The position numbers and the translations under genes were made by a program. From positions 1 through 43,132 of the forward strand of contig NZ_JACSUD010000018.1 of NCBI RefSeq assembly GCF_014385435.1: 43,132 nucleotides of DNA, given 5' to 3'. The notes below the pieces were generated by a model. It saw only the letters and a program-made list of their open reading frames with translations, searched no databases and was not told the origin of the DNA. Source of the stretch: Alloprevotella sp. Lung230 (GTDB lineage Bacteria > Bacteroidota > Bacteroidia > Bacteroidales > Bacteroidaceae). Of this stretch, positions 1 to 43,132 are shown piece after piece; the stretch's first letter is position 1, and each line of letters opens with the position of its first letter.

Positions 1-106
1 CATCTCGACGTCGGATTTGACCACAGAGTTCCGATTTTAACTTGACTTTAACATTTCCGACAGTGGAAGTGTGCGGCGGCCGATTTCTTCATTGCCGCAT
101 CCATCT

Positions 107-169
107 ACCTCAGACGTAGAATTTTCTATCTCTGATCTACGAAAAACTACCTCTGAGTTTTTTTGTGCA
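107..169. repeat. 21-bp-periodic palindromic array 1 (3 units)
   Basis: Three units start at 107, 128 and 149, exactly 21 bp apart. Each begins with a variant of the 11-bp palindrome ACCTCWGAGGT (here ACCTCAGACGT, ATCTCTGATCT, ACCTCTGAGTT), followed by a 9-10 bp A/T-rich spacer. The first unit has A at the centre and the next two have T, so the array as a whole is roughly symmetric. The same organisation recurs at 23780-23863 and 33529-33591. This copy is the most degenerate. A role as stacked operator or protein-binding sites is inference. Confidence 0.75.
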
Positions 170-235
170 GCGATGGAGGGTGGAAAACAGAAAAACCGCT
201 GCCGAAAAGGACAGCGGACTCGTTGTGTAGAAGCG

Positions 236-495
236 CCTCGCGCGCGTATACTACAAGCACAATGATGTTTTTTACCTTCACCTCCTTCACCCGAGGTTTG
301 TAAGGCTTTTGTTTTCAGAGGGTTATGCGAATTGATAAAAGGTACTTCCTCTAAGCCGGATGAAGGAAGAGGGTGAAGGATGGAAAAACAAAAATCCTTC
401 ACCCGAAAGTCGCTGAAAAATAACCAGTTAAGCAGTCGGGTGAAGGATTGAAGGATAAAAACTGTTTTAATAGAGGGTAACGCGCACGCGTGAGG
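236..495. repeat. Inverted-repeat-bounded dispersed element, copy 1
   Basis: A 260-bp non-coding unit. Its left end reads CCTCGCGCGCGTATAC and its right end is the near inverse (GTAACGCGCACGCGTGAGG). The interior carries several CCTTCACC or GGTGAAGG motifs: paired CCTTCAC copies near 277-292 and inverted copies near 371-382, 395-404 and 438-450. The element at 23984-24188 has the same ends, the same TTTTTT-CCTTCAC start and the same GGTGAAGGA-TGAAGG finish. No ORF of substance is present. It could be a MITE-like mobile element or a structured chromosomal repeat. Confidence 0.55.
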
Positions 496-860
496 GCATG
501 TTATTAACCTGAGTTCGGGCTAAGAAAACGCTTAAAAAAGGATTTCACTTCTATCTTGAAAGTAGAAGTGTGGGGAAATGTACATACGTGCGTCGGTGTG
601 GCGAACGGCTCTCGGACAGACTGCGCAACGAGCGGACGGGGCGGCGGTGAAAAAACATGAAAAGGGGGCGGATTTCTTGAGAATGTCATATCTTTGCACA
701 AGAAAGTGGCGGTAAGCGAGGTGAACCCCGTCGGCCGCGATGCTTTTGGGAGGAGGAAAACCACAGGCCGGCCTGACGCTGGAAGATGTGCAGGCCGTTT
801 CGATATTCCGTGGATTTTCCGTGACAACCTCATTGCTTACATTTACACACAACCCTTTTT
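496..860. other. Non-coding leader region of the adhesin gene
   Basis: No convincing gene is seen. The stretch holds a TTAACCTGAGTTCGGG-like motif at 504-523, related to the palindrome arms at 3611-3667; a perfect 8-bp stem (CACTTCTA 546-553 with TAGAAGTG 563-570); a -7 box at 689-696; and a 12-bp perfect palindrome CAGGCCGGCCTG at 764-775. The last lies in the roughly 155-nt untranslated leader of the gene starting at 861. I could not match the leader to a known riboswitch class. Confidence 0.45.
689..696 (+). promoter_or_regulatory. Bacteroidetes -7 box TATCTTTG upstream of the adhesin gene
   Basis: Perfect match to TAnnTTTG, 165 bp before the ATG at 861. No clear -33 TTTG sits at the usual spacing. 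If used, the transcript has a leader of about 155 nt. Confidence 0.5.
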
Positions 861-3572
861 ATGCAAACATTTTCTTCAAAATATCTCGGTTTAATCTTTG
901 CTTTCCTGTTGCTTATGCTGCTGCCCACCCTTAGCGATGCGCAGACGTGCAATAAGGGTTGGGGAATAGGCTATACGATTGTGCAATCTACCTGCCAATC
1001 GAATGGCGTAGTGACACTTGGGGTGACGGGCGTTACCACGGGATTGAATAATATCAACTATCGACTCAAGCAGATTGGAGGACCGCTTACGTTTGGTCCC
1101 AGCAATAACAATGTGTTTACGGGGGTTCCGAGTGGTCGCTACACCGTGGAGGTGTCGGCCTATTGTGCTACTGATCCTTCTTATTTCCATACGAAAAGTG
1201 TACCTATTCAAGTGGGAGGTAATTATACACCGCCTACGATTGTGCTTCATAGTGGACGCAGTCGTCTTTCCGATCAAAATTGTCCATCGGGTATTATTTC
1301 GCTCGATGTGAAATTCGGTCTTAAACCTTATACTTTCCGTATCCTTGAAGCGCCGGCGGGAGAAACTGTTCCTAGTGAGCCTACTTTTACACAAGCAAGT
1401 ACGTATTTCTACGATTTTGATCGCCAAGACTATCCTGCCGGACACTATAAAGTGGAGGTAGAAGATGCTTGCGGCTATAAGACCAACACAGAGTTTGATC
1501 TTGATGGCGGTGACCTACTCTTTACGCCCAGGGTGATGTCGTCGCGCTTCTATGCTGATGTAGATGGGCAACGCGGATTGGATTGCAACACGTTGCGCTA
1601 CTACTGTGTTGCTGAATTTCCTGCGGGCACAGCGGGCGGTATGATGGGACGCTTGTGGCGGGACGGCCTTTATGAGGTGGCTCTCGCTCCTACCGGCCAA
1701 ACGCCTACGAACTGGACGGAGTGGGTGCGCACGGACAATGGTGTCGTGAATTTCGACATGACGCCCCATCATTCGCAGGACTTTACCGCCAAAAACTCCC
1801 TCGAACTTTGGGTGCGTTTCAAGAATTGTCCCACGCGTGTGAAGAGCTGTGGGACATTTGAAATACAACCCATTTACTTTTACACTACGTTTGAGGATAT
1901 GCCCTGTGAGCAATATCGATATTATGCCCAACTCAGCTATGGGGCTAACGGTCTTTTTTGCTATCCGCTCCACTACACCATCACGCGCAATAGTGATGGT
2001 GCTGTGGTCTACGATGAACCCAATTGGCTCAAAAGCACTCATGGCGACGGAAAATCGACGGCACAGCTTGACTATTACGAAAAATACACTCTGCGCGTGG
2101 AAGATGCTGCCGGACAAGTACATACCCAGCAGGTTATACGTAATCGAGAAATACACCCTACTTATGAACGTCTTTGCGATGGGTACAATTTGCTTATCAG
2201 CCCTACGGGAAAGGCCGATTGTACGGCACCGCTCATTGCTACACTTTATTCTGTGCAGGGAGCTACGCTTACCAAAGTGTGTGAGAAAACTTTAGCCCAA
2301 GATGAACATCCGGAAACCCTTTGTGGAAAACTTACTTATGGAAAGCTTTACCGCGTGATAATTACTTATCCTTCGGGAAAACCTCTCGCGCAAACGAACA
2401 TTATCCTTTATAACCAATTTCCTGAGGGGTTCAAAACCGTCAATATCTCCTATAATGGCACTATGCGTCATCGAGGGAATACCCGATTTCTTCCCACACC
2501 CAACGGACGTGTGTTTCCTGCCGGAGCGATACTCACTCTGACGCGGGACGATACGGGAGAGGTGATTAAGACTGAAACACTCACCGCTGCCCGCACTTAT
2601 TTTGATACGGGAGATAAGGATATGCCTCCTGGTTCCTATACTCTCACGGCCGATATGAATTGTGGAACCCCCATGCAGTTTCACTACGACCATAAGGGCT
2701 ACATTGATATTACCGACGTGGGTTATACTGCTGTGGAAACCTGTGCCGGATTGGAGATTACGCCCACGGCTACGGCCACTTTTGAGGGAGGACCCAACCT
2801 GCCCGATGGTACTCTGGTAAAGCCTTATTTTCGATTGATACGTTCGGTAGGGTCGGTGAATCCTCCTGTTGTAACCAATGGAGGGAAAATTGTGCTGCCG
2901 CGTGCTGCTCCTGGAGAGTATGAAATCGGGGTGGCGGCACACCCCAATGTTTCGATGGCCATTGAGCGTATTCCCATCAGTTGGGCTCCTAAGTCGCTCT
3001 CTTTGGTGGGCACCGCCACTGCCGCCTACGCCTGCACCCCGCAAGGCGGTACCACCCCGCAAGGGCACATCCTGCTGAAAGCCGAAGGCGGCGTGCCGCC
3101 CTATCATTTTGAGGTGTGGAATGCGGCCAACACGGCCATCGAACCGACCGCCCCTGTAGTAACGTCGGCTACGGGAGAGGTGGAAATCAACTATGGTGCG
3201 CCGCAAACGTCTTACACCATCCATGTGCGTGATGCCTGCGGCAACGAGTTTCCACAACGGGTAACGCTCCACGATTTTAGCAACCCTGTCTTTGCCGGTA
3301 CCACTACGCCCAATATCTGTGCGGGCGACGACATCCACCTGCAATGTGTCAATCTGGGCACCGTGACCTATCAGTGGAGCGGGCCAAACGGCTGGACATC
3401 GACCGATAAAAACCCGATCATCCCCCATGCCCGCGAGGCAGCCAGCGGTACTTACACCGTGGCCGTGACGGTGGGCAACTGCGGTGCGCCGGTGAGCAGC
3501 AGCGTCAATGTGAAGGTACGCACCTGCGAAGTGCTCGTCAATCCTCACTTACGCTCGGTGCCGCAAGAATAA
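861..3572 (+). CDS. Secreted multi-domain Ig-like/adhesin-type surface protein
   Basis: 903 aa with an N-terminal signal peptide (residues about 8-28, hydrophobic run ending in SDAQ). The rest is all-beta-looking, with paired cysteines and repeated modules of about 90-110 residues. Recurring phrases such as YTVEV/YKVEVEDACGYKT, YTLRVEDAAG and YTIHVRDACGNEF are typical of Ig-like/SprB-type repeats in Bacteroidetes surface proteins. A final Ig-like module (residues about 815-890) includes VTYQWSGPNGW. The protein ends soon after that module (CEVLVNPHLRSVPQE), with no recognisable type IX sorting domain, so its export route beyond the inner membrane is unclear. It stands alone, followed by two hairpins. 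An adhesin role is inferred from architecture only. Confidence 0.7.
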   Translation: MQTFSSKYLGLIFAFLLLMLLPTLSDAQTCNKGWGIGYTIVQSTCQSNGVVTLGVTGVTTGLNNINYRLKQIGGPLTFGPSNNNVFTGVPSGRYTVEVSAYCATDPSYFHTKSVPIQVGGNYTPPTIVLHSGRSRLSDQNCPSGIISLDVKFGLKPYTFRILEAPAGETVPSEPTFTQASTYFYDFDRQDYPAGHYKVEVEDACGYKTNTEFDLDGGDLLFTPRVMSSRFYADVDGQRGLDCNTLRYYCVAEFPAGTAGGMMGRLWRDGLYEVALAPTGQTPTNWTEWVRTDNGVVNFDMTPHHSQDFTAKNSLELWVRFKNCPTRVKSCGTFEIQPIYFYTTFEDMPCEQYRYYAQLSYGANGLFCYPLHYTITRNSDGAVVYDEPNWLKSTHGDGKSTAQLDYYEKYTLRVEDAAGQVHTQQVIRNREIHPTYERLCDGYNLLISPTGKADCTAPLIATLYSVQGATLTKVCEKTLAQDEHPETLCGKLTYGKLYRVIITYPSGKPLAQTNIILYNQFPEGFKTVNISYNGTMRHRGNTRFLPTPNGRVFPAGAILTLTRDDTGEVIKTETLTAARTYFDTGDKDMPPGSYTLTADMNCGTPMQFHYDHKGYIDITDVGYTAVETCAGLEITPTATATFEGGPNLPDGTLVKPYFRLIRSVGSVNPPVVTNGGKIVLPRAAPGEYEIGVAAHPNVSMAIERIPISWAPKSLSLVGTATAAYACTPQGGTTPQGHILLKAEGGVPPYHFEVWNAANTAIEPTAPVVTSATGEVEINYGAPQTSYTIHVRDACGNEFPQRVTLHDFSNPVFAGTTTPNICAGDDIHLQCVNLGTVTYQWSGPNGWTSTDKNPIIPHAREAASGTYTVAVTVGNCGAPVSSSVNVKVRTCEVLVNPHLRSVPQE

Positions 3573-3576
3573 ATTC

Positions 3577-3605
3577 GGTTCATCACTCCAAATGTCGGAT
3601 GAACC
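3577..3605 (+). terminator. Hairpin just after the adhesin stop
   Basis: GGTTCATC (3577-3584) pairs with GATGAACC (3598-3605), starting 5 bp after the TAA. No T-tract follows, so rho-independent function is uncertain. Confidence 0.4.
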
Positions 3606-3610
3606 AGAAA

Positions 3611-3667
3611 TTAACCCCAATTCGGGATAAGCAATGTAGATTTTGCTTCCGCCCGAATTGGGGTTAA
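3611..3667. repeat. Perfect 16-bp inverted repeat between convergent genes
   Basis: TTAACCCCAATTCGGG (3611-3626) is the exact reverse complement of CCCGAATTGGGGTTAA (3652-3667), with a 25-nt centre that itself contains AAGCAA/TTGCTT. It lies between two convergent genes and may act as a bidirectional terminator. The same arm occurs singly at 18513-18527 (CCCGAATTGGGGTTA) and in diverged form at 504-523, so it also behaves as a dispersed motif. Confidence 0.65.
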
Positions 3668-3704
3668 TAATGTAGTGAAGTGCGAGAGCACACTTAAACT
3701 AACA

Positions 3705-5978
3705 TTATCGTTTCAAGATGCGCTGTCTGTGTGAGCGTCCGTTGTTGCCAATTTCAACGATGTAGACGCCCGGTGCGAGGTCGAGGAGAGAGAGAGAAAG
3801 TGCGTTTTCTGCACCGACTGAACGATGTTTAAGTAAACGACCATTCAAATCGAAGAGTTTAATCCATTGGAGATTGTGAGCACGCACCATTAAGTTATTT
3901 CCATGTTGAGCAATTTTCGCGGAAGATTTGGCTGTATCCTCTATCCCCGTGACTTGAGAGGATATCATAAAGATAGTTTCCTCCTTCGCGTTTACTTTTT
4001 CCACATGATGCTGAGAGGCTTCCGGATCATCAATATTCGTACCATCGTCTTGAATGAGAATCAATTTGACTTGGTAACTTCCCTCAGTAAAGGATTCGGG
4101 AATGCTGATGGTAAAAGGCAGAAGGGTAGTGTCAAACCCCGGAAAATCGGTCTTTTCTTCTTTGCGAATTTCGTGAGCTACGTTGCCTGCTTCGTCTAAC
4201 AATTGGAGTTTGGCATAGCAGGTGCGCTCCAAACCTCCTTTGTTCCTTATAGAGAAGACAACTTTTTCTTCACTTCCGGGAGTGAAACGAGTGACGATGG
4301 GATGGCTTAATAATTGAAAACCTGCCTTGAAATAGCCTTCTTCCGTGACACGTATAATACCTTTATTCAGTTCTATGACCATGCGCGGGGCGAGCTTCAT
4401 ACGTACCCAGTCTCCCCAATCTCCATCTGCTTTCTTAGGGGCACAGATGGGGAGAAGTTGATAGTAGCCGTCGGACAAACCATTCAAATCAATTTTGATT
4501 TTTTGCGGAGTGTTTATGAGATAATCACGATTCATTAAACCGTTATCATACAGCCCATACACTCGTTGCGTAAATCCACCTTTTTCGTAATCATCCGAAG
4601 GACAAATCTTTAAGCGTTGGCCATCCATATTGTAGACACCTACCCCGATATCTCCTCGGAAAGGATTTCCTTTGTTTACAAAATAGGCCATCTCAACTGG
4701 CGGCATCTCTGCCGCAGCAAAAGTCTTTTGGTGCCCTTCTGGGAGCGTGAGGGAGCCTTCGCCGTTAAATCTGAGTTTGGGGCTGTTGGGGAGTAATGAG
4801 GGGTCGATAGGTTTAACCCCCTCCTTGTTAGGATGGGCAAGGATGGCGGTGAGATCAATTTTGAAGGAAAGGGGGCGTCCTCCAAATTCGTTGCCGCTTT
4901 TCGCTACATCAGCAGCTGTGAGTGAGAAATAGCCATCGCTCTGTCCACCCCATCCGAAATTCATGTGGAACAATCCACGTTCATCAACGCCATCGGTGAC
5001 CCAAGCATGACCACCGGCACCTAATTTATAAAAACCGGCGAGGTAAACGGGAAATCCATTGAGCAACTCTTGTCGTACAATCTGAGTAAATCCGGAAGTC
5101 CCTTCATCGCTGCGTTTTACGAAAGCCGTAGTATAGTCAAAGTGGTTTTGGAAGGCGCGATCGGCATTTTCGTTCTGGGTACCGCTGGCATAAGGAGTAT
5201 ATTGCATATTTGTGGCTACCCCCACATCGTGCATCAAGAGTGCAACAGCATTTGCTTCATCATCTGTCCAAGGGTAAGCATAGGAATATCGGTCTTTCAT
5301 ATGCTCCCAATCGTAATGCGACTTACTGAAATCGGTGTGCTTCTGTTGCTGATAATAAGTGATGGTGTAGGTGTTTTCTCCCTTTCCTTGTGCCGGCCAC
5401 TTGTGGAAATACATCATTTGTGCCATTGCCGTGGCCACGCATCCCGTGTAATCATAACCGATTTGTTTATTGTAAGGGGAGTCTTGGCTCCATTTGCAGG
5501 ACAACAGCGGAGCAACGGCTTTGTAAGTTTCCGTAGTTCGTGTTGCAGGCTGCATCTGTGTCGCCGTCTGCTGTAATTGGGCAAAACTTTCGCGATAGGT
5601 TTGCAGTAGAAATTTGATGCCGGGATGAGCGTTCAGCGTGTCTAAGGCGCCTGAATCGCTGTAAGCCAATACTTCGCCCAGGGCATCATCACCTGAAACC
5701 ACGACGAAACCTCTGCCTTTCTCGTCATTGAACACATAGAAAGGTTCTACGGAGTTTTTCTTAGGAAGACGTGATTGTGCTCCAAGCGTCAAACGGCGAT
5801 TGGAAGAAGTGATGACGTACTTTTTGGCAATGCTGAATGCCTCTTGCCTCGTCACGCGCTTGGCGGTGAGAGGAAGAATGATGGATAAACTGAAAATAAA
5901 AAGGGTCAGAGGACGTAAGAAGGAGCGCGTCAAACGACTGCACCCCCTACATTCGTAGGAGTTGTTCTGTTTCTTCAT
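3705..5978 (-). CDS. C10-family (streptopain/interpain-like) secreted cysteine protease
   Basis: 757 aa. A hydrophobic signal segment lies at residues 21-40. An inhibitory Spi-type prodomain (residues about 41-155) begins RVTRQEAFSIAKKYV. The peptidase domain has the catalytic cysteine in YDYTGCVATAMAQMM (Cys180) and the catalytic histidine in GGHAWVTDG (His324), followed by the conserved NFGWGG (340-345). Beta-rich regions follow. The last 75 or so residues (WIKLFDLNGRLLKHRS...GVYIVEIGNNGRSHRQRILKR) look like a type A T9SS sorting domain. Family knowledge (SpeB, Prevotella interpain A, Porphyromonas PrtT) indicates a secreted endopeptidase activated by prodomain removal. It is monocistronic, with a -7 box at 6151-6158. 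Confidence 0.9.
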   Translation of the reverse strand: MKKQNNSYECRGCSRLTRSFLRPLTLFIFSLSIILPLTAKRVTRQEAFSIAKKYVITSSNRRLTLGAQSRLPKKNSVEPFYVFNDEKGRGFVVVSGDDALGEVLAYSDSGALDTLNAHPGIKFLLQTYRESFAQLQQTATQMQPATRTTETYKAVAPLLSCKWSQDSPYNKQIGYDYTGCVATAMAQMMYFHKWPAQGKGENTYTITYYQQQKHTDFSKSHYDWEHMKDRYSYAYPWTDDEANAVALLMHDVGVATNMQYTPYASGTQNENADRAFQNHFDYTTAFVKRSDEGTSGFTQIVRQELLNGFPVYLAGFYKLGAGGHAWVTDGVDERGLFHMNFGWGGQSDGYFSLTAADVAKSGNEFGGRPLSFKIDLTAILAHPNKEGVKPIDPSLLPNSPKLRFNGEGSLTLPEGHQKTFAAAEMPPVEMAYFVNKGNPFRGDIGVGVYNMDGQRLKICPSDDYEKGGFTQRVYGLYDNGLMNRDYLINTPQKIKIDLNGLSDGYYQLLPICAPKKADGDWGDWVRMKLAPRMVIELNKGIIRVTEEGYFKAGFQLLSHPIVTRFTPGSEEKVVFSIRNKGGLERTCYAKLQLLDEAGNVAHEIRKEEKTDFPGFDTTLLPFTISIPESFTEGSYQVKLILIQDDGTNIDDPEASQHHVEKVNAKEETIFMISSQVTGIEDTAKSSAKIAQHGNNLMVRAHNLQWIKLFDLNGRLLKHRSVGAENALSLSLLDLAPGVYIVEIGNNGRSHRQRILKR

Positions 5979-6329
5979 GTTGTTCTGTTTCTCGTTAGTT
6001 TCTATTGAATATATGTTGCCTAAATGTTCTTTATATGAGAAATCCTAACCACACCACCGGCTCTGCTTTGTGGATGGGGAAGGCCGCAGAAAAGAGGTTT
6101 TTCCCTTCGACTAAAAGGGGTAATTTCATTATAGATAGAAAAAGCGAGTGCAAAGTTACGAATAAAAATGAAAAAATCAGCACCTGTATTCGGCTGTAAC
6201 ATACAATAAATTATAAAGTTAGGCCGCTGGGTGTGGGATTTCAGGAGAAATACAGCGAGGGACAGAAGGATGAAGGCGGGAGATAGAAAGGAGGTGGGGA
6301 GAGACTTGTGGAGTCCACTGCCGTGGCGG
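5979..6329. other. Intergenic region between two secreted protease genes
   Basis: 351 bp without a gene. It contains the -7 box for the C10 protease (6151-6158, minus strand) and a leader of about 165 nt. Past about 6200 it is purine-rich sequence downstream of the metalloprotease stop, with only a small GTGGA/TCCAC hairpin (about 6309-6319). Confidence 0.5.
6151..6158 (-). promoter_or_regulatory. -7 box TAACTTTG for the C10 protease gene
   Basis: On the minus strand TAACTTTG matches TAnnTTTG. It lies about 170 bp upstream of the ATG at 5978, so the mRNA would carry a long leader. Confidence 0.55.
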
Positions 6330-7634
6330 TTAAGGCACCCGCACCCACTGCCGCACTACTTGTTTTGAGGTGCGGAGAGAAACGATGTAAAGTCCCGAAG
6401 CCGGGAGCGCAAAAGCATGATGCCCTATGCCGCAAGGAGTGTCCACCAGTTGGTGGCCGCGAAGGTCGTGAATGCGGAGGTGAGTAGCTTTCGTCGTGGT
6501 GAGATGCAGCGTGCCGGGCTGTGTGTGGAGTTGAAATTCTTCTCCGCTGATGCTTTGTACGGCAGTGGTTCGTCCCTCTTGGCGAACGGTGATTGTGACC
6601 GGAGGGCACTCTTCGCTGCCATCAATGGTGAGGGTGGCGGTGCGGGGCGTAGAGTTGGGATTTTCAGTCACGCGGAGGGTTAAGGTGCGGTTGCCATAGC
6701 CGTTTTCGGCAGAGCAAGTGAGCCATTCGGCATCGCTGTGAATGAAGTAGAAGGTTTCGGTGGTGAGAGTTACCTCCAACTCCTGCGCTTGATGATTGGG
6801 TTGCCAGAGCGTTTGAGAAAGCTGATAGCCTTCATCCTGTTGGTCGAAAGCCAAAACCTCGGATAGGCGCTCGTTGATTTTGCGCACGCAATCCTCTGTG
6901 GTCGACCCCATCACGACCCCTTTCCACACTGAGTTGGGCGAAGAAAAAATGGGAGCTTGTTCGACGAGACCTTCTTGAGAGGGGAAGCCCATCACCGTGT
7001 AGTAGGGCGCACGACTTGCCCCGACGGCATAGGGGTGTGTGCCGGCATCCATGGCTTCGCGCGAGTGCTGGCAGCCGAAGATGTGGCCGATCTCGTGCAC
7101 CACGGTGTAACTGCCGGAAGCGGCCGAAGCGCGCACCGAAGCCATGGCGGCCGACTTTTTGGCTTCGAGGGGGGCAACGCCCGAAAGGCCGTCGTTGACC
7201 GGTTCGCTGCACAGCACCACGATGTCGGCATGCACACGGCGGCGCTCTGCGGCCACCCCTTCGTGGCTCAACACAAAAGTCAAACCTTGCTGTACACTCT
7301 GCACGACGTCGGGAAGGCGAAGTGTACCTGCAAGGCGGAAGTTGGCGGCAATGTGGGAGTTGTTCAACACCACGTTGGAGAGGTCGACGATGCGCTGTGC
7401 GTGTGCAGCCTCTCCACCATTGGCTGCGGCATAATCGCCGCCCGTTTTGTCATAGACGATGAGCAAATCGAGGGTGGGCAGGTCGGTTTGTGATGGAGCG
7501 CGTTGCGCACGAGAGTGGGCGGTCAGTGTCGCCGTGGGTGTCGGAGCAGCACAAGTTCCGCAGCGTAGGGCGGTTTGTGCGGAGAGGAATTGGACGAGGG
7601 TACAGAAAAGCAGGAGTATCGTTTTTCTTTTCAT
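6330..7634 (-). CDS. Secreted metzincin metalloprotease with BACON-like and sorting domains
   Basis: 434 aa from the ATG at 7634, chosen because it begins a clean signal peptide (MKRKTILLLFCTLVQFLSAQ). The frame is open further upstream, but that ATG at 7760 precedes the -7 box. The zinc site HEIGHIFGCQH (residues 180-190) fits HExxHxxGxxH, and YTVMGF (Met215) provides the Met-turn, so this is a metzincin resembling the M12B/reprolysin-like group. A BACON-like beta domain follows at about 285-355. The last 75 residues (LRIHDLRGHQLVD...GLYIVSLRTSKQVVRQWVRVP) resemble a T9SS C-terminal domain. It is expected to be exported and to degrade host or environmental protein; the substrate is unknown. 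It neighbours another secreted protease. Confidence 0.85.
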   Translation of the reverse strand: MKRKTILLLFCTLVQFLSAQTALRCGTCAAPTPTATLTAHSRAQRAPSQTDLPTLDLLIVYDKTGGDYAAANGGEAAHAQRIVDLSNVVLNNSHIAANFRLAGTLRLPDVVQSVQQGLTFVLSHEGVAAERRRVHADIVVLCSEPVNDGLSGVAPLEAKKSAAMASVRASAASGSYTVVHEIGHIFGCQHSREAMDAGTHPYAVGASRAPYYTVMGFPSQEGLVEQAPIFSSPNSVWKGVVMGSTTEDCVRKINERLSEVLAFDQQDEGYQLSQTLWQPNHQAQELEVTLTTETFYFIHSDAEWLTCSAENGYGNRTLTLRVTENPNSTPRTATLTIDGSEECPPVTITVRQEGRTTAVQSISGEEFQLHTQPGTLHLTTTKATHLRIHDLRGHQLVDTPCGIGHHAFALPASGLYIVSLRTSKQVVRQWVRVP

Positions 7635-7694
7635 GTTTTTTTGTTTTGAAGCGGAGAGATAAGGTGATTTTTGTGAAGTTGGAAATAAACGCTG

Positions 7695-7702
7695 CAAAGG
7701 TA
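7695..7702 (-). promoter_or_regulatory. -7 box TACCTTTG for the metalloprotease gene
   Basis: Minus-strand TACCTTTG lies 60 bp upstream of the ATG at 7634. It excludes the upstream ATG at 7760 as the start. Confidence 0.6.
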
Positions 7703-7802
7703 ATAAGAAGTTGGGAAAAGACGAAGCAGAGGGAATGCTTAATTGTCTTGGATATATCAACAGAAAAAATAGAATTTGCTTTGCTTCCTCGTGGGATGTT
7801 GT

Positions 7803-7810
7803 TATCTTTG
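7803..7810 (+). promoter_or_regulatory. -7 box TATCTTTG for the AraC-family gene
   Basis: Perfect TAnnTTTG, 34 bp before the ATG at 7845, with a TTTG near 7779 as a possible -33 element. The in-frame ATG at 7776 lies upstream of it and is rejected as the start. Confidence 0.65.
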
Positions 7811-7844
7811 CGAGTACGTAGATGTTGATTTAACGCCTTTCTTT

Positions 7845-8690
7845 ATGACTTTCGATTCCCCAACGGCGATAGAGCGTTTGCTTTCGCGCCATAACATCCA
7901 ACCTACCGACTGCGCCGGATATTGTCTTTGTTTGGCGGGCGAGCGCACGATGCTCATCAACAGCCGCTCCTACACGTTGCGGCGCGGAAGTCTTTATGTG
8001 GTAAGCCCGATCGTGGTGGGAGAGGTAGTGGAGGAAACTTCGGACTATGAGGAGGTGCGGTTTGTGGAGCGCTTAGAGGTGTTGTTTCCGGTCTTTAACC
8101 GTTTGGGAAACATCATTGTGCAACTGGACATTCCGCGCCGTCCCTGCATTGAATTGGTGGAGGCCGAAGTCGAGGAGTATCTGCAACAAGAAGCACGGCG
8201 CAGACAGTTGCAGGAGCAGTTGCTCACCACCGAAAGCCCATTGCAACGGACATTGCTGGAAAGGCAGTCTTCCCTCCACATACAGATGGTGATGCTCGAC
8301 ACGCTGCGCCGCTTTGCGCAACGTTTCGAGATGGCGAGTCAAACTAATTTGGAGCACGGACAGCACAGCGTGGCGAGCCAATTTCTTGTGTTGCTCAACC
8401 TCAACTTCAAGCACGAGCGCAGCGTGCAGTTTTATGCCGCAGAACTGGGCTTCTCTACGGGGCATTTCACCGCGCTGATCAAAGAGCAAACAGGGCAGCC
8501 GCCCTCGGCTTGGATTGCAATGGTGACGATGACGCAGGCACGTGCGCTGCTGACCAACACTCGCCGAAGCATCAAAGAGATTGCGGCAGAACTGGGCTTT
8601 CCTGAGCAGTTCACCTTTCGTAAGTATTTCAAGCTCCACGCTGGCGTGTCGCCCAAAGAATTTCGCCTTTCGCAGGCGGTGCAGCCGTAA
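7845..8690 (+). CDS. AraC/XylS-family transcriptional regulator
   Basis: 281 aa. The N-terminal half (residues 1-130) resembles an AraC cupin-like sensor domain of unknown ligand. A helical linker with many Gln/Arg residues follows. The C-terminal double helix-turn-helix (about 185-275) includes YAAELGFSTGHFTALIKEQTGQPPSAWI and the signature second HTH, IKEIAAELGFPEQFTFRKYFKLHAGVSPKEF. The start at 7845 is chosen because the -7 box lies at 7803-7810. It is divergent from the metalloprotease gene, with only about 210 bp between their starts, so control of that protease is plausible but unproven. Confidence 0.85.
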   Translation: MTFDSPTAIERLLSRHNIQPTDCAGYCLCLAGERTMLINSRSYTLRRGSLYVVSPIVVGEVVEETSDYEEVRFVERLEVLFPVFNRLGNIIVQLDIPRRPCIELVEAEVEEYLQQEARRRQLQEQLLTTESPLQRTLLERQSSLHIQMVMLDTLRRFAQRFEMASQTNLEHGQHSVASQFLVLLNLNFKHERSVQFYAAELGFSTGHFTALIKEQTGQPPSAWIAMVTMTQARALLTNTRRSIKEIAAELGFPEQFTFRKYFKLHAGVSPKEFRLSQAVQP

Positions 8691-8729
8691 AAAGACGGCC
8701 GAACGTGCGGTGAAGTAAAAAAAAAACGC

Positions 8730-8737
8730 TACTTTTG
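8730..8737 (+). promoter_or_regulatory. -7 box TACTTTTG for corA
   Basis: Matches TAnnTTTG, 173 bp before the corA ATG. The leader begins with a 7-bp stem (GCAAACC 8752-8758 with GGTTTGC 8775-8781). The sequence does not match the M-box magnesium riboswitch as I know it. Confidence 0.55.
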
Positions 8738-8910
8738 CACTCGAAAACAGCGCAAACCCCATCCCCCGGCAGGAGGTTTGCACCTAATTTGAACCCCAAA
8801 TGGACGACTATCACGCGGAAAATACGACCGTTTCCCGAGGATAGGAAGAGGCAAGGCTTTCTTCCTCCCCACCATCTCTCCTTTTTCGTGCAAGAAGAAA
8901 GCAAGCCCCC

Positions 8911-9837
8911 ATGCGTACTTACTGGAACTATCACCGTGGCCTGCGCACTCAAGACGAGTGGCAGCCCAACTGCTGGACACAAGTGAGCTGTCCCACCCCC
9001 GATGATGAGGATTTCCTCATCCGCCAACTGCAAATCCCCGACTACTTCCTCGATGACATTCGAGATAAAGATGAGCGCGCTCGTTATGATTATGACGAGG
9101 GCTGGATGCTCATTATCCTGCGTATCCCCTACTTGAAGGAGGCGCAGAGCCGCACGCCCCACACCACCATTCCGTTAGGTATCATTCTCAATAAGGATGT
9201 TTTTGTGACGGTGTGCCACTTTGAAACGAACATGATGATAGATTTCGTGTCCTATCAGCAGAAGCGCGGTTTGGGATTTACCGATACGGTAGATCTCGTT
9301 TTCCGCCTTTTCTTGTCGAGTGCCGTGTGGTATCTGAAGCGCCTCAAGCAAATCAGTACCATCATCGATGCTGCCAAGCGCGACCTTGATCGTCCCATCA
9401 ACAACGCCGACCTGATCAACCTGTCGCGCTTGCAGGACTCCCTGACTTACTTTGCCACCTCCATTCGTGGCAACGAAACGCTCCTTTCCAAATTGAAGTT
9501 TAAGCTCCCCGTTGACGAACTGGATGCGGACATGATTGAGGACGTCAACATTGAGATGAGCCAGGCGAGAGAAACCACTAACATCTACGCCAATATTCTT
9601 GAATCGACCATCGACACCTACGCCGCCATCATCAACAACAACATGGGGCAGACGATGAAAACGATGACTTCGGTGAGCATCATTCTGATGTTCCCCACGC
9701 TCATTGCCAGTATCTTCGGCATGAACCTCCTCAACGGCATGGAGCATTGGGTAGGCGGCTTCCCCGTGATCATCGCGGCCTCCATCGGCGTGACGTTCCT
9801 CTTCATCTGGTTCTTCCGCAAAATCGAATGGATTTGA
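8911..9837 (+). CDS. corA: CorA-family magnesium/divalent cation transporter
   Basis: 308 aa. A long soluble N-terminal region rich in acidic and helical segments (residues 1-245) is followed by two membrane helices (about 248-268 and 282-303) at the very C-terminus. They are joined by the family signature GMN (270-272, in SIFGMNLLNGMEHW). By family knowledge it forms a homopentameric inner-membrane channel for Mg2+ (some members Co2+ or Zn2+). The C-terminal tail FRKIEWI is basic, as usual. It is monocistronic, with a roughly 165-nt leader. Confidence 0.92.
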   Translation: MRTYWNYHRGLRTQDEWQPNCWTQVSCPTPDDEDFLIRQLQIPDYFLDDIRDKDERARYDYDEGWMLIILRIPYLKEAQSRTPHTTIPLGIILNKDVFVTVCHFETNMMIDFVSYQQKRGLGFTDTVDLVFRLFLSSAVWYLKRLKQISTIIDAAKRDLDRPINNADLINLSRLQDSLTYFATSIRGNETLLSKLKFKLPVDELDADMIEDVNIEMSQARETTNIYANILESTIDTYAAIINNNMGQTMKTMTSVSIILMFPTLIASIFGMNLLNGMEHWVGGFPVIIAASIGVTFLFIWFFRKIEWI

Positions 9838-10014
9838 GCTGCATCGGGCTGCTCTTTTGCGCTATTTCTACCCAAAATGCTCCTTGTTGTGCACTTTTTT
9901 GCCAAAACATTTGGTAGATAACTTTATTTTGGCTTTATTTGCAAGCGATATGGCCTCCTCCGTAGAGGCAGAACCTCTCTTTATATCTCACAAACCCTTA
10001 ACTCCGACACTCTT

Positions 10015-11934
10015 ATGAGTGAAATTGAAGCCCCACAGCTCGAAGTAGCTGCCACTCAACCACAAGCGGTTGAGGCTCAGACTGAAGCACAACCTGCTCA
10101 GCCCGAACTTCTCAACAGTAGTGAAAACACCGTAGAGCCTGAATCCACTCCCGAAGCATCTCTCGAAACGCCATCCGAAGCCATGGAGGCCGCGGAAGTT
10201 TCGCAAAATGCCGAACAACCTCAGGCCGAAACGGCCGAAGAGCGCCCTGCCACTGCTCCTGCTCCTGCGACCAAGGAGGAGGTCATCGCGCGTCTGCGCC
10301 AATACCTCCAAGAGGGTGAGCCGGCCGACCGCGGCGCCACCGACCAGCTGCGCACCATCTTCTACCGTCTGCACAACGAGGAGGGTGCTGCCGCACGCGA
10401 AGCATTTGTGGCACAAGGCGGTGATGCGGCCGACTTCAATCCCGAGCCCGACCCTCTCGAAAAGGAGTTTAAGGAACTCATGAGCACCATCAAGGAGCAC
10501 CGCGCCAAGGCGGCGGCTGAGCTCGAAGCCGAACGCCGGCGCAACCTTGACCGAAAACTGGCCATCATCGAAGAAATTAAGGCTATGGTGGCGGCACCCG
10601 ACGACGTGGACAAAAACTACGATACCTTCAAGGCATTGCAAGCGGAGTGGAAAACCATCGGTACGATCCCCGCCGAGCAGGTGACGGAAACGTGGAAGAA
10701 CTTCCAGCACAATGTGGAGCAATACTACGACTTGCTGCGCATCAACCACGAAATGCGGGCCTATGATTTCAAGAAAAATCTCGAAATCAAAACCCATCTC
10801 TGCGAAGCGGCCGAAAAGCTCGCCGAGGTGGAAGATGTGATTAGTGCTTTCCACCAACTTCAGAAGTTGCACCAAGAGTTCCGCGAGACCGGACCTGTGG
10901 CCAAAGAACTGCGCGAAGAGGTGTGGGCGCGCTTCAAAGCGGCATCGACCCTCGTCAACAAGCGCCATCAAGACCACTTCCTCAACCTCAAACAGCAGGA
11001 AGAGGAAAACCTCGCTAAGAAAACCAATCTCTGCGAGCAGGTAGAAGCCCTTACCTTCGATGGACTCTCCTCGCTGGCCGAATGGGAGGCGATGTCGCAA
11101 CTCGTCATCGGCTTGCAAAACGAATGGAAGACAGTGGGCTTCACCCCGCGTAAGGTCAATCAAGAGATTTTTGAACGCTTCCGTGCGGCTTGTGATAAGT
11201 TTTTCACCGCCAAAACACAATACTTCCGTTCGCTCCGCGAGAGTCTGGCACAGAATCTGGCGAAGAAAACGGCCCTCTGCGAGCGTGCCGAAGCTCTGCA
11301 GGACAGCACCGATTGGGGCGCTACGACTGCAGCCGTTGTGGCACTTCAAGCCGAATGGAAGACCATCGGCCCGGTGGCACACAAGGTGAGCGATGCCATT
11401 TGGAAGCGTTTCAATACAGCTTGCAACACCTTCTTCGATCGCAAGAAAGAAGCCAATTCCGGTCAGCGCGAAGAGGAAGAGGCCAACATGGCACGCAAAC
11501 TCGACATCATCGCTCGTTTAGAACGTTTGGTGGCCGAAGGCAGTGAACAGCTTCACCAAGACGTCAAGGCCCTCCAAACCGAGTGGAACGAGGTGGGACA
11601 CGTGCCTTTCCGCAAAAAGGAAAAACTCTATCGTGCCTATCGCGCGGCCTGCGACACGCTCTACGACACCATCCACAAGGAGGCCGGACGCCGCCGCATC
11701 GACGGCATCGCCCGCCGTGCCGCACAGAGTGGGGGCAGCGAACTGCAACGCTTGCAACGCGCTTATGACGACAAGAAGGCCGAGATTCAAACTTACGAAA
11801 CGAACCTCACCTTCCTTACCTCCAAGTCGAAATCCGGCAACACCCTCGTGGCCGACATCGAACGCCGCATCGCCACTCTCAAAAGCGATCTCGAAATGCT
11901 CGCTCAGAAGATTGCCGAAGTCAAAGAAGCATAA
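10015..11934 (+). CDS. DUF349-repeat coiled protein
   Basis: 639 aa. A Glu/Ala/Pro-rich, probably disordered N-terminus (residues 1-85) precedes a highly charged helical body carrying about five DUF349 repeats of 70-80 residues, recognised by the recurring core LQAEWKTIG..P......W..F...C..FF (around 205-260, 285-340, 355-415, 435-490 and 505-560). A C-terminal coiled segment (585-639) follows. DUF349 proteins are common and usually single-copy in Bacteroidetes; their molecular role is not established, so none is assigned. It is monocistronic, ending at the strong terminator 11966-12005. A weak -7-like TAACTTTA lies at 9919-9926. Confidence 0.85.
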   Translation: MSEIEAPQLEVAATQPQAVEAQTEAQPAQPELLNSSENTVEPESTPEASLETPSEAMEAAEVSQNAEQPQAETAEERPATAPAPATKEEVIARLRQYLQEGEPADRGATDQLRTIFYRLHNEEGAAAREAFVAQGGDAADFNPEPDPLEKEFKELMSTIKEHRAKAAAELEAERRRNLDRKLAIIEEIKAMVAAPDDVDKNYDTFKALQAEWKTIGTIPAEQVTETWKNFQHNVEQYYDLLRINHEMRAYDFKKNLEIKTHLCEAAEKLAEVEDVISAFHQLQKLHQEFRETGPVAKELREEVWARFKAASTLVNKRHQDHFLNLKQQEEENLAKKTNLCEQVEALTFDGLSSLAEWEAMSQLVIGLQNEWKTVGFTPRKVNQEIFERFRAACDKFFTAKTQYFRSLRESLAQNLAKKTALCERAEALQDSTDWGATTAAVVALQAEWKTIGPVAHKVSDAIWKRFNTACNTFFDRKKEANSGQREEEEANMARKLDIIARLERLVAEGSEQLHQDVKALQTEWNEVGHVPFRKKEKLYRAYRAACDTLYDTIHKEAGRRRIDGIARRAAQSGGSELQRLQRAYDDKKAEIQTYETNLTFLTSKSKSGNTLVADIERRIATLKSDLEMLAQKIAEVKEA

Positions 11935-11965
11935 GATAGGCTTTCTGTCGCGCTTTCTATACAAA

Positions 11966-12005
11966 AATCCCCTCTTTCATCTCGTTGCAGATGAAAGAGG
12001 GGATT
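11966..12005. terminator. Strong bidirectional terminator
   Basis: A 17-bp perfect stem (AATCCCCTCTTTCATCT 11966-11982 with its complement 11989-12005), a 6-nt loop, T6 on the plus side and an A-tract on the left. It serves the DUF349 gene and the convergent RelA/SpoT homologue. Confidence 0.9.
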
Positions 12006-12084
12006 TTTTGTAGAGTGTAGAGTAAAGAGGAGTGATGCTTCGAGGAGGGGAGAGAGGGTATTGTCGAGAGATTTTAGTGTTCGC

Positions 12085-14016
12085 TCAAAGTTTGTACACC
12101 TCATCGACGCCCTCAATGCGGCCGAGGGAGCGAACGGCGGTGCGCAGTTCTTCGACAGAGTGGACGGCATAGTGGACGGTGCATTCGACAATGTTGTCGG
12201 CCACCTCGGTGTGGAGGTAGTGCATCGAGAGGTGAAGCCCTTTGGTGATGCAGTCGACGATGTCGCTGACGAGGTGGAAGCGGTCGATGGCGCGAATGCG
12301 CGTTTTGACGGGATAGGTGGTCGTGGCTTGCGGCAGAAAGTCGACATCGACAATGGAGTCGCCGCGTTGGGCCGAAAGACTGATGGCTAGTGGGCAGTCG
12401 CGGCGGTGGAGGGTAGTGTGGCCGGCGTCGTCGACAAATCCGATGACCTCTTGTCCCGGCAGCGGGGCACAATGCGGGCAGCGGTTGGTCTGCCGGCTGC
12501 GGAGTTCGGCAGCATAGGTGCGGAGGTAGCACTTGGCCTTGTAGGTACGCACGCTGTCGACCCAGTGGGGGAGGGGATGAGCTTCGGGATGGGTGCAGAT
12601 TTCCACGCATGCCCCGTGGGTGAGCTCGGTTTGCAGCGACGACAATCGCCCGTCGATGCGCGCATATTGGGCGTGCTCCCCTTCGCCGCGCTCAAAGGCA
12701 AAGTCGAGTGCGGTGGCCTGCTGCGGCAGTTTGTAGGCCGTGCCGTGCTCATCGTAGATGGTGATGTCTTCGCTGTAAAGGGAGGCTGAAACCTCCTCCA
12801 TGAAGTGGACATTGCCCTCGTTTTCAGCCAGTTCCTCAAGGAGGTCGCAAAACTTGTCAATCCAGCGGCGGTCATCTTTGCCTAAGAGGCTGTTGGCGCC
12901 CTGGGTGGTGTCGCTCGCTCCCTTTTCGCCGATGCGATCGAGGATGAGTCCCAGGCGGGTGTGCTTCACCATTTCTTCTGAAGAGATGTGCACTTCTTCC
13001 CATGCGCCACCCTCACCGAGGAGTTGGATGTGGAGCGACCGGTAGCCGTTTTCTTTGGGGTTGTCGACGTAGTTGAGCAGACTGCCCGTCTTCTCCTTGA
13101 AGTGGTTGGTGAGTGCGCCGTAGATGCGCAGACAGATGGCTTTGTCGTTGCGGTTTTTGTCGGAGGGGCTGAGTCGGGTGCGGTCGTAGATGATGCGAAT
13201 GATGTAGCGGTGCTCCACGTGGGCAAAGTCGCGTCCCGACTTGCGCATGCGCTGGTCGATGCTGTAAGGGCGGCGGTAGCGCACTTCGGTGCGGACGTCC
13301 AGCCCGTGGTGGGCGAGGATGGCGCGGATGCGGGTGGTGAAAGCTTCGAGGCGTGGAGCGTTGGCAGCAATGTCGGCATCGAGGAGGGCCTGTAAGCGGT
13401 CGTAGCGGTCGGAACAGCGAAATTTGAACGACAAGTTTTCGAGTTCGCGCCGCAGGTTGTTCAGTCCGAGGCGATTGGCAAAAGGCGCATAGAAGAAGTC
13501 CGTTTCGCCTCCAATCTTCATCTGCTTAACGGGGAGCATACTGCCCAGTGTGCGCATGTTGTGGAGACGGTCGGCCAGTTTGATGAGCACAGCGCGGATG
13601 TCGTGGCGCATGGAGTAGAGCAGTTGCCGAAAGTTGTTCTCCTGCTTGTTGCAATCGGGCAGTCCGCAGTCTTTGCCTTTGGGCTTGGTGACCACCCGCA
13701 CGAGAAAAGCCACTTCCGTGCCGAAGCGGGCGCAGATGTCGTCGTTGGTGCAGGGCGTGTCTTCCACCACATCGTGGAGAAAGGCCGCGATGATAGAACT
13801 GGTGTCCATGCCGAACTCTTCGGCCACGATGCGTGCCACCGCCACCGGGTGCATGATGTAGGGTTCGCCCGTCTTGCGATGTTGGTCGGCATGAGCTTGT
13901 GCGGCAAACTCAAACGCTTGCTCTATTCGCTCCAAGTCGGCCTGTGGAAGGCGTTCCGAAAGTCGGTCGAGCATTTGCCGGACAGAAGTGCGAAAAGGAA
14001 GAAGAGGGTCGTTCAT
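12085..14016 (-). CDS. Long RelA/SpoT homologue (ppGpp hydrolase, synthetase site divergent)
   Basis: 643 aa from the ATG at 14016; the in-frame ATG at 14067 lies within the -7 box 14065-14072 and is rejected. Order: an HD hydrolase domain with HRKTGEPYIMHP, AFLHDVVEDTP and KLADRLHNMRT all intact; a synthetase-like domain; a TGS domain (EDITIYDEHGTAYKLPQQATALDFAF...); a helical/zinc-like segment with CPHCAPLPG; and a C-terminal ACT domain. The hydrolase residues look functional. In the synthetase, the usual RPKHIYSI...D..A.R pattern reads RYRRPYSID...HRYIIR: the expected catalytic Asp is His and the EIQIRT strand reads EVHISS. I infer it degrades rather than makes (p)ppGpp. It would then be the SpoT-like member of a two-enzyme set. 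Confidence 0.85.
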   Translation of the reverse strand: MNDPLLPFRTSVRQMLDRLSERLPQADLERIEQAFEFAAQAHADQHRKTGEPYIMHPVAVARIVAEEFGMDTSSIIAAFLHDVVEDTPCTNDDICARFGTEVAFLVRVVTKPKGKDCGLPDCNKQENNFRQLLYSMRHDIRAVLIKLADRLHNMRTLGSMLPVKQMKIGGETDFFYAPFANRLGLNNLRRELENLSFKFRCSDRYDRLQALLDADIAANAPRLEAFTTRIRAILAHHGLDVRTEVRYRRPYSIDQRMRKSGRDFAHVEHRYIIRIIYDRTRLSPSDKNRNDKAICLRIYGALTNHFKEKTGSLLNYVDNPKENGYRSLHIQLLGEGGAWEEVHISSEEMVKHTRLGLILDRIGEKGASDTTQGANSLLGKDDRRWIDKFCDLLEELAENEGNVHFMEEVSASLYSEDITIYDEHGTAYKLPQQATALDFAFERGEGEHAQYARIDGRLSSLQTELTHGACVEICTHPEAHPLPHWVDSVRTYKAKCYLRTYAAELRSRQTNRCPHCAPLPGQEVIGFVDDAGHTTLHRRDCPLAISLSAQRGDSIVDVDFLPQATTTYPVKTRIRAIDRFHLVSDIVDCITKGLHLSMHYLHTEVADNIVECTVHYAVHSVEELRTAVRSLGRIEGVDEVYKL

Positions 14017-14064
14017 CGAGGTGGGAATGAAAAAGTGAGAAAGCTTGAAGACAGAATGTGCCTT

Positions 14065-14072
14065 CAAATTTA
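14065..14072 (-). promoter_or_regulatory. -7 box TAAATTTG for the RelA/SpoT homologue
   Basis: Minus-strand TAAATTTG lies 49 bp upstream of the ATG at 14016, fixing that start. Confidence 0.6.
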
Positions 14073-14176
14073 TCTAAAAATGCTCAAATCTGCAAGCCGA
14101 TGCTGCAAAATGTGCAAAAGAAAAACGATTTTCGGTGTTTTGAGGTAGAAAATTTGGGATTTCTCCCTGAAATTCG

Positions 14177-14184
14177 TATCTTCG
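14177..14184 (+). promoter_or_regulatory. -7 box TATCTTCG for rpoD
   Basis: One mismatch to TAnnTTTG, 43 bp before the ATG at 14228. Confidence 0.45.
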
Positions 14185-14227
14185 CACGTCTATTGGCTTA
14201 TTGTGCCCTAATGTAAAAATCATCAGT

Positions 14228-15088
14228 ATGCGACAACTAAAAATCTCACAAGGCATTACCAATCGTGGTGATGCAGCGATTGACAAATATCTCACCGAGA
14301 TTGGCCGTCTGGAACTCCTCTCCATGGACGAAGAGGTGGAACTGGCACAGCGCATCCGCCATGGCGACGAAGAGGCACTCAAACGCTTGGTGCAAGCCAA
14401 CTTGCGCTTTGTGGTGTCGGTGGCGAAGCAGTATCAGAACCAAGGCATGTCGCTCAACGACCTCATCGACGAGGGCAACATCGGCTTGATGAAAGCCGCA
14501 CAGAAGTTCGACGAGACCCGCGGCTTTAAGTTCATCTCCTACGCCGTTTGGTGGATTCGTCAGAGCATCCTGCAAGCCATCAGCGAACAGAGCCGCATCG
14601 TGCGCATGCCCCTCAACCAAGTGGGTTTGCAGGCGAAAATCAGCCGTGCAAGCACCGAGTTTGAGCAGCAGTATCAGCGCCGTCCTTCCGCCGAGGAGTT
14701 GGCCGACCTGCTCGACACCGACCTCGACCGCATCAAGGACAGCCTGAATGCCGGTGGTAAGAAGGTGAGTGTCGATGCACCTTTTCAGGACGATGAGAGC
14801 AACACGATGATTGACATCATGACCGACGATGGCGCACCCGGCACCGACAGCAGCATGGAGCGCGAATCTCTCTCCACCGACATCGACACCGCCCTGCAAG
14901 TGCTCACCGATCGCGAGCGCTTGGTGCTGAAAATGCTCTTCGGCATCGGCCGCGCTGAGATGACGGCCGAAGAAGTGGCCACTTCCCTCGGACTCACCCG
15001 CGAGCGTGTGCGCCAAATCAAAGAACGTGCCCTCCGCCGCTTGCGCGAAGAAGCCAATGTTTCCATCCTCATCAAGTATCTCGGATAG
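14228..15088 (+). CDS. rpoD: Primary sigma factor RpoD, short Bacteroidetes form
   Basis: 286 aa. The start at 14228 gives MRQLKISQGITNRGDAAIDKYL, the usual N-terminus in this phylum; an in-frame ATG 27 bp upstream adds nothing conserved. Region 1.1 is absent. Region 1.2 (DKYLTEIGRLELLS) is followed by region 2 with NLRFVVSVAKQYQNQGMSLNDLIDEGNIGLMKAAQKFDETRGFKFISYAVWWIRQSI, region 3, and region 4 with the HTH TAEEVATSLGLTRERVRQIKERALRRLR. It directs RNA polymerase to the TTTG/TAnnTTTG promoters seen throughout this window. It is monocistronic and ends at a terminator. Confidence 0.96.
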   Translation: MRQLKISQGITNRGDAAIDKYLTEIGRLELLSMDEEVELAQRIRHGDEEALKRLVQANLRFVVSVAKQYQNQGMSLNDLIDEGNIGLMKAAQKFDETRGFKFISYAVWWIRQSILQAISEQSRIVRMPLNQVGLQAKISRASTEFEQQYQRRPSAEELADLLDTDLDRIKDSLNAGGKKVSVDAPFQDDESNTMIDIMTDDGAPGTDSSMERESLSTDIDTALQVLTDRERLVLKMLFGIGRAEMTAEEVATSLGLTRERVRQIKERALRRLREEANVSILIKYLG

Positions 15089-15146
15089 CCCCCTTTCGTG
15101 TTGTCGCCACAAGTTCGGCCGGCAGCACCTACTGACAAATATGCGA

Positions 15147-15193
15147 ACGATGCACCGATTTCCCCGGCGGAAGTCGGTGCATCGTTTTTTTTG
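15147..15193 (+). terminator. rpoD terminator
   Basis: A 12-bp stem ACGATGCACCGA (15147-15158) with TCGGTGCATCGT (15174-15185), followed by an 8-9 nt T run. Confidence 0.9.
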
Positions 15194-15267
15194 TGGGGCA
15201 AGGACGTATAAGGGGAAGACAGGGGAAATGGCCTGCAGCCCCAAACGACTGCGCGAACCCCACAAAA
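15189..15267. other. Candidate structured element between rpoD and the ABC gene
   Basis: TTTTGTGGGG (15189-15198) is a perfect complement of CCCCACAAAA (15258-15267). The enclosed 59 nt has a further GGGG/CCCC pairing. It overlaps the rpoD T-tract and matches no RNA family that I recognise. Confidence 0.3.
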
Positions 15268-15322
15268 GAGCGCGGAGATGAGAAAAAAGCTCGACTGGAA
15301 AGCCCGACCCACAAAAAAATGC

Positions 15323-15330
15323 TAACTTTG
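15323..15330 (+). promoter_or_regulatory. -7 box TAACTTTG immediately before the ABC ATPase gene
   Basis: Perfect TAnnTTTG ending only 7 nt before the ATG at 15338, so the transcript would be leaderless or nearly so. Confidence 0.65.
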
Positions 15331-15337
15331 CATCACC

Positions 15338-16141
15338 ATGCTGCAACTTCAACAACTGACCATCGGGCACGGCACGACCGCCCTCACCGCTCCCCTCACC
15401 GCCACACTCCCCGTGGGGACACTCACCGCCTTGGTGGGGCGCAACGGCTGTGGGAAAAGCACCCTGCTGCGCACCTTGGCCGGACTGCACGAACCGCTGA
15501 GCGGCGAAGTGCGGGTAGGACAACGCGTGGTGGCGCAACTCTCTTCGCAGCAACGGGCACGGGAGTTTGCCCTCGTCCTCACCGACCGCACCCCGCCTCC
15601 TCTCCTCACCGTGACCCAACTCGTGGCGTTGGGGAGGCGACCGCACACCTCGTGGCTCGGTGGCTTCTGCTCGGTCGACCATGCAGTGGTGGAAGCTGCC
15701 ATGGCCGAATGCGGTGTGCTTTCCTTTGCCGACCGCCCACTTACCACCCTGAGCGATGGCGAGCGGCAGCGTGCCATGATTGCGCGGGCTTTGGCGCAAG
15801 CCACGCCCCTCATCCTGCTCGATGAGCCCACGGCTTTCCTGGACTTCCCGGCCAAGGTCGAAACCCTCAGCCTTCTGAGCCGCATCGCCCGGGAGCAACA
15901 GAAGACCATCCTGCTCTCCACCCACGACCTCGAAATCACCTTCCAACTGGCCGACCGCCTTTGGTTGCTCCACGACCGCCGACTCTACGAAGGGACACCA
16001 AAAGCCCTTGCCGATGCCGGCATTTTGGGGCGTACTTTCACCTCAGATGCCCTCACCTTCGATGTCGAAACGCTCCGATTTGAGCGCGCTCCCTTGCCCG
16101 AAGCCTCCCCATTCGTTCATCCTTCATCCTCTGACTTATGA
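15338..16141 (+). CDS. FecE/BtuD-type ABC transporter ATP-binding protein
   Basis: 267 aa. Walker A is GRNGCGKS (34-41), the signature LSDGE (138-142), Walker B LILLDEP (158-164), and the H-loop lies in LLSTHDLE. It best fits the iron-siderophore/haem/cobalamin importer ATPases. No FecCD permease or binding protein is adjacent, so it is an orphan here and its partner must be elsewhere. The stop overlaps the topB start by 4 bp (ATGA), implying translational coupling. Its promoter box almost abuts the ATG. The substrate cannot be told from sequence. Confidence 0.88.
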   Translation: MLQLQQLTIGHGTTALTAPLTATLPVGTLTALVGRNGCGKSTLLRTLAGLHEPLSGEVRVGQRVVAQLSSQQRAREFALVLTDRTPPPLLTVTQLVALGRRPHTSWLGGFCSVDHAVVEAAMAECGVLSFADRPLTTLSDGERQRAMIARALAQATPLILLDEPTAFLDFPAKVETLSLLSRIAREQQKTILLSTHDLEITFQLADRLWLLHDRRLYEGTPKALADAGILGRTFTSDALTFDVETLRFERAPLPEASPFVHPSSSDL

Positions 16142-18192
16142 TAGTTTGCATTGCCGAAAAACCTTCCGTTGCCGCCGATATTGCCAAAATCATCGGGGCC
16201 GACCGCCACGTCCGTGTGGGGCGCAATGCCGGCTATTACGAAGGCAACGGCTACCAAGTGACGTGGACCTTCGGACACCTTTGCGAACTCAAGAACCCTG
16301 AAGAATACACGCCCTACTGGAAAACCTGGTCGCTCGGAGCGCTCCCCATGGTGCCTACCCGCTTCGGCATCCGTCTCAAAGAGGGAGTGGAGGAGCAGTT
16401 TGGCGTCATCGAAAAACTCTTCCTCGCGGCCGACCGCATCGTCAACTGCGGTGATGCCGGCCAGGAGGGCGAACTCATCCAGCGATGGGTGCTCCAGAAG
16501 ACGCAGGCCCAATGCCCCGTCGAACGCCTTTGGATTTCTTCGATGACGGAAGAGGCCATCCGTGAGGGCTTCGCCCGCCTCCGTCCGCAGGCCGACTATC
16601 AAGGGCTCTACGAGGCCGGGCTGTGCCGTGCCATCGGCGACTGGTTGCTGGGCATGAACGCCACGCGCCTCTACACCTTGAAGTTTGGCGACAACAACCG
16701 ACGCAAGGGCGCACAACCCCTCTCCATCGGCCGCGTGCAGACCCCCACGCTGGCCCTCATCGTCCATCGCCAACTCGAAATCCAAAACTTCCGCCCCGAA
16801 CCCTATTGGGTGCTCTCCACCATCTATCGAGACACCACCTTCACGGCACGCATGGAGGGCGACGATGAGGAGGGGACGCCCCAGAAAGGCGCTGCCAAAC
16901 GAGGGTTCACCAACCGCGAGGAAGCGCAGGCCGCTCTGCAAGCCATCGAAGGGACACCTTTCACCGTGACCGAGGTGACGAAAAAGAAAGGTTCGGAGGC
17001 GCCCCCGCGTCTTTTCGACCTTACCTCTCTCCAAGTGGAGTGCAACAAAAAGTATGGTTATGGGGCTGAACAAACCCTGCAAATCATCCAGCAACTCTAC
17101 GAAAACAAACTCACCACCTACCCCCGCGTCGACACCACCTTCCTGCCCGACGATGTCTATCCCAAGTGCAAAGCCATCCTCAACGGCATTGCCGACACCT
17201 ACGGCGAACTCCTCCAACCGCTCCGCGGCGCGCAGTTGAAGAAATCGAAAAAAGTGTTCGACTCCTCCAAGGTGACCGACCACCACGCCATCATCCCCAC
17301 CGGCGTTGCCCCTCGTGCGCTCACCGACCTCCAGCGCAATGTCTACGACCTCGTGGCGCGCCGTTTCATCGCCGTGTTCTATCCCGACTGCCGCTTTGCC
17401 ACTACCACTGTCGATGGGACGGCGGCCGACATCCCCTTTCGCGCCACCGGCAAACTCATCCTCGATCCCGGCTGGCGCGCTGTCTTCCAAAAGGACAAAC
17501 CCGATGACGACGCCCAGGCGACACGCGCCGAGGAAGAGCGCACCCTCCCCGAATTTCGGAAGGGTGAAACGGGCGAACACACCCCGACCTTGACCCAAAA
17601 GGAGACCACCCCGCCCAAGCCTTACACCGAAGCCACACTGCTTCGCGCCATGGAGACGGCCGGGCGCAACGTCGATGATGAAGCCTTGCGCGATGTGCTG
17701 AAAGAAAACGGCATCGGCCGTCCCTCCACCCGCGCCGCCATCATCCAGACACTCTACCGCCGCGGCTACATCCGCCAGCAACGCAAAAGTCTGGAAGCCA
17801 CCCCCACCGGCGTAGAGCTCATCGGCCTCATCAAAGAAGAACTCCTGAAAAGTGCCGAACTCACCGGCATTTGGGAAAACAAACTCCGAAAAATCGAACG
17901 CCACGAGTATTCCGCTCGGCAGTTTGTCGATGAACTCAAGCAGATGGTAGCCGACATTGTGCAGCAGGTGCTGGCCGACAATTCCAACCGCCGCATCGCT
18001 GCGACCAACCTCGAAGCGCCCAATATCCCAAACACGTCCCCCGATGCCCCCGCCAAGCCCAAGCGCAAGGTGGTGCGCGAGGGAAGCAAATGCCCGGAGT
18101 GCGGCGAGGGCAAGGTCATCAAGGGTCACACCGCCTACGGTTGCTCCCGCTGGCGCGAAGGTTGCACTTGGCGCAAGCCCTTCAAAAAATGA
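16138..18192 (+). CDS. topB: DNA topoisomerase III (type IA)
   Basis: 684 aa. The N-terminal Toprim domain starts MIVCIAEKPSVAADIAKIIGA, with the conserved Glu in AEKPS and the acidic motif GDAGQEGELIQ (a DxGxEGE form). The conserved IGRVQTPTLALIV precedes the active-site tyrosine in TTYPRVDTTFLP (Tyr328). LRAMETAGRNVDDEALRDVLKENGIGRPSTRA is the typical domain I/III region. The C-terminus carries a four-cysteine zinc-type repeat, CPECGEGKVIKGHTAYGC...C. It decatenates and relaxes negatively supercoiled DNA and resolves recombination intermediates with a RecQ helicase. It overlaps the upstream ATPase gene by 4 bp. Nothing around it suggests a conjugative element, so I take it as chromosomal. 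Confidence 0.95.
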   Translation: MIVCIAEKPSVAADIAKIIGADRHVRVGRNAGYYEGNGYQVTWTFGHLCELKNPEEYTPYWKTWSLGALPMVPTRFGIRLKEGVEEQFGVIEKLFLAADRIVNCGDAGQEGELIQRWVLQKTQAQCPVERLWISSMTEEAIREGFARLRPQADYQGLYEAGLCRAIGDWLLGMNATRLYTLKFGDNNRRKGAQPLSIGRVQTPTLALIVHRQLEIQNFRPEPYWVLSTIYRDTTFTARMEGDDEEGTPQKGAAKRGFTNREEAQAALQAIEGTPFTVTEVTKKKGSEAPPRLFDLTSLQVECNKKYGYGAEQTLQIIQQLYENKLTTYPRVDTTFLPDDVYPKCKAILNGIADTYGELLQPLRGAQLKKSKKVFDSSKVTDHHAIIPTGVAPRALTDLQRNVYDLVARRFIAVFYPDCRFATTTVDGTAADIPFRATGKLILDPGWRAVFQKDKPDDDAQATRAEEERTLPEFRKGETGEHTPTLTQKETTPPKPYTEATLLRAMETAGRNVDDEALRDVLKENGIGRPSTRAAIIQTLYRRGYIRQQRKSLEATPTGVELIGLIKEELLKSAELTGIWENKLRKIERHEYSARQFVDELKQMVADIVQQVLADNSNRRIAATNLEAPNIPNTSPDAPAKPKRKVVREGSKCPECGEGKVIKGHTAYGCSRWREGCTWRKPFKK

Positions 18193-18216
18193 AGCGAACG
18201 CGCTTCCATACAAAGC

Positions 18217-18251
18217 TCCCCTCGGTCTCCGAAGTTCGGACGCCGAGGGGA
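18217..18251 (+). terminator. topB terminator
   Basis: TCCCCTCGG (18217-18225) pairs with CCGAGGGGA (18243-18251), with an inner TCCGAA/TTCGGA stem at 18227-18239. A T-rich stretch follows. Confidence 0.75.
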
Positions 18252-18323
18252 TTTGTTTTTGGGTTTTTGTATCGAGGAAAAATAAAAAGACTTCAAGAAT
18301 GAGGAAGTATCTTGAAGTCTGAG

Positions 18324-18396
<73 letters not shown>

Positions 18397-18439
18397 AGCC
18401 ATTGTCGAACAAAAAAAGATTTTTGCCCTAAAAGCGGTG

Positions 18440-18447
18440 CAAAGATA
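18440..18447 (-). promoter_or_regulatory. -7 box TATCTTTG for tRNA-Thr
   Basis: Minus-strand TATCTTTG lies 44 bp before the tRNA 5' end, with a TTTGG about 19 bp further upstream as the -33 element: a complete Bacteroidetes promoter. Confidence 0.7.
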
Positions 18448-18543
18448 GAGAGTTTTGGGCAAATGACCAAATTTTCGGAGAGAAAATGCACGCTGCGGAG
18501 CAAAAAGTACGTCCCGAATTGGGGTTATAGGAAAAGCAATGCC

Positions 18544-19443
18544 TTATTTGAGTTTGTCGTAGATGTCATCAGTCACAGATTCCAACCATTCGTTCGATGA
18601 GCCATCCTCAACGTGAGTATTGTAAGTCAGGTGCTGCATCCAACTGTCTCTGGCGGCTCCGTGCCAGTGTTTCACGCCCTCGGGGATGGCGATGACAACA
18701 CCGGGGCGAAGCTCCACAGCCGCCTTGCCCCACTCTTGGTACCAGCCACGGCCGGCAACGCAGATGAGCACCTGAACGGCTTTGTGATGAATGTGCCAGT
18801 TGTTGCGGCAACGGGGTTCAAACGTTACATTTACCACGCCCCCCTTGTCAGCCTCCATCGGAGCGAGATAACTCAGCCCTATGAAGTATTTGGCATAGCC
18901 CGTGTTAGGCTCGCCAATGGGATAGGGTGTGCTTGCCTGAAATTCTTCTTTGGTCTGTATGTCTGAAGTCCACACCTCCTTGGCCATGTTGAACACCGCC
19001 CATGCCTTAGGCCAGCCTACATAGAAAGCGGCGTGAGTGATCATCTCCGAAAATTCCTGTCGGGTCACGCCATTGGCTTTGGCAGTGTTCAGGTGATATT
19101 TGAGCGATGAGTCGGTGATGCCTTGCGCCACGAGTGAGAGAATTGTGGTAAGCGAGCGGTCATGCAGGCTCATCTCTTCCTGACGGTTCCACACTTCACC
19201 GAAAAGAATGTCATCGTTGAGATGAGCAAATTCCGGTGCGAACTCTCCGAGGGCGGTACGTCCTGCGGTCTGCTTGATTTCTTTCCTTTCCATATTCTTT
19301 TGTGCTTGAATGCCCATCACAGCAGTTGCCATGAGAGCCCCAATTATTATTCCCTTAATTCCGCAGCATAAATTCTTGTGATAACTCCAAGTGCCTGAGA
19401 GAAACAAAGTCCTCAAAACACTTGGATATACCAGAAATTTCAC
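18544..19443 (-). CDS. Carboxymuconolactone decarboxylase-like/cupin fusion protein, 5' end altered by IS
   Basis: The frame encodes 299 aa. The middle (about 60-155) is a CMD/AhpD-like helical domain (LNDDILFGEVWNRQEEMSLHDRSLTTILSLVAQG...EMITHAAFYVGWPKAW). The C-terminal third (about 200-285) is a cupin with the metal-type motif WHIHHKAVQVLICVAGRG and a second His in GVKHWHG. Residues 31-48 (GIIIGALMATAVMGIQAQ) are the remains of a signal peptide. Codons 1-30 come from the left end of the IS1380 relic starting at 19353, so the native start has been lost. The protein may be made from the IS-derived ATG at 19443, from Met38 (19332), or not at all. Family members act on small ring or peroxide substrates; none can be named here. 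Confidence 0.75.
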   Translation of the reverse strand: MKFLVYPSVLRTLFLSGTWSYHKNLCCGIKGIIIGALMATAVMGIQAQKNMERKEIKQTAGRTALGEFAPEFAHLNDDILFGEVWNRQEEMSLHDRSLTTILSLVAQGITDSSLKYHLNTAKANGVTRQEFSEMITHAAFYVGWPKAWAVFNMAKEVWTSDIQTKEEFQASTPYPIGEPNTGYAKYFIGLSYLAPMEADKGGVVNVTFEPRCRNNWHIHHKAVQVLICVAGRGWYQEWGKAAVELRPGVVIAIPEGVKHWHGAARDSWMQHLTYNTHVEDGSSNEWLESVTDDIYDKLK

Positions 19444-19708
19444 CTATCTTGGTGCTGCAAACAGAACAAGTAAGCAAAAATCAGACATGACAAAGGTAGC
19501 AATTAAAAACGAGAATATCACTTCTCTCGGTGGAATTTACATCATTTCTTTGTGGCTTTTCATACTTCCCCATTGGTTTGGGTGGGAGATTTCATGTCTA
19601 TGCAAGAACCAAGAACCCCAGAAAATCCCCATATCAATGGATAAATCCCAAAAATGTCACTTCAATATATAAAAGTATCTCACAAGGAATAATGCTGCGG
19701 AATTGAGG
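19353..19708 (+). mobile_element. IS1380-family relic, copy 1 (internally deleted)
   Basis: 356 bp bounded by 29-bp inverted ends (CCTTAATTCCGCAGCATAAA... and the complement of CCTCAATTCCGCAGCATTAT..., 25/29 identical). The left end includes a CCAAGTG/CACTTGG hairpin. After the transposase start codon only about 20 codons remain before the sequence jumps to the right-end non-coding segment (from about 19549) shared with copy 2. There is no obvious target-site duplication. Confidence 0.8.
19487..19548 (+). pseudogene. IS1380 transposase N-terminal remnant
   Basis: Begins MTKVAIKNENITSLGGIYI, which I recognise as the N-terminus of Bacteroides-type IS1380 transposases. The remaining 400 or so codons are deleted. 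Confidence 0.7.
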
Positions 19709-19759
19709 ATTTACATGGAATTACTGTCGGAAGAGTATTTGCTTTCCAAGAAAATTCTA

Positions 19760-19767
19760 TATCTTTG
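19760..19767 (+). promoter_or_regulatory. Promoter of the VOC-TfoX-flavin reductase-like cluster
   Basis: TATCTTTG with a TTTG at 19738-19741, 18 bp apart: a full Bacteroidetes promoter placed just outside the IS right end. Confidence 0.7.
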
Positions 19768-19794
19768 CGAATAGAAACCCAAAATGATGAGCGT

Positions 19795-20145
19795 ATGAAG
19801 ACAGACAATTATTTCGTTACCGTCAGGGATATGGAGGAAGCACGGCGGTTTTATGGTGAGGTGCTAATGCTCGAAATGAAGTTCGACTTTTCGCAGATGG
19901 GCATGATTGCCTACCGGGTGGGGGACGACGAACCTGCCATTATCCTTAAAGACCTTAAAAAGTTTCCCGATGCCAAGCCTGCCGTTTGGTTGGAGGTGGA
20001 AGACGTAAGGGAGATTTACCTGAAGCTGAAAGACTGCGGCGTAAAGTTTCTTTCGGAACCGTTCCGTATAAAGACGGGGTGGGCTGCGGAGTTCGACGAC
20101 CCGTCGGGAAACAGATTGGGTATAACCGATTATAAGGCAGAATAA
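19795..20145 (+). CDS. VOC-family (glyoxalase/bleomycin-resistance-like) protein
   Basis: 116 aa from the ATG at 19795; an ATG 30 bp upstream overlaps the promoter and is rejected. A single VOC half-module: NYFVTVRDMEEARRFYGEVLMLEMKFDFSQMGMIAYRVG...PAVWLEVEDVREIYLKLKDCGVKFLSEPF...GWAAEFDDPSGNRLGITDYK. The FDDPSGN(R/x)LGI ending is the classic second metal-site strand. Such single-module proteins usually dimerise to form one active site. The substrate is unknown. It is first in a run of three small plus-strand genes with short gaps. Confidence 0.85.
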   Translation: MKTDNYFVTVRDMEEARRFYGEVLMLEMKFDFSQMGMIAYRVGDDEPAIILKDLKKFPDAKPAVWLEVEDVREIYLKLKDCGVKFLSEPFRIKTGWAAEFDDPSGNRLGITDYKAE

Positions 20146-20190
20146 ATATTGCCTCGATACAAAATAGTATATAATAAAAGACTCTCAAAA

Positions 20191-20523
20191 ATGGCATGTA
20201 ATCAAGATTTTGTACAGTATATCGCCGACCAATGCTCCGAAGCCGGTGAAATAACTGTCAGGAAGATGTTCGGCGACTATGGCATCTATTGCAACGGCAA
20301 GATTTTCGGACTTATCTGCGACGACCGTCTCTATCTGAAACCGACAGAGGCAGGGCGCAAACTGCTTCGGAGCGAAGAGCTCCGACCACCGTACGATGGG
20401 GCGAAAAACTATTTCTACATCGCCGATGTAGACGACCGGCAGTATCTCTCCTCGCTCGCCCGGGCAACCTATGAGGAACTGCCGGAGAAACCCAAGAAGA
20501 AAAAGACTACCCCAAAGTTCTAA
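20191..20523 (+). CDS. TfoX N-terminal domain protein
   Basis: 110 aa from the ATG at 20191. It matches the TfoX/Sxy N-terminal domain (FVQYIADQCSEAGEITVRKMFGDYGIYCNGKIFGLICDDRLYLKPTEAGR...PPYDGAKNYFYIAD.DDRQYLSSLARATYEELP) and ends in a lysine-rich tail KPKKKKTTPKF. The TfoX C-terminal domain is absent, as in many stand-alone Bacteroidetes versions, so a role in competence should not be assumed. Its last 50 or so bases and the following 20 or so are duplicated at 21262-21333. Confidence 0.85.
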   Translation: MACNQDFVQYIADQCSEAGEITVRKMFGDYGIYCNGKIFGLICDDRLYLKPTEAGRKLLRSEELRPPYDGAKNYFYIADVDDRQYLSSLARATYEELPEKPKKKKTTPKF

Positions 20524-20541
20524 AACGTAAAAGAATTATGG
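20473..20541 (+). repeat. Direct repeat, copy 1 (TfoX tail)
   Basis: 69 bp covering the end of the TfoX-N gene and its 3' flank (GAGGAACTGCCGGAG ... AAGAATTATGG), nearly identical to 21262-21333 apart from a 3-bp length difference. Confidence 0.8.
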
Positions 20542-20588
20542 AGGTTATGGCACAATTAGTAAATATACAGACGTAAAATACACAAAAC

Positions 20589-21149
20589 ATGAAAGTCAAG
20601 TTAAAGTCTAAAAAGTTTTATCCTTGCTATCCAGTCTTCATCGTATCTTATTACGGCGAGGACGGTAGTGTTAAGCTCTCCACACTGTCTTCGTCTTACA
20701 GTCTGGGCGATACTTTTGTCATGGGTATGCACGCCGGTTCGTATTTGGCACAGAGAATAGAGACTATCAAAGGGTATTGCATCAACTTTTTGCCAACTGC
20801 ATATTTACACGCCATAGAACGTGCAGGGATGGTCTCTAACAATCGGAAGGCAGACAAAACGGAAGGTACCGGACTCACGTTCGGTAAAAGCCTGACGGTG
20901 AATGCCCCACTGATTAACGGAGCCTCGTTCGTGATAGAATGCGAGCCTATCACAGAGCGAATAGTTACGTTTGATGGTGTCAAACATGTGTTCGGTCGTA
21001 TAAAAGGATATTTGTGTGAAGAGAGTCTGCTAACAGACAATGGCTTTGAATACGGAAAACTGGACGTTCCCCTTTTCGAGGCTGACAGCAGGGGGCGTGT
21101 CTATCGGCGAATGACAACAGACACCGAACAGGCGGGCAGCTTCTTTTAA
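20589..21149 (+). CDS. Flavin reductase-like (FMN-binding split-barrel) protein
   Basis: 186 aa. The N-terminal strand and loop KKFYPCYPVFIVSYYGEDGSVKLSTLSSSYSLGDTFVMGMHAGSYLAQRIETIKGYCINFL fits the flavin reductase-like domain. Later strands include GASFVIECEPITERIVTFDGVKHVFGRIKGY. It probably binds FMN and acts as an NAD(P)H-dependent flavin reductase or a related oxidoreductase; partners are unknown. It is third in the VOC/TfoX cluster. A/T-richer codon use than the housekeeping genes suggests transfer. Confidence 0.8.
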   Translation: MKVKLKSKKFYPCYPVFIVSYYGEDGSVKLSTLSSSYSLGDTFVMGMHAGSYLAQRIETIKGYCINFLPTAYLHAIERAGMVSNNRKADKTEGTGLTFGKSLTVNAPLINGASFVIECEPITERIVTFDGVKHVFGRIKGYLCEESLLTDNGFEYGKLDVPLFEADSRGRVYRRMTTDTEQAGSFF

Positions 21150-21156
21150 TACTGAA

Positions 21157-21315
21157 ATGATGATGAGAGATATTGAACTACCCATGCTGCTTCCCATTGT
21201 GTTCATGATTCATGAATACGAGGAAACAATCATATTCAGGCGTTGGCTGAACGGCAACAGAGAGGAACTGCCGGAGCCGAAACCAAAGAAGAAAAAGACT
21301 ACCCCAAAGTTCTAA
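21157..21315 (+). pseudogene. Chimeric HXXEE-domain fragment fused to a TfoX tail
   Basis: A 52-aa ORF starting MMMRDIELPMLLPIVFMIHEYEETIIFRRWLNGNREELPE. The LPIVFMIHEYEE segment is the start of an HXXEE-type membrane protein. From NREELPE onward it becomes a copy of the TfoX gene's last 16 codons (KKKKTTPKF stop). The bulk of the HXXEE gene is missing. It appears to be a recombination product between short homologous segments and is probably non-functional. Confidence 0.65.
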
Positions 21316-21333
21316 AACGTAAAAGAATTATGG
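21262..21333 (+). repeat. Direct repeat, copy 2 (TfoX tail)
   Basis: 72 bp, nearly identical to 20473-20541. The copies are about 790 bp apart and bracket the flavin reductase-like gene. Confidence 0.8.
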
Positions 21334-21435
21334 TACGACCAACGACAAAGGCACCGACACTTCTCGAATATCTTCTTTCGTCTTTTTTGTATTAAACGTT
21401 TAATCCGTTTACGGAGGTATGAATTTTAATGGATA

Positions 21436-22118
21436 CCTTAATTCCGCAGCATAAGTTCTTGTGAGAACTCCAAGTGCCTGAGAAACAAAGTTCTCAAAAC
21501 ACTTGGATATGTCAGAAATTTCACCTATCTTGGTGCTGCAAACATAACAAGTAAGCAAAAATTTGACATAACAAAGGTAGCAATTAAAAACGAGAATATC
21601 ACTTCTTTCGGTGGAATTTATCACATTATGGACGTTTTATAATGAGCGTGGAGTAAGCGAAAAGAACTTCGACATACAGAACAATGACTTCGGATGGTCG
21701 CATCTGCCCTTTTCCTTTATGGCTGAGAACATAGTTTTCATGATGGTTACCGCCATGCTGAAGAACTTCTATCTCTATCTCGTCCGTCATATTAGCGAAA
21801 AGGTCAAGCCGTTGAAAAAGACAAGCAGGCTGAAAGCCTTTATCCTACATTTTGTCAGCGTGCCAGCAAAATGGGTGCGAACGGGAAGACAGAACGTTCT
21901 AAACCTATATACAAATAAAACCTACTACTCTGAGATCTTCATTGAATAAACATCATTTTTTGTGGCTTTTCATACTTCCCCATTGGTTTGGGTGGGGGAT
22001 TTCATGAATATGCAAGAACCAAGAACCCCAGAAAATCCCCATATCAATGGATAAATCCCAAAAATGTCACTTCAATATATAAAAGTACCTCACAAGGAAT
22101 AATGCTGCGGAATTGAGG
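21436..22118 (+). mobile_element. IS1380-family relic, copy 2
   Basis: 683 bp with the same inverted ends as copy 1. It retains the transposase 3' part and the complete right end, but about 1 kb of the transposase interior is deleted. No clear target-site duplication. The right-end segment (about 21957-22118) is almost identical to that of copy 1 (about 19549-19708). Confidence 0.85.
21568..21949 (+). pseudogene. IS1380-family transposase, deleted and frameshifted
   Basis: The start codon has mutated to ATA (21568). The first 21 or so codons (TKVAIKNENITSFGGIYHIM) then run into a deletion and a frame change. The C-terminal part is recognisable as the DDE-domain end: FYNERGVSEKNFDIQNNDFGWSHLPFSFMAENIVFMMVTAMLKNFYLYL, ending TNKTYYSEIFIE. 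It cannot make an active transposase. Confidence 0.85.
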
Positions 22119-22307
22119 TATTACTACATTTATATAAAAACTTTCACCTATCTCTTTCTATCTTAATTAAATTAACGATTTTAGAACCATTGGGATACCT
22201 CGGCGATTACGCCCCTCTTCACTCGGAGAGGGATTAGAGGGTAAGGCTTATTTCTTTATTTTCTTTCACTATCAGTATTTTATATATATACAAAGAAAAG
22301 CAAGCCC
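22119..22307. other. A/T-rich spacer between IS relic 2 and the RES gene
   Basis: 189 bp with no gene. It contains only a small CCCTCT...AGAGGG dyad near 22215-22234 and poly-A/T runs. Confidence 0.4.
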
Positions 22308-23438
22308 TTATTGTATCAATGTAACATTAATAGAGTGAAATTCGTCTTTCGACGAATCGTTGTCAATCTCTTTTATAACTTCCAACGAATCTTCTTCTGA
22401 AAGACTTTCACTCGAATGAGAAAAAGTTTTTATATCTGTCATTTTGAACATAGGAGATAGGTATCTGCTATCATAGCCTTCGCGACATATTGTATTTCGA
22501 GGAAATAGAGCAAAATTGCGTAATGACAGATCATGTAAGTTATCTATGTGTGGGCTTTTTGTAGACATATACACAATGCCCGCAAACCCCTTATTCGTTG
22601 AAGGTTCACCGTTTTCTGGACTACCCTCTTGAGGCATTTCTCTGATAATTTTCGTCATAAGCTGCGGTAGCACATATTCGGGTTTAAAAGGGTCTTGTGG
22701 ATGTTTTACAGATATTAGACATCCCATTATTAAAGGGTAGAAAACTAAAAAGCTATAATACTCCCAGTCTGCTGGATTCTTATCGATAGGGTAACCTAAA
22801 TCTAAAAAGCTTAATGCCTTTGTAGTTTTAAATTTTGCATAAGAAAAGGAGTTGATATCAGGGCAGTTCATTTCGTACCAAGCAGTTTCTAAACTTCCAG
22901 CAAGATAGAAGACAGGATAGCCTAAGAAGCCATACCTAGTGGAAGCTACTTTGTGACGTAACTGAAGTGGGAGATGGAATAAGTCACCATCTTGTCCTTT
23001 ACCCTCGCTTGGCTTAAAATCTAGTCGTATTCTAGAAAAGACATTATACTTCTCAATAATTGTTCTTGGAAGCATCTTCAAATAAAAAAAATCATCACTT
23101 ACAAAGAAAGCACGCAATAATTCATATGCATCTTCATAGTAATTCATATAGCATGATTTTAATGCTCTTTGTATTGTACTGTAAATCTTATCAAAATCTG
23201 CTTTAAAATTATGCCTTTTCGTTGGCATATATTCCTCATACCCTACTAATGCTTTTTCAAATGCCTTATTCAGAGTCTTTAGACTTTCATCACTAAGATC
23301 ATCAATCTTTTTTTTATACTTCTCAACTAAACTACTCCAATAATCAAAATAGTCCTTACTTTCATTATCATATTTAAAAGGGTATACTAAATCAGATTTA
23401 GGATTTAGCAATTCTTGGTAGAGTTCTTGATGTGTCAT
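22308..23438 (-). CDS. RES-domain protein
   Basis: 376 aa from the ATG at 23438 (MTHQELYQELL). The frame stays open to 23633, but that extension is IS end sequence. The N-terminal 110 or so residues are helical and charged, with no match I recognise. The C-terminal two-thirds fits a RES domain: FSRIR, then RYGFLGYPVFYLAGSLETAWYEMN (polar Ser182, Glu184/Glu189), then PEYVLPQLMTKIIRE and NKGFAGIVYMSTKSP. RES proteins of known function are NAD+-degrading toxins paired with an Xre-like antitoxin, or stand-alone enzymes. No Xre gene flanks this one. It is markedly A/T-rich and bounded on its 5' side, 6 bp from the start codon, by an IS1380 relic, so it is probably acquired. A defence or toxin role is inference. 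Confidence 0.75.
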   Translation of the reverse strand: MTHQELYQELLNPKSDLVYPFKYDNESKDYFDYWSSLVEKYKKKIDDLSDESLKTLNKAFEKALVGYEEYMPTKRHNFKADFDKIYSTIQRALKSCYMNYYEDAYELLRAFFVSDDFFYLKMLPRTIIEKYNVFSRIRLDFKPSEGKGQDGDLFHLPLQLRHKVASTRYGFLGYPVFYLAGSLETAWYEMNCPDINSFSYAKFKTTKALSFLDLGYPIDKNPADWEYYSFLVFYPLIMGCLISVKHPQDPFKPEYVLPQLMTKIIREMPQEGSPENGEPSTNKGFAGIVYMSTKSPHIDNLHDLSLRNFALFPRNTICREGYDSRYLSPMFKMTDIKTFSHSSESLSEEDSLEVIKEIDNDSSKDEFHSINVTLIQ

Positions 23439-23444
23439 GTCTTT

Positions 23445-23682
23445 CCTTAATTCCGCAGCATAAATTCTTGTGAGAACTCCAAGTGCCTGAGAAACAAAGT
23501 TCTCAAAACACTTGGATATGTCAGAAATTTCACCTATCTTGGTGCTGCAAACATAACAAGTAAGCAAAAATCTGACATGACAAAGATAGCAATTAAAAAC
23601 GAAAATATCACTTCTTTCGATGGAATTTATCACATTATGAACGTTTTCTCAAAGTTGGGTTTTGAAAAACCTACCGAAATTT
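23445..23682 (+). mobile_element. IS1380-family relic, copy 3 (left end only)
   Basis: Starts with the same CCTTAATTCCGCAGCATAAA end and the CCAAGTG/CACTTGG hairpin (23479-23515). The transposase N-terminus begins at 23577 (MTKIAIKNENITSFDGIYHIMNVFSKLGFEKPTE) and is cut off near 23682. No right end follows; the right boundary is approximate. Confidence 0.75.
23577..23682 (+). pseudogene. IS1380 transposase N-terminal fragment
   Basis: About 35 codons with an intact ATG, longer than in copies 1 and 2. It then passes into unrelated sequence. Confidence 0.65.
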
Positions 23683-23779
23683 CGATTTTGAAATTTCACC
23701 CTTTTGCGGACGTCTATCTCACCACGAGAAGCGCGGCAGGCATCCGCCCAATGTGTGCCGCATCATCTTGAAACAACTT

Positions 23780-23863
23780 ACTTCCGAGGTCGTTTGATTT
23801 ACCTCAGAGATAATTTGATTTACCTCAGAGGAAGAAAAAACTACCTCTGAGGTAGATGAGATG
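23780..23863. repeat. 21-bp-periodic palindromic array 2 (4 units)
   Basis: Units start at 23780, 23801, 23822 and 23843, exactly 21 bp apart. Cores are ACTTCCGAGGT, ACCTCAGAGAT, ACCTCAGAGGA and ACCTCTGAGGT, with spacers such as TTTGATTT (twice) and GAAAAAACT. The GAAAAAACT spacer also occurs in array 3 and nearly in array 1. The array lies between the IS relic and the 3' end of tamL. Confidence 0.85.
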
Positions 23864-23983
23864 CAGTGGGAAATCGTGGAATGCGCCTCCTTCGTAGTTG
23901 AGCGTGAGCCGGTTGAGAGGGAGGGAACGAGAATGAGATGCGGACCTCCTTCTTTTCTTCCTTTCTCCCTTTCTTCCTTTCTT

Positions 23984-24188
23984 CCTCGCGCGCGTGTGCG
24001 TACGCGCATACACTATAATAGTGTTGTTTTTTGCCTTCACTGCCTTCACCCTCGCCATCATTTCTGTCCTTTGCTTTCACCTTTGCCTTCACCCCTATGT
24101 TCTTGATTTTCAGGTTCTCTCCCCTATCGGTGAAGGAGTGAAGGCAATTTGCAAGCACTATATGTAGTGTATACGCACGCGCGAGAGG
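23984..24188. repeat. Inverted-repeat-bounded dispersed element, copy 2
   Basis: 205 bp. The left end CCTCGCGCGCGTGTGCGTAC is mirrored by the right end GTATACGCACGCGCGAGAGG. An inner pair has CACTATA on the left and the related TATGTAGTG on the right. The interior carries CCTTCAC motifs near the left (GCCTTCACTGCCTTCACCC) and GGTGAAGGAGTGAAGGC near the right, so the unit is nearly symmetric. It ends 14 bp before the tamL stop. Same family as 236-495. Confidence 0.65.
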
Positions 24189-24202
24189 CGCGGCAGAGGA
24201 GA

Positions 24203-26794
24203 TCAGAAGGGGTAGCCGATGGCAAAGTGGAAGGCAAAGCGGTCCTTTCCATAGAGAATGTTGAAGAACCCATCTTTTGAGGTGTCGTAGGGGGTGTGCA
24301 ATCCGACACCGACATCGAAGCGCACCACGAGATATTGGAGATCGTAACGCAGCCCGGCACCGGTACCCACGGCCACGCGCTTCAAGTTGCTGAGTGAGAT
24401 TTCGCCATCGGGGCGCATGGGGTCGGGTTTCATGAGCCACACGTTGCCCGCATCGAGGAAGACAGCACCGTGGAGCGAACCGAAGAGGCGGGCACGAAGT
24501 TCGGCGTTGGCTTCGAGTTTGAGATCGCCCGTCTGGTCGATGTAGGAGTAGCGCGAGCGTGGGGCATAGTAGCCGCCGGGGCCTACGGTGCGGGCAGAGA
24601 AGGCCCGGACGGAATTGGCACCGCCGACGTAGAACTGTTCGCCATAGGGCGCACGACTACTATTGCCGTAACTATAGACGGCACCGGCAAAGAAGCGGGT
24701 GGCGAGCTGGAAGCGCGAACTGAGGCGACGCGTGTAGCGGGCTTCAAGGGTGGCTTTGACAAACTGGGCAAAGGGAGATCCGAGGAGGTGCTTGTCGGCC
24801 TCAGACCAAGGGCGGCCGGCGAGGGCATAAACGCCGGCGAGGAGGTTGCCCGCTTCCTTGACACTCGCCTGCACGAGCAGGGGATGAGGGTCGGCCGCCG
24901 GAGAGCGATAGGTCAAGGTGTAGCCGACGGAGGGGACGAACTGGTTGCGCATCGACACGTAGAGGGCGGGGTTGGCATTGGTGATGGAGTCGAAGGCAAA
25001 GGTGGTGTTCACCAGCCGGTTGTATTCGATAGAGAACACCGAGAGTTCGTGCTGCAACTGCGGATGTCGACTCCACTTGTAGACTACATCGGCTCCTGTG
25101 GAAATGATTTGGAAGAAGCCCGAACGGTTGCGCCAATCGGCATTGAGAGAGAAAGTGGTGCTTCCTACAATGGGGTGGGTGTTGCCAAACCGGAAGGGTT
25201 GAATTGTCGGATTCAGAAGACGGGCTTTTTCATACTCCCGACGCCACTTCTGCCGTTGTCGTTCGCGCCATCGGCTGGTGTCCCAAGGGAGCAGCAGACG
25301 CGGATATTTCAGGTTGAACTTCGTGCCCAACTCAAAACTGTTGAGCAGGGAGTTGCCGCCGTTGCGACCGTTGCCGAGCTGCCACTCATAGCTGCCGAAG
25401 AGTTTTCCCGATATGGTCTCGCCGGCGCGGAAAGCATTGAGTTTGGAAAGTTCGTAGCTGACACCGGGGCCGACCTGCTGGTTGCTCTTGAGCGTGGCAT
25501 TCATCTCAAAAGAGGAATCGTAGGAGCGTGCTAAGACGGCATTGATGTGGAGATTGAGGGTGTCGCAGGTTGCAGACGTGTCGCTCGGCACATAGTCGAT
25601 GTCCATGCTGGAGAAGATGCCCATGGCATAGAGGCGCTCGAAGGTGGCTTTTTGGTCGGCCAGGCTGTAGCGGTCGCCTTGGAAGTGGGCGATGGCGCGT
25701 CGCCAAAGACTGGGGTAGATGGGGAAGCGTTTCCCAGGGTAGGCAAAACTGAGGTCGTGGTGAACCATGGTGCCTTCGAGCGGATCGTTGTCGAGGTTGC
25801 GGATGTTGATGTAGGTGCGGCCGATGTACCATGGGCGGCGCGTGTTGGCCTTGCGGGTGGGATTAGGCTGAACGCGGAGCTGTACAAATCCAGGATGCGC
25901 CGTGGTGTCGGCAGCAAAGGTGGTGATGCCGGCGGTGTAGTAATAGTAACCGTTGTTGCGCATGAGCGTTTCGATGCGCGCCTGTTCGCCGGCGAGATTG
26001 CGCGTGTTGAAGGCATCGCCGCGGCGGAGGAGGCGTTCAGCGCGTGTGGCGCGGAGGAGGCTGTCGGCCGTGGAGTCAAAACCGCGGTATTCGATGGAAT
26101 CGAGGTAGAAGAGCTGACCGGGACGAAGAGTGTAGGCGATTTTTGCCTTCTTGGGGTTGCGCTGTGAGAGTACTTCGTAATTGACCGTGCTGTTGAGATA
26201 GCCGAAACTGTGAAGGGTGTTGTTGGCCACCTTGGTGCGTGTTTGCGGGGCGACATTGGAGATGAGCACCGGGGCTTCGGCAAAGGTGCGAAACATCCAG
26301 CGGCCAAAGATGGTGTGAGAGTTGACGTAGCGATTGTAGGTCCAGAGGCCGAACTTCCACGGCGAAGTGATGGACGAAGAGCCGAAGAGCGCTCCATTGG
26401 GCGCATAAGCCAGTACGGCGTCGACCTCCGTCTTGGCTTGCGTCATGGTGCGGCGCTCGGCCTTCTCCTGCGTGCGGAGATAGCGACGTTCGGCCTTGGT
26501 GAGTGTTTTCGGGTCGCGGGCTTGGAGTTCGGCAAGGGAGAGTGCGGGGCGTGTTTCACCTTTGATGGCTTGGTCGATGGTCTCAACGGCATCGGCGATG
26601 GCTGTGATGACCCCGGTACTGTCGGTCACGGCTTTGGCCGTCTTCTTCTTGATGGGCGTGCGTGGTGTTTCGTAGTGGATGCGCTTGATGCCCGTGTAGA
26701 GCTGTTCGCCTTCGGGCAGGTGCTCGGTGGTGGAGCAGGCCGCCAGCGTCAGGGCGAGACCGATGAGGAGGACACAGGAAAGGGAGATTTTCAT
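24203..26794 (-). CDS. tamL: TamL: BamA/TamA-superfamily outer-membrane lipoprotein
   Basis: 863 aa. The lipobox is LTLAAC (Cys20), so it is a lipoprotein, unlike proteobacterial TamA; this is the Bacteroidetes TamL form. POTRA-like repeats lie in the first half (LFYLDSIEYRGFDSTADSLL..., TFERLYAMGIFSSMDIDYVPSD). A C-terminal 16-strand-type barrel has the conserved GEQFYVGGANSVRAFSARTVGPGGY loop and ends in phenylalanine (FHFAIGYPF). An unusual Lys/Arg- and Thr-rich insert (residues about 45-130) precedes the POTRA region. Its start overlaps the tamB stop by 4 bp. It is thought to work with TamB in outer-membrane biogenesis. Confidence 0.9.
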   Translation of the reverse strand: MKISLSCVLLIGLALTLAACSTTEHLPEGEQLYTGIKRIHYETPRTPIKKKTAKAVTDSTGVITAIADAVETIDQAIKGETRPALSLAELQARDPKTLTKAERRYLRTQEKAERRTMTQAKTEVDAVLAYAPNGALFGSSSITSPWKFGLWTYNRYVNSHTIFGRWMFRTFAEAPVLISNVAPQTRTKVANNTLHSFGYLNSTVNYEVLSQRNPKKAKIAYTLRPGQLFYLDSIEYRGFDSTADSLLRATRAERLLRRGDAFNTRNLAGEQARIETLMRNNGYYYYTAGITTFAADTTAHPGFVQLRVQPNPTRKANTRRPWYIGRTYINIRNLDNDPLEGTMVHHDLSFAYPGKRFPIYPSLWRRAIAHFQGDRYSLADQKATFERLYAMGIFSSMDIDYVPSDTSATCDTLNLHINAVLARSYDSSFEMNATLKSNQQVGPGVSYELSKLNAFRAGETISGKLFGSYEWQLGNGRNGGNSLLNSFELGTKFNLKYPRLLLPWDTSRWRERQRQKWRREYEKARLLNPTIQPFRFGNTHPIVGSTTFSLNADWRNRSGFFQIISTGADVVYKWSRHPQLQHELSVFSIEYNRLVNTTFAFDSITNANPALYVSMRNQFVPSVGYTLTYRSPAADPHPLLVQASVKEAGNLLAGVYALAGRPWSEADKHLLGSPFAQFVKATLEARYTRRLSSRFQLATRFFAGAVYSYGNSSRAPYGEQFYVGGANSVRAFSARTVGPGGYYAPRSRYSYIDQTGDLKLEANAELRARLFGSLHGAVFLDAGNVWLMKPDPMRPDGEISLSNLKRVAVGTGAGLRYDLQYLVVRFDVGVGLHTPYDTSKDGFFNILYGKDRFAFHFAIGYPF

Positions 26795-29700
26795 TGGGCA
26801 GAGGTTGCAGCGTTGGGAGAATTGTTCTTTTTGCGACGGAGGAGGAAGAGGTCGCCGATGCGGTCGCTCTTGCGGCGCAACACGATGCCGGCGCCGGTCT
26901 TCATGAGCGAACCTTCAAGCGGGTCTTGCGCATCGCGGTCGTAGAAGACACGCACGTAGCGTGTGCTGCCGGCATCGAGGCGGTATTCGAGGGCGATGTT
27001 GTCGATGAAGGACTGGGTGCTGGTGGTGGCGTCGCTGCCGGTGGACACCTTTCCGCCCACGATGAGGCGCATGCGGTTGTTCATGAAGCGCTTGGAAAAC
27101 TGGAAGTTGTAGTCGGTCGTAGAGGCACCGGAAGCCGATGTGCCGTTTTCCATCCCGAAGGAGAGGTCGATGGTCGAAAGAGCCTTGCCGGCGATGTTTT
27201 GGATTTCACTCTGCAAGAAGGCATTGAGGGCGTTGGAGGCTTTCAAACCACCGGTGGAGAGGTTGTCGTCGTTGATGTACATGCCGGTGGCCATCAGGGC
27301 TACGGCCGCCTTGCCGCGGTCTTCCTCGCTCATGGAGGTGAGTTGGTTCTGAATGGAAAGGTCGTCGGGCGCTTCGATGGTGAATTGGAGACCCATGTCT
27401 TCGAGTGAGCGCGTGATTTTTACACCTGCAATGAAGTTGACCGTGCGCTGTCGGTCGTTTTCGGTGATGGTGGTTTTGACGTGGTCGGTGGCGGTGATGT
27501 TGAGGGTGGGATTCATCGGGTTTCCTTTGAATTCCACGTATGAGCCGCCGACTAGGGTGAAGGTGCGCAGCGGAATGACGGGAAGCTCGTAGTTCATCTT
27601 GCCCTCGTCGAGCGTGAGGCGCCCGGTGACGCGCATTTCGCCCTGTTGGTTCATGCGGAAGGTCAGTCTGCCGTTGCCCGACAAGTCAACGTAGCTGTCG
27701 CCATTCGGGGAGAGGTTGCACAAGAAGCGCGCACCGGATTTGATGTTGATGCCCAGCAGAATGTCGATGGCCGAGGTGGCTTTTTCTTCGGGTGGAGTAG
27801 TGGCGAGGGTGTCGCTGAAATCGGTGAAGGTCACCAAATCGGCCAGTTCGTCCTTGACAGTGAGGGGTGAATTGGTGAGAATGTAGGTGACGTCGGTGTT
27901 GCTGAGGATGTCGAGCCCACCGCGCACCACGATACGATCGAGCGTGCCCTTGACGGTGCCGGTGAAGTTGCTGTAGACCTTGCCAAAGACGAGCGAACCG
28001 CTGCTGCGCTTGGCATTGATGAGGGCAAAGTTTTTGGCATCCAGCGCAAAGTTGAGACCGATGGCTTCCAAGCGAGTCATGTCGACATCGCCGTTGATGG
28101 TGAGGGCATTTCCGCCTTTGGAACTGAGGAGATAGTCCTCAAAGACGAGGCGGGAGTTGTAGAACACGAGTGGGCGTTCGTCCATCTCAAAGTCGATGCC
28201 GTAGACATTGCTGTAAAGGTGGGCCTTGTCGAGATCGAGGCTGCCGTTCATCACGGGGGCATCGAGAGCGCCCGAGAGGGTAAATTCCCCTTCGGCAGTG
28301 CCGCGCAGGGCAAAACCGGTGTCGGCCATGAAACTGCTGACGAGTTTGAGGGGGAAATGCTTGAGACGTGCTTTTCCTTCAAAAGCCCCTTGTCCGGTGG
28401 TGAAGTAAGAGCCGCTCACCTCGGCCACCTCCTCACCGTTGAAGCGGATGAAGGCATCGGCATAGTGCTCGCTGTCGGATTTGGGCATGTAGACAAGTTC
28501 GCCGCCCAAGTTGCCGATGGGCGTGCCTTCGTAGGCAAAGTCGCGTGCTTCGACATTGCCCATGGCCGAAATGGTCTTGTGATTGTCGATGAGGTGGAAG
28601 TCGCCGTTGAGGCGTCCGCCGAGTTGCGGCAGATAGGGGAGTACATTGGAGAGCTCGTGCAGGTTGAGGTCCTTGATACTCACAGAAATGTCGTTTTTCG
28701 CAGCGTCGTTTCCCTCGCTGTGGATTTGCAGTCCGGTGCCGTCGTCGGCCAGCAGGCGAACGTCGGCACGAATTTGTCGGTTGTCGCCGAGGAAGATGAA
28801 ATTGTCGTTGTTGACGGCAAACTTCCGGTAGGCCACGATGGGGGTGTCGGGGTAGAGATGGATGTTGTAGCCTCCATCGGCAAGTTCGACCTTTGCACCC
28901 AGATTGAGTCCGACATCGCCCTTGCCATCGGCAAAGACGAGTTCGACACCCAGTCCGCGTTCGAAGAGGTAGGACTTGACTTGTGCATTGAAGGGATTGG
29001 GATTGGTGCGCTGGTTGTTGTGTACCACGCCGAGGAGTTTCACCCCCTCTGCGTCGTGGGTGAGGTCGACGTGGATGGTGTCGAGGAGCAGGGCGCCGGC
29101 TTTGACTTTTCCCATCGCGAGGCGTCCGTTGAGCCCCGTCCGGGCGTTGGATTCGAGTCGGGCGGTGAGCGAGGTGAGGTCGTAGCCGCGATAGCGGAGG
29201 AAGCCGGCCAGCAAGTTGTCGGTGCCGGCATCGAGGCGGAGCGAAAGGTCGGGGAGCACCCGTTTCAGCGCCTCCTGGTCGATGTCGCGGTGTCGGATTT
29301 GCTGCGTGACGAGGTGCACGAGACGGTCGGACTGTCGGCTGAGACGGGGCAGGTCGCCGGCTGCTGAAAATCGGAAATTGAGATCGCCGGTGCAGAGTTG
29401 GGCCGTGGTGGTGTCGGGAGCCGTGCGGAAGGCGAAATCGACGTCCTTGAAGAGAAAACTTTGGTCGGGGGTGAGCAGGCGGATGCTGCCGAACTCCCCT
29501 TGTGTGAAGAAGCGCTTGAAGTCGGCCGAACTTTGCAGATGGCCTTTGAAGTGGAGGCCCACAGCGAGGGTATCTTTGATTTCGGCCAAGCGGTGCAAGT
29601 CGGCCTCTTCGACGGCGATATCGACATCGGCATTGTAGCCGCGCGCCAGGTGGGCCACCACATTGCCCGATGCCTTGAGGAGAGGATTGTGAGCCGCGAA

Positions 29701-31404
29701 ATCGACTACGGCATCTGTGCCCCGCATCCGCGCTTGGAGGTGGAAGCCATCGAGAGGATACTTGTCGTAGCGCAACTGCTGAATGTGAGCTTTCGCCACG
29801 AGATTGGAGCGGACGGCAGGTATGGTAAACCCACGTCCGGAAGCACTCAGACGACCGGTGAAGGGCGAGAGCGGTTGCCCTTTAAGGAAGTGGCCGAGGG
29901 GGAGGCGTGTGAATTGGAGCATCGCCTCGTAGCGTTCGCTGTCGAGCCCTACGGCAGCGCGACCGGTGAGCCTTCCGCGACCGAGGTCGATGCGGAATTG
30001 CGTGCGATAGTCATTGCGTTGGAAATCCAACACACCTGCCCATTCCAAACCTTCGGGTAGGCGTATGCTGCTCCGTGCCGAGGGGGGCAGGAGGCGTTCA
30101 AGACGTTGCAAATGGCGGGTGCGGAGGTCGTAGTTGAGATGGCCGCTGCGCCGGTCGAGAAGGAGATTTTTCAGATAACCATTGACTTCAAACTGCAACA
30201 TATCGGGCAGTTGAAGTTGTGCGCGGCGGATGGCGAGATTGCCGACATTGCCTTGCACCTCGGCTTGCAGGCGGATGGGCGATTGGGGAAGTCCGTCGTG
30301 CATCATCGTGGAGAGTTGCTGCCATTCCTGCGCACTCATATTTCCCCGTGCCGCTGCCAAAATATCGTTGGGCGAAACGGCACCTTCCAGTTGCAGATGC
30401 ATCGTACCCTTACCTTCGGGTTTGAGAGCCGCCCATTCCATTTCGACTTGGGCATTGAGTTCCGACTGCGGAGTGCGCAGGCGAAGCGCAGGCAGACTGA
30501 CGCGTGCGGAGTCGAGATAGACGCGACCACCTAAATGCGCCACGGAGAGCCGGCGCAGTTGTTCTTCAAAAGCCAGTTGTGAAACGTGGAGTTGTAAGCG
30601 TCCCGCTTGGTCGTAGCTGAGGGTGTCGATGCCCACATTCAGGTGGCGCAAATCGAAAAGCGCGGCTTGAGGCAGAGGGCTACGTGCTTGATTCATCATG
30701 GCCGCCCCTTCACGAATTTTCAGCTGTCGAAAAGCGTAATAGGGTTTGCCCAAATCAAAACGTCCGTCTTGCAGAAGCGCATCGGCCAGCGAGGCCGACA
30801 CATGCATCGAGTCGCCGGGCATCGTGAGTTGCAGCGCGGTGTTGCGCAACCGAGCCTGCACCACCTCAATCACCCATTTGTTGGGCGTGGAGGTGGTGTC
30901 TTTTTTGGCCGTGTCGGAAAGTGTTATCTGTAAGTTGGCATCGGCCAACAAGGCACGGTCGAGATGTACCAATTCTTGTTTCCACGCCACACCGTGCGCC
31001 ACGGCTGAGAGTTCGCCCACACGTCCGCTGATGCGCGCATCAGGCACAAAACTTTTGGTGTCAATCCGCGCCCCGCGCAACTGAAAGCCTTCGATGTCGG
31101 CACGTCCTTCAAAAAGAGGGGCGAAGGCCACATCGAGCAGCAGGTCGGTGGTGTGCAGCACGGTGTCTTGCCCTTCGTCGAGAGCGGTCACGTTCTGTAG
31201 GCGCAGGTCGAGAAAGGGGGTGAGGCGGACGCTGCCCACACTCACCGTCAGTCCCATCTTTTGGCCCATCGTGTCGGCCGCTTTGTCCACCGCCCATCGC
31301 TGGATGGGCGGAAGATAGACGGCAACAACGAGCAGCAAGACGAGGATAATCGGCACAAGGAGGGCGATGCCCACTCCTTTCAAAAATTTGTGGTTGAGGT
31401 GCAT
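26791..31404 (-). CDS. tamB: TamB/AsmA-like translocation and assembly protein
   Basis: 1537 aa from the ATG at 31404, chosen because it places the signal anchor at residues 7-27 (FLKGVGIALLVPIILVLLLVVAVYLPP); the frame is open 29 codons further. A long repetitive beta region (AsmA/VPS13-like beta-taco) fills most of the length. The C-terminal DUF490/TamB domain (about 1100-1500) includes KSGARFLCNLSPNGDSYVDLSGNGRL, GSYVEFKGNPMNPTLNITATDHV and DYNFQFSKRFMNNRMRLIVGGKV. It spans the periplasm from an inner-membrane anchor to TamL, probably as a conduit for phospholipid or barrel proteins. It is co-transcribed with tamL (4-bp overlap). Confidence 0.92.
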   Translation of the reverse strand: MHLNHKFLKGVGIALLVPIILVLLLVVAVYLPPIQRWAVDKAADTMGQKMGLTVSVGSVRLTPFLDLRLQNVTALDEGQDTVLHTTDLLLDVAFAPLFEGRADIEGFQLRGARIDTKSFVPDARISGRVGELSAVAHGVAWKQELVHLDRALLADANLQITLSDTAKKDTTSTPNKWVIEVVQARLRNTALQLTMPGDSMHVSASLADALLQDGRFDLGKPYYAFRQLKIREGAAMMNQARSPLPQAALFDLRHLNVGIDTLSYDQAGRLQLHVSQLAFEEQLRRLSVAHLGGRVYLDSARVSLPALRLRTPQSELNAQVEMEWAALKPEGKGTMHLQLEGAVSPNDILAAARGNMSAQEWQQLSTMMHDGLPQSPIRLQAEVQGNVGNLAIRRAQLQLPDMLQFEVNGYLKNLLLDRRSGHLNYDLRTRHLQRLERLLPPSARSSIRLPEGLEWAGVLDFQRNDYRTQFRIDLGRGRLTGRAAVGLDSERYEAMLQFTRLPLGHFLKGQPLSPFTGRLSASGRGFTIPAVRSNLVAKAHIQQLRYDKYPLDGFHLQARMRGTDAVVDFAAHNPLLKASGNVVAHLARGYNADVDIAVEEADLHRLAEIKDTLAVGLHFKGHLQSSADFKRFFTQGEFGSIRLLTPDQSFLFKDVDFAFRTAPDTTTAQLCTGDLNFRFSAAGDLPRLSRQSDRLVHLVTQQIRHRDIDQEALKRVLPDLSLRLDAGTDNLLAGFLRYRGYDLTSLTARLESNARTGLNGRLAMGKVKAGALLLDTIHVDLTHDAEGVKLLGVVHNNQRTNPNPFNAQVKSYLFERGLGVELVFADGKGDVGLNLGAKVELADGGYNIHLYPDTPIVAYRKFAVNNDNFIFLGDNRQIRADVRLLADDGTGLQIHSEGNDAAKNDISVSIKDLNLHELSNVLPYLPQLGGRLNGDFHLIDNHKTISAMGNVEARDFAYEGTPIGNLGGELVYMPKSDSEHYADAFIRFNGEEVAEVSGSYFTTGQGAFEGKARLKHFPLKLVSSFMADTGFALRGTAEGEFTLSGALDAPVMNGSLDLDKAHLYSNVYGIDFEMDERPLVFYNSRLVFEDYLLSSKGGNALTINGDVDMTRLEAIGLNFALDAKNFALINAKRSSGSLVFGKVYSNFTGTVKGTLDRIVVRGGLDILSNTDVTYILTNSPLTVKDELADLVTFTDFSDTLATTPPEEKATSAIDILLGINIKSGARFLCNLSPNGDSYVDLSGNGRLTFRMNQQGEMRVTGRLTLDEGKMNYELPVIPLRTFTLVGGSYVEFKGNPMNPTLNITATDHVKTTITENDRQRTVNFIAGVKITRSLEDMGLQFTIEAPDDLSIQNQLTSMSEEDRGKAAVALMATGMYINDDNLSTGGLKASNALNAFLQSEIQNIAGKALSTIDLSFGMENGTSASGASTTDYNFQFSKRFMNNRMRLIVGGKVSTGSDATTSTQSFIDNIALEYRLDAGSTRYVRVFYDRDAQDPLEGSLMKTGAGIVLRRKSDRIGDLFLLRRKKNNSPNAATSAQ

Positions 31405-31422
31405 GAGAAGAGAGGGAGGTGA

Positions 31423-31441
31423 GGTGCAGGGAGTCTGCACC
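31423..31441 (-). promoter_or_regulatory. Hairpin just upstream of the tamB start
   Basis: GGTGCAG (31423-31429) and CTGCACC (31435-31441) form a perfect 7-bp stem with a 5-nt loop, ending 19 bp before the tamB ATG. It could limit ribosome access; no test is possible from sequence. Confidence 0.35.
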
Positions 31442-31453
31442 GAAACAGAACGA

Positions 31454-31488
31454 CTCTCCTGCCGGCTCGGAAAAAGCCGACAAGAGAG
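31454..31488 (-). terminator. Hairpin between the dipeptidase and tamB
   Basis: A 14-bp stem (31454-31467 with 31475-31488) with two G-U pairs in the minus-strand RNA and a 7-nt loop, 16 bp after the dipeptidase stop. No T-tract follows, so partial attenuation or RNA processing is as likely as termination. Confidence 0.45.
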
Positions 31489-31503
31489 CAAACAAAGGGA
31501 GAT

Positions 31504-32865
31504 TTATCCTTGATAATTCAAGTGGAAGCCCACAACGGCGGCAATGCCCTTGCGGAAGATGTCGAGGCTGAAGTTTTCGTTGGGCGAATGGATGGCGTTG
31601 CGCTCAAGGCCGAAGCCCATCAGCACCGTCTTGACACCCAACACACGTTCAAAGTCGCTGATGATGGGAATGCTTCCTCCGCGACGCACCGCCAAGGGAC
31701 GCTTGCCAAAGGCTTGGATGAAGCCTTCTTCGGCGGCTTTGTAGGCGGGGAGGGTGATGGGGCAGACATAGCCTTCGCCGCCGTGCATCGGTGTCACTTT
31801 GACGCGCACACAATCGGGTGCCATTTTGGTGATGTAGTCGGTGAAGAGCTGCTGAATTTTCTCGTGTTGCTGGTGGGGCACGAGGCGGCAGCTCACTTTG
31901 GCATAGGCTTTGGAGGGTAGCACGGTCTTAGAACCTTCGCCTTGATAACCGCTCCAGATGCCGCAGATGTCGAACGAGGGACGGCAGGCGTTGCGTTCGA
32001 TGGTGGAATAGCCCTCTTCGCCGCGCACGGCATCTACATCGATAGAGCGCTTGTAAGCCTCTTCATCAAAGGGAATGGCGGCTATCATCGCGCGTTCTTC
32101 GGCAGAAAGTTCTTCGACATCGTCGTAGAAGTGGGGAATGGTGATGCGGCCGCGTTCGTCCACGATTTTGGCCAACATCTCACACAGCACAAGCGCCGGA
32201 TTGGCCACGGCACCGCCAAAGTGTCCGGAGTGGAGGTCGCGGTTGGGGCCTGTCACTTCGATTTCCCAATAGGCCAAACCGCGCAAACCGGTGGTGAGCG
32301 AGGGGAGGTCGGGAGCGAGCATCGAGGTGTCGCTGACGAGAATGACATCGCATTTGAGGAGGTCGCGGTGGCGCTCTAAGAAGGCGGCCAACGAAGGGCT
32401 GCCGATTTCTTCCTCACCCTCAAAAATAAACTTCACATTGTGGCGCAAAAGGTTGTGGCGCACGAGGTATTCAAAAGCTTTGACTTGAATGAACGACTGA
32501 CCTTTGTCGTCGTCTGCCCCACGCGCCCAAATCCGGTCTTCCCGCACTTCGGGTTCGAAGGGCTTGGAGTGCCACAATTCTAAAGGTTCGGCAGGCATCA
32601 CATCGTAGTGGGCATACACCAGCACCGTAGGGGCATCATCGCTCACGTGCTTTTCGCCATAAACCAAAGGGTTGCCATCGGAAGGCATCACTTCGACGGT
32701 GTCGGCACCGGCTTCGAGGAGCAACTCTTTCCAACGCTCTGCACAGCGCTCAATATCGGGTTTGCGCTCAGGGTGCGCACTGATGCTGGGGATGCGGATG
32801 AGCGAAAAGAGTTCTTCGAGAAAACGGGGTTCGTTCTCGGCAATGTAGTTTTGAATGTCTTGCAT
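31504..32865 (-). CDS. M20-family dipeptidase (zinc metallopeptidase)
   Basis: 453 aa, the usual length for M20A/C dipeptidases. Metal and catalytic motifs are present: YAHYDVMP (His86, Asp88), RGADDDKG (bridging Asp at 118-119), FIFEGEEEIGS (the Glu pair near 152-153), and a late His in GLERNAIHSPNENF. The lid/dimerisation domain lies between about 185 and 390, including GPNRDLHSGHFGG. It hydrolyses small peptides, probably dipeptides, in the cytoplasm; no signal peptide is seen. The promoter is at 32986-32993. It is followed by tamB 99 bp downstream and may share a transcript. Confidence 0.92.
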   Translation of the reverse strand: MQDIQNYIAENEPRFLEELFSLIRIPSISAHPERKPDIERCAERWKELLLEAGADTVEVMPSDGNPLVYGEKHVSDDAPTVLVYAHYDVMPAEPLELWHSKPFEPEVREDRIWARGADDDKGQSFIQVKAFEYLVRHNLLRHNVKFIFEGEEEIGSPSLAAFLERHRDLLKCDVILVSDTSMLAPDLPSLTTGLRGLAYWEIEVTGPNRDLHSGHFGGAVANPALVLCEMLAKIVDERGRITIPHFYDDVEELSAEERAMIAAIPFDEEAYKRSIDVDAVRGEEGYSTIERNACRPSFDICGIWSGYQGEGSKTVLPSKAYAKVSCRLVPHQQHEKIQQLFTDYITKMAPDCVRVKVTPMHGGEGYVCPITLPAYKAAEEGFIQAFGKRPLAVRRGGSIPIISDFERVLGVKTVLMGFGLERNAIHSPNENFSLDIFRKGIAAVVGFHLNYQG

Positions 32866-32985
32866 GGTGGGGAGGGGGATTGAGGGGATTATATCGGGCG
32901 GAGTTCCAAGAGCATCTTGTCACCGCTGTGAGTATGGGTAAAAAGGATATGGAAGGGGACTCCTTCGCACCCAGCGCTATGAATG

Positions 32986-32993
32986 CAAATATA
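32986..32993 (-). promoter_or_regulatory. Promoter of the dipeptidase gene
   Basis: Minus-strand TATATTTG, with a TTTG (33014-33017) 20 bp upstream: both elements of the Bacteroidetes consensus at the right spacing. The leader is about 115 nt. Confidence 0.7.
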
Positions 32994-33043
32994 ATGAAAG
33001 TCGGCTGATGCGACAAATTTTCCTATCAAAAAAGCCGTAAAAT

Positions 33044-33460
33044 CTACGTTTGTCGCTCCCACCACACTTCCAATTCGTTTTGTGCGGCAAGGCTGTCGGA
33101 GAGGAAGAGTTCGTAGTGGAGTTCCACGCGCCCTTGTTCCGCTTCGACTGTAGCATTGAAAAGGGTGGTATGGGTGTGCATTTGAAATTCACCCATCGGA
33201 CTGACGTAAACGCTTTCCAAACGCTCCCCCACACGAAAAAGAAGACGCGAACGGGTGTCGCCATCGCGTGAAATGGACATCCATTGCGGCGCACCTTGCA
33301 AAGCCGTCTGTCCGTGATTTTCGGTATCGGTGTAACGGAGCGACCAAGTGCCGTTGTCGCGGAGGGCGACCATGGCGCGGTAGGTTTGGACGATTTCGTC
33401 CTGCTGCCCTTCGGGAGTGGTGGAGCGCAGGCGAGTGTGAAGCCGAGCGGGATAAATCAT
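33044..33460 (-). CDS. DUF1934/YwiB-like small beta-barrel protein
   Basis: 138 aa, no signal peptide. The pattern of a short N-terminal strand, then NGTWSLRYTDTENHGQTALQGAPQWMSISRDGDTRSRLLFRVGERLESVYVSPMGEFQMHTHTT...GRVELHYELFLSDSLAAQNELEVWW, fits the DUF1934 (calycin-like) family. No function is established for that family. It lies downstream of array 3 (33529-33591), which sits about 70-130 bp before its start and could regulate it. Confidence 0.7.
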   Translation of the reverse strand: MIYPARLHTRLRSTTPEGQQDEIVQTYRAMVALRDNGTWSLRYTDTENHGQTALQGAPQWMSISRDGDTRSRLLFRVGERLESVYVSPMGEFQMHTHTTLFNATVEAEQGRVELHYELFLSDSLAAQNELEVWWERQT

Positions 33461-33528
33461 GACGAAAATAAGGAGGAAAACACCTTCTGTGGGAAGGCCT
33501 CAAAAAAAGATAGGAGATAGAAAAATTT

Positions 33529-33591
33529 ACCTCAGAGGTAATTTTTTTTATCTCTGAGGTAGAAAAAACTATCTCTGAGGTAAATTCAACT
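33529..33591. repeat. 21-bp-periodic palindromic array 3 (3 units, best conserved)
   Basis: Units start at 33529, 33550 and 33571, exactly 21 bp apart. Cores are ACCTCAGAGGT, ATCTCTGAGGT and ATCTCTGAGGT. The outer flanks make a perfect 14-bp inverted repeat (AATTTACCTCAGAG at 33524-33537, complement at 33573-33586), so the whole array is a dyad. A degenerate fourth unit may start at 33508. It sits between the divergently placed end of cvfB and the start of the DUF1934-like gene. Confidence 0.88.
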
Positions 33592-33646
33592 CGATTGGAC
33601 GGGGGAGAAAACCGCCGCCGTATGGGCAGCTGAACGGCCTTGTGGC

Positions 33647-34492
33647 TTACGCCTTACGAACGAGGCGGATGCCCTCGTCGTGGAGGGTGATAAGGCGGTT
33701 GCGATAGAGCGTACCGACGGCGCGCTTGAAAGTTTTCTTCGACACCGAGAAGCGTTCGGCAATGGCGTCGGCATCGCTATGATCGGTGAAGGGGAGGAAG
33801 CCGTCGGCCTCTTCGAGGGCTTCGAGAAGGGTGTCGGCAAAATCGCGGAAGCGCCCCTTTCCCAAACGCTGGAGGGAGATGTCAAGGCGACCATCGGGGC
33901 GAACGGACACTACGCTGCCCCGAAGGCGGTGACCGGTGCGGGGTTCGGGCGCATAGAGTTCGTCGTTGTAAATCAAGCCGGCGTGGCGACCATTGACAAT
34001 GACCTTCAATCCGAGTTGGGTGCGCTGCCACACCAAAAGGTCTACCTCTTCGCCGCGATGGTACTCGTTCATTCGAGCAGGTTGCAGAAAGCGCTCCACC
34101 TTGGCCGTGGCGGCCAGACGTTGGGTTTGGGCATCGACGTAAATGCGCACGATGTAACTTTCGCCCACTTCCATCGTCCGCTTTTGTTCGCGGAAAGGCA
34201 CGAAAAGGTCTTTCATCACACCCCAGTTGAGAAAGGCGCCATGTTCGTTGACCCACGCCACTTCCAAAAAGGCAAAGTCGCCCTCCTCGGCCAGTGGGGT
34301 TTCAGTGGTAGCCACGAGCCGCTCCTGCTGGTCGAGGTAGACAAAGAGGGAGAGCGTGTCGCCGGGACGCATTTCGGGGCGGACATAGGCTTTGGGGATG
34401 AGGATTTCGCCCAATTCGCCGCCGTCGACATAAGCGCCGTGGTCGGTAAATCGGGTGATGGTAAGGGTGTTGTGTTGTCCGAGATTGATCAT
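33647..34492 (-). CDS. CvfB-family S1-like RNA-binding protein
   Basis: 281 aa. Successive S1-like barrels begin LGQHNTLTITRFTDHGAYVDGGELGEILIPKAYV, GDFAFLEVAWVNEHGAFLNWGVMKDLFVPFREQK and KVIVNGRHAGLIYNDELY. A C-terminal winged-helix (about 225-281) carries DAIAERFSVSKKTFKRAVGTLYRNRLITL. This is the domain order of CvfB/YitL proteins, which bind RNA and affect virulence-gene expression in Staphylococcus. The targets here are unknown. It is last in an antiporter-lolD-cvfB run, 12 bp after lolD. Confidence 0.88.
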   Translation of the reverse strand: MINLGQHNTLTITRFTDHGAYVDGGELGEILIPKAYVRPEMRPGDTLSLFVYLDQQERLVATTETPLAEEGDFAFLEVAWVNEHGAFLNWGVMKDLFVPFREQKRTMEVGESYIVRIYVDAQTQRLAATAKVERFLQPARMNEYHRGEEVDLLVWQRTQLGLKVIVNGRHAGLIYNDELYAPEPRTGHRLRGSVVSVRPDGRLDISLQRLGKGRFRDFADTLLEALEEADGFLPFTDHSDADAIAERFSVSKKTFKRAVGTLYRNRLITLHDEGIRLVRKA

Positions 34493-34504
34493 AATGCGTT
34501 CGGT

Positions 34505-35206
34505 TTAGAGGGCTTCGGGCGTGTTGTCGGTGGGAGCGGCTTCGGGGCATTCTTCGGGACGTACGATGCCGTCGACGATGTGGATGCAGCGGTCGGCCAG
34601 CCGGGCCAGTTCCTCGTCGTGGGTGACGATGACGAACGTCTGCCCCATGTCGCGCCGCAGACGGAAGAAGAGTTCTTGGAGTTCTTGGCGGTTGCGGGAG
34701 TCGAGTGAGCCCGTAGGCTCATCGGCCAGAATGATGTCCGGCTCGTTCATCAGCGCGCGCGCCACGGCCACACGTTGCTTTTCGCCACCCGAAAGCGCCG
34801 CCGGTTTGTGATCGGTGCGAGCGCTGAGATCGAGGTACTGGAGCAGTTCGAGGGCGCGTGCCTTGGCCGCCGAGCGCGATGTTCCGGCGATGAGGGCGGG
34901 TATCATCACGTTTTCGAGGGCGGTAAATTCCGGAAGCAGCTGGTGGAACTGGAAAATGAAACCAATGTGCCGATTGCGAAACTTCGAGAGCGCACTTTTG
35001 GAGAGACGGGTGATGTCGGTGCCGACCATCTCAATCGTTCCTTCATCGGGGCGATAGAGCGTGCCCATGACTTGGAGGAGGGTGGTTTTGCCCGCGCCAG
35101 AGGGGCCGACGATGCTCACGATTTCACCTTTGTTGATGGTCAAATCGATGCCTTTAAGCACATGAAGATTGCCAAAGGACTTGTGGATATTGTGAAGGTG
35201 TATCAT
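34505..35206 (-). CDS. lolD: LolD-type ABC transporter ATP-binding protein
   Basis: 233 aa. Walker A is GPSGAGKT (34-41), the Q-loop lies in [25 protein letters not shown] (the wording typical of LolD/MacB ATPases), the signature is LSGGE (138-142), Walker B DIILADEP (157-163), and the H-loop VTHDEELA. It would power release of lipoproteins from the inner membrane with LolCE permeases, which are not adjacent. The last 20 or so residues ([17 protein letters not shown]) form an acidic extension. It lies 33 bp after the antiporter gene. Confidence 0.85.
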
Positions 35207-35239
35207 GCGGTTGGAGTGGAGGTGAAGTGAGGCAGAGAA

Positions 35240-37303
35240 CTATTTCTGCATGACCGAAATACCGCTGCGAAGGTCGGCGACAGCATTGGCCGCACCACCG
35301 GGACGAGCGGGGAAGATGATCAGCGTGGAGCGTGCTGAAAAGTAGCGCTCCACTTGTTGAGGAATGGTTTCGATGTAGCGATGGTAGGACGGCATCCCCT
35401 TGTGGGCCGCGATGAACACCACGAGGTGGTCGGGACGGAGGCGTTCGGCCAAGGGGAGGAAATCGTTCCACGAGGAGTAGTCGTGATAGTCGGCTTCGAC
35501 GGTGTGGTGCTGTGTGCGCCACATGTTGCGCACGGCATCGAGGGTGGTGCTGCCGCTGTAGACGGAGAGGCGGGCGCTGATCTGGGCAGAAAGCGTGGCC
35601 ACACGGTGACACCAATGTCGGAAACCTGGATCGAACTCGGCTTTGCGTGGCACCACGACATGGAGACGACGGAGGCTGTAGATGGGCACAAGCGGCCGAT
35701 AGAGGAGAATCTGTTGGCCGGCAGCGGCCAGGAGGTCGGTGGCAAACTTGCCGTAGAAGGTTTCGCCGATGGTGACTTTTTGGTGGAGGCCGATGAGAAT
35801 GTCGGAGGCCTCGCTTTCTTTGGCAGCATGGACAATGCCGGTCACGGGATTGACCGACCAGCGGCAGTGGGTCTGCATGCGCACATTGATGGCAGCGGCC
35901 ATTTTTGCGGCGTAGTCCAATTGCTTCTGTGCTTCGGAGCGTACGTTGGCATCATCGCCCAAGATGACCGAAACTGCGGTGAGTTGGGCAGTGGCGGAGG
36001 GGGTGCGGAGCATCAAGGCCAGGTTGACCATCGGGATGAGCGTGCGTGGGTTGTGGAGTGCTACGAGGAGGGTGTCTTTGGCTTCGCCCGAACTTTCCTG
36101 CTTTGCCTCGCCCGAAAGCACGATGTGGTGAGCGGCACGCTCGGTGGTCATCGAGGCGATGAGGCATGACCCTAAGATGAGCAGCATCGAGGCGTTGAGA
36201 ATGGAGTCGCCCAAGAGATGAGATCCATCGGGCATGATGATGTCGTAGCCCACGAGGGCGATGGCGAGTGTGGCCGCTGCACGAGCGGTGGAAAGTCCCA
36301 CAACAATGCTGCCTTCTGCCTTCGACCAGCGAAAAAGCCGCTGCGAGAGTCGGGCGGAAAGCCATTTGCCACCGGTACCGGTGAGCAACATCACTCCGGC
36401 AATGAAAAAGACCTGCCAACCTGTGAGCATCGTCTGCACATTGATGAGCATGCCCACACCGATGAGGAAATAGGGAATGAAAAGTGCATTGCCGACAAAT
36501 TCGATATGGTTCATCAAAGGGCCGGCAGGGGGAATTTCACGATTGAGCACCAAGCCCACGAGAAACGCGCCTAAGATGCCTTCCATACCGACCCATTCCA
36601 TCAAACCGGCAGCCAAGAACACGAGTGCCAGTACAAAGATATATTGCACGATGCTGTCGTCCAAACGACGGAAGAACCAGCGGCAGATGCGCGGAAACGA
36701 CCACGCAATCAGGCCGCCTGTCAGACACACTTTTCCCACCAACAGCGCCAGATTGAAACTGTCGGCATCGGGGCGGAACATACCCCCCACCACCGCCAGC
36801 ACCAAGAGCGTGAGGATGTTGGTGATGATGGTACCTCCTACGGCAATGCCCACGGCACGATGGCGGGAGAGCCCCCAACGCATCACGATGGGGTAAGTGA
36901 GCAGGGTGTGGGCGGCATACATCGACGCCACGAGGATGGCGGCGGGCAAGGTCATGTTGAGCACGGAAAGGTTCACGCCCACGCCTACGGCAAAGGGGAG
37001 GGCAAAGGAGAGCAGGCCAAAGCCCAGCGCACTGTTGCGGTTTTTCCAGACATCGACCAGATTCATCTCCAGTGAGGCGAGAAACATGATGTAGTAAAGC
37101 CCAACTTTACCGAAAATCTCAAACGACGCATCGCGCTCCAACACATGCAAACCGTAAGGCCCAATCACCACACCCGCCACAATCATCCCCACGATGGAGG
37201 GAAGACGCAGACGCTCGAGAATCATCGGCGCAAAAAGGACGATGCTCAGCACGAGAAAGAAAATCCACGTGGGGTCGGTGATGGGAATATAAAAGTTGGG
37301 CAT
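35240..37303 (-). CDS. CPA2-type cation:proton antiporter with C-terminal USP-like domain
   Basis: 687 aa from the ATG at 37303; the in-frame ATG at 37381 lies upstream of the -7 box and is rejected. About 12 membrane helices fill residues 1-390 (Na+/H+ exchanger fold, KefB-like): LPSIVGMIVAGVVIGPYGLHVL, AHTLLTYPIVMRWGLSRHRAVGIAVGGTIITNILTLLVLAVV and EGILGAFLVGLVLNREIP. A cytoplasmic region with universal-stress-like folds follows (about 415-660). It exchanges Na+ or K+ for H+ at the inner membrane; the ion is not determinable. The C-terminal sensor domain suggests ligand or nucleotide control. First gene of the operon with lolD and cvfB. Confidence 0.87.
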   Translation of the reverse strand: MPNFYIPITDPTWIFFLVLSIVLFAPMILERLRLPSIVGMIVAGVVIGPYGLHVLERDASFEIFGKVGLYYIMFLASLEMNLVDVWKNRNSALGFGLLSFALPFAVGVGVNLSVLNMTLPAAILVASMYAAHTLLTYPIVMRWGLSRHRAVGIAVGGTIITNILTLLVLAVVGGMFRPDADSFNLALLVGKVCLTGGLIAWSFPRICRWFFRRLDDSIVQYIFVLALVFLAAGLMEWVGMEGILGAFLVGLVLNREIPPAGPLMNHIEFVGNALFIPYFLIGVGMLINVQTMLTGWQVFFIAGVMLLTGTGGKWLSARLSQRLFRWSKAEGSIVVGLSTARAAATLAIALVGYDIIMPDGSHLLGDSILNASMLLILGSCLIASMTTERAAHHIVLSGEAKQESSGEAKDTLLVALHNPRTLIPMVNLALMLRTPSATAQLTAVSVILGDDANVRSEAQKQLDYAAKMAAAINVRMQTHCRWSVNPVTGIVHAAKESEASDILIGLHQKVTIGETFYGKFATDLLAAAGQQILLYRPLVPIYSLRRLHVVVPRKAEFDPGFRHWCHRVATLSAQISARLSVYSGSTTLDAVRNMWRTQHHTVEADYHDYSSWNDFLPLAERLRPDHLVVFIAAHKGMPSYHRYIETIPQQVERYFSARSTLIIFPARPGGAANAVADLRSGISVMQK

Positions 37304-37347
37304 GCAAAAAAAGGGCGTGAGCACGAGAGTAAACAGGATTTCGCCTA

Positions 37348-37355
37348 CAAAATTA
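37348..37355 (-). promoter_or_regulatory. -7 box TAATTTTG for the antiporter operon
   Basis: Minus-strand match 45 bp before the ATG at 37303. It is back-to-back with the asd promoter box at 37400-37407. Confidence 0.55.
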
Positions 37356-37399
37356 GCAAAAAACTTCGCAATAGTGCCCACTAATAGCGCAGAAAGTTA

Positions 37400-37407
37400 T
37401 AATTTTG
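37400..37407 (+). promoter_or_regulatory. -7 box TAATTTTG for asd
   Basis: Plus-strand match 122 bp before the asd ATG. The leader is about 115 nt. No lysine riboswitch motif is apparent in it. Confidence 0.55.
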
Positions 37408-37528
37408 CAGCACACAAAGGGCTTTCGGAGCAGAAGCCGTATCGCAAAATCTATCCTTTGGATAGGAAGCGGATTGTCTTTACTCCTTTTTTGCTCCTCA
37501 ACATCATTCAAATCACTCATCCATTTCA

Positions 37529-38545
37529 ATGAACGTAGCCATCGTGGGCGCCAGTGGCGCCGTGGGCCAAGAATTTCTTCGCGTACTGGCCGAACGCAAT
37601 TTTCCCATTGACGAACTTCGCCTCTTCGGTTCGAGCCGTAGTGCCGGAACGACTTACCGCTTTCGAGATAAGGACATCGTTGTGCGCGAACTTCGCCACG
37701 ATACCGACGGCTTCAAAGACATCGATATCGCCTTCACCAGTGCCGGAGGAGGAACAAGTCAGGAGTTTGCGGAAGACATCACACGCCATGGCGCCGTGAT
37801 GATCGACAACACCTCGGCCTTTCGTATGGATCCCGATGTGCCGTTGGTGGTACCCGAGTGCAACGCTGCCGATGCCCTCAATCGTCCGCGTGGCATCATT
37901 GCCAACCCCAACTGCACCACCATCATGATGGTCGTTGCCCTTCAAGCCATCGAACGCCTCAGCCACATTCGCCGTGTCCACGTGGCCTCCTATCAAGCCG
38001 CCTCTGGAGCCGGTGCAGCAGCTATGACCGAACTCGAAACGCAGACCGCACAACTTGTGCGTGGCGAGCAGCCCACCGTCTCAAAGTTTGCCTACCAACT
38101 GGCCTACAATGTCATTCCACAGATTGACGTCTTCACCGAAAACGGCTACACGAAGGAGGAGATGAAGATGTACCACGAGACGAAGAAAATCATGCACTCC
38201 GACATCGAGGTGAGCGCCACTTGTGTGCGTGTGCCGGTGATGCGCTCCCATTCCGAAGCCATTTGGGTGGAGACGGAGCGTCCCCTCACGATCGAAGAGG
38301 TACGTGCTGCCATCACCGGCGGCGAAGGCCTGACCTTGCAGGACAACCCTGCCGAACGCGACTATCCCATGCCGCTCTTCCTCGCCGGTTGCAACGATGT
38401 CTACGTGGGACGCATCCGCGAAGATTTGGCCAATCCCAACGGACTCACCTTCTGGCTGGTCTCCGACCAAATCAAGAAGGGCGCAGCGCTCAATGCCGTG
38501 CAGATTGCCGAATGGCTCATCGCCAACAATGGGCTGGCGAAATAA
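37529..38545 (+). CDS. asd: Aspartate-semialdehyde dehydrogenase
   Basis: 338 aa. The NADP-binding N-terminus is [20 protein letters not shown]. The catalytic Cys129 lies in [12 protein letters not shown] and the active-site His241 in [13 protein letters not shown]. The substrate loop [13 protein letters not shown] is conserved. It reduces aspartyl phosphate to the semialdehyde on the route to lysine/diaminopimelate, threonine and methionine; the DAP branch feeds peptidoglycan, in keeping with the wall genes that follow. It is probably monocistronic, with its own promoter and a hairpin after the stop. Confidence 0.97.
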
Positions 38546-38574
38546 ACTCGCCCTTCGTCCTTCCCCCTAAATCT

Positions 38575-38607
38575 ATCTCAAAGGCGAACCGCGTTGGCCT
38601 TTGAGAT
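38575..38607 (+). terminator. asd terminator
   Basis: ATCTCAAAGGC (38575-38585) pairs with GCCTTTGAGAT (38597-38607), an 11-bp perfect stem. The following run is only moderately T-rich. Confidence 0.7.
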
Positions 38608-38752
38608 GGACTTTTCTTTTTGCTAAGGTGAAACATCAAGGCGTCCCCATTCGCTCTCCCTTCATCCTCACCTTTCCCTCCGACTGCCCCCTTCACAGCT
38701 TCTGCCTTGAAGGCATCGGGGAGCGGTCTCTTCTTCCTTTCTCTTCGTTGCT

Positions 38753-39268
38753 ATGTTGCAAGACTTCCTGACGCGCGCTTTTTGGTTTCTTCTTCTGCTG
38801 GCCCTCCAAGTGTTGGTGTTCAACCACATCCACATCGTGGGCTACGCCACTCCTATGCCTTATTTCTACCTCTTGCTCATCCTGCCCAACCACACGGCGC
38901 GATGGGTCTACGTGGCGCTGGGGTTTCTGCTCGGACTGACGGTCGATGTCTTTTCTTCCACCATCGGAGAAGCGGCGGCTACCACCACCTTTATCGGACT
39001 CATCACTCCGCCGGTGCTCAATCTCTTTACGCCCGCCGATCAGCGCGACGATGAGTTTGCACCTTCAGTACGCACGATGAAGTGGGGGACATTCCTTCGC
39101 TATGCCACCTTGATTACACTGGTGCACACGACGCTGTTTTTCTGTCTCGAAAACTTCTCTTTCTTCCACCCCCTCACCCTGCTGCTCAACATCGTCGGGT
39201 CGACCCTCCTCACCCTCATTTTCATCGCCGCCACTGAGCGGGTGCGCCTCTCGCGCTCGCCCCGTTAG
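38753..39268 (+). CDS. mreD: Rod shape-determining protein MreD
   Basis: 171 aa with five or so membrane helices (WFLLLLALQVLVFNHIHI, PYFYLLLILPNHTARWVYVALGFLLGLTVDVFSSTIGEAAA, LITLVHTTLFFCLENF, LLLNIVGSTLLTLIFIAATERV). The GLTVDVF-type segment and length fit MreD of the elongasome. It precedes mrdA by 12 bp and is co-transcribed with it. mreB and mreC, usually just upstream, are not here: asd occupies that position. Confidence 0.85.
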   Translation: MLQDFLTRAFWFLLLLALQVLVFNHIHIVGYATPMPYFYLLLILPNHTARWVYVALGFLLGLTVDVFSSTIGEAAATTTFIGLITPPVLNLFTPADQRDDEFAPSVRTMKWGTFLRYATLITLVHTTLFFCLENFSFFHPLTLLLNIVGSTLLTLIFIAATERVRLSRSPR

Positions 39269-39280
39269 TCCTTAGTCCGT

Positions 39281-41131
39281 ATGCCCAAAGATTATAGTTT
39301 TGAAAAGCGAAAATATGTAGTAGGAGCGGTGGCAATAGCCATCGTTCTTGTCTATATTGTGCGCCTTTTCACCCTCCAACTCATGAGCGACGACTATCGG
39401 AAAAGTGCCGACTCCAACGCCTTCCGAAAGGAAATCATCTATCCCTCGCGCGGACTCATCACCGACCGCCACGGCACACTGCTCGTCTACAACGAACCTT
39501 CCTACAACATCCTCGTCACCATGCAGGACCAGCGCGGGGTGGACACCCTCGACTTCTGCCGGACGGTGGGCATCACTCGCGAGGAGTACATCGCACGCAT
39601 GGCCGAAATCAAAGACTCCAAAAAGAATGTGGGTTATTCTCGCAACACGCCGCAGCTCTTCATGAGTCAAATCCCGGCGGGAGAGTTTTCGATGTTCAAG
39701 GAAAAACTGTTCCGCTTCCGAGGCTTCTCGGCCGAAAAGCGCTCTGTGCGGCGCTACGCCCAAGGCATCGGAGCGCACATTCTGGGCGATGTGGGCGAAG
39801 TGTCGCAGGCCGATGTCGACAGCGACAGCTACTACCGCAGCGGCGACTTCATCGGCAAACTTGGGGTGGAACGCTCCTATGAAAAGGTGTTGCGCGGGGA
39901 GAAAGGAATGCGCATCATGCTTCGCGACGTCCACGGTCGCACACAAGGGCGATATAAAAATGGAGCGTTCGACCGCGAAGCTCGTCCCGGGCGCAACCTC
40001 TCCCTCGGCATCGACCTCAAAACACAACAACTCGCCGAACGTCTGCTCGAAGGCAAACTCGGGGCGATTGTGGCCATCGAACCGGCTACGGGTGAAATCC
40101 TCTGTATGGCTTCTGCGCCCACTTACGACCCCCGCACCATGGTGGGACGCGACCGCGGAAAGCATCATCAGCAACTGATGCGCGACCCCCGACGCCCTCT
40201 CCTCAATCGGGCCATCAGCGGCACCTATCCGCCGGGCTCGACCTTCAAAATCACACAGGCCCTCCTCGGACTGCAAGAGGGTTCTATCAATCCGCAAGTG
40301 GCCTTTCCCTGTCACCATGGGTTCAACTACAAGGGGCTTCACGTGGGTTGTCACGGCCACGCCTCGCCCATCAATCTCGTTCCTGCCATCGGTACTTCCT
40401 GCAACGCCTATTTCTGCTGGAACTTGCTGCGCATGCTCGGCAACCGGCAGAAGTATGGGTCGGTGCAAGCGGCCATGACGCGTTGGAAAGACCAGGTCGT
40501 CTCCATGGGCTATGGCTACAAACTCGGGGTGGACCTCCCCGGAGAGCGCCGCGGCATGATTCCCAACGCGGCCTATTACGACAAAGCCTACAAAAAGTCG
40601 TGGAACGCACTGACCATCATCTCCATCTCCATCGGACAAGGGGAGGTCACCGCCACTCCGCTGCAGATTGCCAATCTGGCCGCTACCATTGCCAACCGCG
40701 GTCACTTCTACGTCCCCCACATCGCCCACAGCGTCCAGGGGGAGTGCATCGACACCCTCTACACCCGCCCCCATCGCACGATGGTCGCCCCTCGTTGGTA
40801 CAACTATGCCGTGGCCGGCATGCGGCGCGCGGTGCTGGGCGGCACTTGCCGCGGAGCAGACCTGCCGGGATGGGAGGTGTGCGGAAAAACGGGGACTGCA
40901 CAAAATCGCGGCCACGACCACTCGGCCTTTATGGGCTTCGCTCCGATGAACAACCCGCGCATCGCCCTCTGCGTCTACATCGAAAATGGGGGTTTTGGCG
41001 CTGACTTTGCCGTGCCCATCGGCAGTCTCATCATGGAGCAATACCTCACCGGGAAACTCTCCCCCCACTCTCAAGTCAAAGCGGCTGCTTTCCAAGCCCG
41101 ACGCATCAACTACGGCAGTGCCGAACGCTGA
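39281..41131 (+). CDS. mrdA: Penicillin-binding protein 2 (elongasome transpeptidase)
   Basis: 616 aa. A single membrane anchor (about 12-33) precedes the dimerisation/pedestal domain starting RKEIIYPSRGLITDRHGTLLVYNEPSYNI. The transpeptidase has SxxK in GSTFK (Ser320, Lys323), SxN in GTSCN (Ser373-Asn375) and KTGT (536-539). It cross-links sidewall peptidoglycan with RodA and is a beta-lactam target. Extra cysteines occur around the active site (CHHG, GCHGH). Position between mreD and rodA supports the assignment. Confidence 0.95.
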   Translation: MPKDYSFEKRKYVVGAVAIAIVLVYIVRLFTLQLMSDDYRKSADSNAFRKEIIYPSRGLITDRHGTLLVYNEPSYNILVTMQDQRGVDTLDFCRTVGITREEYIARMAEIKDSKKNVGYSRNTPQLFMSQIPAGEFSMFKEKLFRFRGFSAEKRSVRRYAQGIGAHILGDVGEVSQADVDSDSYYRSGDFIGKLGVERSYEKVLRGEKGMRIMLRDVHGRTQGRYKNGAFDREARPGRNLSLGIDLKTQQLAERLLEGKLGAIVAIEPATGEILCMASAPTYDPRTMVGRDRGKHHQQLMRDPRRPLLNRAISGTYPPGSTFKITQALLGLQEGSINPQVAFPCHHGFNYKGLHVGCHGHASPINLVPAIGTSCNAYFCWNLLRMLGNRQKYGSVQAAMTRWKDQVVSMGYGYKLGVDLPGERRGMIPNAAYYDKAYKKSWNALTIISISIGQGEVTATPLQIANLAATIANRGHFYVPHIAHSVQGECIDTLYTRPHRTMVAPRWYNYAVAGMRRAVLGGTCRGADLPGWEVCGKTGTAQNRGHDHSAFMGFAPMNNPRIALCVYIENGGFGADFAVPIGSLIMEQYLTGKLSPHSQVKAAAFQARRINYGSAER

Positions 41132-41169
41132 ATCGGCCTCTGCCTCTCTCCAATTTTGAACACCTACTT

Positions 41170-42627
41170 ATGTCGCAATCCAACCACATCAACCCTGCTT
41201 TTCGTGCCGACGGATGGGTGCTGCTCATCTTTCTGCTCCTGCTCGCCTTCGGGTGGATCAGTGTGTGCGGGGCCAGCCACAGTTTCGGTGAAATGAACTT
41301 CTTCTCGTTCGACTCTCGCGCCGGAAAGCAGTTGCTCTGGATCGGCTGTTCCCTCGGTTTGGGCATGATTATCCTCATGTTCGACGACCACTACTTCGAC
41401 ATGCTGGCCGACCTCTTCTATTGGGTCATGATGCTCGTGCTCTTCGTCACTCCCTTCATTGCTCACGACATCAAGGGGTCGAAGTCTTGGATTTCCTTAG
41501 GTCCCGTCAGTCTCCAACCTGCGGAGTTTGCCAAGTGCGCCACGGCCCTCATGGTCGCCAAACTTCTCAATCAAAACGGATTTACCCTCAACGTGCGGCG
41601 CAATCTGATCAGAGCCGCCGGCTTCGTGCTGCTTCCCCTCGCCCTCATCGTCTTGCAGAAGGAGACGGGGTCGGCTCTGGTTTATTTTGCCTTCTTCCTC
41701 ATGTTCTATCGTGAGGGGATGCCGGGCGCCATCCTTTTTGTGGCGGTGGCCGCGGTGCTCTATTTTGTCGTCGGCATCGGCTATGGCGAAACCCTCCTCC
41801 CCGGCACCACCGGCTCCGTGGGCGAATACGTGGTCATGTCGCTCATCTGGATTTTCACCTACGGCATGCTCCGTATCTATTGCCCGCGGCAGCCCGAACA
41901 CGCCCGCCGCGTCCTGCTCTTCGGACTGGTGCTCAATTTCCTCCCCTGGGGCGTGAGTGCACTCTTATTCCCCTTCGACATCTCGTGGGTGCAAATCGGC
42001 GGAATGGCGCTCCTCATCGCCTACCTCGGTACGCAGTGGCTCGGGCAGCGTGTCAGAACATTTTTGCTCATCTCCATTTTCTCTATCGGGAGTGTGGGCT
42101 TCCTCTACGCTTCCGACTATGCGCTCAACAACGTCCTCAAGGACTACCAGCGCACACGAATCAAGGTGCTCCTCGGGGTCGAAGAAGACCGCGATGCCTC
42201 CTACAACGTCAATCAGTCGAAGATTGCCATCGGTTCAGGGGGCTTGCGTGGAAAAGGCTTTATGAACGGCACGCAGACCAAACTCGACTACGTGCCCGAA
42301 CAAGACACCGACTTCATCTTCTGCACCGTCGGCGAAGAAGAAGGTTTTCTCGGCGCCAGTGCTGTACTCCTCCTCTTTCTCGCGCTCATCTTGCGACTTG
42401 TCGTGCTGGCCGAACGACAGCCCACCACTTTCGGCCGCGTCTTTGGCTATTCGGTGCTCTCCATCCTTCTCTTCCACGTCTTCATCAACATTGGGATGGT
42501 CACAGGGCTTGCCCCCGTCATCGGTATTCCGCTGCCGTTCTTCTCCTACGGCGGTTCGTCCCTCTGGGGCTTCACCCTGCTCCTGTTCATCTTCCTGCGC
42601 ATTGATGCCGGACGCAAGCGCCGCTGA
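41170..42627 (+). CDS. rodA: Peptidoglycan glycosyltransferase RodA (SEDS family)
   Basis: 485 aa, rather longer than many RodA proteins. Ten or so membrane helices start at WVLLIFLLLLAFGWISVCGAS. SEDS landmarks: GSKSWISLGPVSLQPAEFAKCATAL, LQKETGSALVYFAFFLMFYREG, the periplasmic loop QSKIAIGSGGLRGKGFMNGTQTKLDYVPEQDTDFIFCTVGEEEGFLG, and GMVTGLAPVIGIPLPFFSYGGSSLW. It polymerises lipid II into glycan strands together with the adjacent PBP2. A mid-protein loop (about 235-260, RIYCPRQPEHARR) is an extension I do not associate with function. Confidence 0.93.
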   Translation: MSQSNHINPAFRADGWVLLIFLLLLAFGWISVCGASHSFGEMNFFSFDSRAGKQLLWIGCSLGLGMIILMFDDHYFDMLADLFYWVMMLVLFVTPFIAHDIKGSKSWISLGPVSLQPAEFAKCATALMVAKLLNQNGFTLNVRRNLIRAAGFVLLPLALIVLQKETGSALVYFAFFLMFYREGMPGAILFVAVAAVLYFVVGIGYGETLLPGTTGSVGEYVVMSLIWIFTYGMLRIYCPRQPEHARRVLLFGLVLNFLPWGVSALLFPFDISWVQIGGMALLIAYLGTQWLGQRVRTFLLISIFSIGSVGFLYASDYALNNVLKDYQRTRIKVLLGVEEDRDASYNVNQSKIAIGSGGLRGKGFMNGTQTKLDYVPEQDTDFIFCTVGEEEGFLGASAVLLLFLALILRLVVLAERQPTTFGRVFGYSVLSILLFHVFINIGMVTGLAPVIGIPLPFFSYGGSSLWGFTLLLFIFLRIDAGRKRR

Positions 42628-42692
42628 CACCGACCGCCTTTTTCCTCTGCTTTTCACATCACCTTCTTTTCCCATTTTTCCGCTCTCTCACC

Positions 42693-43132
42693 ATGCCACA
42701 CCCCGATCGCCTTGAAAGCATTCTCCGTGCCCTCATTTTTGGAACGATAGCACTGATTGCCGTCGGGCTCATCCTCTTTCTGAAAAAATCGTCCGACGTT
42801 CCCCTCTCTCCCGAACATGCCGCCCGTCGCGACAGCCTCTCTCGCATCGCCACGCCCGACACCACTGCCGCACCCGAACTCACTCCGGCCCTCCACCTTG
42901 ACGACAATTCCGCGGCCGATGACGACTCTCTTGCCACCGACACGCGCATCCCCTCCGATGCCGGCTACGAAGATGGCTACTTTGCCGGACTGGAAGATGG
43001 TGTGACCGGCGACGAGCGACTTTCCTACGACGAAACCTCCCAATTTCCCACAGCTGCCCAGCGCCGCAACTATGCCGAAGCCTATCGTCGCGGCTATGCG
43101 CAGGGCTATGAGGACGGACAGGCAGGCAAGGA
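42693..43132 (+). CDS. Membrane-anchored protein with GYxDG repeats, cut by the window end
   Basis: An ATG at 42693 opens a frame that runs past the last base (146 complete codons). One N-terminal membrane helix (residues about 12-30: RALIFGTIALIAVGLILFL) is followed by a disordered Asp/Ala/Pro/Thr-rich segment and then glycine-tyrosine motifs: AGYEDGYFAGLEDG, AYRRGYAQGYEDGQAGK. I do not recognise the family. Its position 65 bp after rodA suggests a role in the envelope or cell wall, which is inference. Confidence 0.7.
   Translation, partial: MPHPDRLESILRALIFGTIALIAVGLILFLKKSSDVPLSPEHAARRDSLSRIATPDTTAAPELTPALHLDDNSAADDDSLATDTRIPSDAGYEDGYFAGLEDGVTGDERLSYDETSQFPTAAQRRNYAEAYRRGYAQGYEDGQAGK

Follow-up and report, generated by a model that had tools for sequence, protein, structure and literature searches.

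The window, by which we mean the whole stretch of 43,132 nt that was analyzed, contains three short arrays in which an 11-bp palindromic word recurs every 21 bp, and the question raised by this locus is whether such arrays are phased sites for a DNA-binding protein, the repeat cores of a mobile element, or structures that act as RNA. The features are as follows, where L and R denote repeat modules on the two sides of an array:

Positions 1 to 53, forward strand: L module beside array 1, CATCTCG ... TTTAACTTGACTTTAACA, truncated by the window start and recognized by eye against recurrent L-module k-mers
Positions 107 to 159, no strand: array 1, 3 units, ACCTCAGACGT at 107-117, ATCTCTGATCT at 128-138 and ACCTCTGAGTT at 149-159
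Positions 237 to 297, forward strand: start of the R module beside array 1, a shared repeat with a CGCG tract, TTTTTT and CCTTCAC words
Positions 23780 to 23853, no strand: array 2, 4 units starting at 23780, 23801, 23822 and 23843
Positions 23985 to 24186, forward strand: R module beside array 2, CTCGCGCGCG...TTTTTTGCCTTCACTGCCTTCACC ... GGTGAAGGAGTGAAGGC...ACGCGCGAG, with inverted ends and borders set by eye
Positions 33508 to 33518, no strand: decayed outer unit AGATAGGAGAT, in phase with array 3
Positions 33529 to 33581, no strand: array 3, 3 units, ACCTCAGAGGT at 33529 and ATCTCTGAGGT at both 33550 and 33571

The three arrays lie where an earlier note on this DNA had placed them, with 3, 4 and 3 units and with every step equal to 21 bp. 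The order of A-centered units on the left and T-centered units on the right was also correct for these arrays, and by eye array 3 does have its 14-bp perfect outer inverted repeat (AATTTACCTCAGAG). The word proposed for the units, ACCTCWGAGGT, is exact in two of the ten (23843 and 33529) and carries 1–3 changes in the other eight, and the unit at 23780 is C-centered, contrary to the description of every unit as W-centered. A terminator-like T7 run follows array 1. On the R side of this array, which was classed as intermediate, an arm match with 3 mismatches was found at position 268, and more CCTTCACC/GGTGAAGG words continue to about position 450; a search for R-module arms around array 3 found none. 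Rfam covariance models compared with the window and nine loci yielded four tRNA matches and nothing else. The window also contains matches to T9SS and TamL, consistent with Bacteroidota.

We searched the genome to which the window belongs (G000; 2.49 Mb in 31 contigs) for pairs of AYCTCWGAGRT at 21 bp, allowing at most 3 mismatches, and found 222 pairs, compared with 0 for the reversed pattern. A 388-kb sample, consisting of the whole contigs C3 and C4 together with the window, contained 27 arrays and 64 of the 222 pairs, every pair lying beside an array. Spacing played no part in the choice of this sample, but its array density is not a fair estimate, since C3 and C4 were chosen after arrays had already been seen there and the window was chosen by the finding itself. 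We therefore dropped scaling by length, by which the 27 arrays of the 388-kb sample would extrapolate to 173 in the genome, and estimated the total from the pairs (222 pairs at 64 pairs per 27 arrays, or 2.4 pairs each), which gives about 94 arrays. The full ACCTCWGAGGT word occurred 21 times in arrays or within 25 bp of one and once elsewhere in the 388 kb. A further 57 stretches were taken around listed arrays, and together with the sample they provided 84 arrays that passed a filter. It required at least 2 units spaced 21 or 42 bp apart; no unit was allowed more than 2 mismatches (or more than 1 where a unit had been skipped), one or more units had to have no more than 1, and the mean could not exceed 1.6. 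Of the 84 arrays, 47 span 3 unit places, 24 span 4, 9 span 2, 3 span 5 and one spans 6. The arrays of the window are members of a dispersed family: they are not confined to three loci, and the 21-bp pitch is kept genome-wide.

The regularity of the pitch was assessed from exact CTCWGAG cores lying at most 66 bp apart. In the 388-kb sample, all 64 pairs were at 21 bp (37 pairs), 42 bp (22 pairs) or 63 bp (5 pairs). The targeted stretches gave 91, 48 and 10 pairs at these distances and none at any other; because they had been picked by phased patterns or by similarity to arrays, only the 388-kb set tests the pitch fairly. When 80 kb of sampled intergenic DNA was scanned for repeat distances, a lag of 21 bp was found in 11 loci, compared with 0–3 loci for each other lag from 13 to 44, and with about 94 loci built on the same plan, 21 bp is the commonest tandem distance in this intergenic DNA. 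The 183 spacers comprised 105 distinct sequences with 79% A/T, and those within one junction type differed on average at 3.8–4.6 of 10 positions, yet we observed zero spacer indels between exact cores in G000. Spacer length is thus fixed, whereas spacer sequence is free. A pitch of two helical turns places sites on one face of the DNA, and these arrays combine a symmetric site with such fixed helical phasing. Contig C4 also carries a second family with a 21-bp pitch, built on a AAACCAASSTTGGTTT-like palindrome (C4:34928-35010, 76510-76595 and 145035-145120), and palindrome-rich arrays with a pitch of 22–23 bp (C4:29709-29812 and C4:162696-162765), so that this genome has arrays of about two turns in four or more spellings.

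Within the unit, four positions were nearly constant among 276 units (T4 in 274, C5 in 273, G7 in 273 and A8 in 275), followed by G9 (262/276) and C3 (252/276), with C or T at position 2 in 235 and G or A at position 10 in 254, although these figures are inflated by the admission of units with at most 2 mismatches. The combinations of half-sites were C2/G10 in 97 units, C2/A10 in 47, T2/G10 in 59 and T2/A10 in 11; one weak half per unit is common and two are rare, a modest within-unit association (Fisher's test, P = 0.009). This association was not created by the filter, since the filter accepts both letters at positions 2 and 10, and at least one strong half-site per unit is usually kept. The outer units were centered A..T in 59 of the 84 arrays, T..A in 5, A..A in 6 and T..T in 8, with another center in 6. 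One further step in phase beyond the arrays, matches to the core averaged 3.21 of 7, compared with an off-phase mean of 1.98 (SD 0.18, maximum 2.65), and this resemblance faded to 2.28 of 7 at 42 bp; the decayed unit beside array 3 is a case of this general in-phase decay at –21. Beyond it, the 74 ends of arrays outside the R-module class had no further conserved edge.

To place the arrays among genes, we used a purpose-built simple codon-usage caller with no ribosome-site model. Among the 84 arrays, 68 lay between two predicted genes, 3 overlapped a prediction and 13 were at stretch edges. The 68 intergenic arrays lay in 23 --, 19 ++, 15 convergent and 11 divergent gaps, and the 161 background gaps of at least 90 bp were 51 --, 51 ++, 28 convergent and 31 divergent. 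The mapping against gene starts that the earlier note had proposed accordingly gave no clear overall orientation preference and none for gene starts.

We further analyzed the relatives. A first scan of 80 genomes (48 of them from the genus), with at most 1 mismatch, picked up G030 together with a single pair in G033 that later proved to be part of an array. When up to 3 mismatches were allowed in 58 genomes of the genus, 17 matched, including G000 with its 222 pairs; the counts were 68 in G101, 26 in G043, 16 in G046, 11 in G022, 8 in G030, 6 each in G033 and G105, 4 in G018, 3 in G013 and 1–2 in each of seven more genomes, while the reversed pattern matched once in each of seven genomes. Absence from relatives, which the earlier note had considered, therefore does not apply to some congeners, although 41 of the 58 genomes had zero matches to the G000 word. 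Among those 41 are G004, G038 and G041, which are 99% complete, but arrays spelled in another dialect would escape this pattern. Example loci were examined in G101, G043, G022, G033, G030 and G013, whereas G046, G105 and G018 are represented by their counts alone. In G043, 38 of 38 core pairs of the word ATCTC[GC]GAGA lay at 21, 42 or 63 bp (12 loci, selected by a 21-bp pattern). The word of G101 is close to that of G000, and 16 of 16 core pairs lay at 21 or 42 bp (9 loci), while scattered other distances appeared, once each, when the core was loosened to CTNNNAG. In G022, 14 loci found by similarity carry the word A[TC]CTTTGAA, which has lost the perfect palindrome, with 15 steps of 21 bp and one of 22 bp, and the inverted word gave 9 steps of 21 bp. 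G013 has AGCTC[CG]GAGCT in part, with one step of 23 bp. G030 contains a related element, and about 10 of its listed copies have near-complementary, non-palindromic words 1 and 3, while four have CTCWGAG words.

At the array 3 locus itself, no orthologous array was recognized in about 760 bp from each of 19 relatives, and the array is absent from the best-matching relative. Other repeats of 21–22 bp occur there in three relatives (L186, L187 and L191), with a weaker one in a fourth (L188). In the first three, TCACAGAACTTATATAGAGATGAAAAAACTA stands next to a hairpin, after the ortholog of the gene neighboring array 3. These comparisons of sequence suggest that in some congeners the 21-bp pitch is mostly kept while the word differs, as if each species had its own dialect, and that the site and its putative reader probably drifted together between species.

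Beyond the genus, the idea that the same word is widespread in Bacteroidota was unsupported (12 of 394 other genomes, compared with 8 of 394 for the reversed control). A scan of GTDB, in which the G000 word was preselected, gave 22 stretches, several of which are 21-bp tandem arrays with different spacers. Four of these loci (L057, L062, L064 and L067), from a Spirochaetes MAG, Pedobacter soli, Fortiea and Nostoc, are long tandem arrays at 21 bp in which the word is the same but the spacers differ; the Spirochaetes and Pedobacter arrays share the variant ACCTCCGGGGT, and the Pedobacter stretch falls within an open frame. We regard such cross-phylum look-alikes as weak. Dispersed arrays, mostly with a 21-bp pitch, were seen in two Prolixibacteraceae (G100 and G083; L227-L232) and in Taibaiella soli (G084; L234-L238), where the 11-mers have CTnnnAG cores, partly complementary neighbors (ACCTAAAAGGT/ACCTTTTAGGT) and spacers such as ACCCCCTACC or GAAACATTGC, and where one Taibaiella locus (L238) repeats better at 20 bp than at 21 bp. 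Their relationship to the G000 family is interesting but unproven. A viral match (L226, an IMG/VR contig) was a false lead, since it is a coding repeat: its ORF at 4646-5362 contains about 28 seven-residue repeats, the DNA of which mimics an array. Three control palindromes had 0 matches to viral sequences. A coding origin, in which 21 bp would be seven codons and the T-centered unit could be read as TSEVEKT, was rejected for G000 because its arrays have mixed orientations and most of them are found between predicted genes.

Fixed-length spacers of free sequence, a symmetric core, the retention of a strong half-site, decay in phase and the drift of spelling at a constant pitch are all predicted for the phased sites of a dimer. 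We accordingly favor, with a probability of roughly one half, the reading that the arrays are phased sites for a putative dimeric DNA-binding protein, located in part within mobile-like intergenic elements. Of the dimeric protein proposed by the earlier note, the pitch, the symmetric core, the strong half-site and the lack of pairing covariation (see below) speak in favor, while binding itself and its cooperativity are what we infer. Dimers would occupy adjacent sites on one face of the helix in a cooperative manner, and the A/T-rich spacers might bend the DNA under them. Such a protein could have a local role in regulation or silencing, or could be a dispersed protein of the nucleoid type, and at about half of the loci the cluster would have spread inside a composite intergenic element comprising the R module and often the L module. 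However, a constant pitch could come from one ancestral element, and a symmetric dimer leaves the A-T polarity of the outer units unexplained. The departures from the pitch in G013, G022, G101 and L238, the lack of a preference for gene starts, the modest size of the within-unit association, the second repeat beside 47 of the 84 arrays and the lack of an ortholog of array 3 also count against binding.

A broader version of the binding-site reading is that the whole genus uses a code, in which each species has its own 11-bp dialect at a 21-bp pitch in tens to about 100 intergenic loci, read by a fast co-evolving, undescribed dimeric protein that organizes the chromosome or silences DNA and travels with, or tames, the composites. 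We consider this version doubtful. The rule of an 11-bp word and a 10-bp spacer may reach other Bacteroidota, e.g. Taibaiella and Prolixibacteraceae. If a protein does read the arrays, a large genus of Bacteroidales would have a global DNA-binding factor, with dialects that amount to a natural experiment in which a binding specificity and dozens of sites changed together; the plan survives between species although its spelling changes.

The most serious rival to the binding-site reading is that the arrays belong to a non-coding element that is or was mobile, a MITE with a minisatellite core and a transposase acting in trans, whose pitch was simply inherited with no need for a binder. This rival is serious because 47 of the 84 arrays are part of composite dispersed elements, which the earlier note had overlooked. 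In an all-against-all comparison, a second repeat, the R module, adjoined 47 arrays and was lacking at 19, and the 18 intermediate arrays were excluded from the class counts; in the 388-kb sample, it was present at 9 and absent at 9 of the 27 arrays. In this module of about 250 bp, a CG-alternating tract precedes TTTTTTGCCTTCACTGCCTTCACC, and the far end carries an inverted copy. All 13 R-module arms of the sample lay within 300 bp of an array, while contig C3 has 15 arrays and zero arms. On the opposite side, the L module is marked by the words TATAGACATCTCG and TTTAACACGACTTTAACA; of the 38 R-module arrays with predicted genes on both sides, 18 had its motif. Further points in favor of this rival are the related element of G030 (25 match rows on 21 contigs, with 68–100% identity over the matched parts and shared flanks), a 96% copy of array 3 over 77 bp on contig C11 of the same genome, and a member of the second 21-bp family, at C4:76460-76640, which by eye is enclosed by 27-bp inverted repeats (one mismatch). 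The arrays of G101 and G022 are also followed by CG-tract composites with partly R-like words. Within the R module (e.g. 23985-24186 of the window), GCCTTCAC words recur at 9-bp steps, and the same place is taken by GGTTCAC/GTGAACC in G022 and by GCTTCCGCTGCCTTCGC in G101, indicating that the R words also vary by species.

An origin as a MITE with a minisatellite accounts for the composites and for G030 better than binding sites do. Arrays outside the R class, however, lack conserved ends and have merely a decaying in-phase site, spacers that differ at about 4 of 10 positions have nevertheless kept their length between exact cores, and the pitch is mostly constant while words vary by species. 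We judge an inherited pitch with no binder to be possible but not probable. The two readings can be compatible, with a mobile-type element whose repeat core is, or became, a cluster of binding sites; if the arrays are element cores instead, they would represent an unusually clean mobile-type minisatellite in exact helical register.

A second rival is that adjacent or outer units form RNA hairpins that end or stabilize transcripts, in the manner of a terminator or a REP-like element. The three arrays of the window gave folding z-scores of –2.6 to –7.7 on both strands, although good folding is expected of palindrome arrays. Of 168 array sides, 12 had a T-run immediately beyond the outer core, compared with 24 of 1008 control positions, and the R-module arrays leaned by raw counts toward convergent gaps (13 convergent and 3 divergent among 38, compared with 28 and 31 of the 161 background gaps). 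Pairing between spacers pointed the other way. In the 47 three-unit arrays, spacer 1 agreed with the reverse-complemented last spacer at 5.83 of 10 positions, compared with 6.26 in shuffled sets (1983 out of 2000 shuffles reached the observed value), and 72 AT-junction spacers were less self-complementary (4.14) than spacers compared between arrays (5.63). Positions 2 and 10 were complementary in 109 of 276 units, compared with 128.5 expected from independent columns, and weak half-sites rarely coincided (T2/A10 in 11), whereas RNA pairing would favor T-A. This lack of covariation in spacers and half-sites argues against a selected hairpin and led us to reject the long hairpins that folding had suggested; long perfect palindromes even seem to be avoided in the arrays. 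In addition, AT and TA neighbor orders pair equally well and yet number 72 and 16, and a fixed 10-nt spacer is unnecessary for a hairpin. The layout of an intrinsic terminator, a hairpin and then a T-run, was found in 11 of the 84 arrays alone, and the T-run was absent at 73. A minority of arrays may act as terminators, but an RNA role for the family is unlikely.

A third rival, that the arrays are read by the genome's RAYT (a Y1 transposase) as REP/BIME elements are, was rejected as highly improbable, since the single Y1_Tnp match (C3:119869-120216), although the arrays are dispersed, intergenic and inverted, is flanked by other palindromes, CCCCGAAGGGG and CCGTAGG...CCTACGG, and lies about 3.2 kb from the nearest 21-bp array. 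The region C3:119279-121300, with one RAYT-like gene among many copies of CCCCGAAGGGG and CCGTAGG/CCTACGG, appears to be a separate REP-type system.

Finally, we compared the arrays with known systems. Among the titles listed by literature searches, none described such phased palindrome arrays, and four papers retrieved by sequence terms were unrelated as judged by the title and the start of the abstract. REP/BIME elements associated with RAYT are dispersed intergenic palindromes in inverted arrangement, as are the arrays here, but the RAYT of this genome lies among different palindromes. Uptake sequences (DUS/USS) are single, often within genes, and consist of an abundant word with changes of a few letters between relatives. 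The arrays share the abundant word and its species variants, whereas 21 of the 22 full words in the 388 kb lay in or beside phased arrays; without scattered singles, an uptake sequence was rejected. The parS/centromere and iteron arrays are phased repeats of a dimer site at one or few sites per replicon. Phased repeats of a presumed dimer site are found here too, but at about 94 loci, and the parS-like role suggested by the earlier note is unlikely because there are about a hundred dispersed copies.

The closest resemblance is to repeat-bearing elements of Porphyromonas gingivalis. In the published account of these elements, BrickBuilt is a 23-nt minisatellite within a MITE, with 19 copies in ATCC 33277, up to 22.8 units and 12-bp IS5-type inverted ends, PgRS/MITE464 has 41-nt repeats, and such MITE types have about 10–20 copies (PMC4596501). 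The arrays resemble BrickBuilt in being dispersed intergenic short tandem units of about two turns with variable copy number, in having possible leader- and tail-like modules at many, though not all, of the copies, and in their restriction to a species group. They differ in their number (about 94 arrays), most frequent size (3 units), palindromic word and variable spacers, and 19 of the 84 arrays have no flanking repeat by the cut-off used; the 21-bp unit sets them apart from the 23-nt unit by length, not by sequence. With PgRS/MITE464, as described there, they share the plan of a MITE-like element with a tandem array, but not its 41-nt unit. The composites of R and L modules around the arrays thus resemble the leader-repeat-tail elements BrickBuilt and PgRS.
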